64,000 bases of DNA from Thiogranum longum (GTDB lineage Bacteria > Pseudomonadota > Gammaproteobacteria > DSM-19610): contig NZ_SMFX01000001.1 of NCBI RefSeq assembly GCF_004339085.1, forward strand, positions 124,001-188,000, written 5' to 3'. A program made the position numbers and the translations under genes. This document shows positions 1-64,000 of this stretch, piece by piece (within the stretch, counting starts at the first letter, position 1; the number at the start of each line of letters is the position of its first letter). The notes below the pieces were generated by a model. It saw only the letters and a list, made by a program, of their open reading frames with translations. It was not told where the DNA came from and did not search any database.

Positions 1-219
1 CGCGACAGGGTCCGCATTCGGCCGGGAGCCGACAGCATTCTGTATATTTTCCAGGAAGTGTTCGCTTACCCAGTCGAGTACAAAGCGGTTTGGTGCGAGT
101 AAGGTCAGGTTTTTACCCTTCTCGATGGCGTGCAGAGGCCGTATCCAGGTATTGAACTGCTGTTCGGGCAACTCATTTTCAAGTTGCGACAGACATTGTT
201 GCCAAAGTGTGCCTTGCAA
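1..219 (-). CDS. dnaA: Chromosomal replication initiator DnaA, N-terminal part (continues beyond left edge)
   Basis: Reading leftward from 219, the frame is open to base 1 (73 codons). It gives the DnaA domain I signature: a TLWQQCL start, then NTWIRPL and APNRFVLDWV, which match the N-terminal domain that binds DnaB and oligomerises at oriC. The start is taken as TTG at 219-217 because no ATG or GTG occurs in frame nearby upstream; an AGGA-like ribosome binding site lies about 9 bases upstream. The gene faces away from rpmH, the usual gammaproteobacterial arrangement. Domains III and IV (AAA+ ATPase and DNA binding) lie outside the window. The family assignment is firm; the TTG start is an inference. 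Confidence 0.9.
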   Translation of the reverse strand, partial: MQGTLWQQCLSQLENELPEQQFNTWIRPLHAIEKGKNLTLLAPNRFVLDWVSEHFLENIQNAVGSRPNADPVA

Positions 220-287
220 GGGGGTGGTCCTGTTCTGTTTGTTACCGGGATTAGCGGGGTCAGTCAGTCTAACGCCACACAGACGAC

Positions 288-296
288 TTATCCACA
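288..296 (+). promoter_or_regulatory. Consensus DnaA box
   Basis: TTATCCACA, a perfect match to the strong DnaA box, in the dnaA-rpmH intergenic region 70 bases upstream of the dnaA start. It probably serves dnaA autoregulation and may be part of a replication origin. Only this one perfect box is visible in the roughly 200-base spacer, so a full oriC here is not demonstrated. A 8/9 match (TTATCCACC) lies inside rnpA at 584-592. Confidence 0.7.
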
Positions 297-328
297 ATCG
301 CGAACAAGATAAAAATACGGCTTTTAGG

Positions 329-358
329 TTGACAACACCCGGGTAAAGACAGTAATCT
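329..358 (+). promoter_or_regulatory. Sigma-70 promoter of rpmH operon
   Basis: A perfect -35 box TTGACA (329-334) is followed after 18 bases by TAATCT (353-358), a 4/6 match to the -10 consensus. It lies about 60 bases before rpmH and points into the rpmH-rnpA-yidD-yidC-mnmE series. In E. coli rpmH also has strong promoters in the dnaA-rpmH spacer. Confidence 0.7.
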
Positions 359-419
359 GCGCGGCCTGATTTGGCCCGCTTTACGGGCCTTTAACCTTTT
401 TTTGGGAACGGTTTGCGCC

Positions 420-554
420 ATGAAGAGAACATTCCAGCCTAGCAACCTGAAGCGCAAGCGTACACACGGTTTCCGTGCCCGTATGCGCACCAAGAACGGC
501 CGTCTTGTCATCAAGGCTCGCCGGGCAAAAGGTCGCGCGCGTCTTTCTGTCTGA
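420..554 (+). CDS. rpmH: 50S ribosomal protein L34
   Basis: The 44-residue, highly basic protein begins [19 protein letters not shown] and ends KGRARLSV, an almost canonical L34 sequence of usual length. L34 binds 23S rRNA in the large ribosomal subunit. It is the first gene of the operon behind the TTGACA promoter at 329. rnpA begins only 9 bases after the stop codon and in the same reading frame, so the two are very likely cotranscribed and possibly translationally linked. Confidence 0.97.
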
Positions 555-563
555 CCGGTCTCC

Positions 564-923
564 TTGACGGGCGCCGTCGCCACTTATCCACCTGCGTACC
601 GTCTGCGGACAGCTGCCTGTTTCCAGCGAGTATTCCGGCATTGCGACTTCAAGGTCAGTGATCGATACATCACCGTGCTTGCAAAATACAATACGCTGGA
701 TCACCCGCGTCTCGGCACTGTTGTGTCGATAAAAAATGCCGGCAATGCGGTGAAGCGCAATCGCATCAAACGTCTGATACGTGAAAGCTTCCGTTTCCAC
801 CGGTCCGAAATGGGTAATGTTGACCTGGTGGTTCTGGTTCGTGCCGGCATCAGTGCGTGCAATAACCCAAAAATATTCCGCGCACTGGAAGCCCACTGGC
901 GTAAAATCGCAGCCCATGCGTAA
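564..923 (+). CDS. rnpA: Ribonuclease P protein component
   Basis: This 119-residue protein is the protein subunit of RNase P, which helps the catalytic RNA remove 5' leaders from tRNA precursors. The family signature [15 protein letters not shown] is present near residues 63-77, preceded by the basic, aromatic N-terminal substrate-binding face ([13 protein letters not shown]). The start is TTG at 564, the first possible initiator after the in-frame rpmH stop at 552-554, and no good ribosome binding site precedes it, so initiation may depend on ribosomes leaving rpmH. The 3' end overlaps yidD by 8 bases. Confidence 0.93.
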
Positions 924-1176
924 ACTGGTACTGTTACTTATCAAGGCATACAGCCTGCTTGTCAGTCCCTGGCTGGGTAACCATTGCCGGTTCACCCCGA
1001 CCTGTTCCTGTTATGCGCAAACGGCCATCGAGCGTTTTGGCGTAGTGCGTGGTGGCTGGCTGGCATTGCGTCGCATTGGTTCCTGTCACCCCTGGCATGA
1101 AGGTGGTATGGATCCGGTACCGGAAGCCTTGTGTAAACATTCAACCAAACATAAAACGAAACATTCCCATGGATAA
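916..1176 (+). CDS. yidD: Membrane protein insertion efficiency factor YidD
   Basis: The 86-residue protein has the YidD/UPF0161 pattern: an N-terminal amphipathic stretch ([16 protein letters not shown]), then [17 protein letters not shown] and [19 protein letters not shown] with the conserved Cys residues. YidD sits at the inner face of the inner membrane and assists YidC-dependent insertion. ATG at 916 overlaps the rnpA end, and the 3' end overlaps the yidC start by 8 bases, so rnpA, yidD and yidC are tightly coupled. The C-terminal tail is Lys/His rich ([13 protein letters not shown]). Confidence 0.95.
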
Positions 1177-2836
1177 TCCACGCGTACTTTTAGCTATAGC
1201 TTTGTCTTTTATTATTCTGCTGATGTGGCAGTCCTGGATGGATGATTATGGTCCGGCACCCGAACAACAGGTTGTCGAAGGCGCGGCTACCGAGACAACC
1301 GACACTACCGGGGAGCAAATACAACCAGCTCCTGATGATATGCCCACGAGTGAGGTTTTGGCCCAGAAAGCGGTTGATAGCCTGCCTGATACGAAACCAT
1401 CCGCACAACCTGCCGGTGAACAGATCGAAGTACTGACTGACACCTATCGCGCGGTAATTGATACGCGTGGCGGAACCCTGGTAGAGCTCGACCTGCTGCA
1501 GTACCCGGAGACGCATGATCCGGACAGCCCGCCGTTCAAGCTACTCGAGCAGGGCGACGCACAACTTTTTATCGCCCAGAGTGGATTACGTACCGGCAAA
1601 ACCGACGCTGAACCGAACCACCATGCCCTGTTTACGGCCGACCAGACCCACTACCGGTTGGCAGATGGCGCTAAGGTAATCGAGGTGCCGCTGCACTGGA
1701 CGGACAGCAAGGGCGTGCAGGTCACTAAAACCTATCGCTTCCATCGAAGCAGTTACCTGATAAATGTTGGCTTTGAGGTTGCAAACAAGAGCAGCAGCAA
1801 CTGGAGTGCACGCCCCTATTACCAGTTACAGCGCACGCCGTTGCAGAAAAAATCACGCTTTCTTTACACCTATACGGGCGGCGTCATTTACAGTCCGGAA
1901 GAAAAGTACGAGAAGATTTCATTTTCCGATATGGAAGACGAGAATCTCAGCCGCGATATCAAGGGTGGCTGGGCAGCCATGCTTCAGCACTATTTCCTGG
2001 GCGCCATTATTCCCGACCCGGAAGCTACCGCGCATTACTATACGAGGGCGCTCGGGAATGAGCGTTACCTGATCGGTTTTTCTGACCAGGGACTGAGTGT
2101 CGCTCCGGGTGAACAGGCCGTTACCGGCATACGGTTCTTTGCAGGACCGAAACTTCAGCACATGATGGCCGAAGTCGCCCCCGGCCTGGAGTTGACGGTT
2201 GACTACGGCAAACTGACCTTACTGGCCCAGCCGATTTTCTGGCTGCTGGAAAAAATACATGCACTGGTTGGAAACTGGGGCTGGTCGATCATTTTCCTGA
2301 CCATGCTTATCAAGGGAATGTTCTTCAAATTATCCGAAACCAGCTATCGCTCCATGGCCAAGATGCGCAACCTGGCACCGCGGATGAAGGCGCTTAAAGA
2401 GCGCTACGGGGATGACAAGCAGAAGCTCAACCAGGCAATGATGGAAATGTACAAGACCGAGAAGGTCAATCCTCTCGGGGGTTGTCTGCCTGTGCTTGTA
2501 CAGATCCCGGTATTTATCGCGTTGTACTGGGTGTTGCTGGAAAGTGTGGAAATGCGCCAGGCACCGTTTATGCTGTGGTTGCAGGACCTGTCATCAGCTG
2601 ACCCATATTTCATTCTGCCATTGCTGATGGGTATCACCATGCTGATTCAGCAGAAACTCAACCCGGCTCCGATGGACCCTATCCAGGCCAAGGTGATGAT
2701 GGTTCTGCCGGTTGTGTTCACGGTGTTCTTTGCTTTCTTCCCGTCCGGGCTGGTGCTTTACTGGGTGGTTAACAATACGCTGTCGATTGCCCAGCAATAC
2801 GTCATTACCAAACGGGTTGAACGTGGTGAAGCCTGA
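1169..2836 (+). CDS. yidC: Membrane protein insertase YidC
   Basis: The 555-residue protein is an Oxa1/YidC insertase that integrates inner-membrane proteins alone or with SecYEG. Starting at ATG 1169 ([14 protein letters not shown]), it has an N-terminal membrane helix, an acidic, Pro-rich linker, the large periplasmic beta domain typical of Gram-negative YidC, and from about residue 350 the conserved five-helix core. Recognisable core segments are [34 protein letters not shown] and [14 protein letters not shown]. Length fits the gammaproteobacterial family. An upstream in-frame extension to 1049 would overlap yidD and is rejected. mnmE follows after 19 bases. Confidence 0.97.
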
Positions 2837-2855
2837 ATGCTGAAACCCTAGCGGT

Positions 2856-4208
2856 ATGCATCACGCACCCGCCGATACCATTGCCGCCATTGCCACAGCC
2901 CCGGGGCGTGGCGGTGTTGGGATTATCAGACTGTCCGGCCCGGAAGCGCCGAAAATCGCAGAACAAATCGCAGGGCGCCTGCCGCCACCGCGTGTTGCCG
3001 AACTCAGGATTTTCCGTGACAGTGACGGTGATCAAATCGATGAAGGCCTGATACTCAACTTTCCCGCACCGGGTTCCTTTACCGGCGAGCATGTGGTTGA
3101 GCTACACGCACATGGTGGCCCGGTCGTACTCGATATGCTGGTTGCCCGTACACTCTCACTCGGTGCGCGTACCGCCCGTCCCGGCGAGTTTTCCGAGCGT
3201 GCCTTCCTCAATGACAAGCTCGACCTGGCCCAGGCCGAGGCCATTGCCGACCTTATTGACAGTGATACCGAACAGGCAGCACGCGCTGCCACACGCTCCC
3301 TGCAGGGCGAGTTTTCGCGCCATGTACATGTACTGGTTGATGAGTTGACGAGTCTGCGCGTTTACGTGGAGGCCGCCATAGATTTTCCTGACGAGGAAAT
3401 CGACTTCCTCAGTGATGGGCAGGTCCAGGCACAGTTGAAAGCTGTAACTGAACAACTGGCAGCGGTGCAAAAACAGGCCCGTCAGGGGCAATTGTTGCGC
3501 GATGGTATGACGCTGGTAATAGCAGGTCGTCCGAATGCAGGAAAATCAAGCCTGTTAAATGCGCTGGCAGGGCGGCAAGCGGCCATTGTTACCGATGTGG
3601 CGGGAACCACCCGCGATGTCCTTCGTGAACATATCCAGATCGATGGAATGCCGCTGCACATTATCGACACGGCGGGCCTGCGTGACAGTAGCGATCCTGT
3701 CGAGCAGGAAGGTATCAGACGCGCCTGGCACCAGATTGAACAAGCCGACAGAGTGCTGCTGGTCATAGATAGTCAGCAGGGATTTTGTGCAGAAGATCGC
3801 CTGATACTCGAGCGTTTACCTCCTGAGCTGCCGCACACGCGGATTTTCAGCAAGACAGACCTGGTCGGACATACTCGCACCACAGATGGCGGGGAAGAAG
3901 CACCCGTTATTTCAATCAGTACCCTTTCCGGCGAAGGAATGGAGGTGTTGCGCGATCACCTGAAGCAGTTGATGGGGTATCAGGGCACACCTGTTGGCGG
4001 CTTCAGCGCGCGCCGCCGGCATCTGGATGCCTTACAGCGTGCCGCGCAGCATCTTGAGAAAGCAGCCGTCTGGCTTGAGAATGCGGCGGGCGAATTACTT
4101 GCTGAGGAGTTGCGTCTCGCACAACAACAACTGTCTTCGATCACCGGTGAGTTCTCGAGTGATGACTTGTTGGGCGAAATATTCTCGGGGTTCTGTATCG
4201 GAAAATAA
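2856..4208 (+). CDS. mnmE: tRNA uridine-5-carboxymethylaminomethyl(34) synthesis GTPase MnmE
   Basis: The 450-residue protein is the MnmE (TrmE) GTPase, which with MnmG forms cmnm5U34 at the wobble position of certain tRNAs. Visible parts are the N-terminal tetrahydrofolate-binding domain ([22 protein letters not shown]), the G1 motif GRPNAGKS at residues 224-231, the G2/G3 region (GTTRD, DTAGLRD) and the invariant C-terminal FCIGK with its catalytic Cys. Its partner mnmG lies 7 kb downstream, separated by an accessory block. The stop codon abuts a hairpin that serves as terminator for the opposing transcript. Confidence 0.97.
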
Positions 4209-4227
4209 AAACCCCGCCGAAGCGGGG
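4202..4227 (-). terminator. Intrinsic terminator of the sigma/anti-sigma operon
   Basis: Read leftward, a 6-bp GC stem (CCCCGC, loop TTCG, GCGGGG; 4227-4212) is followed by TTTTTATTTT (4211-4202). On the + strand the stem has A residues before it and no T tract after it, so it acts for the leftward anti-sigma transcript. It reaches into the last codons of mnmE. Confidence 0.75.
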
Positions 4228-4286
4228 CAAGTCCCCGGAACATACCGGGTGATGGCGGAGTGACATAAAAGATTTCAGCCTGGACG

Positions 4287-5000
4287 CTACAGGGAGTCTA
4301 TTTTCCTGTAGGTCCAACCCTGCTGCAGACGTTTGACGACATGGTCAATAGCGGTCTCACCGGTATGGACATCGTCAATCAGCGGTACATCGCTGCCAGC
4401 ACGCTTGAGATTGCGAATAGCGTTCATGCAGGCGATAAATTGCAGATTGCTGTATTTTGCACTCAGTTCCCGTACCCGTTGCTGGTATGGAGAACGGTCT
4501 GTACGCAGCAAATCAAGGCCGCCTGAGTTGGCGACAACTTCTACCTGCGCACCGTTGTCACGGTTTTCTTGCAAAAAACTTTCTGTAAAATCGAGTAGTT
4601 GGCCGAAATGTTCAGGGTCGGAATCATCAATATGCAGCACAATACGATGCGGGTCACTGGACGCTGACCGGGCCATGGCGTCATCATGCTCCGCATACCC
4701 GTAGGCCAGCAGACCAGCACCGGTACCGATTGCCAGGGCCATTACAGATGCAGCCACTCCGGCGCGCAGGTTTCGCCAGGAAAATTTTCTGCCGGGTAAT
4801 TCACGGGGTGGCGGTGTGGCCGAGCCATAACCGGTGCGCATCCAGTCTTTGGTACGACGCAGACTACAGATACGTTCGGACAAGGCCTTGTTATGTTCCA
4901 TGGCGGCCAACACGGCATTCTGCCTGTCGGCATCGAGCTCTCCATCTATATATGCGCTCAGGGTCGCATCATCCCAGGTATTATTCATCATCGTGCTCAC
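4287..5000 (-). CDS. Anti-sigma factor with periplasmic DsrE-like domain
   Basis: The 237-residue protein has three parts. Residues 10-55 (LSAYIDGELDADRQNAV) resemble the cytoplasmic anti-sigma domain, without a clear zinc-binding HxxxCxxC motif. Residues about 79-102 form one membrane helix. Residues about 117-237 form a DsrE-like alpha/beta domain that should lie in the periplasm. This last part resembles the divergently encoded secreted protein at 5834: both share the patterns F(I/T)AC(M/A)N(A/T) (Cys191 here) and GWTY near the end. The start is GTG 5000 or, equally plausible, ATG 4991 behind an AAGTGAG sequence. It begins 3 bases after the sigma gene stop, so the pair is one operon. The anti-sigma role is inferred from the N-terminal pattern and the location; the fused sensor-like domain is unusual. 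Confidence 0.8.
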   Translation of the reverse strand: MSTMMNNTWDDATLSAYIDGELDADRQNAVLAAMEHNKALSERICSLRRTKDWMRTGYGSATPPPRELPGRKFSWRNLRAGVAASVMALAIGTGAGLLAYGYAEHDDAMARSASSDPHRIVLHIDDSDPEHFGQLLDFTESFLQENRDNGAQVEVVANSGGLDLLRTDRSPYQQRVRELSAKYSNLQFIACMNAIRNLKRAGSDVPLIDDVHTGETAIDHVVKRLQQGWTYRKIDSL

Positions 5001-5003
5001 TTC

Positions 5004-5576
5004 TTACTTTACCCTTCTCAACGATGAGCCAGCCGGTTTGGCTGTAGCCTGCTCATCCGCTGTATCGAGCAGTTTAACGAGACCTTTACGGGCCCGGTGC
5101 AGGCGACTCATCACGGTGCCAACAGGGATTTCGAGTATTTCAGCGACGTTGCTGTAGGAAAAGCCTTCCAGGTCTACCAGTGCCAGAACCCGCCGCTGTT
5201 CCAGCGGCAAGGCGGCCACCGCCGTTCGTACGCGACTGACGATTTCAAGCCGGTCAACCATCAGTTCTGGCCCGGGTTTATCACAAGGCCGCTCGTCATC
5301 GAGATCTTCGTGCGGTCTGCGATTGCGCAGGTACTGTTTCCAGCAATTATTCAGGATACTGTACAACCAGGCATTCAGTCGTTCCCGGTCACGTAACTGG
5401 TGGACTTTCTGAAGTGCCAGCGAAAGGGTTTCCTGAACCAGATCATCAGCAAGCATGCTGTCACCGCACCATGCCAGCGCCACTCTGTACAGTCGTTCCC
5501 GTGAAGCCGCGATGCGTGGACGCATCGATACACAGCTACTTATGCAAGAAATCAGTCCCATAGTCTTTTGATGCAA
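5004..5576 (-). CDS. ECF-type RNA polymerase sigma factor
   Basis: A sigma-70 family protein with only regions 2 and 4, the ECF layout. Region 2 spans about residues 25-90 (LADDLVQETLSLALQ, LNAWLYSILNNCWKQYLR). Region 4 spans about 113-170 (LPLEQRRVLALVDLEGFSY, NVAEILEIPVGTVMSRLHRAR), including the helix-turn-helix for the -35 element. The open frame starts at TTG 5576, but ATG 5561 or the ATG before RPRIAASRERLYR (5525) is as likely; none has a clear ribosome binding site. It is cotranscribed with the anti-sigma factor immediately downstream and diverges from the DsrE-porin genes, which are its most likely targets (inference). Confidence 0.88.
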   Translation of the reverse strand: MHQKTMGLISCISSCVSMRPRIAASRERLYRVALAWCGDSMLADDLVQETLSLALQKVHQLRDRERLNAWLYSILNNCWKQYLRNRRPHEDLDDERPCDKPGPELMVDRLEIVSRVRTAVAALPLEQRRVLALVDLEGFSYSNVAEILEIPVGTVMSRLHRARKGLVKLLDTADEQATAKPAGSSLRRVK

Positions 5577-5833
5577 CAGCAGCCCATTTTATTTCATCAG
5601 AGTGGATAATTTGACGATTTCACCGGCCGGTTAACAGCCAGGCGCCTTGAATGCTGTCCTGCAGCTGACCTCGTGCCACGGCGCATTATATTTTAGCCAC
5701 AGTCTAGTACAAAGATGCGGCAAAGTGCGCAAGCGAACTGAATACAACAAAATTTCCTCAATACGGGAATAATTTACAGTCTGCCGGCCTCTACATTATG
5801 TGAGAAACGACAGAGAGGTGGAGGAATCTCAAT
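5577..5833. other. Divergent intergenic region between sigma and dsrE-like genes
   Basis: This 257-base spacer must contain the leftward sigma promoter and the rightward dsrE-like promoter. It is AT-rich towards its right half. The only promoter-like elements I can support are those given at 5765-5799; no clear leftward promoter is seen and no coding frame fits. Confidence 0.5.
5765..5799 (+). promoter_or_regulatory. Candidate promoter of dsrE-like/porin genes
   Basis: GGGAATAA (5765-5772) overlaps the left side of TTTACA (5773-5778), and CATTAT lies at 5794-5799, a 15-base spacer that is short for sigma-70. The GGGAAT element resembles the GGAA-centred -35 boxes recognised by many ECF sigma factors, which would fit control by the neighbouring sigma gene. 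A strong ribosome binding site (GTGGAGG, 5818-5824) follows before the ATG at 5834. The assignment is tentative. Confidence 0.4.
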
Positions 5834-6349
5834 ATGAAGCTAAATTTATGGCGCTCACTGAGCGCAATCAGTCTACTTGTTGCCATATTCGGTGTCGGTC
5901 CGGTTGTTGCCGAGCCACTCGATAAAGTACCGGAAGCGTCAGCGGGCCTTTTTCACCCCGCGCGCATAACGAAAGTACCGGAGGCGCCGGAAGACAAACC
6001 GTTTGCCGAGCACTTCATTGTTTTCCATATATCCAGTGGCGATGCTTTTGCACAGAAGCTGGTGCTCAACAATGCACAGAATCTGGCTAATTTCTACGGC
6101 CCGGACAAGGTGGTCATTGAGGTTGTTGCCTACGGCCCCGGTTTGCGTACCCTGTTTGAGGAAAACGCTTACTCGAAACGTATCCAGCGAATGGCAAAAG
6201 AGGGTATTACATTTACTGCTTGCGCCAACACGATGAAAGCCATGGGTAGAGACCAGCCGAGTCTGAACAAGGTTGCCAAGGTGGTGCCGGGCGGAGTTGT
6301 TCGCTTGACAGAACTGCAGGAAGCCGGCTGGACCTATATCAGGCCCTGA
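5834..6349 (+). CDS. Secreted DsrE-like protein
   Basis: The 171-residue protein has a signal peptide (MKLNLWRSLSAISLLVAIFGVGPVVA, probable cleavage near residue 26) and a DsrE/DsrF-like domain from about residue 58 (FIVFHISSGDAFAQKLVLNN, VIEVVAYGPGL). A single conserved Cys sits at residue 130 in FTACANTMKAMG. The domain resembles the C-terminal part of the adjacent anti-sigma factor, including the closing GWTY. DsrE-fold proteins commonly carry or sense sulfane sulfur on a Cys; whether this one does is unproven. A short repeat KVPEA occurs twice (31-35 and 48-52 region) in the linker after the signal peptide. It is followed by the porin gene after 75 bases and is probably cotranscribed with it. 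Confidence 0.85.
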   Translation: MKLNLWRSLSAISLLVAIFGVGPVVAEPLDKVPEASAGLFHPARITKVPEAPEDKPFAEHFIVFHISSGDAFAQKLVLNNAQNLANFYGPDKVVIEVVAYGPGLRTLFEENAYSKRIQRMAKEGITFTACANTMKAMGRDQPSLNKVAKVVPGGVVRLTELQEAGWTYIRP

Positions 6350-6424
6350 CAGGCAAGCGCACTGAAACTAAAAGCAAGTTAACCAAATAACGATGAAACA
6401 GATACCACCACCTGGAGGGGTATT

Positions 6425-8017
6425 ATGCTGAAGACACTCCAACCTTTACACAAGGTCGTTCCTGCCGGACTCGCATTGATGCTGGCAATGGGAACAACAA
6501 CCACTCAGGCCGCCAACTGGTTCAAACTACGCGGAACAGAACCGGGCGGCATTGCCCACACCTTGCAGGTGTGGGGCTTCCTGCAACCGACGTATGCCTA
6601 CGATTTCAGTGACAGGATCGAGGGTGGTGTTGGTGGCTTCGGTGCGGCGGCAAATGGCACCGACCCGGTACCCGGCACGCTCCCGTCAGAGCGCACCTCG
6701 CAGCAAAGCTTCTATATGCGTCGAGCCCGTATCGGCATACGCGGAACCATGATTCCTATCAGTAATGATATCGATTATTTCATTCTTACTGAATGGGGAC
6801 AAAACGGAATAACACGAACGGATGGAGGTGCGAAGCTGCTGGATGCGTCGATCACGTTCAACCAGTTGTCACGCGGAATGGATGATGATGGTTTGCAAAA
6901 TCTGGGAGCCAGATTCCGTATGGGCCAGTTCCTGTTTTCACAAACCTCGCAAGCACTTTCCCAGTCAACACCTGGACGCCGCGTGCATATCTTTATGCCG
7001 GAGGCGACTTTCGCCCATGCCATCGGACGTTATGCCAGTGACAACGGTGTCGGAAACTGGCCTGAGAATGAAGTCTCAGCCAATGGTGCACGTGATGTCG
7101 GTATAGAGGTTTTTGACTGGGCTGAATTCAAGGATCCCATCTTTGGCGGGGGCCCTCTGGAATTTACCTATTCTCTTGGCCTGGGTAATGGCGATGCAAT
7201 CGGCGAACTGAACCGGGATGACAATTTCCGCAAGTATGGCTGGCTGTCGATTGCCAAGCTGTTTGATAACACGCGCGGTCCGCGACGCCACGATGCCATG
7301 CTGTATGGCTTTTACCAGAAAGGTGATATCCAGTTTAACAATGACCTGAACAACGATGGTCGCCCGGACGGAACACCTATACCTGCAGGCGGTAACCTGA
7401 ACCCGGGTAACCTTAACTCAGGGGTGACAGGTGGCGGTGTTGAGTTCGGCATCCAGAGTCCAGGCAACCGGGTACTCCTGAACGGCAATGAAAAGGATAT
7501 TGAGCAGAAATACTACGGTGTTGGTTTGGAATATTTCGACAAACCCTTCGCCGGACTGGGCCAGATCCGCTTCGAAACCGAGTGGCAGAAACAGGAGGGG
7601 CTGACTTTCGATGGTGCGCAATCACCTTCCGTTGCAGTAAACAATGCGGTTGGTGGCTTCCAGAGCATCCTGTATGACGTCGATGGTAAAAATACGGGTT
7701 GGTTCGTTGACATGGGTTATGACATCCACCAGCACCTGGGTCTCAAGAAACGCACCACACTCAATGTTCGTTATGACGAGTTTGACCGTAACAAGGGTAA
7801 TGACGTCCGTGAAGTCAACTTCAAGACCTGGACAGCGACTGCCGAATATTTCTTCCACAAGAAGGCACGTGCCACACTGACTTACCAGTGGCGTGATTTC
7901 TCGGCAGACAATCGTACTGGTGGTTTCAAGACCAATGGTAATGCCGTTCTGGAACAGATTGACCAGCGGATTGGCTTGCAGGTGACCTTCATCTACAAGA
8001 ATGTTCTGTTACGCTGA
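6425..8017 (+). CDS. Outer-membrane porin (OprO/OprP-like)
   Basis: The 530-residue protein has a signal peptide ending in TTTTQA (cleavage near residue 29) and then alternating, aromatic-rich beta strands with glycine/asparagine-rich loops, for example WGFLQPTYAYDFSD, SFYMRRARIGIRGTM and RTTLNVRYDEFDR. The pattern 'MRRARIGIRG' and the overall length resemble porins of the phosphate-selective O/P group. The gene has a good ribosome binding site (GGAGGGG before ATG 6425) and a strong terminator after it. Substrate cannot be predicted. Location next to the DsrE-like gene and sigma factor suggests that it belongs to the same response. Confidence 0.82.
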   Translation: MLKTLQPLHKVVPAGLALMLAMGTTTTQAANWFKLRGTEPGGIAHTLQVWGFLQPTYAYDFSDRIEGGVGGFGAAANGTDPVPGTLPSERTSQQSFYMRRARIGIRGTMIPISNDIDYFILTEWGQNGITRTDGGAKLLDASITFNQLSRGMDDDGLQNLGARFRMGQFLFSQTSQALSQSTPGRRVHIFMPEATFAHAIGRYASDNGVGNWPENEVSANGARDVGIEVFDWAEFKDPIFGGGPLEFTYSLGLGNGDAIGELNRDDNFRKYGWLSIAKLFDNTRGPRRHDAMLYGFYQKGDIQFNNDLNNDGRPDGTPIPAGGNLNPGNLNSGVTGGGVEFGIQSPGNRVLLNGNEKDIEQKYYGVGLEYFDKPFAGLGQIRFETEWQKQEGLTFDGAQSPSVAVNNAVGGFQSILYDVDGKNTGWFVDMGYDIHQHLGLKKRTTLNVRYDEFDRNKGNDVREVNFKTWTATAEYFFHKKARATLTYQWRDFSADNRTGGFKTNGNAVLEQIDQRIGLQVTFIYKNVLLR

Positions 8018-8041
8018 GCTACAAAAAAGGCGAGTGATTGC

Positions 8042-8073
8042 AGCAAGGGGCCCTCAGGGCCCCTTGCTGTTTG
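8042..8073 (+). terminator. Intrinsic terminator after porin gene
   Basis: A perfect 12-bp inverted repeat (AGCAAGGGGCCC at 8042-8053, GGGCCCCTTGCT at 8057-8068) with a 3-base loop is followed by the T-rich stretch GTTTGT. It should end the dsrE-like/porin transcript, so the next gene may have its own promoter. Confidence 0.8.
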
Positions 8074-8120
8074 TGGTTCATGCTATCTTGAAAAGTGACA
8101 GGTACGATAAACCGGAAATC

Positions 8121-9386
8121 ATGATGACCATGCATACAAAAATGTTGCGAACCGGGACGCTGTGGATAATTTTTATGACATTGTCCATCGCAGGGTTGAC
8201 AGGTGCGGCACTGGCCGCAAGACAGGAACGGATAGAAGGTGTAATTATTCCGGATGCAGAAAGGGTTTATTCTGATGTTTCAACAGACATCCGTGCTACA
8301 AAGGATGGCGCCATCTGGAGTATACCGCTACCCGACAGACAGGCCTGGCAGATATTAAAGAGGTCGCTGCAACGTCTTGGTGTAGCGTTTACTGAAACAG
8401 AAGGCGAAGCGCTGCAATTGCTGACCGACTGGGTTGCCTGGGGTTACGATGCATCCACGAACACGGGTCACAGTAAAAGGCCGCATTTTGGATCCGCCGG
8501 CACCACTGAACTGCACAGGTTCCGCTTCATGCTCGCCAAAAATACTGCTGGCGAGCCTGCTGGAATACTTATTACTGATGCGGCTTATCAGAAAGAAGTC
8601 GATATTGCGCCAGACAGCGAGTACGCGTGGACTGAATGGCGTAAATTCGATCCACAGCCCGGAGCGGCCTACACGTTTGGGCGGCGTTTGCAGGGCGAGT
8701 ACCAGGCAGCCATGTCGCTTCAGCCTGTTTCCGTATTAGCGCCCGCTTTACCCCGGGAGCCAGCTACGACGTCGATTGAACCTGCTTCCGGACCTTCCGC
8801 TACCGTAACGCACGTCGTTGAACCGGCAATACACGAAGCCTCCAAAGTGGTAATACCGCCACCGGCGCTGCCGATGCCCGCAAAAGTGCTGCCTTCAAAC
8901 GCGCAGGCACAAATCAAAGTGCCTGTTGCTCCGGAATCGCGAAAGGTCGCTGCTGCCCCGACGACAGCCGGGCTACTGGTGAATATGCCGCCAGAAGCTA
9001 CCTGGGAGGCATTGTTACGTGCGCTGGAAGAACTGAAAATAGACATCGAGACGGTGGACAGAAACCAGTTGATGATTGTTACCCGGTGGATTGAGGCGAA
9101 CTATGATCCAAAGAACCAACAATTGATTTTCCGGTCCAACAGCAACAGTGGCTGGGCATTTAACTGGTTGGGTGGCGGTTCCCAGCGCCATCGTTTTCAG
9201 CTGGTACTGATTAGTTCAGACGCAGGTAAAAAGACGTTAATACGGGCGTATCACACCGGTTTTCAGGAGCAGGTAGACCAGACTCCCGATTCTTCGCAGA
9301 CGATACTTGCCTGGGAAGACCGCAAAACCAGTCCTGATATTGCCAGCGCTTTTTTACGGCGCCTGAGGATTGTCGACAATCGTTAA
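8121..9386 (+). CDS. Exported protein with two BamC-like domains
   Basis: The 421-residue protein starts at ATG 8121 (MMTMHTKMLRTGTLW) with a signal peptide ending near GAALA; there is no lipobox Cys. Two similar globular segments follow, at about 60-200 and 295-420, joined by a Pro/Ala-rich linker. Each begins with a helix of type (P)xxxAWxxLxxxLxxLxI and contains an aromatic and basic strand HRFxFxL (HRFRFML and HRFQLVLI). This two-domain layout resembles the helix-grip domains of BamC/NlpB, the BAM-complex lipoprotein, but identity is too weak to call it BamC. An upstream extension to 8001 overlaps the porin end and the terminator and is rejected. It may assist assembly of the neighbouring porin (inference). 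Confidence 0.6.
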   Translation: MMTMHTKMLRTGTLWIIFMTLSIAGLTGAALAARQERIEGVIIPDAERVYSDVSTDIRATKDGAIWSIPLPDRQAWQILKRSLQRLGVAFTETEGEALQLLTDWVAWGYDASTNTGHSKRPHFGSAGTTELHRFRFMLAKNTAGEPAGILITDAAYQKEVDIAPDSEYAWTEWRKFDPQPGAAYTFGRRLQGEYQAAMSLQPVSVLAPALPREPATTSIEPASGPSATVTHVVEPAIHEASKVVIPPPALPMPAKVLPSNAQAQIKVPVAPESRKVAAAPTTAGLLVNMPPEATWEALLRALEELKIDIETVDRNQLMIVTRWIEANYDPKNQQLIFRSNSNSGWAFNWLGGGSQRHRFQLVLISSDAGKKTLIRAYHTGFQEQVDQTPDSSQTILAWEDRKTSPDIASAFLRRLRIVDNR

Positions 9387-9412
9387 CACCGGATCACCGG
9401 TAAGGACTTCTC

Positions 9413-9754
9413 ATGACATCCGATTTGAAAACAGGATTAACAGCGAGCGCTGCAGCACGCACACTGTTGGCTGGTTCATTGATACTGGCCGGAAATTCAC
9501 TACAGGCGGCTGACAACCCGTTTGTATCTACCGATTTGTCGGCTGGCTACAGGCTGGCAGACGCCGATGCGGGGGACAAGGCCGGGGAGAGTAAAGCGAT
9601 GAAAGGCGAAGGCAAATGTGGCGGCAAGGCTGCGAGTGAGGCCGTTTGTGGTATTTACCAGATCGGTAGTTCACACAAGGATCCCGCCAAGGTAAAAGAT
9701 GGCAAATGCGGGGGACACAAGGTTGTCGAGGCGTTGTGCGGTGGAGCCAGATAG
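9413..9754 (+). CDS. HvfA/bufferin-like Cys-motif peptide precursor
   Basis: The 113-residue protein has a signal-like N-terminus (hydrophobic 17-32, ending LQAAD), then NPFVSTDLSAGYRLADAD, a stretch typical of HvfA/BufA-type precursors, and four Cys motifs: EGKCGG (66-71), EAVCG (76-80), DGKCGG (96-101) and EALCG (106-110). The two halves form a 30-residue repeat of pattern GKCGG-x5-EAxCG. In HvfA-type peptides, Cys in EGKCG motifs are post-translationally modified and bind copper. The enzymes expected for this (DUF692 HvfB and its partner HvfC) are not in this window. A ribosome binding site AAGGA precedes ATG 9413. The family call rests on motif pattern; modification is uncertain here. Confidence 0.72.
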   Translation: MTSDLKTGLTASAAARTLLAGSLILAGNSLQAADNPFVSTDLSAGYRLADADAGDKAGESKAMKGEGKCGGKAASEAVCGIYQIGSSHKDPAKVKDGKCGGHKVVEALCGGAR

Positions 9755-9786
9755 CGGATCAGAAAAATCACTTAAAGGAGCAGGAA

Positions 9787-10239
9787 ATGAAGCGCACAGT
9801 TTTTACAATCGTACTGACACTTTGTTTGGTTGCAGGTGCCACAGCCAGTGAAGGACTCATCCAGGTGAAGAGCCCCTATTCGGTCGAGCAGACCCTGGAC
9901 CGCTTTGAGCAGGCTGCAAGAGCCAAGGGTATGACGATCTTCACCCGTATCGACCATGCGGCGGGCGCTGCCAGTGTGGACAAGGATCTGCGGCCGACAG
10001 CGCTGTTGATATTTGGAAACCCCAAGGTGGGAACCTTGCTCATGCAGAGCAATCAGGCGGTTGCCATCGATTTGCCAATGAAAGCGCTGGCATGGAAAGA
10101 TGAAAGCGGACAGGTGTGGCTTGCCTATAACGACCCGGAGTATCTGGTAAAGCGCCACGTCATCAAAGACCGCGATGCTGTCGTGCAGAAAATCAACAAG
10201 GCACTACACGCTTTTTGCAAAGCGGCCACAAAGCCCTGA
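9787..10239 (+). CDS. DUF302 domain-containing exported protein
   Basis: The 150-residue protein begins with a signal peptide (MKRTVFTIVLTLCLVAGATA) and continues with a DUF302 domain. Its typical features are the N-terminal strand-helix (SPYSVEQTLDRFEQAARAKGMTIFTRIDHAAGA), LLIFGNPKVGTLLMQ and IDLPMKALAWKDESGQVWLAYNDPEYL. The function of DUF302 is unknown; members are often exported and sit beside metal or sulfur genes. A strong ribosome binding site (AAAGGAG, 9774-9780) precedes the ATG. It lies 32 bases after the HvfA-like gene, consistent with one transcript. Confidence 0.88.
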   Translation: MKRTVFTIVLTLCLVAGATASEGLIQVKSPYSVEQTLDRFEQAARAKGMTIFTRIDHAAGAASVDKDLRPTALLIFGNPKVGTLLMQSNQAVAIDLPMKALAWKDESGQVWLAYNDPEYLVKRHVIKDRDAVVQKINKALHAFCKAATKP

Positions 10240-10283
10240 CAGCAGCCAGCGCGTGCCAGCGGTTTTAACCGGGATAAGACGGT

Positions 10284-11339
10284 ATGCGCATTATTAACAG
10301 CGTACTCGGCGATGCGCGCGGCGGGCGCTGGCAGGTGGTTTGTGACTACAGCAGGTTGCTGCGCAAGCAGGGTCATGATGTGGTGATGGTGCTGAACGAC
10401 AAGCTGCCCGAGGACTTGCCAGGGCTGCCGGCAGACACCGAGATACTGCGTATTCGCAATCACGGTCACTATGACTGGCTGGCGGCGTGGCGCTTGTCCA
10501 GACGGCTGGCAGGTTGTCAGCCGGCACTGGCTATTGCGCATTGCAGTCGTTCGGTTGCCCTGCTGAAGCGCGTGTTGGGCGGTGTGGCCCCGGTCATCGC
10601 GGTCACGCACAGTACAAAAGTCAGGCGTCTGCTCGGCGCGGATGCCGTCATCGCACTGAGCGATGCATTGCGGGAGAAGATCCGGGCTGACCCTTCAGGC
10701 CAGCAGATGCCAGTCTACGTCGTACCCAACCAGATCGGAGACCTTCCAGAGGGTTGCCCACAAAGCCAACCGTTGCAGCAACCTCCCGTTATAGGTGCGT
10801 TGGGTCGATTTGACCGGGTAAAGGGATTCGATATCTTTATTGATGCGCTGGCGGTACTGGCTGAACAGGGCGTGGTATTTAGCGGACGACTGGCGGGTGC
10901 GGGTGAAGAGGAGGCGCAGTTACGAGAACAGATTCGCCTGTCGGGCCTGGCTGGCCGGATTGATCTCAAGGGCTGGATTGCTGCTGAAAAGGTGAACCGG
11001 TTTTTGGCCGGGCTCGACCTGCTGTGTATCCCGGCACGCTCGGATGCCTTTGGGCTTACCCCCCTGCAGGGGGCGGCCGCCGGGGTTCCGATGGTGCTGT
11101 CAGATGTCAGCGGTCATCGCGCCATATTTGCCGAAGACCGCGAGGCGCTGTTTTTCAAGACGGAGGACGCCACAGCACTGGCCAGCAGAATACGGCAGTT
11201 TCTGAGCGATTCCGGATTGCGCGAAGCGCTATCCGCGGCGGCCTTTGACCGGGCCGAGCGTTGTTATAGCGAGTCAGCCGTTATACAGGGACTGCGGGAG
11301 GTCATCACTAACACTTTGTTATTAAATAATAAAGAATGA
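10284..11339 (+). CDS. Glycosyltransferase family 4 (GT-B fold)
   Basis: The 351-residue protein has the two Rossmann-like halves of GT-B enzymes: an N-terminal acceptor domain (GDARGGRWQVVCDYSRLLRKQGHDVVMVLND) and a C-terminal nucleotide-sugar domain (IGALGRFDRVKGFDIFIDAL, RIDLKGWI). The usual EX7E pair is changed: the segment reads DAFGLTPLQGAAAGVPMVLSD, so both Glu positions are replaced (Asp and Gln). The protein therefore resembles lipopolysaccharide-type transferases, but its donor and acceptor are unknown. It follows the DUF302 gene by 44 bases and ends at an AT-rich spacer before mnmG. Confidence 0.85.
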   Translation: MRIINSVLGDARGGRWQVVCDYSRLLRKQGHDVVMVLNDKLPEDLPGLPADTEILRIRNHGHYDWLAAWRLSRRLAGCQPALAIAHCSRSVALLKRVLGGVAPVIAVTHSTKVRRLLGADAVIALSDALREKIRADPSGQQMPVYVVPNQIGDLPEGCPQSQPLQQPPVIGALGRFDRVKGFDIFIDALAVLAEQGVVFSGRLAGAGEEEAQLREQIRLSGLAGRIDLKGWIAAEKVNRFLAGLDLLCIPARSDAFGLTPLQGAAAGVPMVLSDVSGHRAIFAEDREALFFKTEDATALASRIRQFLSDSGLREALSAAAFDRAERCYSESAVIQGLREVITNTLLLNNKE

Positions 11340-11481
11340 TCATCTAAATATATAGAAGACTCTATATATAATGATTTAACCATATATATTGGGCTGACCT
11401 ACATATCCGGCCGGCTGCCGCCCGGGGACGCCGGTTTCTGATCTGCGGTACAATCCGCTACCTTTTACACAGTTTGCAGCA
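11340..11481. other. AT-rich spacer upstream of mnmG with perfect inverted repeat
   Basis: Bases 11340-11390 are strongly AT-rich and include a perfect 9-bp inverted repeat (ATATATAGA at 11348-11356, loop AGAC, TCTATATAT at 11361-11369). The rest of the spacer is GC-rich. A one-mismatch DnaA box TTTTACACA lies at 11463-11471, just before the mnmG start. In E. coli oriC lies directly upstream of mnmG, so this could be an unwinding element, but no cluster of DnaA boxes is seen. It may equally be only the mnmG promoter region. Confidence 0.45.
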
Positions 11482-13368
11482 ATGATGAATGAACAACATT
11501 ACCAGGTGATTGTGGTCGGTGGTGGCCACGCCGGTACCGAGGCCGCATTGGCCGCGGCGCGTTCTGGTGCACGCACGTTGTTGCTGACGCACAATATTGA
11601 AACCCTGGGCCAGATGAGTTGTAACCCGGCAATCGGAGGTATCGGCAAGGGGCACCTGGTGAAGGAAATCGATGCGCTCGGTGGCGAAATGGGCCGGGCA
11701 GCCGACCGTGCCGGCATCCAGTTTCGACGCCTGAATGCCAGTAAAGGGCCGGCCGTGCGCGCCACCCGTTGCCAGGCCGACCGCCAGATATACCGACAGG
11801 CCATTCGGCATCGCCTGGAAAACCAGCCCAACCTGACGCTGTTTCAACAGGCTGTTGATGACCTTATAGTTGAGGGCGAGCGTGTAACCGGTGTGGTCAC
11901 GCAAATGGGTCTGAGATTCAGCGCCGACAGCGTGGTGTTGACCGTCGGGACCTTTCTTGGCGGGCGTATTCATATTGGCCTTTCAAATTACCAGGGTGGC
12001 CGTGCCGGTGATCCGCCGGCCAATGCGTTGGCGAAACGTTTGCGCGAGCGGCCTTTCCGTGTCGAGCGGCTGAAAACCGGTACCCCGCCGCGTATTGACG
12101 GACGCAGTATCGACTACAGCCAACTACAGGAGCAGCCTGGCGACGACCCGATACCGGCCTTTTCCTTTATGTCCGATGGCCGTGAGCACCCGCGCCAGAT
12201 CAGTTGCCACATTACCCATACCAGTGAGCGTGCCCACGATATCATTCGCGCCGGGCTGGATCGCTCACCCCTGTACTCGGGCATGATCGAGGGTACCGGG
12301 CCACGTTACTGCCCCTCTATCGAGGACAAGGTGGTGCGCTTCGCCGACAGGACGTCACACCAGATTTTCATCGAACCGGAAGGACTTGAGACACACGAGG
12401 TCTATCCCAACGGGATTTCGACCAGCCTGCCCTTCGATGTTCAGCAGGCCATGGTGCAGGCCATTCCCGGATTTGAAAAAGCACATATTACGCGGCCAGG
12501 TTACGCGATCGAGTATGATTTTTTTGATCCGCGTGATTTACGCGCGTCACTGGAAACCCGGTTTATCAAGGGCCTGTTTTTTGCCGGCCAGATCAATGGC
12601 ACTACCGGTTACGAGGAAGCCGCGGCCCAGGGTCTGATTGCCGGCTTAAATGCTGCCCGCCTTGCACGCGGCGAGGCGGCCTGGTCACCGCGCCGTGACG
12701 AAGCTTATATTGGTGTATTGATCGACGACCTGATCACGCGCGGCACGCTCGAGCCGTATCGTATGTTCACCAGTCGAGCCGAATATCGCCTGCTGCTGCG
12801 CGAAGACAATGCAGACCTGCGACTGACCGAAACGGGCTACCGGATGGGCCTGGTTGATGCGCCGCGCTACACTACCTTCAATGAAAAGCGCGAATCCATC
12901 GAGCGCGAGCAGCAGCGTCTGCACGAACTGTGGGTTCGCCCGGGTACAGAAAATGCGCAACAACTCGCCGAAACCGGTGGTGAAATACTGACCAGCGAAC
13001 AACGTATTGACGACCTTTTACGGCGACCGCAACTCGACTACGCCACACTCATGGAGCTTGAGGGTGTCGGGCCAGGTGAAACCGGCGCCATCGCGGAGCA
13101 GGTCGAAATCCAGGCAAAGTATCACGGTTACATCGAGCGTCAGCGTGATGAGATTGCGCGACAGCAACGTAACGAGCATAAAGCCCTTCCGGATAATTTT
13201 GATTACCGCAAGGTGCGTGGACTTTCATCCGAGGTGCGCGAGAAATTGCTTGCGGCACAACCCGAAACCCTCGGGCAGGCGGCGCGTATTCCCGGTGTAA
13301 CGCCGGCGGCGATTTCCCTGTTGCTGGTATATCTTAAAAAAACCGGACAGGCGCGCAAGTCAGCCTGA
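11482..13368 (+). CDS. mnmG: tRNA uridine-5-carboxymethylaminomethyl(34) synthesis enzyme MnmG
   Basis: The 628-residue FAD enzyme MnmG (GidA) works with MnmE in cmnm5 modification of U34 in tRNA. The dinucleotide-binding motif VVGGGHAG lies at residues 11-18; the family signatures [40 protein letters not shown] and [13 protein letters not shown] are intact, as is the C-terminal MnmE-binding region ([15 protein letters not shown]). Length is normal. The stop overlaps the rsmG start (TGATG), so the two are translationally coupled, as in most Gammaproteobacteria. Confidence 0.98.
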
Positions 13369-14039
13369 TGACGGTGGCAGGCAATCCGGCCCGACTCGCG
13401 AATCCGGCCATCGAGGCAGAGATTGTGCAAGGGACAGAAAACTTGCCCGTCGAACTCGAGAGCCGGCAAGTCAACCAGCTGGCCACGCTGGTGGGTCTGT
13501 TGGCGAAGTGGAATCAGGTCTATAACCTCACGGCCGTGCGTGATCCGCAGGACATGGTGGCGCGGCACATCCTCGACAGTCTTGTGGTCACGCCATACCT
13601 GCGCGGCAGCAGTCTGCTGGATGTTGGTACAGGCGCAGGTTTGCCCGGTCTGCCACTGGCTGTAGCACGTCCGGAATTGCACGTCACGTTGCTGGATTCG
13701 AGTGATAAAAAGCTGCGTTTTATCCGCCAGGCCGTAGCGGAACTGAATCTTGAAAATGTAACTGTGGTTCATTCACGCATGCAGGCGTATCAGCCGGCGC
13801 AGGCTTTTGATATGGTGATCAGCCGTGCCGTGTCCAGCCTGGCGGAACTGTACCGGATGACGCGTCACCTGGTGCGTGACAATGGGCGTTTTCTGTTTAT
13901 GAAAGGCGCACGACCGAACGACGAGCTGGACAATTTTGAGCGAGCGGACCAACTACAGATTGAGCGCTTGCAAGTGCCCGGTCTGGATGCCGAGCGGCAC
14001 CTGTTGATACTCGATAACAGCCAGAGTCCGGTGGATTAA
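13368..14039 (+). CDS. rsmG: 16S rRNA (guanine(527)-N(7))-methyltransferase RsmG
   Basis: The 223-residue protein is the RsmG (GidB) class I SAM methyltransferase that modifies G527 in 16S rRNA. The core signatures are KWNQVYNLTAVRDP, ARHILDSL and the SAM-binding LLDVGTGAGLPGLPLAVARP, followed by LLDSSDKKLRFIRQ and the ISRAVSSL motif. ATG at 13368 overlaps the mnmG stop. The N-terminus is some 20 residues longer than usual, so a start further in is possible. The spacer to parA is 94 bases. Confidence 0.96.
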   Translation: MTVAGNPARLANPAIEAEIVQGTENLPVELESRQVNQLATLVGLLAKWNQVYNLTAVRDPQDMVARHILDSLVVTPYLRGSSLLDVGTGAGLPGLPLAVARPELHVTLLDSSDKKLRFIRQAVAELNLENVTVVHSRMQAYQPAQAFDMVISRAVSSLAELYRMTRHLVRDNGRFLFMKGARPNDELDNFERADQLQIERLQVPGLDAERHLLILDNSQSPVD

Positions 14040-14133
14040 CCGTGTCATTGCGGGCGTAATGACGCGATGTATTACCTGGTTACACAATATATCACTCGAA
14101 CAGAAGCTCATTAACGATATGGACAAGGACACT

Positions 14134-14961
14134 ATGGCTCGCATCATTGCCATTACCAACCAGAAAGGTGGCGTTGGCAAGACCACCACTTGCGTCAATC
14201 TGGCGGCATCGCTGGCCGCAACCAATCGCAAGGTATTGCTGATTGATTTCGATCCGCAGGGCAACGCTACCATGGGTAGCGGTGTGGACAAGCATGCGCT
14301 GGAACTGAGCAGTTATCATCTTCTGCTGGAAGACGTGCCGGTCGAACAGCTCATTGTCGACGCCGAGGCGGCGGGTTATCACCTGCTGCCAGGTAACAGC
14401 GACCTCACTGCAGCCGAGGTACAGTTGATGCAGGTTGAAGCCAGGGAAACACGTCTGCAACAACGCATTGCCCCGGTGCGCGACAAGTACGACTACGTCC
14501 TTATCGATTGCCCGCCTTCACTCAATATGCTCACCCTGAATGCACTTACGGCGGCCGATGCCGTATTTATTCCGATTCAGTGTGAGTACTATGCGCTGGA
14601 AGGTCTGAGCGCCCTGGTTGAAACCATCGAACAGATTCGTGAAGCCATAAACCCGGACCTGGAAATCGAGGGTTTGCTGCGCACCATGTACGATGCACGC
14701 AACAACCTGGCCAATGAGGTTTCCGAGCAACTGCTGGAGCACTTCGGCGACAAGGTCTACCGCACCATCATTCCGCGCAATGTACGCCTCGCCGAGGCGC
14801 CGAGCTTTGGCGCGCCTATCATTAAATATGATCGCACTTCACGGGGTGCGATCGCGTACCTGGCGCTGGCCGGCGAACTGCTGCGGCGCGAACATGAGCG
14901 CGAACAGCCAGAAACGGTCGAAAATGATGACGCCTGTTCCGATGCGAGCTCATCGCATTGA
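14134..14961 (+). CDS. parA: Chromosome partitioning ATPase ParA
   Basis: The 275-residue protein is a ParA/Soj Walker-type ATPase that drives segregation of ParB-parS complexes. The deviant Walker A motif KGGVGKTTT is at residues 11-19, followed by LLIDFDPQGNATMGSGVD, and DYVLIDCPPSL (Walker B) and QCEYYALEGLSAL are conserved. ATG 14134 is chosen because an AAGGA ribosome binding site sits 5 bases upstream and the homologous sequence starts at ARIIAITNQKGG; an in-frame ATG at 14119 and a longer extension to 14059 are less likely. parB follows after 131 bases. Confidence 0.97.
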   Translation: MARIIAITNQKGGVGKTTTCVNLAASLAATNRKVLLIDFDPQGNATMGSGVDKHALELSSYHLLLEDVPVEQLIVDAEAAGYHLLPGNSDLTAAEVQLMQVEARETRLQQRIAPVRDKYDYVLIDCPPSLNMLTLNALTAADAVFIPIQCEYYALEGLSALVETIEQIREAINPDLEIEGLLRTMYDARNNLANEVSEQLLEHFGDKVYRTIIPRNVRLAEAPSFGAPIIKYDRTSRGAIAYLALAGELLRREHEREQPETVENDDACSDASSSH

Positions 14962-15092
14962 TTCGGCCCCTGTCAGCGGGGCCCGTGGGCGGCCTGGTGG
15001 GCAGAACCCGGCCGGAGCACGGTTTTGGGCTAGTGCCCCCGCCCGTTTTCCGTTAGTGTTCGACTTTTCCATCAACACCCTGAAGTAATCGC

Positions 15093-16007
15093 ATGGCAGC
15101 AAAAAAACGAGGACTGGGACGCGGGCTTGATGCCCTGCTGGGGACACCATCGCGTGGCGCTACAGCGCCGGCGGCAAGCCCTGCGCCGGCCCGTTCACAA
15201 CCGACTGCTGTCACAGACAGTGAAACAGATACCTTACGCACTCTGGGCGTCGAGCTGTTACAGCGCGGCAAGTACCAGCCACGCGTGGATATGCACAGCG
15301 AAAGCCTGGAAGACCTGGCCGATTCCATTCGCCAGCAGGGTGTGGTTCAGCCCATCCTGGTGCGCGCCATTGGCAAAGGGCAATACGAGATTATCGCCGG
15401 TGAGCGTCGTTGGCGGGCCGCCCAGCTGGCCGGTTTGCAGGAAGTCCCGGTGGTCGTGCGTAAAATGGACGATCGGGCGGCCATTGCCGTGTCGCTCATC
15501 GAGAATATCCAGCGTGAAAATCTCAACCCCATGGAAGAGGCACGCGCGCTTCAGCGTCTGATTGACGAATTTGAAATGACCCACCAGCAGGCAGCCGTGG
15601 CTGTTGGCCGTTCACGCGCCGCAGTATCGAATTTGCTACGGCTGCTGGAGCTGGGCGAGGTCGCAACCGCCATGGTTGAGCGCGGCGAGCTGGAAATGGG
15701 GCATGCCCGTGCCCTGCTCGCGCTACCGCCTCGCGCCCAGGTGGATGCGGCGCACCAGGTGGTGGATCGGGGCCTGTCAGTACGCGCTACCGAGAAACTG
15801 GTCAAAAAGCTGCTGGCCACGGGGGACAAACCGCCTTCAGCCTCGCATGCACGTCGTGACCCTGACCTGGTCCGTCTGGAGCAGGATCTGTCAGACCGGG
15901 TTGGTGCGCCCGTTCAGGTGCAGCCCGGTGCGAAGGGCAAGGGTAAGCTGGTCATCAGTTACAGCAGTCTCGATGAGCTGGACGGTATACTCGAACATAT
16001 CCAATAG
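15093..16007 (+). CDS. parB: Chromosome partitioning protein ParB
   Basis: The 304-residue protein is the centromere-binding CTPase partner of ParA. It starts with the conserved [14 protein letters not shown], then a variable linker, the CTP-binding box ([45 protein letters not shown]), and the helix-turn-helix ([26 protein letters not shown]), with a C-terminal dimerisation segment ending [21 protein letters not shown] could not find a palindromic parS site (GTTTCACGTGAAAC type) in the window by eye. The gene precedes the atp operon promoter. Confidence 0.97.
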
Positions 16008-16043
16008 GGATTAAACGGATATCCACAACGGATATATAAATTG

Positions 16044-16073
16044 TTGACCCCACCTATCGACGATCCTTATAAT
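16044..16073 (+). promoter_or_regulatory. Sigma-70 promoter of the atp operon
   Basis: TTGACC (16044-16049), an 18-base spacer and a perfect TATAAT (16068-16073) lie 80 bases before atpI and downstream of the parB stop. It is the best-formed promoter in the window and points into atpIBEFHAGDC. Confidence 0.8.
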
Positions 16074-16152
16074 CGCGCCCGCCCCACATTGCCGAAACTG
16101 GCGATGGCGCGCCAGCCCCGCTAACCCGGGGCGAAGTCGAGCCGAGTACCGT

Positions 16153-16524
16153 TTGGAAAAGGGAATCCGCAGGCTGTTGTGCTACCAGCTGGTGCTGGTA
16201 TTGGCCGTATCGGTTGTATTTTTTGCCATATTTGATAGTTTGTCTGCCTTTTCAGTACTTTGCGGCGGCGGTATCGCGGCGGGAAATGCGCTCCTGGCAG
16301 CCCGTTGTGCACATCGCGACGCGCGCGCGCCGGAGCGCACGCCGCAACAGAGCCTGGCGGCTATCTATATATGTATGGTGCAGCGGTTTGTAATCATCGC
16401 TGTACTGTTCGCTCTGGTAATGGGCGGATTGAAGCTTGACCCACTGGCCGTGCTGGCAGGATTCATCGCCGGGCTGGGGGTCATGGTTATTTTTGGAACC
16501 CAACAGTTAACGCAGCAGAAGTAG
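16153..16524 (+). CDS. atpI: ATP synthase subunit I
   Basis: The 123-residue hydrophobic protein has four probable membrane helices (YQLVLVLAVSVVFFAIF, VLCGGGIAAGNALLAARC, FVIIAVLFALVMGGL, VLAGFIAGLGVMVIFG), the AtpI/DUF pattern, and sits first in the atp operon as in other Gammaproteobacteria. AtpI is thought to help assemble the c-ring. The start is TTG 16153, as no ATG occurs in frame before the first helix. atpB starts 6 bases after the stop. Confidence 0.9.
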   Translation: MEKGIRRLLCYQLVLVLAVSVVFFAIFDSLSAFSVLCGGGIAAGNALLAARCAHRDARAPERTPQQSLAAIYICMVQRFVIIAVLFALVMGGLKLDPLAVLAGFIAGLGVMVIFGTQQLTQQK

Positions 16525-17373
<849 letters not shown>

Positions 17374-17409
17374 TTTATTTTTACCCTTTATATTAACGAT
17401 TAAACGTAA

Positions 17410-17664
<255 letters not shown>

Positions 17665-17683
17665 CACCGCACGGGGTGCAAGC

Positions 17684-18154
17684 ATGAATTTCAACGCGAC
17701 ATTAATCGGGCAAAGCATCACCTTCCTGGTGTTTGTGTGGTTCTGCATGAAGTTTGTGTGGCCACCGATCATGGCGGCACTTACCGAGCGCAAGGGTAAG
17801 ATCGCTGAAGGTCTGGCAGCAGCCGACCGGGGCAAGCACGAGCAGGAACTGGCGCAGCAGAAGGCGTCCGAATTACTGCACGAAGCCAAGCAGCAGGCGG
17901 CCGAAGTGATTAACCGCGCAGACAAGCGTGCATCGGAGATCGTCGAAGAGGCGAAGGTCGATGCTGTCGAAGAAGGCGAACGTCTGAAAGCGGCTGCCAA
18001 GGCCGAGATCGAGCAGGAAGTGAACCGCGCCCGTGAAGCCCTGCGTGGCCAGGTTGTGGAAATCGCTACCGCAGGCGCAGGTCGTATTCTCAAGCGCGAG
18101 CTGGACGCCACGGCCAATGACGACCTGATCAAAGATCTGGTCGCCCGGATCTAG
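17684..18154 (+). CDS. atpF: F0F1 ATP synthase subunit b
   Basis: The 156-residue protein has one N-terminal membrane helix ([19 protein letters not shown]) followed by a long charged coiled coil, the peripheral stalk b subunit layout. The segment [20 protein letters not shown] is typical of the gammaproteobacterial protein. It ties the a subunit to the catalytic head through subunit delta. atpH follows after 9 bases. Confidence 0.97.
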
Positions 18155-18163
18155 GACAGGGTC

Positions 18164-18733
18164 ATGGCAGATTCCACAACGGAAGATATCGACGCAACCG
18201 GCGGTGACGCAGAGCTGGCCCGCCCCTATGCGCGGGCAGTGTTTGAGCTGGCCAACAGCAAGGGTGAGCTGGCGCAGTGGTCAGATCAGCTTGCGCTGAT
18301 GGCCGCCGTGGCGGGAAACGAAACCATGCGTAGCCTGCTCGATAATCCGCAACTGACCCGTGACGATGCAGCAAACCTGATGATACGCGCCTGTGATGAC
18401 GACATCGGCGAGGGCGCTGTCAATTTGCTGAAGATCCTGGCGGAGAATGATCGTATCGATCAGCTGCCCATGATCAATGTGCTGTTCCGGCAATTCCGCG
18501 ACGAGGCGGAAGGTACGGTACATGCGGAAGTGCTCTCTGCGCTACCGCTCAGCGAAGAACAGAAAAACGCTATCGCCAGTGCGCTGAAGCAACGCCTTGG
18601 CCGCGACGTGCAACTGAATTGTTCTGTGAACGAAGACCTGGTGGGTGGTGCAGTGATCCGCGCAGGCGACCTGGTGATTGACGGGTCGGCTGTGGAGTAC
18701 CTGCGGCAGCTTTCCAGCGCTTTGGTTCACTAA
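18164..18733 (+). CDS. atpH: F0F1 ATP synthase subunit delta
   Basis: The 189-residue soluble protein carries the OSCP/delta pattern: ARPYARAVFELANSKGEL at the N-terminal domain and, near the C-terminus, VNEDLVGGAVIRAGDLVIDGSAVEYLRQLSSAL. It sits on top of the F1 head and anchors the b stalk. The N-terminal 14 residues before the conserved region are somewhat longer than usual. atpA follows after 16 bases. Confidence 0.96.
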   Translation: MADSTTEDIDATGGDAELARPYARAVFELANSKGELAQWSDQLALMAAVAGNETMRSLLDNPQLTRDDAANLMIRACDDDIGEGAVNLLKILAENDRIDQLPMINVLFRQFRDEAEGTVHAEVLSALPLSEEQKNAIASALKQRLGRDVQLNCSVNEDLVGGAVIRAGDLVIDGSAVEYLRQLSSALVH

Positions 18734-18749
18734 GTAGAGGACGCAAGTA

Positions 18750-20291
18750 ATGCAACTGAATCCATCCGAAATTAGTGATCTGATCAAAAAGCGTATCGAG
18801 GGTTTTGAAGCCACCTCCGAAGCGCGCAGTGAAGGCACCATCGTCAGTCTGACTGACGGTATCTGCCGAATTCACGGTCTTGCCGATGTCATGCAGGGCG
18901 AGATGATCGATTTTGGCAATAACCTGTTCGGCATGGCGCTGAACCTCGAACGCGACTCGGTCGGTGCCGTTATCCTCGGCGATTACAAGTCAGTGTCCGA
19001 AGGTGACAAGGTCAAGTGCACCGGGCGTATCCTGGAAGTTCCGGTTGGTACGGCCTTGCTGGGGCGCGTTGTCGACTCACTGGGTATGGCCATCGACGGC
19101 AAAGGGCCGATTGAGTCCGAAATTTCATCGCCGATCGAGAAGATTGCCCCGGGTGTTATCGAGCGTAAATCGGTTGATCAACCGGTGCAGACCGGTCTCA
19201 AGGCCATCGACGCCATGGTGCCGGTTGGCCGTGGCCAGCGCGAGCTGATCATCGGTGACCGTCAGACCGGCAAGACCGCTGTCGCCATTGACGCCATTAT
19301 CAACCAGAAGGGCACCGGCGTTACATGTATCTACGTCGCCATCGGCCAGAAGAACTCTTCCGTTGCCTCGGTAGTACGCAAGCTCGAAGAGCACGGCGCC
19401 ATGGCTCACACCATTGTCGTGTCGGCTGGCGCATCCGATTCGGCCGCCATGCAGTACATCGCACCGTACGCCGGTTGCGCCATGGGCGAGTACTTCCGTG
19501 ATCGCGGCGAAGATGCGCTGATCATCTATGATGATCTGACCAAGCAGGCGTGGGCCTATCGTCAGGTTTCCCTGTTGCTGCGTCGTCCGCCAGGCCGTGA
19601 AGCCTACCCGGGTGACGTGTTCTACCTGCACTCCCGTTTGCTGGAGCGTGCCGCGCGCGTGAATGCAGACTATGTGGAAAAGATGACCAACGGTGAAGTG
19701 AAAGGCAAGACCGGTTCACTGACCGCATTGCCGATCATTGAAACTCAGGCAGGTGACGTGTCGGCCTTCGTTCCGACCAACGTTATTTCCATTACAGATG
19801 GCCAGATCTTCCTCGAGTCCGACCTGTTCAACGCCGGTATTCGACCTGCCATCAACGCCGGTCTGTCCGTGTCGCGAGTCGGTGGTGCAGCACAGACCAA
19901 CATCATCAAGAAACTCGGTGGTGGTGTTCGACTGGCGCTGGCGCAGTACCGTGAACTGGCCGCCTTTGCACAGTTTGCTTCCGACCTCGACGAAACGACA
20001 CGTAAACAGCTGGAACGTGGCCAGCGTGTGACCGAACTGATGAAGCAGGCCCAGTATGCCCCGCTGTCTATTGCGGAAATGGCGTTGTCGCTGTTCGCGG
20101 CCAACGAAGGTTACCTGGACGATGTTGATGTGAAGAAGATCGTGGCCTTTGAAGCGGCCTTGCTCGCACACTTCAAGTCCAGCTTCGGTGCCGATATGGA
20201 AGCAATCAATGCCAACCCGGACTACAACGATGAGGTGGCGGCCAAACTGCGCGGCATCATCGAAGACTTTGTCGCCAACGGCGCCTACTAA
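18750..20291 (+). CDS. atpA: F0F1 ATP synthase subunit alpha
   Basis: The 513-residue protein is the non-catalytic nucleotide-binding alpha subunit. The Walker A motif GDRQTGKT is at residues 169-176, with the conserved [28 protein letters not shown] and [12 protein letters not shown] segments. Length equals the E. coli protein. Operon position between delta and gamma is canonical. Confidence 0.99.
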
Positions 20292-20310
20292 CTAACGCGG
20301 GAATCAGGCT

Positions 20311-21174
20311 ATGGCTGGCGCGAAAGAAATACGCACCCAGATCAAGAGCATCCAGAATACGCAGAAGATCACCAAGGCCATGGAAATGGTTGCGGCGAGC
20401 AAAATGCGCAAGGCTCAGGACCGCATGCGCGCATCCCGTCCCTATGCAGAAAAAATGCGTAACGTGGTTGCGCATATGGGCAGGGCACATCCGGAATACA
20501 AGCACCCTTTTCTCGTTGAGCGTGATGTGAAGCGGGTAGGCCTGATTATTATTTCGTCTGATCGCGGGCTGTGTGGTGGCCTGAACATCAACCTGTTCAA
20601 GAAAGCTGTGCGTTCCATGACTGAATGGAAAGGCCAGAGCCTTGATATAGACCTTGCGGTTATCGGCGGCAAGGCGATGGGTTTCTTCAAGCGCCTTGGC
20701 GGTAACGTGGTTTCCGAAAACTCGCAACTGGGTGATTCACCGGGAATCGAAACACTCATTGGTTCAGTCAAGGTGATGCTGGATGCCTTTGATGAAGGCA
20801 AGATCGACCGCCTGTATCTGGCCAACAACCAGTTTGTGAATACCATGACCCAGTCACCCCAGGTCGAGCAGTTGTTGCCGGTTGTCGGGGATGAGAATGA
20901 TGAAGCACTGAAGCATCACTGGGACTACATCTACGAGCCTGATGCACGCAATGTCATGGATCAGTTGTTGATGCGTTACGTTGAGTCACTGGTCTACCAG
21001 GGCGTGGTGGAAAACATCGCCTGCGAAATGGCCGCGCGCATGGTCGCCATGAAGGCGGCATCCGACAATGCCGGCGAACTGATCGACGGACTGCAGCTGG
21101 TCTACAACAAGGCCCGTCAGGCAGCTATTACCCAGGAGCTGTCGGAAATCGTGGCGGGCGCTGCGGCCGTATAG
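20311..21174 (+). CDS. atpG: F0F1 ATP synthase subunit gamma
   Basis: The 287-residue central stalk subunit shows the two coiled-coil ends of the family: N-terminal [33 protein letters not shown] and C-terminal [42 protein letters not shown] shortened here to its key parts [11 protein letters not shown] and ITQELSEIV. The middle Rossmann-like domain begins [17 protein letters not shown]. Normal length and operon position. Confidence 0.98.
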
Positions 21175-21210
21175 CCCGGGTTTACAGAATTTAATTTACA
21201 GAGGACTTAA

Positions 21211-22590
<1,380 letters not shown>

Positions 22591-22610
22591 GACGATTTGA
22601 GGGCTAGAAT

Positions 22611-23036
22611 ATGTCTATGACACTACATGTCGACATTGTCAGCGCCGAGGAGGAAATCTTCTCCGGTACGGCCAATATGGTGTTCGCGCCGGCCGAGATG
22701 GGTGAGGTGGGTATTGCGCCTCGCCACACCCCGTTGCTGACGCGTCTGAAACCCGGCGAAGTACGAGTCCAGGTCGAGGGCGAGGAAGAACAGTTTTTCT
22801 ATGTCTCCGGTGGCATGCTGGAAATCCAGCCGCACATTGTCACTGTGCTGGCGGATACTGCTGCACGTGCAAAGGATCTCGATGAGGCCGCTGCACTGAA
22901 AGCCAAGGAACGTGCCGAAAAGGCGATGAAAGACAAACAGAGCGATTTCGACTACGCAAAAGCCCAGGCCGAGCTGGCCGAAGCAGTTGCCCAGCTGCGT
23001 ACCATCCAGCATTTACGAAAGAAATCGGGTGGTTGA
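22611..23036 (+). CDS. atpC: F0F1 ATP synthase subunit epsilon
   Basis: The 141-residue protein has the N-terminal beta sandwich ([43 protein letters not shown]) and the C-terminal helical hairpin with a Lys/Ala-rich [14 protein letters not shown] segment that can inhibit the enzyme. It is the last gene of the canonical operon; the following isomerase gene begins 11 bases later. Confidence 0.97.
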
Positions 23037-23047
23037 TTCGAAAACCC

Positions 23048-23527
23048 ATGACTGACGCAGTGGTTGGCAACAACAAGATGGTTTCGATCACCTACTCTAT
23101 CGTGAGCGAGAACGGTGAGATTCTTGAACAGTCGGATAGCCCGGTGCTTTACGCCCATGGCGGCGTGAACCAGATGTTTCCGGAAGTCGAGGCGGCCTTA
23201 GAGGGCCGTGCTGTTGGTGATACCATCGAAGTCGTGTTACCGCCGGGAAAGGCATTCGGTGAGCGTGATCCAGACCTTACCTTCACGGATGACCTGGATA
23301 ATGTTCCGCCAGAATTTCGCCATATCGGGGCGGAAGTACAGATGCAGAACGATCGTGGTGAAACACGGCCCTTCATTGTCTCGGGAATTGAACACGGCAA
23401 GCTGACGGTGGACGGCAATCATCCGTTTGCCGGTAAAACACTGACCTATTCCGTTATTATTAATGGCATCCGTGACGCCACCGAAGAAGAAATGAAAAAG
23501 GGCGCCTCGTCTCCGGTCCTGCACTGA
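23048..23527 (+). CDS. FKBP-type peptidyl-prolyl cis-trans isomerase (SlyD-like)
   Basis: The 159-residue protein begins MTDAVVGNNKMVSITYSIVSENGEILEQS and has the split FKBP domain with an inserted flap (IEVVLPPGKAFGERDPDLTF ... LTVDGNHPFAGKTLTYSVII), the SlyD layout. The motif NHPFAGKTL is diagnostic. It lacks the His/Cys-rich metal tail of E. coli SlyD. ATG 23048 is preferred over TTG 23033, which lies within the atpC stop region. It catalyses prolyl isomerisation and probably chaperones proteins in the cytoplasm; the link to ATP synthase is only positional. Confidence 0.92.
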   Translation: MTDAVVGNNKMVSITYSIVSENGEILEQSDSPVLYAHGGVNQMFPEVEAALEGRAVGDTIEVVLPPGKAFGERDPDLTFTDDLDNVPPEFRHIGAEVQMQNDRGETRPFIVSGIEHGKLTVDGNHPFAGKTLTYSVIINGIRDATEEEMKKGASSPVLH

Positions 23528-23629
23528 GCCTGATCCAGCCACAGGCCGTGTCCGGGCCATTTCAGTTTATTGCCTTGAGTGCCGTATCATTGGGTCAGTC
23601 ATGGCCACAACGGATTTAGCAGTTTTATC

Positions 23630-24997
23630 ATGAGTCTCAGTATTATCATTCTTGCCGCAGGTCAGGGTACGCGTATGCGTTCCGTGTTGCCCAAGGTATT
23701 GCACCCGCTTGGCGGTATGCCGCTGCTACAGCACGTAATTCGTACTGCACATAAATTGAACCCTGGTCTTGTCACTGTTGTTTATGGGCATGGTGGCGAG
23801 CACGTAAAGGAAGCGCTTGCACACGAACCGGTAGAATGGGTGCTGCAGGAGCGGCAACTGGGTACAGGGCACGCAGTCGATCAGGCCATGTCTTCGGTGA
23901 AGGACGAAGATACCGTGCTGGTGTTGTACGGTGATGTACCCCTGATACAGGCAGATACGCTGGCCCAACTGGTTGAAAAAGCCGGCACAGGCCACCTCGC
24001 GGTGTTAACGGCCAAATTGTGCAACCCGCAAGGTTATGGTCGCATGCTGCGCAATGAACAGGGCCAGCTGGTGGGCATTGTCGAGCAGAAGGATGCCAAT
24101 GAATCCCAGTTGGTAATAGATGAAATCAACAGTGGATTTCTTGCCGCTCCAGCGGTTCAGTTACGCAGCTGGTTGCAGCGACTGGATAACACTAATGCAC
24201 AGGGTGAATACTACCTGACAGATGTCCTGGCCATGGCGGCTGGTGAGGGTGTTGTGGTTGAAAGTACCTGTGCCACGCATGAATATGAAATTCTGGGCGT
24301 GAACGACCGGGTACAACTGGCTCAGCTGGAGCGTATCTGGCAACAACAACAGGCCGAGGTCCTGATGCGCAGTGGCGTTACCTTGCTGGATCCTGCGCGC
24401 CTTGATGTGCGTGGCGAGGTCGATGCGGGACAGGATTGCCTTATTGATGTCAATGTTGTTCTGGGAGGCAAGGTCACACTTGGCAAGAACGTCTGTATTG
24501 GTCCGGGTTGTGTCATTAAAAATTCGACTATCGGTGATGACGTTGAAATTTTTGCACATTGTGTCATCGAAGACGGGGTCATCGGTAACGCCTGTCGAAT
24601 TGGACCTTTCGCGCGGATACGTCCGGAGACAAAGCTGGAAGAGCAGGTCCACGTCGGTAACTTTGTCGAGATCAAGAAATCCACCGTGGCAAAGGGTTCG
24701 AAGATCAATCATCTCAGTTACATCGGCGATACCCGTATGGGCAGTGGCGTAAATGTCGGTGCAGGCACGATTACCTGTAACTACGATGGCGCCAACAAGC
24801 ATCTGACAGAAATCGGTAATAATGTATTTATAGGATCAGACACCCAACTGGTTGCCCCGGTCAAGGTTGGTGATGGCGCTACTATCGGTGCGGGCGCGAC
24901 CATTACCCGCGATGTGCCTGACAATGAGCTGACGCTGAGTCGCTGCAAGCAACAGACTATTGCCGGCTGGAAGCGGCCGGTCAAAAGCAAGCCATGA
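23630..24997 (+). CDS. glmU: Bifunctional UDP-N-acetylglucosamine pyrophosphorylase/glucosamine-1-phosphate N-acetyltransferase
   Basis: The 455-residue enzyme makes UDP-GlcNAc for peptidoglycan and lipopolysaccharide. The N-terminal uridylyltransferase domain starts [28 protein letters not shown], and the left-handed beta-helix acetyltransferase domain shows hexapeptide repeats and the conserved [12 protein letters not shown] and NYDGANKH. Start ATG 23630 gives the normal N-terminus; the longer frame from 23579 is not supported. It forms a pathway pair with glmS immediately downstream. Confidence 0.98.
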
Positions 24998-25067
24998 AAG
25001 AAGCGGATCAAGCGCAGGCGCAGTGTGCCGATATTATGGGCGTTTTTCGAGGAAAGTTCTAAATACC

Positions 25068-26900
25068 ATGTGTGGAATCGTCGGAGCCATAGCGCAACGT
25101 GAAGTTACCCCCATCCTGCTGGAAGGTCTGCGGCGGCTGGAATACCGTGGCTATGACTCTGCGGGGCTTGCCGTTCTGAATCGTAAGGCGGAGCTTGAGC
25201 GGTTGCGTACCACCGGTAAAGTTGCCGAGCTGGCACAGGCGCTTGCTGCTACACCGGTGTCGGGCATGATCGGAATTGCTCACACACGCTGGGCAACGCA
25301 TGGAAAACCCAGTGAAAGTAATGCGCACCCACATGTATGTGAGAACCAGGCGGCGGTCGTACACAACGGTATCATCGAGAATTTCGAAGCATTGCGCAGC
25401 AGTCAGAAAGCACAGGGCTATACGTTTACATCCGATACCGACACCGAAGTAATTGTTCACCAGGTTCATCGTCACCTCGACAAGGGGGATGACCTGCTGG
25501 GTGCCGTACAGAATGCATGCAAGGAACTTGAAGGTGCTTACGCACTTGGTGTCATCAGTATTGATGAACCCGGACGCCTTATTGCGGCGCGACGAGGCAG
25601 CCCTCTGGTAATCGGCGTGGGTATTGGTGAATATTTCATTGCTTCGGATGTTGCTGCACTGCTCCCTGTCACACAACGCTTTGTCTTTCTTGAAGAGGGC
25701 GATATTGCAGATATCACTGCCAACGGGGTTACGATTTTTGATGCCTATGGAAACAAGGTCGAGCGAAAGGAGACCCTTTCCGAGTTGTCCGCCGATGCCG
25801 TAGAGCGTGGAGAGTACCGCCACTACATGCTCAAGGAAATTTTCGAACAGCCACGCGCCATTGCCGATACGCTGGAAGGTCGTCTTTACCAGGGCCGTGT
25901 ACTGGAAGTTGCTTTTGGTGCAGCTGCGGCAGAAGTTTTTGACAAGGTACAGGGTGTGCACATCATCGCCTGTGGTACCAGTTTTCATGCAGGTCTGATT
26001 GCCCGCCACTGGATGGAATCACTGGCTGGCATTCCATGCAGCGTCGAGGTTGCCAGTGAATTCCGTTACCGAAAACCGGTGGTGCGCAACAGCTCGCTGA
26101 TCGTCACCATTTCCCAGTCAGGTGAAACCGCCGACACGCTGGCAGGTCTCAAGGAGGCAAAGCGTCTGGGATTCGGGCAGTCGCTGACGATCTGTAATGT
26201 GCCGGAAAGTTCGCTGACGCGAGAGTCTGACCTGGTGTTGATGACACGTGCCGGCCCGGAAATCGGCGTGGCATCGACCAAGGCATTTACAACACAACTG
26301 GTTGCCCTGATGTTGTTGACCATTGTGCTGGGCCGGCGTTTCGCGCTCAACGACGAAATGGAAAGCCAGCTGGTAAAACAGCTTATGCACCTGCCCAAGG
26401 AAATCGAGGGTGTGCTCGGGCTGGATGACAAAATTCAGACCCTGGCGGAAAGATTTGCCGACAAACACAATGCGCTGTTCCTTGGTCGAGGTGCCCAGTA
26501 CCCGGTGGCGATGGAGGGTGCGCTGAAGCTCAAGGAAATCTCCTACATCCATGCAGAAGCCTACCCGGCCGGTGAACTCAAGCATGGTCCGTTGGCATTG
26601 GTCGACGCCAGCATGCCTGTGGTTGTGGTCGCCCCGAACAATGAGTTACTGGAAAAACTCAAATCCAACTTGCAGGAAGTTGGCGCCCGTGGCGGTGAAA
26701 TGCTGGTGTTTGCCGACGAAGATGCGGGCATGTCATCGGATGAATCGACCACGGTTCTGCCGGTCGCACCGACCGATGATTGTGTAGCTCCGATTGTATT
26801 TACCGTCCCCTTGCAGCTGTTGGCTTACCACGTGGCTGTTCTCAAGGGTACGGATGTTGATCAGCCAAGGAATCTGGCAAAGTCGGTCACCGTCGAATAA
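25068..26900 (+). CDS. glmS: Glutamine-fructose-6-phosphate aminotransferase (isomerizing)
   Basis: The 610-residue enzyme makes glucosamine-6-phosphate. The start [13 protein letters not shown] places the nucleophilic Cys at residue 2, as needed for the glutaminase domain after Met removal. [18 protein letters not shown] and the two SIS domains ([32 protein letters not shown]) follow, and the C-terminal LAKSVTVE is invariant. The spacer to glmU is 70 bases. Confidence 0.98.
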
Positions 26901-26931
26901 GTCTGCATAACCCTCTGAATTCACGGTAATA

Positions 26932-26960
26932 TTGTGAAAGTGTCGCAAAAATGGTACAAT
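26932..26960 (+). promoter_or_regulatory. Sigma-70 promoter upstream of small gene at 27007
   Basis: TTGTGA (26932-26937) and TACAAT (26955-26960) are separated by 17 bases. The site lies between glmS and the small reading frame at 27007, which has a strong ribosome binding site, so this unit is probably transcribed independently of glmU-glmS. Confidence 0.65.
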
Positions 26961-27006
26961 TTCCTGCTTTCGACACCTAAATTTATCCGTCAGGAGGAGT
27001 CATTCG

Positions 27007-27282
27007 GTGAGCAAGGATATGATGTTTTATTGCATTCCCCAGCAGGCCTACATGCGTACGGAAAACTGTATGAACCTGCGCAAGCGCCCCGCCGGCAAGG
27101 CTCCCGCAGGCGCCCAGCCCATGCTGCGGGCCTGTGAAAAGTGTACCATGTACCCGCTTGTAGACAAGAAAAAGGTCCCGACGGTTTCCCTTGGCGACTA
27201 TCTCGGCGGTGACAAGCCCAAGATTGCCAACCTGCAGGCGGCGGCCAACAAGAAAATTATCCAGGCAATTATCATCAAGTAA
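27007..27282 (+). CDS. Small Cys-containing hypothetical protein
   Basis: The 91-residue basic protein starts at GTG 27007 behind a near-perfect ribosome binding site (AGGAGGAG at 26992-26999). It has no signal peptide or membrane helix. Four Cys residues lie in its first half: FYCIPQ, ENCMNL and CEKC, the last a possible zinc or redox CxxC pair. The C-terminal half is Lys-rich (KKIIQAIIIK). I do not recognise the family. Own promoter and good translation signals support a real gene. Confidence 0.75.
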   Translation: MSKDMMFYCIPQQAYMRTENCMNLRKRPAGKAPAGAQPMLRACEKCTMYPLVDKKKVPTVSLGDYLGGDKPKIANLQAAANKKIIQAIIIK

Positions 27283-27353
27283 CAGACCTCTCTGGCGTTA
27301 TGTGCCGGCTTGCGAAACAATGCTGTTGTGAGGCGAGCAAGGCGAATTTCCCG

Positions 27354-28208
27354 ATGAGCCCCTACTACGGTATACGGCGGCTCGGCCCCTATCTTGGGGT
27401 CATCCAGGTCATTGACGTGGGAGACGCCTGCGCCTATTCCACCAATGGTCACAGCTGGCGTATTCGCCAGCAGACAGCGTCCGGACGTTTTCGCTGGGGT
27501 GTCCCGCATGCGGCTGGCACCGGCAACGACCCGGTGCGCATAACCAATGCGCCGAAGCTTGTCGAAGCACTGGAACGACATCCTCCTGTACCCTTCCCTA
27601 TTCGCGACCGTTACGAACTCTGGCTACTGAGGCAGGAAACCCGGAAACCACTGGCGCTGCTTTCTACACGTTATCGTGCAGAGGAAATGGACGCAGTGCG
27701 TGATCCACACTGGCGTGCCTTTCCAACGACGGATAGTGGCTTTGTTTCACCGACCCTGCTGGAGAGAGAGGCGGTGAGTTCACGCCAGCGTCATCCCTCA
27801 CACCGGGATGAGCTGGAAAACATGATTAATATGGCATCTCGTCCGTTGCCGGCAGCACAATGGTTTGAGCGCCGGCCTGATGGAAGTGGGATTGGGCTGA
27901 ATGGTCTGCGCCTGGTCAAAAATGAAACGGGCCGCATGCTTTCCGCTGAAGCATTCCCTGAGTTGCTGGTCAGCGAGGACTGGCCTGACAGTAACATGTG
28001 CGGTCTGATTGATGACTATCACAACTGGTGCGCAGGTTCTCTGCTGGCACACCAGAATCTCAGTGTTGCAACCCGTAAACGTCTGGAGCGTGCCGCCTGT
28101 CAGCGTCCGACCGGACTGCTTGCAGTCTACCCGCTGATTCCCGAGATTCTGGACAAAGATGCTATAGACATTGCACTGGTCAGTGCAAAACTGATGAACG
28201 CCTGTTGA
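27354..28208 (+). CDS. Hypothetical protein
   Basis: The open frame runs from 27300; the first 18 residues (Cys-rich) look unlike a protein N-terminus, so ATG 27354 (MSPYYGIRRLGPYLG, 284 residues) is preferred, though neither start has a good ribosome binding site. The protein is soluble, rich in Arg and Trp, with no recognised motif. It contains RDRYELWLLRQETRKPLALLSTRYRAEEM and LLAVYPLIPEILDKDA. It lies 71 bases after the small Cys protein and may share its transcript. Function unknown. Confidence 0.68.
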   Translation: MSPYYGIRRLGPYLGVIQVIDVGDACAYSTNGHSWRIRQQTASGRFRWGVPHAAGTGNDPVRITNAPKLVEALERHPPVPFPIRDRYELWLLRQETRKPLALLSTRYRAEEMDAVRDPHWRAFPTTDSGFVSPTLLEREAVSSRQRHPSHRDELENMINMASRPLPAAQWFERRPDGSGIGLNGLRLVKNETGRMLSAEAFPELLVSEDWPDSNMCGLIDDYHNWCAGSLLAHQNLSVATRKRLERAACQRPTGLLAVYPLIPEILDKDAIDIALVSAKLMNAC

Positions 28209-28280
28209 AGGCAGGATCGTAAACGCCTGGGTGAATGCGTCCATCCATGGTGATGGCCTGGCGCGTGATGGAAGAGGCAA

Positions 28281-29435
28281 TCAGTTGCGGGAGAGGTGTC
28301 TTGCCGGCAGGAGTATGGCTGCTGTCATTACAAATACGCCAAGTCCTGCAATGACGGGGATAACGGAAATCTCCAGTGCCAGCAACAAGGTATAAAGTCC
28401 TACACTTAGCAGCATGGCCAGGTTCTGGAAGAAATTCTGAATCGCCACCGCATGTCCGCTACCGATGCTGTGATGACCTTCATGCTGAACTGCGGCATTG
28501 ACCGGAACCACGAACAGACCGCCGGTCATGCCAATAACCAGTAGCGCTATCCTCGCCGGCCAAACGCTGTCGACAGTGCTGAAGGCCGCAATCAGCAGGC
28601 CCATCAGGAGTGCGATATATCGTACGCGTGCCAGCCTTGATAGAGGGACCAGGCGTGGCGCAGAAGCTGAACCGAGTATGACACCAATGGCAAGGAACAG
28701 GGTCAGGTCTGCAATGTCACTGGCAGAACGCGTTACCAGCACCAGCGGTGCCCAGGCCACCAGCGCAACGCGTAACAGCGCCGCACTACCCCAGAACAAT
28801 CCGCCGCCGAGCAGTGCAAAGCGTGCCCGCACGTCACGCCAGAATATCCGGTTCAGGCGGAAAAATTCCGGTAGCGCATGTTGCAATGTAGCGCCACGTG
28901 CGGCGAGTGGAGGAATCAGTAGTGTCGCAACCAGTGAAAATCCGTAAAGCCCGGCAATAAGCCAAAATGCCCGCACCAGTGAACGATCTGCGATAGCAGC
29001 GCCGGCAACCGTGCCCAGGACTATGGCGGCGATTGTTGTGGCCTCGATCCAGGCATTGGCGCGAACCAGTGCATCGGTTTCGACCATTTCGGGGAGAATA
29101 CCGTACTTGGCGGGACTGTACAGTGCTGCACCCAGGCCTACCAGCGCATAGGCAAACAACGGTTCTATACCTGCCAGCAAGAGTAATACACCCGCCAGCT
29201 TAACCAGGTTTCCGGCAATCAGTACCTGTGGTTTCGGGTAGCGGTCTGCCAGTGGACCAACCCAGGGTGCCAGCAAAACAAAGGCAAGCAGGAACGAGCC
29301 TTGCAGTGCAGGTATATACCAGTCACCGATATTGTCGGCCTGCAGTACCATTGCAACCAGGGTAAACAGGATAGCATTGTCCGCGAATGCAGAAAGAAAC
29401 TGCGCAACCAGTAAAGCGAACAGACCACGTGTCAT
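28281..29435 (-). CDS. lplT: MFS transporter, lysophospholipid transporter LplT-like
   Basis: The 384-residue protein has about twelve hydrophobic segments and matches LplT closely at family signatures: VAQFLSAFADNAILF, the loop PLADRYPKPQVL, GLGAALYSPAKYGILPE, ANAWIEATTIAAIVLG and GGLFVVPVNAAVQ. LplT flips lysophospholipids across the inner membrane for re-acylation by Aas. No aas gene is nearby, and the gene sits instead beside rsmJ and a Cys-cluster protein, so the precise lipid substrate is not certain. Confidence 0.88.
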   Translation of the reverse strand: MTRGLFALLVAQFLSAFADNAILFTLVAMVLQADNIGDWYIPALQGSFLLAFVLLAPWVGPLADRYPKPQVLIAGNLVKLAGVLLLLAGIEPLFAYALVGLGAALYSPAKYGILPEMVETDALVRANAWIEATTIAAIVLGTVAGAAIADRSLVRAFWLIAGLYGFSLVATLLIPPLAARGATLQHALPEFFRLNRIFWRDVRARFALLGGGLFWGSAALLRVALVAWAPLVLVTRSASDIADLTLFLAIGVILGSASAPRLVPLSRLARVRYIALLMGLLIAAFSTVDSVWPARIALLVIGMTGGLFVVPVNAAVQHEGHHSIGSGHAVAIQNFFQNLAMLLSVGLYTLLLALEISVIPVIAGLGVFVMTAAILLPARHLSRN

Positions 29436-29451
29436 GTGCTTGTGTACCGGA

Positions 29452-29895
29452 TCAGTCTGACCAATTTAACAGGTGCTCTTCGAGTTCGTCGGGGTGAACA
29501 AATTCTTCGGAGACGACCTTCCCGGTAATCGTCATGTCCGCTTCGTGTACGCTGTCCGGGTTGCCACTGATTAACGGGTGCCAGTCGAACAGGGGTTTGC
29601 CCTCCGCAAGCAGGCGGTAAGCGCAGGTATCGGGTAACCAGGTTTCCGTGCGGGCGACCTCTGGTGTAACCTTGATGCAGTCCGGCACCAGCAGTGAACG
29701 GTCTTGATAACGGCTACAGCAACAGGCGTTGTCATCGTGATACTGGCAGACAACATTGGTGTACCAGGTTTCATCGGTGTCTACATCCTCGATTTTCAGA
29801 AGGCAGCAGCGTCCACAGCCATCACACAGGGCTTCCCATTCCTGCTCATTCATTTCATCGAGGGTTTTGGTCTCCCAGAATCCTGGTGTCAACAT
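29452..29895 (-). CDS. YcgN-family Cys-cluster protein (UPF0260)
   Basis: The 147-residue protein has the UPF0260 pattern: FWETKTLDEMNEQEWEALCDGCGRCCLLKIED, then a second Cys group (CQYHDDNACCCSRYQDR), PDCIKV, and WLPDTCAYRLLAEGKPL. The many conserved Cys suggest a zinc or iron-sulfur site; the family has no established function. The lplT gene begins 16 bases downstream on the same strand and rsmJ ends 11 bases upstream, so the three are probably cotranscribed. Confidence 0.93.
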   Translation of the reverse strand: MLTPGFWETKTLDEMNEQEWEALCDGCGRCCLLKIEDVDTDETWYTNVVCQYHDDNACCCSRYQDRSLLVPDCIKVTPEVARTETWLPDTCAYRLLAEGKPLFDWHPLISGNPDSVHEADMTITGKVVSEEFVHPDELEEHLLNWSD

Positions 29896-29906
29896 GGTGA
29901 TGCCTT

Positions 29907-30707
29907 TTACAGGGTGACGTAAATATCATAACGCGTTTTTTTACTTTCGATCGAGGTGTCTGGTTTCCGGTCGTGCAGCGGTCCGGCACGGTGCGGACGT
30001 TTAACTACGACGCGTCGCTTTGCCACAGTTAGTGCCATATCCAGCAAGGGCAGAGAGTCCCGGTCTTCACCTGCCAGTTGCTGAACGGCGCGTATGTTCT
30101 TTTTGACCAGTACGCTGGATTTACCTGCCGGGTACATCGGGTCAAGGTAAACAGTATCCGGCTTGTCCGCATCTGGCAAGTTGGCAAGAGCGACCGTTGA
30201 ATCGTCAAATTCAAGCATCATGCGTGATTCAATCCATGCGCCGATCTCTGCGTTCAGTGCTGCGCGCTTCAGGCCGTCGTCCAACAGGGCGGCCAGGACC
30301 GGCGAGCGTTCACAAAGTGTTACCCGGCAGCCCAGGCTGGCCAGCACGAAGGCATCGCGCCCGAGACCGGCAGTAGCGTCCCACACGCTTGGGTCAAAGC
30401 CGGGCTTGATACCAATAGCCCGCGCCAGAGGCTGTCCACGGCCACCGCCAAAGCGAAGCCGATGTCCCAGTGTGCCACCAACAAAATCCACCCGTACCGG
30501 GCCGTTGTCTTTTTTATCCATGCAGTTCAGCTCAAGCCCTTCGTTTTTCAGCTGCAGGAAATAACCACTGACCGGTGCATGACGCAGGCGTACGAGTGAG
30601 TAGTGATGCGCAAGCTCCCTGGCACGGATTTCAAGCGCAGGATGGGTGCTGAGCAGACCGGTAATGAATTTAGTCCTGGACATCAGTGCAGTGTACCGCA
30701 CCTGCAC
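29907..30707 (-). CDS. rsmJ: 16S rRNA (guanine(1516)-N(2))-methyltransferase RsmJ
   Basis: The 266-residue protein carries the RsmJ (YhiQ) signatures: VDFVGGTLGHRLRFGGGRGQPLARAIG, the SAM site DATAGLGRDAFVLASLGC, ERSPVLAALLDDGL, YLDPMYP (DPPY-type catalytic motif) and RRVVVKRPHRAGPL. It methylates G1516 of 16S rRNA in small ribosomal subunits. The start may be GTG 30707 or ATG 30683 (MSRTKFITGLL); neither has a clear ribosome binding site. Confidence 0.95.
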   Translation of the reverse strand: MQVRYTALMSRTKFITGLLSTHPALEIRARELAHHYSLVRLRHAPVSGYFLQLKNEGLELNCMDKKDNGPVRVDFVGGTLGHRLRFGGGRGQPLARAIGIKPGFDPSVWDATAGLGRDAFVLASLGCRVTLCERSPVLAALLDDGLKRAALNAEIGAWIESRMMLEFDDSTVALANLPDADKPDTVYLDPMYPAGKSSVLVKKNIRAVQQLAGEDRDSLPLLDMALTVAKRRVVVKRPHRAGPLHDRKPDTSIESKKTRYDIYVTL

Positions 30708-30725
30708 TTCGCTGTAGATTGAGTG

Positions 30726-31610
30726 TCAGGTGCGATGGCCCGGCAGGATCGTGGTGCAGCGTGTATCGTGACGCTTCAGCCAGCGCATCATAAGATGGCG
30801 TGCCCCGGACAGTGCACGATCAGTTACCGGAAGGTGTTCATCGGTTTGGCGCAGCAGGATCAGTGTCAGGTCATCGTCGAAATCAGTTCCACGGTTTTCC
30901 TGTGTTAGCCGCGCTATGAGCTCGCGGTAAAAGGTGTCAATGTCGTGTGCCTCCGGCAGCGAATTGAGCAGGTCGACCAGGCCCTCAAAGCCAATGCGTC
31001 TACCATCCGGGCGACGAATTTCAAACACGGCGTCGGAATACAGGAACAGCCAGTCATCCCCTTGCAGGGAAATTTCGTTTTGCATGTACCGCACCTCGGC
31101 TGTCACGCCGGCAGGTGGTGCCGAAAGACATTCCGGCAAAGGCTCCCAGATGCCATTGCGACGAATCAGCATATAAGGGTGGCCGGCATAGGCATAGGTC
31201 CAGCTGTGGTCCCAGTGATTGTAGGTAGCGGCGGTGGCTGTGGCGAAGTTGCCAGGCTGGAGGTCAGCGAGGATATTTTCATTAAGCTCCCCGAGAATGG
31301 CGGTATTATCAAGCTGGTTCATCAATCGATGCAGCGGGGCATGCAGTTGCGTGGCAATATCTGCGGCCACCGCATCATGGCCTGCGACATCGACCAGCAG
31401 AAACTTGCTGAACACACCCTGGTCACAGACTGTGACATGGTAGATGTCCCCGCCACTCAGGCGTTCGGCATTGGGCACCGAAAGCAGGCAGCCTTCCAGG
31501 CCAGGCATAGTAAAGCGCTCCAGCACCGGCTGGTTACCACCCCACACGATGTCACAATACCAGCGCTGGTCATCTGCCGCTGCAGGGTGTAGCCAGGTTT
31601 CGTTTGGCAT
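30726..31610 (-). CDS. SpoIIE/PP2C-type serine phosphatase
   Basis: The 294-residue protein has the SpoIIE phosphatase fold: metal-binding GGDIYHV and LLVDVAGHDAVAA near residues 70-105, a middle FATATAATYNH...YAYAGHPYMLIRR segment, and the closing Asp motif TDFDDDLTLILLR. The ATG at 31610 is chosen because GGGGAACGGGAG lies directly upstream; a TTG at 31643 would add 11 residues. There is no receiver, PAS or membrane segment, so it acts as a stand-alone phosphatase, probably on an STAS-type partner, none of which is nearby. It diverges from uvrD. Confidence 0.85.
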   Translation of the reverse strand: MPNETWLHPAAADDQRWYCDIVWGGNQPVLERFTMPGLEGCLLSVPNAERLSGGDIYHVTVCDQGVFSKFLLVDVAGHDAVAADIATQLHAPLHRLMNQLDNTAILGELNENILADLQPGNFATATAATYNHWDHSWTYAYAGHPYMLIRRNGIWEPLPECLSAPPAGVTAEVRYMQNEISLQGDDWLFLYSDAVFEIRRPDGRRIGFEGLVDLLNSLPEAHDIDTFYRELIARLTQENRGTDFDDDLTLILLRQTDEHLPVTDRALSGARHLMMRWLKRHDTRCTTILPGHRT

Positions 31611-31772
31611 CTCCCGTTCCCCATGTAGTGGCCTGTATTCCAACAGACTGCGGGATGGCGGACAGGTTCCTCTGAAATGGGCCCACTGAATGGGCTACCC
31701 CTGTAACCGGAAGGAAAATATCATAAATATTTCTACATCCTCGACAGCTGGCAGCTTTGCTAGAATGGCCCC

Positions 31773-33941
31773 ATGGATGTGTCCTACATTATAGATTCCT
31801 TGAATGATGCCCAGCGCGAGGCCGTTACTGCCGCGCCTGATCCCTTGCTGGTTCTGGCCGGCGCAGGCAGCGGCAAGACCCGTGTGCTGGTGCACCGTAT
31901 TGCCTGGCTGATTCAGGTGGAAAACCTGTCACCGTACAGTATTCTGTCTGTAACCTTTACCAACAAGGCTGCTGCCGAGATGCGCACCCGCATCGAGAAA
32001 CTGATCGGTGTGCCCACACGCGGCATGTGGGTTGGTACTTTCCACGGCCTGGCGCACCGTTTGCTGCGCGCACACTGGCAGGACGCGGGTCTGCCACAGA
32101 CTTTCCAGGTGCTGGATTCCGACGACCAGTATCGCATTGTGCGACGGGTGCTCAAGGCACTGGACCTGGACGAAAGCCAGTGGCCACCGCGCCAGTCGCA
32201 GTGGTATATCAATGCTCGCAAGGATGAGGGAGTACGACCTCAGCATATCGAGCACAGGGGCGATCCGCACCAGCGCCAGCAAATTGCCATCTACCAGGCC
32301 TACGAGGAGCTGTGTCAGCGTTCAGGACTGGTTGATTTTGCCGAGCTGTTGTTACGTGCACATGAACTCTGGCTGAAGCAACCGCATTTACTACAGCATT
32401 ACCAGGAGCGATTCCGTCATATCCTGGTCGATGAATTCCAGGACACCAACACGATCCAGTACGCCTGGCTGCGGGTGCTGGCCGGCAAGCAAGCCAACAT
32501 TACTATCGTTGGTGACGACGACCAGTCGATTTACGGTTGGCGCGGCGCCAAAATCGAAAACCTGCAGCGCTTCGAACAGGACTTTCCCGGCGCACGCACG
32601 TTGCGCCTCGAGCAGAACTACCGTTCCACCGGTGCAATTCTGAAAGCGGCCAATGCACTTATCTCCAACAACGATGGCAGGCTTGGCAAAAATCTGTGGA
32701 CAGCCGGAGAAGACGGCGACCTGATCCAGCTGTATACCGCGATCAATGAACAAGACGAAGCACGTTTTGTCATCGAACATATCCAGTCACAGGTCGAACA
32801 GGGTCAGGCACGCAGCGACATGGCGATCCTGTACCGTTCCAACGCACAGTCACGCGTTTTTGAGGAACGCCTGTTACAGGCCGGTATTGCCTACCGGGTT
32901 TATGGCGGTCTGCGTTTCTTTGAGCGACAGGAAATCAAGGACGCACTGGGTTATCTGCGGCTGTGTGAAAACCGTGAAAGTGACGCGGCGTTTGACCGTA
33001 TTGTTAACCAGCCACCACGTGGTATAGGAGAAAGAACACTGGCCGTGGTGCGCGAAAAAGCAAAACTGGAAAGCCGCTCCATGTGGTCAGCCGCACAAGC
33101 CGTACTCGATAGCGACGAGCTGAATGCGCGTGCACGCAATGCCCTCGCCACTTTTATGCAGCGGATTGAACAGTTTGCGCGTGATATTGAAGGGCTGGAG
33201 CTGGGTGAGCAGGTTGAGCATGTCGTGGAATGCAGCGAACTGAAGGCTTACTACAAAAAGGAAAAAGGTGAAAAAGGTCAGGCGCGTATAGAAAACCTCG
33301 ACGAGCTGGTCAACGCTGCTCGTGAATACGAATATGATGAGGTTGAAGAAGATGATCTCGATCCACTGTCCTCGTTTCTTTCACACGCTGCACTGGAAGC
33401 CGGGGAAGGTCAGGCCCAGGGCTGGGAAGACTGCGTACAACTGATGACCCTGCACTCCGCCAAGGGGCTGGAATTCGACACGGTATTTTTATGCGGACTG
33501 GAAGAAGGTCTGTTTCCACATCAGCGTTCAGTCGAGGAGCCAGGTCGACTCGAAGAGGAGCGGCGCCTGTGCTACGTCGGTATTACCCGTGCACGCCGGC
33601 AGTTGTTTGTGACACACGCCGAGCACCGCCGCTTATACGGCAATGAGTCCTACAGTATTCCGTCGCGTTTTATTCGGGAGATCCCTGCTGACCTGATTGA
33701 GGAATTATGCCCGCGCGTGCAGGTCAGTCGACCGTATGGCAGTACAGCCGTGTCAAGTCAGGTGGCCGAGTCTGTGCCGGATGGGCTGGCGCTGGGCCAG
33801 CGCGTGCAACACGCCAGGTTCGGTGATGGTGTGGTGCTGAACTACGAGGGACAGGGTGCGCATGCACGCGTCCAGGTTAACTTCGAAGCGGCTGGATCCA
33901 AATGGCTGGTAGTTGCGTATGCAAACCTTCAGGCCGTATGA
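31773..33941 (+). CDS. uvrD: DNA helicase II UvrD
   Basis: The 722-residue superfamily 1A 3'-5' helicase serves mismatch and nucleotide excision repair. Walker A AGAGSGKT is at residues 29-36, with the Q motif LNDAQREAV before it, FTNKAAAEMRTRI, the DEFQDTN (motif II), GDDDQSIYGWRGA (III), EQNYRST (IV), and VQLMTLHSAKGLEFDTVF (V). The C-terminal Tudor-like region ends ALGQRVQHARFGDGVVLNYEG, typical of UvrD. Length and start are normal. Confidence 0.98.
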   Translation: MDVSYIIDSLNDAQREAVTAAPDPLLVLAGAGSGKTRVLVHRIAWLIQVENLSPYSILSVTFTNKAAAEMRTRIEKLIGVPTRGMWVGTFHGLAHRLLRAHWQDAGLPQTFQVLDSDDQYRIVRRVLKALDLDESQWPPRQSQWYINARKDEGVRPQHIEHRGDPHQRQQIAIYQAYEELCQRSGLVDFAELLLRAHELWLKQPHLLQHYQERFRHILVDEFQDTNTIQYAWLRVLAGKQANITIVGDDDQSIYGWRGAKIENLQRFEQDFPGARTLRLEQNYRSTGAILKAANALISNNDGRLGKNLWTAGEDGDLIQLYTAINEQDEARFVIEHIQSQVEQGQARSDMAILYRSNAQSRVFEERLLQAGIAYRVYGGLRFFERQEIKDALGYLRLCENRESDAAFDRIVNQPPRGIGERTLAVVREKAKLESRSMWSAAQAVLDSDELNARARNALATFMQRIEQFARDIEGLELGEQVEHVVECSELKAYYKKEKGEKGQARIENLDELVNAAREYEYDEVEEDDLDPLSSFLSHAALEAGEGQAQGWEDCVQLMTLHSAKGLEFDTVFLCGLEEGLFPHQRSVEEPGRLEEERRLCYVGITRARRQLFVTHAEHRRLYGNESYSIPSRFIREIPADLIEELCPRVQVSRPYGSTAVSSQVAESVPDGLALGQRVQHARFGDGVVLNYEGQGAHARVQVNFEAAGSKWLVVAYANLQAV

Positions 33942-33964
33942 AGGTCAAGCCGAAACGTAGCGCA

Positions 33965-34126
33965 TTATGAGTTGGCAGGTTGCGCGTGATTACTTTTTTC
34001 GATGCGGGTGGCAATTACGATGCCGGTCGTAAATACAACCGCACAAATCAGGCCATAGAAAGTAACGACATCGAAAGTGGCAACTACGCCCATTAGCTTT
34101 ACCTGGAAGGCTCCAAAATGCAACAT
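33965..34126 (-). CDS. Small single-helix membrane peptide
   Basis: Leftward from ATG 34126, a 53-residue frame (MLHFGAFQVKLMGVVATF at its start) has one hydrophobic helix, VVTFYGLICAVVFTTGIVIA, and a basic/polar tail RIEKSNHAQPANS. A ribosome binding site GAGGACAG lies 3-10 bases upstream, which argues for translation. It occupies the otherwise empty 323-base gap between uvrD and the sucrose operon and follows the sus gene on the same strand by 138 bases. I do not recognise the family. Confidence 0.6.
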   Translation of the reverse strand: MLHFGAFQVKLMGVVATFDVVTFYGLICAVVFTTGIVIATRIEKSNHAQPANS

Positions 34127-34240
34127 GCTCTGTCCTCTTGAATAGACGGTTAGTAGGTCGATTGCAGATGGTGTATCGACACTTCAGTCGCTAGCGGCAG
34201 AATATTGGTAAGCTTTATATCCAGGAGTTGGCAGTTTGAA

Positions 34241-34255
34241 CCGCCAGTGTGGCGG
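34241..34255 (-). repeat. Hairpin after the sucrose operon
   Basis: CCGCCA / TGGCGG with a 3-base loop, just after the sus stop codon. No T tract follows in either direction, so it may slow a 3' exonuclease or act as a weak, Rho-assisted end; it is not a good intrinsic terminator. Confidence 0.35.
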
Positions 34256-34264
34256 GTTACGGGA

Positions 34265-36676
34265 CTAACGTTCGACAGATAACGCCAGCGGCCGGTATTG
34301 CAGGGCGTAAAACATTTCCAGGTAACGTCGTGTCTCGGAGCGCTCCAGGTCGGTAACGTAGCGCCAGAATCCGTATACCCGTGACAGTGTCATCATGCGC
34401 TCGGCATAGCGTTTCCAGGTGTAGCGGGCAGCAACTCTTTCCAGAGAGCCACGCGACAATCGATCCCAGTAGCCGGGCTCATGCTGGCAGCGTTCAAGAA
34501 ACACTGCTATGCGTTGCGCGGCAGCTTCGCCGTGGTTGGGGTCGATATGAAAACCGGATACACCATCCTCGATAATTTCCAATGGACCGCCGAAGCAGGT
34601 GGCAAAAGTCGGTAGTCCGCTACTCATGGCTTCCACAACTGTCAGACCAAAGGCCTCGAACAGGGCAGGCTGGACGAAGGCGCCACGCCGGTCTGCGACG
34701 ACACGATACAGCTCGCCAGCCAGATCCTTGTCGAGGCGCATGCCCAGCCAGCGAATTTGTGTATCAAGACCGTGTTCGTTCATAAGGGTGTGCATGCGCT
34801 CTATCTGTTCGCGTTCCTCTGCGTCGTCGGAGTGCTGCGGGTCGATGTGACCCGAAATCACCAGCAGGTTGGCGGCATCACGCAGCGCGGGAGAGTTGGC
34901 ATACCATTCGACCAGCCCGGTAATGTTTTTGATCCGGTCCATGCGCGCCATGGTGAACAATAGCGGCTTTTCCGGCTCGGCGAGGGCACCGCGGATATCG
35001 GGAGTGGTTTCCTGACCAAACACCAGCTGCTCAATTTCCTTGTGCAGATGAGTGAGGCGCTGTTCCTGTTCGGTGGCCGGGAAGTACACGTCCGGATCTG
35101 CGCCGGGCGATACGATATTGAACTTGGGGTCGAAAGCATCGATGCCATGTACCACCCGGTACAGACCCGGCAGGCTGAATGCGGAATAGCTTTCGTACTG
35201 GCCGACACTTTCGTCGGTGCCGGCGATCTCCTGGTAGGTGCTGGTAATGATGAAGTCGGCAGTGTTCATGGCGATCAGATCGGCGGTGAACTGGGTGGCG
35301 AAATGATACTGCGGATCGTTCTCGCGCCAGTACAGGTCGGAGTACAGGTACTTGGTTTTTTCCAGCGCGTGGGCGATGTTGCACTGGGTGACGCCAAGCC
35401 GCTGTGCCAGCAGTGTCGCGACCAGGTTGCCGTCGGAATAGTTGCCGATCACCAGGTCCGGGCGTCCGCCCAGTTCCGCCAGCAGTTCATGCTCCACGTC
35501 CAGCGCGAAGCGTTCCAGGTAGGGCCAGACCTCAAAGCGCGAGATCCAGTGTGGCACCACTTCACCGGAAGCTTCGCGAAACGGTACGCGCAATATACGC
35601 GCGTAATCCGTACCGGCGATACTTTCAATGCGCTGATCACAGGTGGTGCCCTCGGCCTCGGGAATCAGGCGGGTGATAACGACAATCGAGGGTTTGATAT
35701 CCAGCCCCTGCTCGCTGAGGCGTTGCATCATTTCTTTTTCCAGCGCACGTACCTGGTCGAGAATGTAGACGATCTGTCCGCCGGTATCGGGACGCCCCAG
35801 CACGTTGGACTGACCAAACCAGCCGTGCGGTGACAGAACAGCCAGTGAAAAAATCATCGGTATACGACTCAGAAAGGCTTCCAGCACGTCGGGTGAAGGC
35901 GCGTCGAGGATGTCCAGCAACAGTTGCATGGTATCGCGTACATTCGCCGCATGACTGCCCCAGCCGGGTTCAAAGCCCAGTCTCGTTAATTCACGCGCCA
36001 GTTCACGCCAGGGTTGCCCGGCATCAACAGCGGACAACAGACGGTCGGCGTCACGCAAGGCTCGCCGCAGATCCGGAACACTGGTAATCAGTCCATTGAG
36101 CATCAACGGCTGGCCCCGGTAGGCATGCATACTGAGAAAATCCAGCAGCCGCTGCTGGCCCTTGCCCTGTTCTTCAAACAGGCGGCTGGACAGGCGGCGG
36201 TTGAGAAATTCAACGCCGCGACCAATAGAGCGTGATTCCTGGGGTTTTAAAAATTCGCGTGAAAAGGGTTCCAGGTCAACTTCCAGCATCCACTCCGGCG
36301 CCTTGCTCCCGTCCACCAGCCTTTCCTTGAAACGCAGGTACTGGCTGACCACAATCTCTTCCGCTTCGATGGTTTCCAGGTGGATCCGCAGGTAGAGCCA
36401 ACGGCCGATGCGCGGCCGCAGGGCCAGGTAAAACCACTGTGCATCGAGGGCCGCTTCCTGGCTCATTTGAAGAATATTGCCCAGCGGCGTGTTCTGCAAT
36501 GCCTTGCCGCCGTCAACTTCACAGAGTGCCTGAAAGCCATCCAGCAGGTCGGTGCGCAACAGAAAGGGCCGACCGATGGCAACAAAATAATGCAGTACGC
36601 GGTGCGCATGATTGCGCTCCTCGTCAAGGTAGGTGACAAGTGCGTCAAACAGTTTGAACGGATTGGCCTGGTTCAC
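34265..36676 (-). CDS. Sucrose synthase
   Basis: The 803-residue GT-B enzyme interconverts sucrose plus NDP with NDP-glucose plus fructose. It has the long N-terminal regulatory region of sucrose synthases, then [48 protein letters not shown], the nucleotide-sugar motif and the EX7E segment [20 protein letters not shown] start overlaps the fructokinase stop by 4 bases (GTGA). It is the last gene of the sps-spp-frk-sus operon. Direction in vivo (synthesis or cleavage) cannot be told; with a kinase for fructose beside it, cleavage to NDP-glucose is plausible. Confidence 0.93.
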
Positions 36677-37569
36677 ATCAAATTCCAGTTTTGTCTGAAT
36701 ACAGTATAGAAGTCCCGGTGTTCGGGTGTGGCGCCGCGAATACCAACAATAGCACTGGCAAAGGTCTGCGCACGCTCAAGTGTCTCTTCCAGATCCCAGT
36801 CGTTTAACAGCCCCAGTATAATCACGGCGGCGAATGCATCACCGGCACCGACAGTGTCTTTCAGTTTGTCGGTCCCTGCAGGCTTGACCTGAAGGGTACG
36901 GCCTGTACTGTCGTGCGCCAGTGCGCCCTCCGCGCCCCGGGTTGTGATCAGCAACTCCAGCCGATGGGCGTGCTGTAATGCTGCAGCGCGTTGCTCCAGG
37001 GTGCTACCTGCAGGTGTTAAAGTTTCCAGTTCTTCATCATTGAGCTTGACCCAGCGAGCGGTGTCAAGACGACTTTCGAGCTCTTCACGGCTCCACCACG
37101 GTGGGCGCAGGTTGACATCGACGAATACGGGTACGTCCAGGCTCGCATGCAAGTGATCCAGCGCCTGGCGTGATACCGGGCTGCGCAATGCGAGGCTGCC
37201 GTGGTATAGCAGTGCGGCATCCCGTATCGGTGGCAGGCCATCGGCAGTGATGAAATCCCAGGCGCGCTGTTCAACGATCTCATAGAGGGGCTCATCATTT
37301 TCTATGCTGACTTCCACTGTCCCGGTCGGGTGCGCAGAGTCGAGCTGCAAACCGGCTGTATCCATGTGCCAGTTCTGCATGGCACCACGAATACGTCGAC
37401 CCAGCGCATCGTTGCCGACACGGGAGATCAACAAAGGCCGGACGCCAAAGGCATTCAGGTGCCAGGCCACATTGAACGGCGCACCGCCGAGGACTATCTC
37501 TCCATCAGGAAAATGGTCGAACAGGACTTCGCCAAACAGTACCGGTCGTCCTGTCAGAGGTGTGTTCAT
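36673..37569 (-). CDS. PfkB-family carbohydrate kinase, probable fructokinase
   Basis: The 298-residue protein has the ribokinase/PfkB layout: N-terminal [30 protein letters not shown] with sugar-binding and GG motif, and C-terminal [18 protein letters not shown], with the catalytic Asp and anion hole. Its place between sucrose phosphatase and sucrose synthase, and 4-base overlaps on both sides (ATGA and GTGA), indicates phosphorylation of fructose released from sucrose. Similar genes occur in the sucrose operons of methanotrophs and nitrifiers. Confidence 0.9.
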
Positions 37570-38420
37570 GCGCGCAGACCGTCGCCAGCCCGTTCGACGA
37601 AACCGGGATAAAAGTGCGCCATGCCTTCCAGTATACCGGCACTGTAGTTACCGTTCATACCAAGAAATCCTCCTTCGGCAATGTACAGGGCATCCGCGTG
37701 GCCCGCTGTCGCGGCCTGTGCCTGGGCAGCCTCCCTGACTTCGGCACTGGCATTGGCAACCAGTACCGAAGGAATAGCGCTCGACAGAACCGGAAGGTCG
37801 TTGCCGCTATCACCGGCAAACAGGGTTTCCGTGACATTGAAGCCGGTTTGTGTGGCAAGAAACTCAATGGCGTGTAACTTGGTGGCACAGGCCGGCAGTA
37901 CGTCGAGAAGACCGATGGCGGCCGGCTCATCAATGCTCCAGGTAAGGCTGGCGCGTACCCCCTGCTCCGCCAGGCGAATCTGCATGACGGCCAGCAAGGC
38001 CTCTCGGTCTGCATCCAGCGGGACATAAAAGCTGAGCTTGTGGGTATTCTGTTTACTGGTTTCCTGCAAGCGCAACTCTGGCAAATCGCGGAATAGATCA
38101 CGTAGTCGTTGCCAGCTTATACCACTCCAGTCGTTGTCGATTTCGTTTTCCCATCGGGGCCAGGGTTGCCAGTCGTCCTGTGTTATATGATAGATGCGCG
38201 TACCGACATCTGTAATGGCATAGTCAGGCTGCGGTAATCTGTAGTTGTAGATGGCGTCTTCGACAAGCGCACGATGACGACCTGTCACATAGGCCAGCGT
38301 AATTTCCGGCAACTGTGCCAGCGCTGAAAAATGTTTTCTGGCGGCAGCGGACTCAGGCTGTTCCCCATTGGGCAGCAGGGTACGATCGAGGTCGGTGCAC
38401 AACAGCAGGTGCTTGCTCAT
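37566..38420 (-). CDS. Sucrose-phosphate phosphatase
   Basis: The 284-residue HAD-superfamily phosphatase (Cof/SPP type) removes phosphate from sucrose-6-phosphate. Motif I is DLDRT with nucleophile Asp10 and acid/base Asp12; a Thr/Lys motif (YVTGRHRALV) and motif IV FAGDSGNDLPVL are intact. The start ATG overlaps the sps stop (ATGA). All catalytic positions are present, in contrast to the C-terminal HAD domain of the adjacent synthase. Confidence 0.9.
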   Translation of the reverse strand: MSKHLLLCTDLDRTLLPNGEQPESAAARKHFSALAQLPEITLAYVTGRHRALVEDAIYNYRLPQPDYAITDVGTRIYHITQDDWQPWPRWENEIDNDWSGISWQRLRDLFRDLPELRLQETSKQNTHKLSFYVPLDADREALLAVMQIRLAEQGVRASLTWSIDEPAAIGLLDVLPACATKLHAIEFLATQTGFNVTETLFAGDSGNDLPVLSSAIPSVLVANASAEVREAAQAQAATAGHADALYIAEGGFLGMNGNYSAGILEGMAHFYPGFVERAGDGLRA

Positions 38421-40585
38421 TGACCGGCCACCGTTGTATCACGCGGCAGCGTGCAGCTGTCGAAGAAGTCGTAGTGGTCGAGGGCTTCAAGTATGCCGGC
38501 AGCATGTGCCTGATCGGAAAAATAAATCCGTTCAACCTCGGTCAGCTGTGACAGCTCTTCATGGTGGCGGTTACCGACCACAACGGCCAGTGTGTTACCG
38601 CGCATCATGTCCTCGTCTGCACCGGAGCCGCCGGCAACCAGCGTTCTTTCCAGCGCGATACCCCAGTGGTCAGTGACATAACGCAAGGCAAAACCTTTGG
38701 AGGCGCGTACCGGTACGATGTCCAGAAACTGCCCGAATGACTGGATGACATTGGCCGTGACACCTTGCTGGTGCAGCATACTGTGTAACTCATCGATGCC
38801 GGGTGCTTCAGCAGGATCAATATAATAGCTGATCTTGAAGCGGCTTTGTTCGGACCGGGGCTGCAGCTTCAGGCCGGGTTGATTGGCCAGCAGGCGACGA
38901 ACGACCTGAGGCGTCCACTGGTAATCGATATGCTGCGGCCAGGCGATATCAGCCGTCAGTTTGGGCGCGTAGTAAATTTCGGTGCCGCCACTGGTAATCA
39001 GTACGTCAGGTTGGGGAATACCATATTTCTTCATCACTTTGAGCGCCGAGTCCAGCCGCCTTCCTGTGGCAATGCCGAAAGCGGCGCACTTGCGGTTTTC
39101 ACGCAGCACCCTGATGAGCGCCTTGAGCGCTTCCGGGTCCCCGAGCAGATTCTGATCCAGGTCAGTGAAGATGGCGCGGTCATGGTAGACGTTGGCACGT
39201 CGCAAGGTTGGCCGCAAGGCAGGCTGTTCGGTTTTCTGGATCATGGGTTTGACCATGTCGACATAACGTTGCGCATGGGCTGGCCAGGAGTAATGTTCGC
39301 GTACACCGGCAATCCCGTTGTCGGCCATACGCTGCCATTGCTGGTCATCGGACAGAATGTTTATCAGTGCGTCGCTCATGGCCTGACTGTCCAGCGGATC
39401 GACCAGCTGGCCGTTGTGGCAATTGGCGAGGATGTCGATGGGCCCACCATCTTCCGTTGCAACGACCGGCAGGCCGCTGGCGGCAGCCTCGATCAAGGTC
39501 AGGCCAAAGGGTTCGGTCAGCGCCGGGTTAATGAACACGCCGTGTGAAGCCGCGGCAAGCTGGTATAGCAGCGGAACGTCCTGCCAGCTGTGATGCTTGG
39601 GAATGGCGACGCGTCCGTACAGATCGTAATGGTCGATCATCAACAGCAACGACTTGAGCACCTCCTGGGCACCCTCATCCATTTCCTCGATGTCATCGCG
39701 GTTGCCGGCTATCACGACCAGGTTGGCCATGCTTTGTAGCTGTTGCGATTCGCCATAGGCCGTCAGCAGGGTTTCAATATTCTTGCGAGGATCAGGCCGT
39801 GACAACGCCAGAATGATGGCCTTGTGCGGTTCCCTGAGAAAACGGTTTACCTCAGAGGCAATCGTTGTTCCGGATTCATCGCCCTGCGGAGGTTTAAAGC
39901 GCGCCAGGTTGGTGCCGGGCGGAATGACGCGCATACGTTCCGGCTGGTAGTGGTCGTAAATTTCGTATTGTTCCTCGATCTCCTGGTGGGTGCTGGTGAT
40001 GACGCGCTCTGCGACAGCCAGTGTATCTTCCTCGGCCTCGATGCGGCGTGCCATGTTATAGCGAAGCTCAATATCGCTGGCGGACAGACCACGTGCCAGC
40101 AGGCGGCGGCGCTTGACGCGTCCCAGTGAGTGCCCGGTATGTACCAGCGGCACACCGAGCAGGCCCGCCAGACGTGAACCGACGTAGCCGCCATCGGCGT
40201 AATGACTGTGGATGAGGTCGGGTACAGAACCACGGGCGCGGAGAAATTCCAGTACGTTGTCGGCGAACTCATCGAGGTGATCCCACAGCGCCTCCTTGGC
40301 GATATAGCCCGCCGGCCCGGCCTCGAAACGAACAATACGTGCACCCTCGCCGAGGGGTTCGACAGCACTCGCGTAGTCAGTCGAGAGGTCAGGATCATCG
40401 ACCCGCCGCGTGAGCAGATCGACGCTGGCTACCGCGGGATGCTGCGCCAGTGCGCGTGCCAGTTCCACCACATACAGCGTCTGACCCCCGGTGTCCGCAT
40501 TGCGGCCGAGTTCGAGGTCATGTCCGCGTATTAATCCATGTACGCTGACAAGCACCAGATTCAGGGGGTGTCGGGTTTGCCGCAT
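38417..40585 (-). CDS. Sucrose-phosphate synthase with C-terminal HAD-like domain
   Basis: The 722-residue protein joins a GT-B transferase (residues about 1-465) to a HAD-like domain (about 470-720). The first part has the signature LVSVHGLIRGHDLELGRNADTGGQTLYVVELAR, HSHYADGGYVG and EX7E in EPFGLTLIEAAASGLPVV; it makes sucrose-6-phosphate from NDP-glucose and fructose-6-phosphate. The HAD part has Asp475 and Asp477 in TDLDQN, but motif IV reads GGSGADEDM (Gly for the usual Asp of GDSxxD) and Asn for Thr in motif I, so phosphatase activity is doubtful. AGGAAG ribosome binding site precedes ATG 40585. First gene of the sucrose operon. Confidence 0.92.
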   Translation of the reverse strand: MRQTRHPLNLVLVSVHGLIRGHDLELGRNADTGGQTLYVVELARALAQHPAVASVDLLTRRVDDPDLSTDYASAVEPLGEGARIVRFEAGPAGYIAKEALWDHLDEFADNVLEFLRARGSVPDLIHSHYADGGYVGSRLAGLLGVPLVHTGHSLGRVKRRRLLARGLSASDIELRYNMARRIEAEEDTLAVAERVITSTHQEIEEQYEIYDHYQPERMRVIPPGTNLARFKPPQGDESGTTIASEVNRFLREPHKAIILALSRPDPRKNIETLLTAYGESQQLQSMANLVVIAGNRDDIEEMDEGAQEVLKSLLLMIDHYDLYGRVAIPKHHSWQDVPLLYQLAAASHGVFINPALTEPFGLTLIEAAASGLPVVATEDGGPIDILANCHNGQLVDPLDSQAMSDALINILSDDQQWQRMADNGIAGVREHYSWPAHAQRYVDMVKPMIQKTEQPALRPTLRRANVYHDRAIFTDLDQNLLGDPEALKALIRVLRENRKCAAFGIATGRRLDSALKVMKKYGIPQPDVLITSGGTEIYYAPKLTADIAWPQHIDYQWTPQVVRRLLANQPGLKLQPRSEQSRFKISYYIDPAEAPGIDELHSMLHQQGVTANVIQSFGQFLDIVPVRASKGFALRYVTDHWGIALERTLVAGGSGADEDMMRGNTLAVVVGNRHHEELSQLTEVERIYFSDQAHAAGILEALDHYDFFDSCTLPRDTTVAGQ

Positions 40586-40672
40586 CGTCTTCCTGCTTTG
40601 GGCTACCTGTTTGAGGTTTCAAGTCAGTCAGAATAACCAATGGTGCCGGATGGTGCCAGCGGGATTGCAGGG

Positions 40673-41548
40673 TCAGAATTTTCCTTGCTCGTAATCTTCA
40701 AAGGCCTGTTGAACTTCGGAGCGCGTATTCATCACGAAAGGGCCGCCACGCGCCACCGGTTCCCCGAGAGGTTTACCGGCAACTAACAGGAAACGGGCTT
40801 CACTTTTACCGGTGTTCAGTTTAATGGCATCGCCCTCGCCGAGTACGCACAGATCATCACGTACAAGCTGTGTTGCCTGACCATTTTCATCCGCCACATT
40901 TGTCTGTCCTTCAATCATATAGATAAATGCATTGTGTGATGACGGTAATGACTCGACAAATTGTTGGCCTGCCGGAACCCGGATATCCAGGTAAAGTGCC
41001 TCGGTTAACGGCTGAATGACGGCTCCCGTTGTGCCCTGCGATGTCATACCTGCTATCACCCGAAGTTCGACACCACCCTGGCGTGTTTCCTGTGGTATCT
41101 CGTTGGCAGGGTGTTCCTGGTAGCGAGGCGGGTCCATTTTGTGCCCGGCAGGCAGGTTGATCCAAAGCTGGAACCCTTCCAGCATACCGTTTTCCTGTTC
41201 CGGCATTTCCGAATGCACGATGCCTTTTCCCGCTGTCATCCACTGGATACCACCTGACTCGATGACACCTTCGTGGCCAGCGTTATCCTTGTGACGCATA
41301 CGCCCGGCAAGCAGGTAAGTGACGGTTTCGAAGCCACGGTGCGGATGCGGTGGAAAACCTGCTATGTAATCTTCCGGTTTGTCGGAGCGGAAGGCGTCAA
41401 GTAGCAGGAAAGGATCAAGCATGGGTAATGCCGCCTGGCCAATGACGCGTGTCAGTTCAACGCCGGCGCCATCGGTTGCAGGCATACCTTTAATGACGCG
41501 AGAGAGCTTTCTCGCTTGAAGGTTCTGTTCATGTATTGGTGTATTCAT
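40673..41548 (-). CDS. Pirin family protein (quercetinase-like cupin)
   Basis: The 291-residue bicupin has the pirin N-terminal metal site in FPPHPHRGFETVTYLLAGRMRHKDNAGHEGVIESGGIQWMTAGKGIVHSEMP, with the HxH...H...E iron-binding pattern, and a second C-terminal cupin (LYLDIRVPAGQQF). Pirin proteins may act as quercetin dioxygenases or redox sensors; this one's substrate is unknown. It is the last gene of the doxX-azoR-pirin operon; azoR ends 17 bases upstream. Confidence 0.93.
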   Translation of the reverse strand: MNTPIHEQNLQARKLSRVIKGMPATDGAGVELTRVIGQAALPMLDPFLLLDAFRSDKPEDYIAGFPPHPHRGFETVTYLLAGRMRHKDNAGHEGVIESGGIQWMTAGKGIVHSEMPEQENGMLEGFQLWINLPAGHKMDPPRYQEHPANEIPQETRQGGVELRVIAGMTSQGTTGAVIQPLTEALYLDIRVPAGQQFVESLPSSHNAFIYMIEGQTNVADENGQATQLVRDDLCVLGEGDAIKLNTGKSEARFLLVAGKPLGEPVARGGPFVMNTRSEVQQAFEDYEQGKF

Positions 41549-41565
41549 GGCATCAGCTCCGTTAT

Positions 41566-42177
41566 TCAGGCTACACCAGGTACTGTTTCACCGGGCAACC
41601 ATTGATCCAGCATGGTGAGTGCAGCCGCTCTGGCGGCAGTTTTGTTACGGTTGGTCTGTTCAGCAAAAACCGGACGGACATCCTGAATACCGATAAAACC
41701 GAAAATATGACGCAAGTAGTCACTTGCAAAATCAACCGGACTCCCGAACGGTACACCGCCCGATGCCATGACCAGGTATACCGGGCGATCTTTCAGCATG
41801 CCTTTTGGTCCGTTCTCCGTGTACTGAAAGGTCAGTCGCGCACGACAGATCATATCGATCCAGGCCTTGAGTGACGCGGGTATGGAAAAGTTATATACGG
41901 GCGCGGTTACAATAATCACATCTGCTGCACTGAGTTCGTGTACCAGTGAGCCGGAGCTGCTCAGTACCTCGTGTTGTGACGGATCGCGCCTGTCGTGATC
42001 CGTCAGGTTGGCAGCTACCCAGTGCTTATCAATAAACCCGATGCCATCGGAAAGGTCACGAACCTGTACTTCGACTTCAGGGTGTGCCTGTTCCAGGCGC
42101 CGGACGATTTCACTACCGAGTCGCCGGGTGATGGAGTCACCGCGCTGTGCACTACTGTCGATCCGTAAGACCTTCAT
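41566..42177 (-). CDS. azoR: FMN-dependent NADH-azoreductase
   Basis: The 203-residue flavodoxin-like enzyme matches AzoR: MKVLRIDSSAQRGDSITRRL at the FMN phosphate site, VIIVTAPVYNFSIPASLKAWIDMICR, FQYTENGPKGMLKDRPVYLV and the FGFIGIQDV segment. It reduces quinones and azo compounds with NADH and usually answers thiol or electrophile stress. ATG overlaps the doxX stop by 4 bases, so the two are coupled. Confidence 0.95.
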   Translation of the reverse strand: MKVLRIDSSAQRGDSITRRLGSEIVRRLEQAHPEVEVQVRDLSDGIGFIDKHWVAANLTDHDRRDPSQHEVLSSSGSLVHELSAADVIIVTAPVYNFSIPASLKAWIDMICRARLTFQYTENGPKGMLKDRPVYLVMASGGVPFGSPVDFASDYLRHIFGFIGIQDVRPVFAEQTNRNKTAARAAALTMLDQWLPGETVPGVA

Positions 42178-42575
42178 GATGCTGCCCCACGTTTGGCATC
42201 AATTGACCAGATATGTATATCCCCGGCTACCAGGAACAGGAAGCCACCGGCCATAGCCAGGTTTTTCATGAACAGGATGGATTGCATTTGATCAGCAAAA
42301 CTGGCGTGGAAAACCAGTGCACTGATGATGCTGAAGCCTGCCAGCAGGAATGCTGCAATGCGTGTCTGCCAGCCCAGTAATATGGCCAGGCCACCGCCGA
42401 CCTCCAGCAGAATGACCAACGGCAGCAGTACGCCCGGGACGCCCATGCTTTCCATGTAGCCCTGGGTGCCGGCATAGCCGGCGCCTAGCTTGTTGAGTCC
42501 GGCCATGATAAAAATGGCCGACATCAGTACCCGGCCGGTGAGTTGGGTGCTGGCTTTCATTATTTGTGTATTCAT
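42174..42575 (-). CDS. DoxX family membrane protein
   Basis: The 133-residue protein has four predicted membrane helices and the DoxX pattern: LTGRVLMSAIFIMAGLNKLG, GVLLPLVILLEVGGGLAILLGWQTR, and FMKNLAMAGGFLFLV. DoxX proteins act with quinones or thiols in the membrane, but the role of this subgroup is unclear. It is first in the operon with azoR and pirin; a GAGGGCAG ribosome binding site precedes ATG 42575. Confidence 0.93.
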   Translation of the reverse strand: MNTQIMKASTQLTGRVLMSAIFIMAGLNKLGAGYAGTQGYMESMGVPGVLLPLVILLEVGGGLAILLGWQTRIAAFLLAGFSIISALVFHASFADQMQSILFMKNLAMAGGFLFLVAGDIHIWSIDAKRGAAS

Positions 42576-42644
42576 GTTTCTGCCCTCGTTAATGGTGTGA
42601 AAAGAGCTTAGTTGTTCTACCGTAAGTGATAAATATGGAATTAA

Positions 42645-42659
42645 AGAACTTACTGTTCT
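42645..42659 (+). promoter_or_regulatory. Candidate LysR operator between doxX and lysR genes
   Basis: An AGAAC-N5-GTTCT dyad lies 16 bases before the LysR start, in the 99-base divergent spacer; a further GTTCT copy occurs at 42614-42618. LysR-type regulators usually bind such interrupted dyads and control the divergent operon and themselves. This is a pattern-based guess. Confidence 0.4.
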
Positions 42660-42674
42660 ATATTAAGCAACAGT

Positions 42675-43586
42675 ATGGACAAGTTTGCCGATCTGGAAGC
42701 ATTTACTGCGGTGGTGGAATCCGGGACATTCAGTGCCGCCGGTGACCGGCTGGGCATTGCAAAGTCAGTGGTGAGCCGGCGCATCAGCTTGCTGGAAAGT
42801 CGCCTGGGCAGTCGCCTGATGAATCGCACCACGCGGCGCCTTGCACTGACTGACGCAGGCAAGCACTTTTATCAGCGCGCAGTTCAGATACTCGCGGACC
42901 TCGATGACGCGGAACAGAGCGTTACGCAGGAGACGGCTGAATTGCGTGGTTCGATCAGACTGGCTGCACCCCTGTCGTTCGGTCTTTTGCACCTGTCGAA
43001 TGCCATTGCGGATTTTCTCGCTGAGCATCCTGCGATTGAATTAAACCTGGATCTGAATGATCGCAACATCAACCTGGTCGAGGACGGTTTTGACATGGCC
43101 GTCAGAATTGGCGAACTGAAGGATTCCACGCTGGTAGCGCGTCGTCTTGGTGCTGTGCGGCACGTCAACTGTGCCAGCCCGGGGTACTTGCAACAGCATG
43201 GAGAACCCATGCACCCGGATGAATTACGTCAACATATAGGACTGCAATACAGTAATGTGACATACAAGCAGCAGTGGTGTTATGCGACACCGGAAGGTAA
43301 AGCGGTTTACGGCCAGCCGCAGATACGTATCCGGAGTAATAACGGTGATGCACTTGCGGCAGCAGCAGCTGCCGGCCTGGGCATTGTGGGCGGCCCTACG
43401 TTTATTCTTGGCAGGTACATAAAGGAAAACAGCCTGAAAGTCCTGTTAAAGGACTACCAGCGTCCGGTAAGTGGAATCCATGCGGTATATCCGCCAGGAC
43501 GGTTGATACCTAAACGAATCCAGGTATTGTCAGATTTTCTGGCCAGTCGTTTTGGTGATCAGCCTTACTGGGATGAAGGCCTGTGA
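42675..43586 (+). CDS. LysR-family transcriptional regulator
   Basis: The 303-residue protein has an N-terminal winged helix (FADLEAFTAVVESGTFSAAGDRLGIAKSVVSRRISLLESRLGSRLMNRTTRRLALTDAG) and a C-terminal periplasmic-binding-fold effector domain (LRGSIRLAAPLSFGLLHL). It is of the CrgA/DsdC-like group that controls quinone or pirin genes in many Proteobacteria. It is divergent from doxX-azoR-pirin and likely regulates them. The spacer contains the dyad listed at 42645-42659. Confidence 0.93.
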   Translation: MDKFADLEAFTAVVESGTFSAAGDRLGIAKSVVSRRISLLESRLGSRLMNRTTRRLALTDAGKHFYQRAVQILADLDDAEQSVTQETAELRGSIRLAAPLSFGLLHLSNAIADFLAEHPAIELNLDLNDRNINLVEDGFDMAVRIGELKDSTLVARRLGAVRHVNCASPGYLQQHGEPMHPDELRQHIGLQYSNVTYKQQWCYATPEGKAVYGQPQIRIRSNNGDALAAAAAAGLGIVGGPTFILGRYIKENSLKVLLKDYQRPVSGIHAVYPPGRLIPKRIQVLSDFLASRFGDQPYWDEGL

Positions 43587-43604
43587 TGATAATGCCGGCG
43601 TGAA

Positions 43605-46487
43605 CTAGTCCGCCCGGCTGGCCGACTGAATACGTGTATACGGCAAGCGTGCAACATTCATCAGTGCTTCGCGTGGTTTGCCGATGTAGTTACCCTGTGC
43701 GTAGTCCACGCCATAGGTACGCAGTAATTCAAGCGTTGTTGAATCCTCGACGTATTCCGCGATGGTCTGCTTGCCTAGTGCGTGTGCAACCTGGTTCATG
43801 GATTGCACCATGGCCTGGTCGATATGACTGTTGGCCATACCCTGCACGAAAGCCCCGTCTATTTTGAGTTTGTCGACAGGCAGGTGCTTGAGATAGGCGA
43901 ATGATGAGAAGCCGGCACCAAAATCGTCCAGTGCAAACTGGCAGCCCATTTTTTTCAGTGCGCTGATGAACTTCTCGGCTTCAGACAGCTTGGCAATGGC
44001 AGCTGTTTCGGTAATTTCAAAACACACGCGTGAAGGGTCGATGCTGGTATTGTCGAGCAGGTCCTTGATCATGGGTAGCAGCAATGCGTCTTCAAAGGCT
44101 TTACCGGACAGGTTGATTGAGAAGCGTACAGCCTCACCCTGCTGGTGCAGGCGCGACAACTGGGTGAGCGCGCGCTTGACGATCCAGCGGTCTACGCTAT
44201 GAATCAGTCCGAACCGCTCGGCAGCGGGCATAAAACCGCCGGGCAGAATGATTTCACCATCATCACAGACCATGCGCACCAGGACTTCGTAGTCCTGCAC
44301 CTGGTCATCATTAAGCGCCATGATCGGCTGGTAGACCAGCTGGAACTTGTCCTCTTCGAGCATTTCGCGAACCCGCGAGGCCCAGCCCATGTCTTCCGCC
44401 ATGCCGTCCTTGTTGCTGTCACTTGGGTCGTAGAGTTTGATACGGTTGCGGCCTTGTGCCTTGGCCATATTGCAGGCGATGTCAGCGTGCGACAGAACTT
44501 CTTCAGCACTTTCGACATATGCGTCGATCAGTGTGGCGCCGATACTGCAGCTGATGTTAAAGCTCTTGCCATCTTCGAGGAAATTGAAGGACTCGAACAG
44601 TTGACGGAAATGTTCAGCGGCCGAGGTTACGTCTGCGGCACGAATGTTGTAAAGCAGAAGCGTGAACTCATCACCGCCGAAGCGCGCCAGCAGATCACCT
44701 TCACGTACGTGCTTGAGCAGCATCTGGGTGATTTCGACCAGCAGTCGGTCGCCGGCGGCATGCCCAAGCGTGTCGTTGATATACTTGAACTGGTCGAGGT
44801 CAATATAGAACAGTGCGCAGCTGGTGTCAGGGCTGCGCGAAACACGTGCCACAGTGCGCTCCAGTTCCTGCTGGAAATAATGGCGATTGAACAGGCGAGT
44901 CAGGGAATCGTGTTCAGCCTGGTAGGTCAGTTGTTCATTGAAGGCTTTCTGGTCGGTGATGTCACGCGCAGTACCACTGATCTGCAGGATATTGCCATCA
45001 TCATCATGGTGTGCCTTGGCATTGAAACTCAGGTGACGGCGGTTTCCGGTATTGTCGAGATGGACAGTTTCGTACTGATACAGGTCGCCACCCTTTAACA
45101 ATTCTCCAAAGGCCTTTTGATCGGCTTCATCATTATCAGGTGCGCAGAATTCGGAGATTCTTCGACCGACCATCGTCTCCGGTTCAAGGCCATAGATGAT
45201 CCGGGATGATGTATTCAGGTAGCTCCAGCATCCCTCTGTATCAACACTCCATACCAGGTCATGCGCTGTTTCAACCAGTGCGCGATAACGTGCCTCGGCG
45301 GCAAGCAGTTCCTGCTCTGCTGCCTTGCGTTGAGTAATATCTGCAACCAGACAGGTGAACATGCGTTGGCCGCTGATTTCCATTTCGGAGATGCGCAGCG
45401 ACACGGTAATGCGTGAACCGTTGCGGTGTACGCCCGTAGCGTTGCGTTCCTCGTTATGCGGGTCGATTGACTGGCGGACCTGAAACACATCCGGCAGCAA
45501 TGTCGTTAGGTGACGACCGCGTATCTCCTGTGCGAGATAACCGAACAGGCGTTCCGCTGCAGGATTGAAGGTATCGATTTGTCCGCGTTCATCCACCACA
45601 ATTATACCTTCGGCTGCTGTGTCTACGATGGCACGCATGTGTGTCTCCTGGTCGCCTAGACGCTGAAAAACACGTCCAAGGGTTTGGGTCAGGTGACCGA
45701 TTTCATCGGTTGATGCCGGGCGTAACTGTGCCAGTGCCTCGTGTGTGGAGGCGCCACTGCGGTTGAACAGTTCATGGAAGGGGCGTAGTGCCTGCTGCAT
45801 GCTGCGAATTGACAGCAGACTAATGGTGATCGTTGTAAGCGCCAGCAGTGCAAAGGTTGTCAGGTATCCGCTTTCAAGCTGGCCGGTTGTCAGCCAGTGA
45901 TATTCGACCAGCAAGGCGTAGGAAAGCAGGGGTACCAGTCCGGCCAGCAACAGTGTGCGCGATTTGAGGCTGACATGAATACGGTCGAGACTGAGTTGCG
46001 AAACCAGCTTGCCCAGCTGATGTAATCCGAACAGGTAGGCCGGAACGCCAGCCAGGGTCGCGGTAATACCCTGCAACAGCATGAAGTGTGCGAGTGCAAC
46101 GATATTGCTGGCGTCAATTTTCCCGTCCAGGCGCCAGTAAACCAGCAGCGGTGCTACCAGCACGTGGGCCAGGATCAGAACCCAGAAGTCACGGCTGAAA
46201 CGCTGTAATTGCCGGTGCAGATGGGAGGGCGCGTTACCGCCCTGGGGGTGCATCAGCGCCCAGTTGGTCAGGGGCGTTATCAGGCGCTGTAACTGGAACA
46301 GGGAAGCAAAAACGAGTAACAACGAGAAAGCGGGCAGTACGCCATCGGCAAGGAGCTGTTCCAGTTGCCAGGGTTGCAGGACACCGAACAGGATCGCGCT
46401 GCCAAAACCGACCACGGGAACCAGCAAGAAGCCCAGGAACAGTAATATAGAAAAGCGGGCGCTTATGCGCTCGGGTGCATCCAGCAT
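43605..46487 (-). CDS. Membrane GGDEF-EAL protein with HAMP-like and PAS domains
   Basis: The 960-residue protein has about six N-terminal membrane helices, a HAMP-like segment (LRPFHELFNRSG, around 220-280), two PAS domains (about 285-540), GGDEF and EAL domains. The GGDEF motif is intact at residues 604-608, preceded five residues earlier by the inhibitory-site motif REGD. In the phosphodiesterase domain the signature reads EVL at 734-736 instead of EAL, while FSINLSG, CFEITETA, LDDFGAGFSSFAYL and AEYVED are kept, so both c-di-GMP synthesis and breakdown may remain possible. It ends tail-to-tail with the LysR gene 18 bases away. Confidence 0.92.
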   Translation of the reverse strand: MLDAPERISARFSILLFLGFLLVPVVGFGSAILFGVLQPWQLEQLLADGVLPAFSLLLVFASLFQLQRLITPLTNWALMHPQGGNAPSHLHRQLQRFSRDFWVLILAHVLVAPLLVYWRLDGKIDASNIVALAHFMLLQGITATLAGVPAYLFGLHQLGKLVSQLSLDRIHVSLKSRTLLLAGLVPLLSYALLVEYHWLTTGQLESGYLTTFALLALTTITISLLSIRSMQQALRPFHELFNRSGASTHEALAQLRPASTDEIGHLTQTLGRVFQRLGDQETHMRAIVDTAAEGIIVVDERGQIDTFNPAAERLFGYLAQEIRGRHLTTLLPDVFQVRQSIDPHNEERNATGVHRNGSRITVSLRISEMEISGQRMFTCLVADITQRKAAEQELLAAEARYRALVETAHDLVWSVDTEGCWSYLNTSSRIIYGLEPETMVGRRISEFCAPDNDEADQKAFGELLKGGDLYQYETVHLDNTGNRRHLSFNAKAHHDDDGNILQISGTARDITDQKAFNEQLTYQAEHDSLTRLFNRHYFQQELERTVARVSRSPDTSCALFYIDLDQFKYINDTLGHAAGDRLLVEITQMLLKHVREGDLLARFGGDEFTLLLYNIRAADVTSAAEHFRQLFESFNFLEDGKSFNISCSIGATLIDAYVESAEEVLSHADIACNMAKAQGRNRIKLYDPSDSNKDGMAEDMGWASRVREMLEEDKFQLVYQPIMALNDDQVQDYEVLVRMVCDDGEIILPGGFMPAAERFGLIHSVDRWIVKRALTQLSRLHQQGEAVRFSINLSGKAFEDALLLPMIKDLLDNTSIDPSRVCFEITETAAIAKLSEAEKFISALKKMGCQFALDDFGAGFSSFAYLKHLPVDKLKIDGAFVQGMANSHIDQAMVQSMNQVAHALGKQTIAEYVEDSTTLELLRTYGVDYAQGNYIGKPREALMNVARLPYTRIQSASRAD

Positions 46488-46718
46488 AGTTTCCCTCGGT
46501 CAGGTGCAGCCTTGCGGCTGATGCACTTGGTTTTATACCCTAACCCGCGAAATTTCCTTATATTGCAGGATACTACAAATGCTTTTATAGAATTTGGTTG
46601 GCATAATGACATAACCATACAGTTTTGCAAGGTTTAGTTTAAATCTGATGTCAATAAGGCAAGGCCGTACAATACCCGGCATGAAACCGGATACGGATCA
46701 AACCGCTGTGAGGACAAA

Positions 46719-47834
46719 ATGAAAAGAAGACATTTCCTGCGCCGCCTGGGTGGTGGTGCCGCTATAGCAGGTGTATCACTGGCAACAGGCTGTAAAGAAG
46801 CGCCAAAAGTTGATTGTGGGGCAGCTGAAACACCTTCCTTCACTCCGGTGAAGTGGAAGATGGTCACTACCTGGCCAAAAAACTTTCCTGGTCTGGGTAC
46901 TGGTGCCAACACACTGGCGCGGTTGATCACGGAAATGAGTGGTGGTCGTATCGACGTCAAGGTCTATGGTGCCAAAGAGCTGGTACCGGCATTTGAAGTA
47001 TTTGATGCGGTTTCGCAGGGAACGGCAGAGCTTGGCCATGGCTCTGCCTACTACTGGAAAGGCAAAAGTGAAGGTGCGCAGTTCTTTTCAACTGTACCCT
47101 TTGGTCTGACGGCTGACGAAATGAATGCCTGGCTGTATTTTGGTGGTGGCATGGAGCTGTGGCGTGAAACCTATAGGCCGTTTGGCCTGGTGCCACTGGC
47201 CGCCGGTAATACCGGGGTGCAGATGGCAGGCTGGTTCAACCGCGAGATCAACAGTCTTGATGACCTGAAAGGCCTGAAAATGCGCATCCCCGGGCTGGGC
47301 GGCGAGGTGTTGGCGCGCGCCGGCGGTACGCCGGTGAGTCTGCCCGGTGGTGAGTTGTTTACCTCACTGCAATCCGGCGCTATTGATGCAACTGAATGGG
47401 TTGGCCCGTATAACGACCTTGCGTTTGGTCTCTACAAGGCCGCGAAATACTACTATTACCCGGGCTGGCACGAGCCGGGTACTACGCTGGAATGTATCGT
47501 GAATCAAAAGGCCTTTGAGGCCTTGCCGGATGACCTGAAAGAGATTGTGAACAGTGCTGCACGCGTTGCAAACCAGGAAATCCTGACCGAGTACGTAGCG
47601 CGTAATAACCAGGCGTTGCAAACGCTGGTTAACGAACATCATGTCGATGTGCGCAAACTCCCGGACGAGGTATTGCTGCGTTTACGTGATTTGTCAGACG
47701 AGGTGGTTGCGGAGATTGCCGGGAAAGATGAGCTGTCACAACGGATTTATACATCGTTCCAGGCTTTTCGGAAACAAGTCATGTCCTGGAGTGCTATTTC
47801 CGAACAGGCCTACCTTAATGCAAGGGCGATGTAG
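46719..47834 (+). CDS. TRAP transporter substrate-binding protein, TakP-like (2-oxoacid)
   Basis: The 371-residue protein has a twin-arginine signal (MKRRHFLRRLGGGAAIAGVSLATGC) with a possible lipobox Cys25. The mature part strongly resembles TakP-type DctP proteins: WKMVTTWPKNFPGLGTGANTLARLITEMSGGRIDVKVYGAKELVPAFEVFDAVSQGTAELGHG in its key blocks, and QSGAIDATEWVGPYNDLAFGLYKAAKYYYYPGWHEPG. TakP binds 2-oxoacids such as pyruvate, and this assignment is inferred. GAGGA precedes the ATG. The permeases lie beyond the response-regulator gene on the other strand, so the transporter genes are split between two transcripts. Confidence 0.9.
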   Translation: MKRRHFLRRLGGGAAIAGVSLATGCKEAPKVDCGAAETPSFTPVKWKMVTTWPKNFPGLGTGANTLARLITEMSGGRIDVKVYGAKELVPAFEVFDAVSQGTAELGHGSAYYWKGKSEGAQFFSTVPFGLTADEMNAWLYFGGGMELWRETYRPFGLVPLAAGNTGVQMAGWFNREINSLDDLKGLKMRIPGLGGEVLARAGGTPVSLPGGELFTSLQSGAIDATEWVGPYNDLAFGLYKAAKYYYYPGWHEPGTTLECIVNQKAFEALPDDLKEIVNSAARVANQEILTEYVARNNQALQTLVNEHHVDVRKLPDEVLLRLRDLSDEVVAEIAGKDELSQRIYTSFQAFRKQVMSWSAISEQAYLNARAM

Positions 47835-47836
47835 GT

Positions 47837-48277
47837 TTACACCTCGGGTGCGATATTGCGTACCGTCCAGTAAATTTCCAGTTCCTGAATGGCGGTGAAG
47901 AATTCCTGCGTATCCACGGGCTTGCGGATGTAACTGTTGGCGCCGAGCTGGTAGCTGTTAATAACATCGCGCTGCTCGTCGGAAGTTGTCAGGATCACAA
48001 TGGGCATAAGGCGCGTACGGTCCTCGCTGCGCAGGCGCTTCAGGACATCCAGTCCATTCAGCCGCGGCATGTTGAGGTCGAGCAAAGTGACAGCTGGCAA
48101 GGTGGCCGGGCCACCCTCGCTGTCTTCGCCCAGAAGGTAGTCCAGCGCTTCCTGCCCATCGCGCTTGACGACAATCTGGTTGGTTAAACGGCTTTTCTTG
48201 AACGCGCGCAGCGTCAGATCAACATCATCTGCGTTATCTTCGACCAGTAAAATGACATCGTTATTGTTTTGGCTCAC
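47837..48277 (-). CDS. CheY-like response regulator (stand-alone receiver)
   Basis: The 146-residue protein is a single receiver domain. The acidic pair Glu13-Asp14 (LLVEDNADD), the phosphorylation site Asp67 (LLDLNMPRLNG), the Thr of VILTTSDEQRDV and Lys of YIRKPV are present, and the sequence pattern resembles the Rcp1-like receivers of cyanobacteria and hybrid systems. It has no output domain and no histidine kinase nearby. It lies in the 560 bases between the two arms of the TRAP transporter, tail-to-tail with dctP. Confidence 0.93.
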   Translation of the reverse strand: MSQNNNDVILLVEDNADDVDLTLRAFKKSRLTNQIVVKRDGQEALDYLLGEDSEGGPATLPAVTLLDLNMPRLNGLDVLKRLRSEDRTRLMPIVILTTSDEQRDVINSYQLGANSYIRKPVDTQEFFTAIQELEIYWTVRNIAPEV

Positions 48278-48393
48278 GGCGCCTCCCGGCCTGACTTGTC
48301 CGCTGCTGTTGTTTTTTTAGGCGGTATAGTCTGAATTAGACGCCTTCCCGCACCTTCAATCCCAAGCGGTAATCCAGAAATACACCCGGAAGT

Positions 48394-49770
48394 CTAACCA
48401 TTATAGACAACAGCAGGCAACCAGGTGGCCAGGGAGGGCCACAGTGCCAGCAGTGCCAGCATCAACAACTGTATAACAATGAAAGGCATAACGCCGCGGT
48501 AGATGTCAGCCGTCGAGACTTCAGCCGGGGCAACCCCGCGCAGGTAAAACAGAGCAAAGCCAAACGGTGGTGTCAGAAAAGAAGTCTGCAGATTTATGGC
48601 GATCATGATACCCAGCCACACCGGGTCGAGTCCCATCGCCAGCAGGATCGGGCCGACAATCGGCACAACCACGAAAGTAATTTCGATAAAATCGAGCACA
48701 AAGCCGAGCAGGAACATCACCACCATTACCGCCAGCATGGCACCGACCACGCCGCCAGGCAGTTGGGTGAGCCATTCCTCGATCAGGATATCGCCGCCAA
48801 AGCCCCGGAATACCAGGGAAAATACCGAGGCTCCTATCAGAATCATAAACACCATGCTGGATATTTTGAGCGTGCTGTACACCACTTCACGAACGACCGG
48901 AATGGTTAATTTCCGCCGTGTTGCCGCGAGCAGCATGGCTCCGACAGCGCCTACCGAGGCTGCTTCTGTCGGGGTCGCAAGCCCACCAAGAATGGAGCCG
49001 AGTACGGCCAGGATGAGTAATAGCGGGGGTAACAGCGCTTTCAGTGTGGTGATGAGTCGGGGAGATGGCGTGCCTGCAGGATGCGCTGGCATGGCGGCGG
49101 GTCGCCAGCGCGCCACACCCACCAGGTAGAGAAGGTACAGCGCAACCAGCAACAGGCCGGGAATCAGCGCGCCGGCAAACAGGTCGCCGACCGAGACGGT
49201 TTTCGGGGAATAGATGCCCTGGCTGATCTGAGCCTGCTGGTAGGCAGATGACAGCACGTCACCAAGCAGCACCAGCACGATGGAAGGTGGGATGATCTGG
49301 CCCAGCGTACCCGAGGCGCAGATGGCGCCTGTTGCCAGACGTGGGTCATAACCGCGCCGTAGCATGGTCGGCAGCGACAGCAATCCCATGGTGACCACGG
49401 TGGCGCCGACGATGCCGGTGCTGGCGGCCAGCAACATGCCCACCAGCATGACCGAGAACCCCAGCCCCCCACGCAGGTTGCCGAACAGACCGGACATGGA
49501 TTCCAGCAGGTCTTCGGCAATCCGTGAACGCTCCAGCATTACCCCCATGAACACAAACAACGGCACCGCCATCAGCGTCGGGTTGATCATGATCCCGTAT
49601 ATACGGCTGGGCAGCGCCTGCAGGAACACGGGGTCGAAACTGCCCGCCCATTGACCTGCAAGGGCGAAAATGAGCGCAGTGCCGGCGAGTGTGAAGGCGA
49701 CCGGGTAGCCAATTAGCAGGCACACAAATACCGTGCCGAACATCCACAGGGCAACGCTGCCTTCAGCCAT
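48394..49770 (-). CDS. TRAP transporter large permease (DctM)
   Basis: The 458-residue membrane protein has about twelve helices and the DctM pattern: FVCLLIGYPVAFTLAGTALIF, NPTLMAVPLFVFMGVMLERS, GALGQIIPPSIVLVLLGD written here as TLGQIIPPSIVLVLLGD, and FGFALFYLRGVAP. It conducts substrate with Na+ or H+ and works with DctQ encoded immediately before it (8-base overlap). The matching binding protein is most likely the TakP-like protein at 46719. Confidence 0.93.
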   Translation of the reverse strand: MAEGSVALWMFGTVFVCLLIGYPVAFTLAGTALIFALAGQWAGSFDPVFLQALPSRIYGIMINPTLMAVPLFVFMGVMLERSRIAEDLLESMSGLFGNLRGGLGFSVMLVGMLLAASTGIVGATVVTMGLLSLPTMLRRGYDPRLATGAICASGTLGQIIPPSIVLVLLGDVLSSAYQQAQISQGIYSPKTVSVGDLFAGALIPGLLLVALYLLYLVGVARWRPAAMPAHPAGTPSPRLITTLKALLPPLLLILAVLGSILGGLATPTEAASVGAVGAMLLAATRRKLTIPVVREVVYSTLKISSMVFMILIGASVFSLVFRGFGGDILIEEWLTQLPGGVVGAMLAVMVVMFLLGFVLDFIEITFVVVPIVGPILLAMGLDPVWLGIMIAINLQTSFLTPPFGFALFYLRGVAPAEVSTADIYRGVMPFIVIQLLMLALLALWPSLATWLPAVVYNG

Positions 49771-50293
49771 GCGGTAGTTCCCCGGGTTGCAGCAGTTCGC
49801 CGAGGCGGCGCAACAGCTGGCTGATACCCTGTACGATCAGTAAAAACCCTGTCGCCGGAATGAGGGTTTTAAGCAGGTAAACAAAGGGTAGCCCACCCGC
49901 TTCCGGTGACGCTTCGCGTACTCGCCACGCCGCTTCGACGTAGTCGAGGCTTATCCATAGCAGGAAAGTACAGGTTGGCAGCAGGAATACCAAGGTGCCG
50001 AACAGGTCCGCAGCAGCCTTGCCACGTGCACTGAAATGACGGTAGAGCACATCGACACGCACATGGCCGTCGATTTTAAGCGTCCAGGCTGCACCCAGCA
50101 TGAAAAGTGTGGCATGCAGGTAAAGTGCGGACTCCTGCATGGCGATTGAGCCGCTGTCGAGCAGGTAGCGGAGCACCACAACCATGAAAGTGACCAGCAC
50201 CAGCGCCAGACCCAGCCAGGCCGTGGCGCGACCCAGGGTTGTACTGATCCGGTCGAGTCGGTCGGACAGGGAAAGCAGGACAGAGGCTGACAT
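49763..50293 (-). CDS. TRAP transporter small permease (DctQ)
   Basis: The 176-residue protein has four hydrophobic segments and the DctQ pattern: WLGLALVLVTFMVVVLRYLLDSGSIAMQESALYLHATLFMLGAAWTLK and VRVDVLYRHFSARGKAAADLFG, of which GSIAMQESALYLHA is typical. It scaffolds the large permease. Its 3' end overlaps dctM by 8 bases, indicating translational coupling. Confidence 0.92.
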   Translation of the reverse strand: MSASVLLSLSDRLDRISTTLGRATAWLGLALVLVTFMVVVLRYLLDSGSIAMQESALYLHATLFMLGAAWTLKIDGHVRVDVLYRHFSARGKAAADLFGTLVFLLPTCTFLLWISLDYVEAAWRVREASPEAGGLPFVYLLKTLIPATGFLLIVQGISQLLRRLGELLQPGELPHG

Positions 50294-50376
50294 GGGCGCG
50301 GATTATACCGACTGACGCATCAGCTGAAAGATGCCGCAAAAATGGCCGGAAAACCGGCTGTGTGGGCTCTCAGCGA

Positions 50377-50715
50377 TTACCAGCGGAACAGTATCCAGCT
50401 GGGAATCAGCAGATCCGGTTCGATTTCCGAAGGCCGGCTGTCCAGCGAGCCGTCACCATCTGTATCGATCAGGTAGTAGGCCGGCGCGCCTTTAGGTGTG
50501 ACCTTGATCATGTACAGCTTACCGTTGACCCGGTATTCCTCGATGGTCTTGTCGTCGTTCTGGATAATATTGACCTCCGGCTCGATCTGCTCCTGAGCCC
50601 GTTCGCTGGGCGTGGGAGGTGGCGCGGTATTCGGCACCTGGGGCTCATCGGCTGCAAGTGCCTGGCCTGCCAGCAGCAACAGGGCCGGAAACAGAATCCT
50701 GGTAAAACTCGGCAT
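50377..50715 (-). CDS. DUF2782 domain-containing exported protein
   Basis: The 112-residue protein begins with a signal peptide (MPSFTRILFPALLLLAGQALA) and ends with a DUF2782-like domain (NDDKTIEEYRVNGKLYMIKVTPKGAPAYYLIDTDGDGSLDSR). ATG 50715 has an AAGGA ribosome binding site; a longer frame from 50829 reaches into polA and is rejected. It diverges from polA, as such genes often do in Gammaproteobacteria. Function unknown. Confidence 0.88.
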   Translation of the reverse strand: MPSFTRILFPALLLLAGQALAADEPQVPNTAPPPTPSERAQEQIEPEVNIIQNDDKTIEEYRVNGKLYMIKVTPKGAPAYYLIDTDGDGSLDSRPSEIEPDLLIPSWILFRW

Positions 50716-50827
50716 GGTGCAGGGTCCTTCAATTGGGGTGGTGCGCTGGGCGCTGATAATTGCATTTTCCAGCACTATGCCCGGGAATGCTACCATCTGC
50801 AGCGAATTCAACCGGGATCCACAGCAC

Positions 50828-53560
50828 ATGACCTCCGATCAACAGCCGCCGTTCATTATGGTGGACGGTTCTTCCTATCTATACCGCGCTTTCCATGCGT
50901 TGCCACCGTTGACCAGCTCAAAAGGCCAGGACACCGGTGCAATTTATGGTGTGGTCAACATGCTGCGTAAACTGCTAGACACCTACCATCCTGAACGCGT
51001 GGCTGTCGTGTTTGACGCGAAGGGCAAAACTTTTCGTGACGAACTTTTTGAAGCCTACAAGGCCAATCGACCTTCCATGCCTCCGGAACTCTCATCACAA
51101 ATCGAGCCACTGCTGGAGATTGTCCGTGCCATGGGCTTGCCGTTGTTGCAGGTACCGGGGGTGGAGGCGGATGACGTGATCGGCACGCTGGCGAAGAAGG
51201 CCAGGGCGGCCGGCTGGCATACGGTCATCTCAACCGGCGACAAGGATCTGGCCCAGCTGGTCAATTCGCAGGTCACTCTGATTAATACCATGAATGACAC
51301 CGTGCTTGATGAGCAGACGGTACCGGAGAAGTTTGGGGTGCGTCCGGACCAGATTATCGATTATCTTGCGCTGGTAGGTGATACCAGTGACAACATCCCC
51401 GGTGTACCGAAAGTCGGCCCCAAGACGGCGGCCAGGTGGCTGGCGCAGTACGGTACGCTGGACAACCTGGTAGCGCACGCCGACGAGATCAAGGGTAAAG
51501 TCGGTGAAAGCCTGCGCGCTTCGCTGGATCAGCTCGCCCTGTCAAGACAGCTGGCGACCATTCGTTGTGATGTTGATCTCGACGTTGATCTCGAAGACAT
51601 GCATGTCGCAGAAGCAGACACTGACACCTTGCGTCGCTGGTTCGAGGAGCTGGAATTTCGAACCTGGCTGCGCCAGCTGGACGGAGATGCGCCCCGGGGC
51701 GCTGACTCAGGTGCCGCGGGAGCAACGGAAGCAAACAGAGAAGAAGCACTACACACCGATTACCAGACCGTTCTTACCCAGGAAGCTTTTGATGCCTGGC
51801 TAACACGGATGCGCAACGCCGGACTGGTGGCCTTTGATACCGAAACCACCAGTCTGGATTATATGCAGGCAGAGGTGGTCGGGTTGTCTTTTGCTGTCAA
51901 GCCGGGAGAGGCGGCTTACCTGCCGATGGCACATGACTACCCCGGTGCGCCCGACCAGTTGACGCGAGATGATGTATTCCGCCAGATTGGCCCATTGCTG
52001 GCTGACCCGGCCGTTGCGAAGCTTGGTCATCACCTTAAATACGATCGCAGTGTACTGGCCAATCATGGGGTTGAGTTAAACGGTATTGCACACGACACCA
52101 TGCTGGAATCCTACGTGGTGGACAGTACCGCCAGCCGCCATGATCTCGATTCCCTGTGCCAGAAGTACCTGGGGCACGCCAACATCAAGTTCCAGGACGT
52201 GGCAGGCAAGGGTGCGAAGCAGCTGACCTTTAACCAGGTGCCACTGGAGACAGCGGCGCCCTATGCCGCCGAAGACGCCGATATGACATTGCGGTTGCAC
52301 CAAAAGTTGTGGCCTAAGCTGGAAGTCGAACCACGCCTGCGTAAATTGTATGAAACGCTGGAGCGTCCGTTGATTCCGGTGCTGGGTGATATTGAGCGCA
52401 CCGGCGTTAAAGTCGATGTGGAAATGCTCAAAAAACAAAGTCGCGAACTGGCGGAGCGCATGCAGGAAGTCGAGGCCGGGGCACATGAGCTTGCGGGCGA
52501 GCCTTTCAACCTGGGATCACCGAAACAGATCCAGGCGATCCTGTTCGACAAGCAGCAGTTACCCGTGCTGGCCAAGACACCGAAGGGTGCGCCCTCCACT
52601 GCAGAGCCGGTGCTGCAGGAACTGGCGCTGGACTACCCGTTGCCAAAACTGATTCTGGAGTACCGCTCACTGAGCAAGCTCAAGTCGACCTATACCGACA
52701 AGCTGCCGCAGATGGTCAACCCGCGGACGGGGCGTGTACACACCTCTTATCACCAGGCTGTCGCAGCCACGGGGCGTTTGTCTTCATCTGATCCCAATTT
52801 GCAGAACATCCCTATCCGTACTGCGGAAGGCCGGCGTATTCGCCAGGCATTTATTGCAGAGCCGGGCAGCGTGATACTGGCGGCCGATTACTCACAGATC
52901 GAGCTGCGCATCATGGCGCACCTGTCCGGTGACGAAGGACTGGTGCAGGCTTTTGCAAAAGGTGAGGATATCCATCGCGCAACGGCTGCTGAAGTGTTCG
53001 GTATAGAGCCGGATGCAGTCACCACAGATCAACGCCGATCCGCCAAGGCCATTAACTTCGGTCTGATCTATGGCATGTCGGCGTTCGGGCTTGCCAAACA
53101 ACTGGGAATTCAGCGCGGGGAAGCGCAGCAGTATGTTGATTTGTATTTTGAACGATACCCGGGCGTAAAAGCCTACATGGAATCAACGCGTGAGCTGGCA
53201 CGTGAACAGGGATATGTCGAGACCCTGTTCGGGCGGCGCCTCTACCTGCCGGATATCAGGGCCCGGAACGCGCAGCGTCGGCAGGCAGCGGAACGCACCG
53301 CAATCAATGCGCCGATGCAGGGTACGGCGGCTGATATTATTAAAAAAGCCATGCTATCTGTGGATGAATGGATTAAAGCCGGAATATGCAGCGTCAAAAT
53401 GATTATGCAGGTACACGATGAACTCGTTTTTGAAGTGACAGAGTCAGATGTGCCGGCTGCCCGCAAGGAAATCTGCCAGCACATGGAGAACGCGGTGAGG
53501 CTTTCTGTGCCACTGCTGGTTGAAGCAGGTGTAGGTGGCAACTGGGATGAGGCGCACTAG
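50828..53560 (+). CDS. polA: DNA polymerase I
   Basis: The 910-residue protein combines a 5'-3' exonuclease (VDGSSYLYRAFHALPPL, EADDVIGTLAKKA), an active 3'-5' exonuclease (LVAFDTETTSLDYMQAEVVGLSFA with the Asp-Glu pair) and a family A polymerase (VILAADYSQIELRIMAHLSGD motif A, RRSAKAINFGLIYGMS motif B, QVHDELVFEV motif C). It fills gaps and removes RNA primers. ATG 50828 is used; the extension from 50612 overlaps the divergent gene and is rejected. Confidence 0.98.
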   Translation: MTSDQQPPFIMVDGSSYLYRAFHALPPLTSSKGQDTGAIYGVVNMLRKLLDTYHPERVAVVFDAKGKTFRDELFEAYKANRPSMPPELSSQIEPLLEIVRAMGLPLLQVPGVEADDVIGTLAKKARAAGWHTVISTGDKDLAQLVNSQVTLINTMNDTVLDEQTVPEKFGVRPDQIIDYLALVGDTSDNIPGVPKVGPKTAARWLAQYGTLDNLVAHADEIKGKVGESLRASLDQLALSRQLATIRCDVDLDVDLEDMHVAEADTDTLRRWFEELEFRTWLRQLDGDAPRGADSGAAGATEANREEALHTDYQTVLTQEAFDAWLTRMRNAGLVAFDTETTSLDYMQAEVVGLSFAVKPGEAAYLPMAHDYPGAPDQLTRDDVFRQIGPLLADPAVAKLGHHLKYDRSVLANHGVELNGIAHDTMLESYVVDSTASRHDLDSLCQKYLGHANIKFQDVAGKGAKQLTFNQVPLETAAPYAAEDADMTLRLHQKLWPKLEVEPRLRKLYETLERPLIPVLGDIERTGVKVDVEMLKKQSRELAERMQEVEAGAHELAGEPFNLGSPKQIQAILFDKQQLPVLAKTPKGAPSTAEPVLQELALDYPLPKLILEYRSLSKLKSTYTDKLPQMVNPRTGRVHTSYHQAVAATGRLSSSDPNLQNIPIRTAEGRRIRQAFIAEPGSVILAADYSQIELRIMAHLSGDEGLVQAFAKGEDIHRATAAEVFGIEPDAVTTDQRRSAKAINFGLIYGMSAFGLAKQLGIQRGEAQQYVDLYFERYPGVKAYMESTRELAREQGYVETLFGRRLYLPDIRARNAQRRQAAERTAINAPMQGTAADIIKKAMLSVDEWIKAGICSVKMIMQVHDELVFEVTESDVPAARKEICQHMENAVRLSVPLLVEAGVGGNWDEAH

Positions 53561-53699
53561 ACAAAAGTCCATTTTCTGTAGTGAAGGCTTAAGTTGGTGC
53601 CTGTAAAACCGCTGATTAACAGTGCCGTACCGACAAACCAATTAAATTTATTTATTGTCCGATGATCCACTACACAAGAGGGTATAATTTGTTCTATAG

Positions 53700-53912
53700 T
53701 TAACACATAGAGCGAGTAAATCTTGGTAAGTGAAAGCGGGGGCTTGATCAGAGAATATCAGTGTAACCAAAGATAGTAGTCCAACGACTGGAGCGTTGTT
53801 GGCTGTACGCTCCCCGTTCGATGTCGGAACGGGAATTCCTCCAACCCGGTTTCCCCAAGCCGGGTATTCTTAACCCCGGTGCTTCCCCCCCTTGCACTCC
53901 GGGGTTTTTTTT
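53700..53912 (+). ncRNA. Candidate small RNA in the polA-engB interval (Spot 42/ErsA locus)
   Basis: Between the polA stop and engB end lies a non-coding segment with a TATAAT at 53683-53688 (or TACACA-N18-TATAGT at 53671-53700), then four hairpins: CCAACG with CGTTG (53781-53798), CCCGTTC/GAACGGG (53813-53833, 7 bp), ACCCGG/CCGGGT (53844-53865, loop TTTCCCCAAG), and an 8-bp terminator stem. C-rich single-strand segments (TTCCTCC, CCCC, CCCCCCC) resemble anti-ribosome-binding-site seeds. Spot 42 in enterics and ErsA in Pseudomonas occupy this same interval. The start is approximate; the sequence itself is not close to Spot 42. Confidence 0.7.
53872..53912 (+). terminator. Strong intrinsic terminator of the polA-engB small RNA
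   Basis: Arms AACCCCGG (53872-53879) and CCGGGGTT (53899-53906), with an inner TGC/GCA pairing and a loop of C residues, end in eight T residues (53905-53912). A weaker terminator in the reverse direction may serve engB, whose coding end lies 16 bases downstream. Confidence 0.88.
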
Positions 53913-53928
53913 GCCCGCAGAAAATGCG

Positions 53929-54525
53929 TTACTCAGTCAGCCAGCTATCCAACATGCGGCGCGCTTCATCTACACCGGTTTTTTTAAGCGAAGAAAAGAG
54001 TTGAACGCTGGCGTGCGGGTGGAATTCAGGCAACCGCTTGCGCACTGCAAGCAGGCTGTTGGCTGCCGGCCCACGCTTCAGTTTGTCAGCCTTGGTCAGC
54101 AACACATGAACGGGCAAATCGACATCCGCACACCAACGAAGCATCTGCTGGTCATACTCTGTCAGTGGATGGCGACAATCCATCAGCATGACCAGTCCAC
54201 GCAACGAAGTGCGTGATTGCAGGTATTCCGCCATATTGCGCTGCCATTTGTCTTTCATGGCCTGGGGGACTTTTGCATAGCCGTAACCTGGCAGATCGAC
54301 CAGTCGGTGACCGCTGGACAGCAGGAAAAAATTAATTTGCTGCGTGCGCCCCGGCGTCTTGCTGGTACGCGCCAGCGCCTTTTGATCAGTCAGCGCATTC
54401 AGTGCACTGGATTTTCCCGCGTTGGAGCGACCGGCAAAGGCCACTTCGGCGCCGTTATCACCGGGTGCGAGTGACGCGTCCGGGACGCTGGTAAGGAAAC
54501 TTGCGCTTCTGTAGTTGACCGTCAT
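53929..54525 (-). CDS. engB: Ribosome biogenesis GTP-binding protein EngB (YihA/YsxC)
   Basis: The 198-residue GTPase acts in 50S subunit assembly. The G1 motif GRSNAGKS is at residues 32-39, G2/G3 are [11 protein letters not shown] and [11 protein letters not shown], and G4 is TKADKL. The start is set at ATG 54525 ([15 protein letters not shown]), which matches homologous N-termini; an extended frame to 54579 has an unlikely N-terminus. It is convergent with polA and divergent from the cytochrome gene. Confidence 0.95.
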
Positions 54526-54826
54526 AACCGGTATTGTCGCATAACCGTTGCGACAGTCGGCAGCTGAAACATAATTCATGCACCGATCTCACGGGTTAAG
54601 AATCTGTTAGCTCCGAAGTCGTGCCGGTATACGCGGTACAGGCAATTAAAATTATTAGTTACAATGGCTTGCATGTATTTTGCCGGGGTTGTCAGGGGCG
54701 CTGGCAGGATCTTTTCCAGTTGACCCGAAAGAAGCTCGCTGGTATACAGTTGTGCTCTTTTTTAGGCGCTGATCCGTGAATAGTGGGTGGCGCACCTTCC
54801 ATCATGTTTCTGGAGAATGTAACGAC

Positions 54827-55438
54827 ATGAACAAGTGGCTTGTATTAGCAGCAACACTCTCACTGGCGACCGGCGCGGCGTCCACCATGGCAGCCGGCGA
54901 TGCCGCTGCGGGCAAGGCCAAATCTGCAGCCTGTGCAGGCTGTCACGGTATGGATGGTAACAGCGTCAATCCGGAGTGGCCGAACCTGGCCGGCCAGCAC
55001 GCCAAGTACATCAGCAAGCAGCTGGCTGATTTCAAGGCGGGCACGGCTCGTAAAAATGCCACCATGAGCGGAATGGTTGCGCCATTGAGTGAGCAGGATA
55101 TGGCTGATCTTGGTGCTTACTTCTCGACGCTGCCGCGTAAACAGGGTGCAGCTGACAAGGCACTGGTCGAGGCTGGACAAAAGCTCTACCGCGGCGGTAA
55201 CCCGGCCACAGGCGTTGCAGCCTGTATCGGTTGTCACGGCCCTGCTGGTGCGGGTAATCCTGCCGCTAATTTCCCGGCGCTCAGCGGTCAGCATGCCAAG
55301 TACGTTGAAAATCAGCTGAAAGCCTTCAAGAGTGGTGAGCGCAAGAATGATGCTGGCCAGATGATGCGTAACATAGCCGGCAAAATGAGTGACAAGGAAA
55401 TCAAGGCGGTCGCAGCCTACGTACAGGGCCTGCACTAG
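54827..55438 (+). CDS. Cytochrome c4 (dihaem)
   Basis: The 203-residue protein has a signal peptide ending near MAAG and two haem c sites: CAGCH at residues 36-40 and CIGCH at 133-137. Each half carries an internal repeat with SGQHAKYV / AGQHAKYI and a Met ligand region (NATMSGMV, QMMRNIAG), which defines the c4 family. It shuttles electrons to terminal oxidases in the periplasm. ATG 54827 follows a GGAGA ribosome binding site. The c-type maturation genes resB-ccsA lie directly downstream, and a strong terminator separates them. Confidence 0.95.
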   Translation: MNKWLVLAATLSLATGAASTMAAGDAAAGKAKSAACAGCHGMDGNSVNPEWPNLAGQHAKYISKQLADFKAGTARKNATMSGMVAPLSEQDMADLGAYFSTLPRKQGAADKALVEAGQKLYRGGNPATGVAACIGCHGPAGAGNPAANFPALSGQHAKYVENQLKAFKSGERKNDAGQMMRNIAGKMSDKEIKAVAAYVQGLH

Positions 55439-55463
55439 CAGCCACAACGCTGATCGACCGGGA

Positions 55464-55489
55464 GGGCGGCCATCGGGCCGCCCTTTTTA
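55464..55489 (+). terminator. Intrinsic terminator after cytochrome c4
   Basis: GGGCGGCC (55464-55471), loop ATCG, GGCCGCCC (55476-55483) and then TTTTTAT. The stem is perfect and lies 26 bases after the stop codon of the cytochrome gene. Confidence 0.9.
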
Positions 55490-55508
55490 TTGGTAGAATG
55501 TGTATCGC

Positions 55509-57542
55509 ATGAATCAGTCGACACAACCCCGACAGTCCCGGGCGCGCCCCGCTTCCATTGCACTGGAATTTCTCGGTTCCATGAACCTGGCGATTACCCT
55601 GCTCGTGGCGATCGCCATTGCCTCGGTTGTGGGTACTGTCCTGCAGCAGAACCAGCCTTACCAGGACTACATCATCAAGTTCGGACCGTTCTGGTTCGAG
55701 GTATTCAATACGCTGGGTTTATATGATGTTTATGGCGCGAGCTGGTTTCTGGCAATTCTGGCATTTCTGGTTCTTTCCACCAGTGTCTGTATCTGGCGCA
55801 ATACGCCAAATATGTTGCGGGAGATGCGTAACTTCCATCTCAATGTGCATTACAAATCCCTGAGCGCTTTTCACCACACGTGTGAATGGGAGGTGGAAGC
55901 GCAGCCACAGGACTTGCAAAAAGCCCTGGCCGGCTGGTTGCGTGGGCTTGGTTATCGTACCCGCACACAGAACAGGGATGGGCACTATGTGTTGGCGGCA
56001 ATCAAGGGTCGTTACAGCAAACTGGGTTATTTCTTCACCCACATTGCAATCGTGGTAATTTGTATCGGCGCCCTTTTCGACAGTGGTTTACCCTTGATGT
56101 TGCGCGAAGCCAGCGGCCAGCTAAAGGCTGAAACACGGGATATTGCTGCTGCTGAAGTGCCGGCCGTCAGCCGTCTTCCGGTCAGCAACCCGAGCTTCAG
56201 GGGTTCTGTGAGAATTCCCGAAGGTGATTCCGCCAATATTGTATTTCTTCAGTTGCGTGATGGTTACCTGGTACAGCCCCTGCCGTTTTCAATCGAGGTA
56301 AAGGATTTCCGTATCGAGCACTACTCAACCGGACAACCGAAGTCGTTTGAAAGTGACCTGGTTATTCATGACCCGGAGGAAGCGGTACCACAGGAGAAAA
56401 CCATCGCGGTCAATCACCCGTGGATCTATAAGGGTTACGCGATTTACCAGGCCAGCTTCAGTGATGGCGGAACCGGGCTGACGCTGGATGCCTGGCCGTT
56501 GCACTCGGCTGATATCAAGCCTCAACGCATCGAGAGCAAGGTCCAGGGGAGTCTTGAGCTGGAGACACCGGACGGACCGATGATGCTGGAATTCACCAAT
56601 TTTCGTATGTTCAATATCAATCCTGTCATAGACAAAGACGGTAAGGAACAGCAGAAGAACTTCGGTCCCAACTTTACCTTCAAGCTGCGCGATGTCTCCG
56701 GGCAGGCGCGTGAGTACGAGAACTACATGCTGCCGGTAGATTTCAACGGAAAAATGTTCATGCTGAGTGGCATGCGCGACACGCCGTCAGAGCCTTTCCG
56801 CTACCTGCACATACCGGTCGATGCAAAGGGTGGCGTCGAGCGCTTTATGCATTTTCACGCTGCCCTGTTCGATGACAAGCGCATAAGAAGCATCATCCGT
56901 CGAACCACAGACCAGAGTTTCGGCCAGATAGAGCTGGATGAGCCGGCCCGGCGTGAGGAAGTCGCTCGTTCCATGCTGGGTCTCGTTGCACAGTTCCGTA
57001 TGGGGGGCTTTGAGGCGATTGCCGACAGGGTGGGTGAGCGTGTGCCGAGGGAACGGCAGGAAGAGGTCCTGAAAGCCTACTTCAAGGTGCTGCAGACCCT
57101 TATGGGTGAGGTGTACCTGGAACTCATGCGCGAAGAGGGTGTCGATCTGTCTCAGGGGTTGAGTGATCAGGAGGCCGGGTTTTTTGATGATTCACTGACG
57201 GCCATTGCGGCACTTGGTACGTACGGCTCTCCCTTTTACCTGCAATTGCGCGAATTTGATTTTGTGCAGGCTTCAGGGCTGCAAATTTCCCGTGCGCCCG
57301 GCAAGAACATGGTGTATTTCGGCTTTGCATTATTGATTGTAGGGGTTTTCCTGATGTTCTACGTGCCAAACCGCAAATTGTGGTTCTGGATTGAACAGCA
57401 AGGCGGCACAAGCCGTATACTGGCGGCGGGGACCGGGAATCGTCACCAGCGTGATTTTGCACACGAATTCGGGCAGATGTGTGCGCAGCTGGATACGCGC
57501 TGGAACAGCGCCACACAGGAAAAACCCGACGCCACGAGCTGA
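55509..57542 (+). CDS. Cytochrome c biogenesis protein ResB/CcsB-like
   Basis: The 677-residue protein has hydrophobic segments near the start (MNLAITLLVAIAIASVVGTVLQQ and ASWFLAILAFLVLSTSVCIW), a third (GYFFTHIAIVVICIGALFDSG), a long soluble periplasmic part, and a last helix (MVYFGFALLIVGVFLMFYVP): the ResB layout. It forms a System II haem lyase with CcsA, encoded next. System II in a gammaproteobacterium occurs in some lineages but is less common than System I. A GTG at 55500 and ATG at 55509 are both possible starts. Confidence 0.93.
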   Translation: MNQSTQPRQSRARPASIALEFLGSMNLAITLLVAIAIASVVGTVLQQNQPYQDYIIKFGPFWFEVFNTLGLYDVYGASWFLAILAFLVLSTSVCIWRNTPNMLREMRNFHLNVHYKSLSAFHHTCEWEVEAQPQDLQKALAGWLRGLGYRTRTQNRDGHYVLAAIKGRYSKLGYFFTHIAIVVICIGALFDSGLPLMLREASGQLKAETRDIAAAEVPAVSRLPVSNPSFRGSVRIPEGDSANIVFLQLRDGYLVQPLPFSIEVKDFRIEHYSTGQPKSFESDLVIHDPEEAVPQEKTIAVNHPWIYKGYAIYQASFSDGGTGLTLDAWPLHSADIKPQRIESKVQGSLELETPDGPMMLEFTNFRMFNINPVIDKDGKEQQKNFGPNFTFKLRDVSGQAREYENYMLPVDFNGKMFMLSGMRDTPSEPFRYLHIPVDAKGGVERFMHFHAALFDDKRIRSIIRRTTDQSFGQIELDEPARREEVARSMLGLVAQFRMGGFEAIADRVGERVPRERQEEVLKAYFKVLQTLMGEVYLELMREEGVDLSQGLSDQEAGFFDDSLTAIAALGTYGSPFYLQLREFDFVQASGLQISRAPGKNMVYFGFALLIVGVFLMFYVPNRKLWFWIEQQGGTSRILAAGTGNRHQRDFAHEFGQMCAQLDTRWNSATQEKPDATS

Positions 57543-57569
57543 GCCATTATTCATTAACAGGTAATCGAT

Positions 57570-58748
57570 ATGTCAGTAACACAACAGGATCTGCTGGGTG
57601 GGCTGGAAAAGCCATCGTTCTGGAAAAAGCTGACCGCAACTGACTGGCTGTGGGCCGTACTGGTTATGGCGGGTACCGGCTATGCCTGGTACCACTATCA
57701 GGCACTGATGGACGACTACGAAGTTGGCATCCTGTTCGGATCCGGGCTGGCGCTGGTTGCATTCGGCTGGGTCTGGAAAGCAGTACGCGTGCTGGCGATG
57801 GTAATCGCCGCGCTGAGTCTGCTGGCCGTTGGTCTGTATGGCGGCTCGCTACAAACTGCAGAAACGAATTTCTTCCTCAAGTTTCTGTTCTCGAGCCAGT
57901 CGGCCATTATGTGGATGAGCGCGCTGTTTGTCGCTGCGACAGTGGTGTATTTCGCGGCACTGGTTGCGCGTTCCGATTTTACCGGCAAGGTTGCCAGCGA
58001 TATGACCTGGGCGGCCGTGGCGATGGGTTTTACCGGATTGATGGTGCGCTGGCGCGAGTCCTACCTGCTGGGCAGTGACATCGGCCATATTCCGGTCAGC
58101 AATCTCTATGAAGTGTTCATTCTGTTCTGCCTGATTACAGCGCTGATCTACCTTTACTACGAAGGTCGTTACCGCACGCGCGCCATGGGTGGCTTTGTGC
58201 TGCTGGTGATTTCCGCGGCCGTCGGTTTTTTGCTGTGGTATTCCTTCAGTCGCGATGCGCACGAGATCCAGCCACTGGTGCCGGCATTACAAAGCTACTG
58301 GATGAAGATCCATGTACCGGCCAATTTCATCGGTTACGGCTCATTCGCGCTGGCGGCGATGGTCGGTGTGGCTTACCTCATGCGTGAACGTGCAGACCGG
58401 GTCGCGCCGCAGGGCTTTATCGCCACGCGCCTGCCGGAAACAGAAATGCTCGACGATGTGATGTACAAGGCAATTGCCCTCGGCTTTGCATTTTTTACCG
58501 TTGCAACCATACTCGGCGCATTATGGGCTGCCGAAGCCTGGGGTGGGTACTGGTCATGGGATCCCAAGGAAACCTGGGCGCTGATCGTGTGGCTGAACTA
58601 CGCAGCCTGGTTACACATGCGATTGACCAAAGGCTGGCGCGGTGCGCCGCTGGCCTGGTGGTCTGTGGTCGGCCTGTTTGTCACCCTGTTTGCGTTTCTT
58701 GGCGTTAACATGTTCTTGTCGGGCCTGCATTCCTACGGTGAACTCTAA
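57570..58748 (+). CDS. ccsA: Cytochrome c biogenesis protein CcsA/ResC
   Basis: The 392-residue membrane protein has about nine helices and the haem-handling tryptophan-rich segment WAAEAWGGYWSWDPKETWALIVWL, the CcsA (CcmF/CycK superfamily) signature. The haem-ligand His are seen in KIHVPANFIGYGSFAL and near the C-terminus in HMRLTKGWRG. With ResB it transports and attaches haem to apocytochromes, probably including the cytochrome c4 next door. Confidence 0.95.
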   Translation: MSVTQQDLLGGLEKPSFWKKLTATDWLWAVLVMAGTGYAWYHYQALMDDYEVGILFGSGLALVAFGWVWKAVRVLAMVIAALSLLAVGLYGGSLQTAETNFFLKFLFSSQSAIMWMSALFVAATVVYFAALVARSDFTGKVASDMTWAAVAMGFTGLMVRWRESYLLGSDIGHIPVSNLYEVFILFCLITALIYLYYEGRYRTRAMGGFVLLVISAAVGFLLWYSFSRDAHEIQPLVPALQSYWMKIHVPANFIGYGSFALAAMVGVAYLMRERADRVAPQGFIATRLPETEMLDDVMYKAIALGFAFFTVATILGALWAAEAWGGYWSWDPKETWALIVWLNYAAWLHMRLTKGWRGAPLAWWSVVGLFVTLFAFLGVNMFLSGLHSYGEL

Positions 58749-58761
58749 GGTGGAGAAAAAA

Positions 58762-59400
58762 ATGAAGAATATACTGCGACTGGTTACATTGATGTTGTTT
58801 GCCCCGCTGGCCTTCGGTGCCTGGAAGGAGGGTGTGAATTACGAAAAACTTTCCGCGCCACAACCGACTGAAACGGCAGGCAAGATCGAGGTGCGTGAAT
58901 TGTTCTGGTACGCCTGTCCGCACTGCTACCAGCTCGAGCCGGAGTTGCACGCATGGCTGGAAAAGAAACCGGCAGACGTGGAATTTGTGCGCATGCCTGC
59001 CGTGCTGGGGCCAAACTGGGAACTGCTGGCGCGCGCTTACTATACGGCCGAGATCCTGGGTGTGCTGGACAAGGTGCACGAGCCGATCTTCGATCGCCTG
59101 CACAAACAACGCAAGCGTATTCGTACGCCGGAAGACGTGAAGGCGATTTTTGCCGAAAACGGGGTTTCGGCAAAAGACTTTGACAATGCCTTTGCATCAT
59201 TTGCGGTCATCACAAAGACTAACCGGTCAAAACGTGTGCGCGAAATGTATGGCGTAACAGGCGTACCGACGTTAATCATCAATGGCAAATACCGCACCAG
59301 CGCTACCATGGCGGGCGGTAACCGGCAGATGCTGGAGGTGGTCGATTACCTGGTTGAGCAAGAGCGTAAAGCCGCTGGCGGAAATGCTGCAGTAAAATAA
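58762..59400 (+). CDS. dsbA: Thiol:disulfide interchange protein DsbA
   Basis: The 212-residue exported protein has a signal peptide (MKNILRLVTLMLFAPLAFGA) and the thioredoxin-like DsbA fold: active site CPHC at residues 52-55, a helical insertion, and the cis-Pro loop TGVPTLIINGKYR. It introduces disulfides in periplasmic proteins. GGAGAAA precedes ATG 58762; an extension to 58642 overlaps ccsA. In many Gammaproteobacteria dsbA follows cytochrome c4 and engB-polA, as here, with ccsBA inserted. Confidence 0.95.
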   Translation: MKNILRLVTLMLFAPLAFGAWKEGVNYEKLSAPQPTETAGKIEVRELFWYACPHCYQLEPELHAWLEKKPADVEFVRMPAVLGPNWELLARAYYTAEILGVLDKVHEPIFDRLHKQRKRIRTPEDVKAIFAENGVSAKDFDNAFASFAVITKTNRSKRVREMYGVTGVPTLIINGKYRTSATMAGGNRQMLEVVDYLVEQERKAAGGNAAVK

Positions 59401-59454
59401 CAAGGCGCCGGATATTTCCGGCTTTTCTGGCTGCTGTTCAACAGGACGATTGAC

Positions 59455-61086
59455 ATGAACGCCGCACAGCTTTTTGTAAAATGCCTGGAGAACGAGGGCG
59501 TCGAATATATATTCGGTGTACCCGGCGAAGAAAACCTCGACCTTATGGACGCCCTGCTGGATTCCAGCATCCGTTTTATTACCACCCGTCATGAACAGGG
59601 TGCGGCCTTCATGGCGGATGTCTACGGGCGCCTTACCGGGCGCGCCGGTGTTTGCCTGTCGACACTGGGTCCGGGCGCAACCAATCTTGTGACCGGCATA
59701 GCCGATGCAAATATGGATCATGCCCCGGTTGTCGCCATTGCCGGGCAGGCAGGTACCAACCGCCTGCACAAGGAGTCACACCAGGTGCTCGACCTGGTCA
59801 GCATGTTCCGGCCCATTACCAAGTACAGTTCACAGGTATTGGCAGCAGACGTAATACCGGAAGTCATTCGCAAGGCGTTCAAGGTGGCGCAGTCGGAGAA
59901 AACCGGCGCCACCTTTATCGAGTTTCCCGAAGACATTGCCAAGTTGCCGGCGGTGGCGAGGCCACTACCGGTCAATGCACCCTTCCCGCCCGAGCCGCCC
60001 CAGCAGCAGGTTGAGCGAGCCGCCATGCTCATTTCCAGGGCACGTAACCCGATGCTCCTGGCCGGCAACGGGGTGGTGCGTGCCGGTGCCTGGAAGCACC
60101 TGGCCGATTTTGCCGAGAAACTCAATATACCGGTCGCCAATACTTTTATGGCCAAGGGTGTCACACCGTTCAGGAATCGCACCACACTGGCCAGTGCGGG
60201 CCTGCAGGCCAACGACTACATCAGCTGCGGGTTCAGTCGTGCCGATGTGATTATCTGCGTGGGCTATGACCTGGTGGAATACCATCCCTACCTGTGGCAC
60301 CCGACGCGTGATCGCACCATTATTCATATTGATCGCACCCAGGCGGAGGTGGACGAACACTACAATGTTACGGTCGGTGTACTGGGCGACATAAAGCACA
60401 CCCTGATGCGTATTGCCGAGCTGGCGACGCCACATCAGGGCCACCTGATGCGCCCTTTACGCGAAGCGCTCATTGAGGAAATGAACCAGCATCGGGACGA
60501 CGAGGGATTCCCGGTCAAGCCACAGAAAATTATCTGGGACTTGCGTACGGTGCTGAATCTCGACGATATTGTTGTCTGTGATGTCGGGGCGCACAAAATG
60601 TGGATGGCGCGCATGTTTCGCTGCGAAGAGCCGAACACCTGCATCATATCCAACGGTTTCGCCAGCATGGGCATAGCCGTACCGGGTGCTATCGCCGCCA
60701 AAATGGTTTCCCCGGACCGTGCCGTGGTGGCGGTGACCGGTGATGCCGGTTTCCTGATGAATTCACAGGAAATCGAGACGGCAATACGTCTGGAAGTACC
60801 GATTGTGATTCTGATCTGGAACGACAGCGGATACGGTCTGATCGAGTGGAAACAGATGCGCCAGTTCAAGCGGACGTCGCATGTGAACTTTACCAACCCG
60901 GACTTTGTGAAATATGCCGAGTCTTTTGGCGCCAATGGCTATCGCGTCGAGGCACCGGGACAGTTACAGGGTATACTCAAGGAAGCGCTGGCGCAGCCGA
61001 CTCTGAGTATTATCGACTGCCCTGTCGATTACAGTGAAAACCTGAAATTAACCGAGCAGCTGGGTAACCTGGTTTGCCCCATTTGA
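59455..61086 (+). CDS. Acetolactate synthase large subunit-like (ThDP-dependent)
   Basis: The 543-residue enzyme has the AlsS/IlvB layout: ThDP catalytic Glu47 in TTRHEQGAAFMADVYGR, LSTLGPGATNLVTGIADANMDHAPVVAI, and the C-terminal ThDP/Mg site VTGDAGFLMNSQEIETAIRL ... NDSGYGLIEWKQ. It condenses two pyruvates, or a related pair, to acetolactate. No regulatory small subunit (ilvH) or ilvC is adjacent, unlike branched-chain synthesis operons, so it may be a catabolic-type enzyme. It sits between dsbA and an EEP-family gene with no obvious functional link. Confidence 0.93.
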   Translation: MNAAQLFVKCLENEGVEYIFGVPGEENLDLMDALLDSSIRFITTRHEQGAAFMADVYGRLTGRAGVCLSTLGPGATNLVTGIADANMDHAPVVAIAGQAGTNRLHKESHQVLDLVSMFRPITKYSSQVLAADVIPEVIRKAFKVAQSEKTGATFIEFPEDIAKLPAVARPLPVNAPFPPEPPQQQVERAAMLISRARNPMLLAGNGVVRAGAWKHLADFAEKLNIPVANTFMAKGVTPFRNRTTLASAGLQANDYISCGFSRADVIICVGYDLVEYHPYLWHPTRDRTIIHIDRTQAEVDEHYNVTVGVLGDIKHTLMRIAELATPHQGHLMRPLREALIEEMNQHRDDEGFPVKPQKIIWDLRTVLNLDDIVVCDVGAHKMWMARMFRCEEPNTCIISNGFASMGIAVPGAIAAKMVSPDRAVVAVTGDAGFLMNSQEIETAIRLEVPIVILIWNDSGYGLIEWKQMRQFKRTSHVNFTNPDFVKYAESFGANGYRVEAPGQLQGILKEALAQPTLSIIDCPVDYSENLKLTEQLGNLVCPI

Positions 61087-61093
61087 TACTGAT

Positions 61094-61894
61094 ATGTCAC
61101 GTACCGCCAATGCCACATCGCTCCAGCCGGCGCACAAGCGTACCTTGCGCCTGCTCAGCTATAACATTCAGATTGGCATACATACCCGGGGCTACCGCCA
61201 CTACCTGACGCACAGCTGGAAGCACGTGCTGCACCACCCGCAGCGCTTCGCCAACCTGGACCGTATAGCGGCGTTGATGCAGAACTACGATATTGTCGGC
61301 ATTCAGGAAGCAGACGCCGGTAGCGCGCGCAGTGGCTTCGTCAATATTACCCAGTACCTTGCCGGCGAAGCCGGTTTCCCGTTCTGGGACGACCAGACCA
61401 ACCGTCGTATTGGCCGCTTTGCACGCCACAGCCTGGGCGTGCTGAGTCGCTACAAACCCAGTGGAATCACCGAGCACCGGCTGCCGGGCCGGATTCCGGG
61501 TCGTGGCGCCATGGCGGTTCGTTTCGGTTATGGTGAAGAATCGCTGGTGATATTGATTGTCCACCTTGCGCTCAGCCAGCGTGGGCGAGTTAATCAACTG
61601 GATTACCTTGGCGAGTTGGTCAATGAATACCGGCACGTGGTATTGATGGGTGACATGAATTGCCGTTCAGACAGCCCGGAGATCGAGCGCTTGATTGACC
61701 GGACACTGATGACCGAACCATTACACGGGATGAATACCTTCCCGAGCTGGCGGCCGAAACGCAATATCGACCATATTCTGGTGACACCCACGGTAGAAGT
61801 CGAACGAGCAGAAGTCCTGGATTACCCTTTGTCTGATCATTTGCCGGTAAGTATGGAGATCGTGCTGCCGGATACGGTCAAGGTTGATAGCTGA
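61094..61894 (+). CDS. Endonuclease/exonuclease/phosphatase family protein
   Basis: The 266-residue protein has the metal-dependent EEP fold motifs in order: RLLSYNIQIG, IVGIQEADAG, HLALSQRGR, MGDMNCRSDS, NIDHILVTP and LSDHLPVSMEI. It may hydrolyse phosphodiester or phosphomonoester bonds of nucleic acid or lipid. There is no signal peptide. It starts 7 bases after the acetolactate synthase stop and is followed 12 bases on by a diguanylate cyclase, suggesting one transcript. Confidence 0.9.
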   Translation: MSRTANATSLQPAHKRTLRLLSYNIQIGIHTRGYRHYLTHSWKHVLHHPQRFANLDRIAALMQNYDIVGIQEADAGSARSGFVNITQYLAGEAGFPFWDDQTNRRIGRFARHSLGVLSRYKPSGITEHRLPGRIPGRGAMAVRFGYGEESLVILIVHLALSQRGRVNQLDYLGELVNEYRHVVLMGDMNCRSDSPEIERLIDRTLMTEPLHGMNTFPSWRPKRNIDHILVTPTVEVERAEVLDYPLSDHLPVSMEIVLPDTVKVDS

Positions 61895-61906
61895 AGGAGT
61901 ACCGGC

Positions 61907-63382
61907 GTGGACGATGAAAAACACGCACAGGAAGCCACGCAGTGGAAGCAGAAGTATCTCGACAACCTCGAGGAAAGTGAGCGCAGCGAAAAGCAGTGGA
62001 AGGATAGTGATGAGCTGCTGCGTAAAACTATTTCACGCCTGACGCTGGCGGCAGACGGTCTCGACGAAACACTCGACAAGCAGTTGCGCGAGTTGCGCAA
62101 CGCCATTCGTGACCACAGCAGTACCTCGCAGTTGCGTACACGCATTGACGAGATGTCGAAGACGCTGGTTCGCCTGGACCAGGGGGGAGGCAAGAAAAAG
62201 GGCGAGAAGCAGGACACTCCTGAACAGACAGGTGAATCAGGTGGCTTCCTCAAGCGACTGTTCGGGGCAGCATCACGTCAGGTGCAGGACGAAGATATCG
62301 TCCTGTCAGCTGATCAGGGCTCCCCTGATACGCAGGTTTCTACTGAAACCGTCAGTGACATCCTGGTTCAATTACTCGAGCGGCTGACACTTCCTGAAGA
62401 ATTTTCGCCACACGTGGAGCGTATTCGCGAGCATATACTCGGCATGACTGAGGGTGGACACTGGGACAGTGTGCTGGAGGAAATCGCAGACTTGGTCCAG
62501 GCCATACGTGCACAGTCGCTGAAAGAAAAACAGGGCATTGAAGAGTTTCTCAAACAGCTTGGCAAGCGTTTAGAGGAAGTAGACCGTCAGCTTGTTCAAA
62601 GTGAAGTTTACTATGATGATAGCCTGCAGGCCGGCCTGCAGCTCGATAGTCAGGTGAAGCAGGAGATAACCGGTATTGGTGACAGTGTTCGGGGTGCAAC
62701 TGATCTCGGGCAACTCAGGCAGACTGTGCAGGCGCATATCGATGCGGTCATGCAACACATGACGAAGCATCGTGTGGTTGAACAACAACGCTACGATGAA
62801 GCCAAGCAGGAAATTGCTTCCATGAGTGAGCGTATGAAAGACATGGAAGCGGAAACCGAGGCGCTGCGCTCGCGTATTGATGATGAACGCTCACAGGCAA
62901 AAACCGATGCGCTGACCGGCGTGCCCAATCGCCTGGCATGGGAAGAGCGGCTGGAGCTGGAGATTGCTCACAGGAAGCGTTTTGGCACCCCGCTGGTACT
63001 GGTGATGTGGGACGTGGATCACTTCAAACAAGTCAATGACAGGTTCGGGCACAAGGCGGGTGACAAGGTGCTGCGTACGCTTGCGCACGTGCTTGCGGAC
63101 AACGTTCGGGAAACGGACTTTGTAGCACGATATGGCGGAGAAGAGTTCGTGCAGCTGATGACGGGTTCTTCTATTGAAGACTGTTTGTCCGTGGCGGAAA
63201 AGCTTCGCTCAGCAATAGAAGAAACCGCTTTTCATTTCCGCGACCAGCGTGTCACCATCACGGCTTCCTGCGGGCTGACGGAATACCGTGATGGGGATAC
63301 ACCGGACCAGTGTTTCGAGCGCGCGGACAAGGCCTTGTACAAGGCCAAGAATGCAGGGCGTAATCGTTGCGTCAGTGACTAG
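61907..63382 (+). CDS. Diguanylate cyclase with long coiled-coil N-terminus
   Basis: The 491-residue cytoplasmic protein begins with GTG 61907 behind GAAGGAG. Its first 330 residues are charged and mostly helical (coiled coil), with no PAS or membrane segment. A GGDEF domain occupies the C-terminus (DALTGVPNRLAWEERLELEI, LVMWDVDHFKQVNDRFGHKAGDKVL). The active motif is GGEEF at 410-414, preceded by inhibitory site RETD, so it should make c-di-GMP and respond to its own product. It ends 4 bases into the convergent DUF5666 gene. Confidence 0.93.
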   Translation: MDDEKHAQEATQWKQKYLDNLEESERSEKQWKDSDELLRKTISRLTLAADGLDETLDKQLRELRNAIRDHSSTSQLRTRIDEMSKTLVRLDQGGGKKKGEKQDTPEQTGESGGFLKRLFGAASRQVQDEDIVLSADQGSPDTQVSTETVSDILVQLLERLTLPEEFSPHVERIREHILGMTEGGHWDSVLEEIADLVQAIRAQSLKEKQGIEEFLKQLGKRLEEVDRQLVQSEVYYDDSLQAGLQLDSQVKQEITGIGDSVRGATDLGQLRQTVQAHIDAVMQHMTKHRVVEQQRYDEAKQEIASMSERMKDMEAETEALRSRIDDERSQAKTDALTGVPNRLAWEERLELEIAHRKRFGTPLVLVMWDVDHFKQVNDRFGHKAGDKVLRTLAHVLADNVRETDFVARYGGEEFVQLMTGSSIEDCLSVAEKLRSAIEETAFHFRDQRVTITASCGLTEYRDGDTPDQCFERADKALYKAKNAGRNRCVSD

Positions 63383-64000
63383 TTTTCCAGATCCATCTCG
63401 TCTGCAACACCGTCGGCTGCAATATCATCTCTCACCTTGATATTGCGGCCTGTCGACAGTGCGTTATAAAAAGCGGCACTGCTTATACCCGCTTCTTTTT
63501 CATCCTCGAACTCGGTATTGATATCCTGAAAGAAGGTAATTCCCAGTACCGTGACATCCGAGCCGGGATTCCAGCTATCTACCGGACCCTGGAGGATGTC
63601 GTCGCCTGCATTGGCCGACGAATCCCGGCGCAGTTCGGATGCAATGACATTCCCGCCGGTTCCGACAAACCCGCCGATTTCGAGGAAGTCACCGCCAGCG
63701 ACATTGATATCTGACAGTGTCATATTGCTTACGGCGCCGGTCCTGTCTTCCAATTGTGTCTGGCTATCAACCTGGATGACGAGGGTGTTGTTAAAGAAAC
63801 GAACTGTAACTGTGCTGGCACCGGCATCAACCGCGTCTACCGTGGCTTCGACCTTGATGTCATTGCCACGTGCCTCCACATCATCGGCTATGAGTGTCGT
63901 GCCACTTATCGTGCCTTCAACCTCGACCTTCGCGCCATTGCCAAGTTGCAGGGTAGTCGGGTTCAGTGTTGCTGTAGTGGCATCCACAAGCTGTCCATCG
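63379..64000 (-). CDS. DUF5666 domain protein, C-terminal part (continues beyond right edge)
   Basis: The frame is open from its stop at 63379 to the right edge, so it is the C-terminal part of a larger protein. It contains repeats of the DUF5666 type: VEVEGTISGTTLIADDVEARG, VTVRFFNNTLVIQVDSQTQLED, LSDINVAGGDFLEIGGFVG. Such proteins are usually exported and beta-rich with unknown role. The C-terminus overlaps the cyclase stop on the other strand by 4 bases. Confidence 0.85.
   Translation of the reverse strand, partial: DGQLVDATTATLNPTTLQLGNGAKVEVEGTISGTTLIADDVEARGNDIKVEATVDAVDAGASTVTVRFFNNTLVIQVDSQTQLEDRTGAVSNMTLSDINVAGGDFLEIGGFVGTGGNVIASELRRDSSANAGDDILQGPVDSWNPGSDVTVLGITFFQDINTEFEDEKEAGISSAAFYNALSTGRNIKVRDDIAADGVADEMDLEN

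Follow-up and report, generated by a model that had tools for sequence, protein, structure and literature searches.

The window analysed here, a stretch of 64,000 nucleotides from Thiogranum longum, contains two divergently transcribed gene pairs that together make up a putative signalling unit. On one side, a gene for an ECF sigma factor is followed by a gene for an anti-sigma factor whose C-terminal part is a DsrE domain; on the other side, a gene for a secreted DsrE protein is followed by a porin gene (Table 1). A sequence-only reading of this DNA had described the anti-sigma protein as an N-terminal anti-sigma-like domain, one membrane helix and a C-terminal DsrE-like domain. This layout was right, and the genes had been placed at the correct coordinates and in the correct frames.

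Table 1. Genes and predicted promoters of the signalling unit in the window.
Feature	Position	Strand	Details
Anti-sigma factor	4287..5000	-	237 aa; anti-sigma-like domain ~1-60, helix ~80-100, DsrE ~117-237, Cys191
ECF sigma-70 factor, regions 2 and 4	5004..5576	-	Pfam and TIGR matches
Sigma gene's own promoter (predicted)	5569..5595	-	GAAATAAAA-N-GCATCA; one match in the 2.9 Mb genome
DsrE-porin promoter (predicted)	5765..5794	+	GGGAATAATTTACAGTCTGCCGGCCTCTAC (GGGAATA-N-CTCTAC); one match in the genome
Secreted soluble DsrE, 171 residues	5834..6349	+	Hydrophobic signal-like N-terminus; one Cys (Cys130)
Outer-membrane porin, phosphate-selective porin O/P type	6425..8017	+	Directly downstream of DsrE

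The sigma factor scores above the curated cut-offs of PF04542 (49.6 bits) and PF08281 (60.8 bits), as well as that of TIGR02937 (83.2 versus a cut-off of 42.9). Its open reading frame starts with a TTG codon at 5576, and the ATG at 5561 is the likelier start. Outside the sigma factors that accompany similar fusions, its nearest relatives are about 40% identical. The closest named matches of the whole anti-sigma factor come from Thiohalobacter MAGs (81% and 70% identity). Pfam matches of its N-terminus to zf-HC2 and RseA_N remain below the cut-offs. The HxxxCxxC (ZAS) motif was looked for in the window protein and is missing, which rules out a zinc-binding ZAS domain; Cys45 is kept in just 59 of the 88 fusion proteins that we read in the survey described below. 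A membrane helix is present in all 88, and in the window protein it is preceded by the basic stretch GRKFSWRNLR, so that the C-terminus should be periplasmic. The place of its gene, its N-terminus and its single helix make the window protein a predicted membrane anti-sigma factor, with putative sigma binding.

The outer domain of the anti-sigma factor had been said to resemble the secreted protein encoded opposite, and sequence comparison confirms this likeness as real and beyond chance. The two DsrE regions align in BLASTP with 25% identity over 115 aa (E=6e-8), have corresponding motifs (FIACMNA in the fused domain, FTACANT in the soluble one) and both contain GWTY. When compared with MTH1491 (1l1s), a solved protein of the DsrE fold, the soluble DsrE matched at 1.9e-17, the window anti-sigma factor at 3.4e-10 and a profile of 46 anti-sigma members at 3.1e-22, with the conserved Cys aligned to a Cys of MTH1491. 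The soluble protein also passes the Pfam DsrE model (PF02635; 30.2 versus 22.7 bits). The same model does not match the fused domain of the window and matches 15 of the 46 fusion proteins scanned (E<=0.01). Structure prediction of both proteins, proposed in the sequence-only reading as a check, answered for one of them: the model of the soluble DsrE matches MTH1491 (1l1s) with a TM score of 0.96 on the target, while the anti-sigma model, made from a four-sequence alignment, had a pLDDT of 49, gave no significant fold match and was unusable. The DsrE fold of the fused domain consequently rests on sequence profiles, not on structure. Membership of both domains in the DsrE fold family, as opposed to unrelated folds, is supported by these profiles and, for the soluble protein, by the structural model as well.

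The two domains have in common a highly conserved cysteine. Cys191, the sole periplasmic Cys of the window anti-sigma factor, is invariant in 88/88 fusion proteins, as is Cys130 in 57/57 soluble DsrE proteins. Exactly one Cys is found in 84 of the 88 periplasmic parts and in every one of the 57 soluble DsrE cores. A single Cys per periplasmic part argues for an S-adduct over an internal disulfide, and a two-cysteine redox switch inside the sensor is ruled out by the lone Cys in those 84 proteins. In a tree computed from few alignment columns, with a bootstrap that had not fully settled, the fused and soluble domains lie on opposite sides of one branch (support 99/97), and the soluble proteins form two subfamilies, one divergent-type and one downstream-type, both of which accompany the fusion. 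The deep branch rules out a recent duplication of one domain from the other; the term paralogue, used in the sequence-only reading, holds in an ancient sense only. The fusion itself appears to be old, and it probably had a single origin.

Our survey searched 369 Gammaproteobacteria, retrieved 80 regions and read 88 fusion genes. Full-length fusions were present in 66 of the 369 genomes, which are related by descent, so that genome counts are not independent; in a phylum-wide sample of 299 genomes, full fusions were found only inside Gammaproteobacteria. The sigma gene lies directly upstream of the fusion gene in 87/88 cases, the exception being at a contig edge. A soluble DsrE gene is located at most 3.5 kb from the fusion gene in 53/88 cases and was not detected beside it in 35/88. 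Adjoining soluble DsrE genes are either divergent, as in the window (40), or downstream in the same direction (17), with both in a few loci. With about six DsrE matches among about 2,700 genes, we estimate that such an adjacency would arise by chance in about 1 of 100 cases. The divergent DsrE gene is directly followed by a related porin gene in 29 of 38 loci. Loci L011 to L013 have the order trmE, anti-sigma, sigma and divergent DsrE, then the porin where the contig reaches (the contig of L011 ends within the DsrE gene). Conservation in these loci and in tens of further genomes bears out the suspected link between the genes. What had been proposed as a three-part unit of sigma factor, membrane sensor and soluble partner is supported as a conserved signalling unit, but one that usually comprises four genes, with the porin as the fourth.

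Several variations of this arrangement were observed. Two more sigma/fusion pairs are encoded in the same genome (L014, 5626-9874; L015, 5837-8861), bringing the paralogous sigma factors to three; neither pair has a soluble DsrE gene beside it. One of them lies upstream of a SulP sulfate-permease gene and the other faces groEL, which also neighbours a sigma/fusion pair in five other loci. As candidate partners, groEL, glnE-like and housekeeping neighbours were set aside, as they look like clade synteny only. In loci L076 (6081-10536) and L086 (6060-10449), two sigma/anti-sigma-DsrE pairs are arranged head to tail in tandem, with a DsrE gene of the downstream type at one end and one of the divergent type at the other. 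Two Thiohalobacter MAGs (L011, 554-1225; L012, 2039-2647) have a gene for a secreted Sel1-repeat protein between the sigma and the divergent DsrE genes; neither the window nor L013 has this gene, and it was dropped as an extra partner. Further along the window, positions 9413-9754 encode a small secreted protein that contains EGKCGG/DGKCGG repeats, matches no Pfam family and may resemble metal-binding precursors of the bufferin/HvfA type.

A motif of the form GGAATAA-N14/15-CGTCTA, a predicted promoter, precedes both the sigma and the divergent DsrE genes. With a working pattern, 45 of 87 loci show it in front of the sigma gene, and none matches the reversed pattern. It faces the divergent DsrE gene in 22 of 38 loci, compared with a mean of 0.09 for shuffled sequences and 0 for the reversed motif. 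The two predicted promoters of the window (Table 1) are a clade-specific variant of this motif with equivalents in related loci, an element similar to that of the sigma gene being found in L011, L012, L013, L050 and L051. The GGAA-type -35 and GTC-type -10 elements in front of the sigma gene point to autoregulation of the predicted kind.

With this motif, for which nothing but sigma and DsrE genes had been used, we then scanned the single-contig 2.9 Mb genome of the window (G000). Of four matches in the whole genome, two fall in the soxXYZAB operon, one before soxX and the other between soxA and soxB. The third is the promoter of the third sigma factor (L015). The remaining site (L134, position 4760, minus strand) fronts no clearly recognised gene and is adjoined by a 73-aa ORF. 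The sox regions of fusion genomes gave 19 matches, 18 of them distinct and two being the sigma genes' own promoters. No match to the reversed motif was found in these regions, and in genomes lacking the fusion 20 sox regions had no match to the motif itself. It stands directly before soxB in eight genomes (G000, G080, G082, G122, G126, G151, G237 and G250), directly before soxX in two (G000 and G334) and before genes for TsuA-like sulfur transporters in three (G082, G237 and G309). In its strict form, the motif occurs at sox or TsuA-like genes in 10 of 41 fusion genomes and in none of 20 controls (hypergeometric probability of about 0.01, worked out by hand), and it is absent at the sox genes of most of the 41. 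Genome-wide, the strict motif has 23 matches in 45 fusion genomes versus 3 in 45 soxB-bearing genomes without the fusion; matches to the reversed strict pattern are few and similar in the two groups.

Gene content shows the same association. soxB is present in 65 of the 66 fusion genomes versus 87 of the 303 others (Fisher 1.7e-28, a value inflated by relatedness). In G156, G267 and G167, the sigma/fusion pair is found 2 to 2.5 kb from soxB, and G167 has a single cluster of sox genes, a further DsrE gene that follows soxB, the sigma/anti-sigma pair, a divergent DsrE gene, a porin gene and a TsuA-like gene. The sulfur signal that had been suggested from the window alone thus gains support from a link to sox, through soxB co-occurrence and the motif at sox genes, that the sequence-only reading had not seen. 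Within the window genome, the sox sites are closer in sequence to the promoter of the third pair (L015) than to either promoter in Table 1, so that the window pair may act on itself and on the DsrE-porin genes only. DUF302 proteins recur near the unit (window, 9706-10239; L146, 885-1352), and in G055, the only fusion genome that lacks soxB, a site matching the strict motif is directed at a DUF302 gene, which makes DUF302 a possible member of the regulon.

The observed architecture, homology and neighbourhood, together with the invariant Cys, the shared motif, the co-occurrence with sox and the motif before sox genes, lead us to propose that the unit controls sulfur oxidation as an ECF sigma/anti-sigma switch, which would sense periplasmic reduced sulfur, either sulfane sulfur or thiosulfate, via Cys191 of the DsrE domain. 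We assign this reading a probability of about 75%. Without a signal, the anti-sigma factor would hold the sigma factor inactive. We infer that sulfur is the ligand and that the chemistry takes place on the cysteine: the periplasmic DsrE domain would read reduced sulfur in the form of an adduct, a persulfide or an S-thiosulfonate, on Cys191. According to the cited part of PMC4175335, archaeal DsrE3A reacts with tetrathionate to form a Cys-S-thiosulfonate and hands thiosulfate to TusA, which on that account places Cys-adduct chemistry within the DsrE family. The adduct state, on the presumed direction of the switch, would free the sigma factor, either through a change in conformation or through proteolysis. 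If the putative assignment of sigma factor to promoter is right, free sigma factor would read promoters of the GGAATAA-N14/15-CGTCTA type in front of its own operon and of the divergent genes for the secreted DsrE and the porin and, family-wide, also in front of sox genes and of genes for TsuA/SoxT-like sulfur transporters. The secreted DsrE, which has the same fold and would be co-induced with the porin, would be a periplasmic sulfur carrier that feeds the sensor or buffers its ligand.

The part of the soluble protein in this scheme can be seen in several ways: it may deliver sulfur to the sensor, act as a buffer for the ligand of the sensor or have a role in sulfur oxidation alone. We give nearly even odds to a version in which the switch is the same and the secreted DsrE is an output only, a periplasmic sulfur carrier or binding protein that serves uptake or sulfur oxidation together with the porin and makes no contact with the sensor. 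The likeness of the fused and soluble domains would then arise from both binding the same ligand. The soluble gene stands behind the same promoter type in an apparent operon with the porin, another DsrE gene follows soxB in the G167 sox cluster, 35 of the 88 fusion genes have no detected soluble neighbour and the split between the domains is ancient, all of which suits an output. Set against this, soluble genes stay next to the fusion in two layouts (divergent, type A; downstream, type B) and come from two subfamilies, a hint that the sensor needs a soluble partner close by. The earlier suggestion that the soluble protein competes with the sensor, or passes Cys-bound sulfur to it, is compatible with the one invariant Cys in each. 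A full periplasmic relay, in which the secreted DsrE would take sulfane sulfur or thiosulfate from Sox or the medium and hand it from Cys to Cys to the anti-sigma domain, strikes us as rather doubtful. If true, sulfur itself would be the message passed along like domains, as phosphate is in a phosphorelay.

Thiol-reactive stress (arsenite, copper, mercury or oxidants) is an improbable signal for the Cys in place of a sulfur substrate; the link to sox would then be indirect. A lone exposed Cys could bind metals, and in Thioalkalivibrio exposed to arsenite DsrE/F-like genes change and sox genes rise in one of two strains (PMC6620896). Yet soxB in 65 of 66 fusion genomes and the motif at sox and sulfur-transporter genes are what a regulator responding to a sulfur substrate predicts, and no gene for metal or oxidant resistance is among the most recurrent neighbours. 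An RseA-like envelope-stress switch with the DsrE domain as a structural leftover would fit the weak resemblance of the N-terminus to RseA_N and the outer-membrane protein in the unit, but is very improbable given a Cys invariant in 88/88 proteins, a DsrE domain that keeps its conserved positions and a promoter motif that recurs at sulfur genes.

ECF control of sulfur oxidation is already known; a DsrE sensor with a soluble partner appears to be undescribed. The literature that we searched, the main ECF classification paper lying outside its scope, contained no anti-sigma factor with a DsrE sensor and a secreted DsrE partner, and no role for secreted DsrE proteins, which the unit would provide. 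Sensing of external sulfur by the regulators of sulfur oxidizers has been called poorly understood (PMC11582611), and the regulators considered in PMC11582611 and PMC10451225 are cytoplasmic repressors that need sulfur import. A sulfur-responsive sigma/anti-sigma switch of the kind proposed here would place a direct sensor in the periplasm, linked to the sox pathway by promoter motif and gene co-occurrence. The unit occurs in many families of sulfur-oxidizing Gammaproteobacteria, and its one Cys and one promoter motif make precise and cheap tests possible.

Known systems share individual features with this unit. RpoE4/RpoE1 of Sinorhizobium meliloti and SigE of Starkeya novella, ECF26-type factors of Alphaproteobacteria, likewise combine an ECF sigma factor with an anti-sigma factor, and ECF26 answers sulfite-generating compounds and drives sulfite-oxidizing enzymes (PMC3511301, PMC6527743). 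The ECF26 promoter as given in the cited part of PMC6527743 (-35 GGAAT, -10 CGTC) agrees with our family consensus GGAATAA-N-CGTCTa. In contrast to our unit, ECF26 targets sulfite dehydrogenases. Its anti-sigma factors are described as COG5662, and the cited parts of these papers mention neither a DsrE domain nor a soluble partner (PMC3511301, PMC6527743). Sulfite dehydrogenase genes were not seen among the recurrent neighbours of the unit, and the putative targets found with its motif are sox and TsuA-like genes. The ECF sigma-2/anti-sigma-2 pair of Arcobacter butzleri resembles the unit in that it has been shown experimentally to control a sox operon, but it belongs to Campylobacterota, has nitrate reductase and other targets and has no reported DsrE sensor (PMC3445524).

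The ArsR-type regulators SoxR/sHdrR of Hyphomicrobium denitrificans would be similar to the proposed unit in controlling sox in response to sulfane sulfur through Cys chemistry (PMC10451225), and they are fed by YeeE-like SoxT importers (PMC11582611). They differ in being cytoplasmic repressors with two Cys, whereas the unit pairs a sigma factor with a putative sensor in the membrane that has a single Cys in its periplasmic part. With the DsrE/DsrF family (DsrEFH, TusBCD, MTH1491) the unit shares the fold and an active-site-like Cys. The characterized sulfur-transfer proteins DsrEFH and TusBCD are cytoplasmic, whereas the DsrE of the unit is secreted and also forms the outer domain of an anti-sigma factor; no DsrF or DsrH genes were found beside the window DsrE gene, which together with the signal-like N-terminus argues against a cytoplasmic DsrE-F-H heterohexamer. 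Cell-surface signalling of the FecIRA kind was ruled out, the outer-membrane gene of the unit encoding a porin and not a TonB-dependent receptor. Anti-sigma factors of the RseA, MucA and FecR types have the same plan of a cytoplasmic sigma-binding part, one helix and a periplasmic sensor; the unit departs from them in using a DsrE domain as its sensor, and in being accompanied by a secreted DsrE and a porin in place of RseB or a TonB-dependent receptor.
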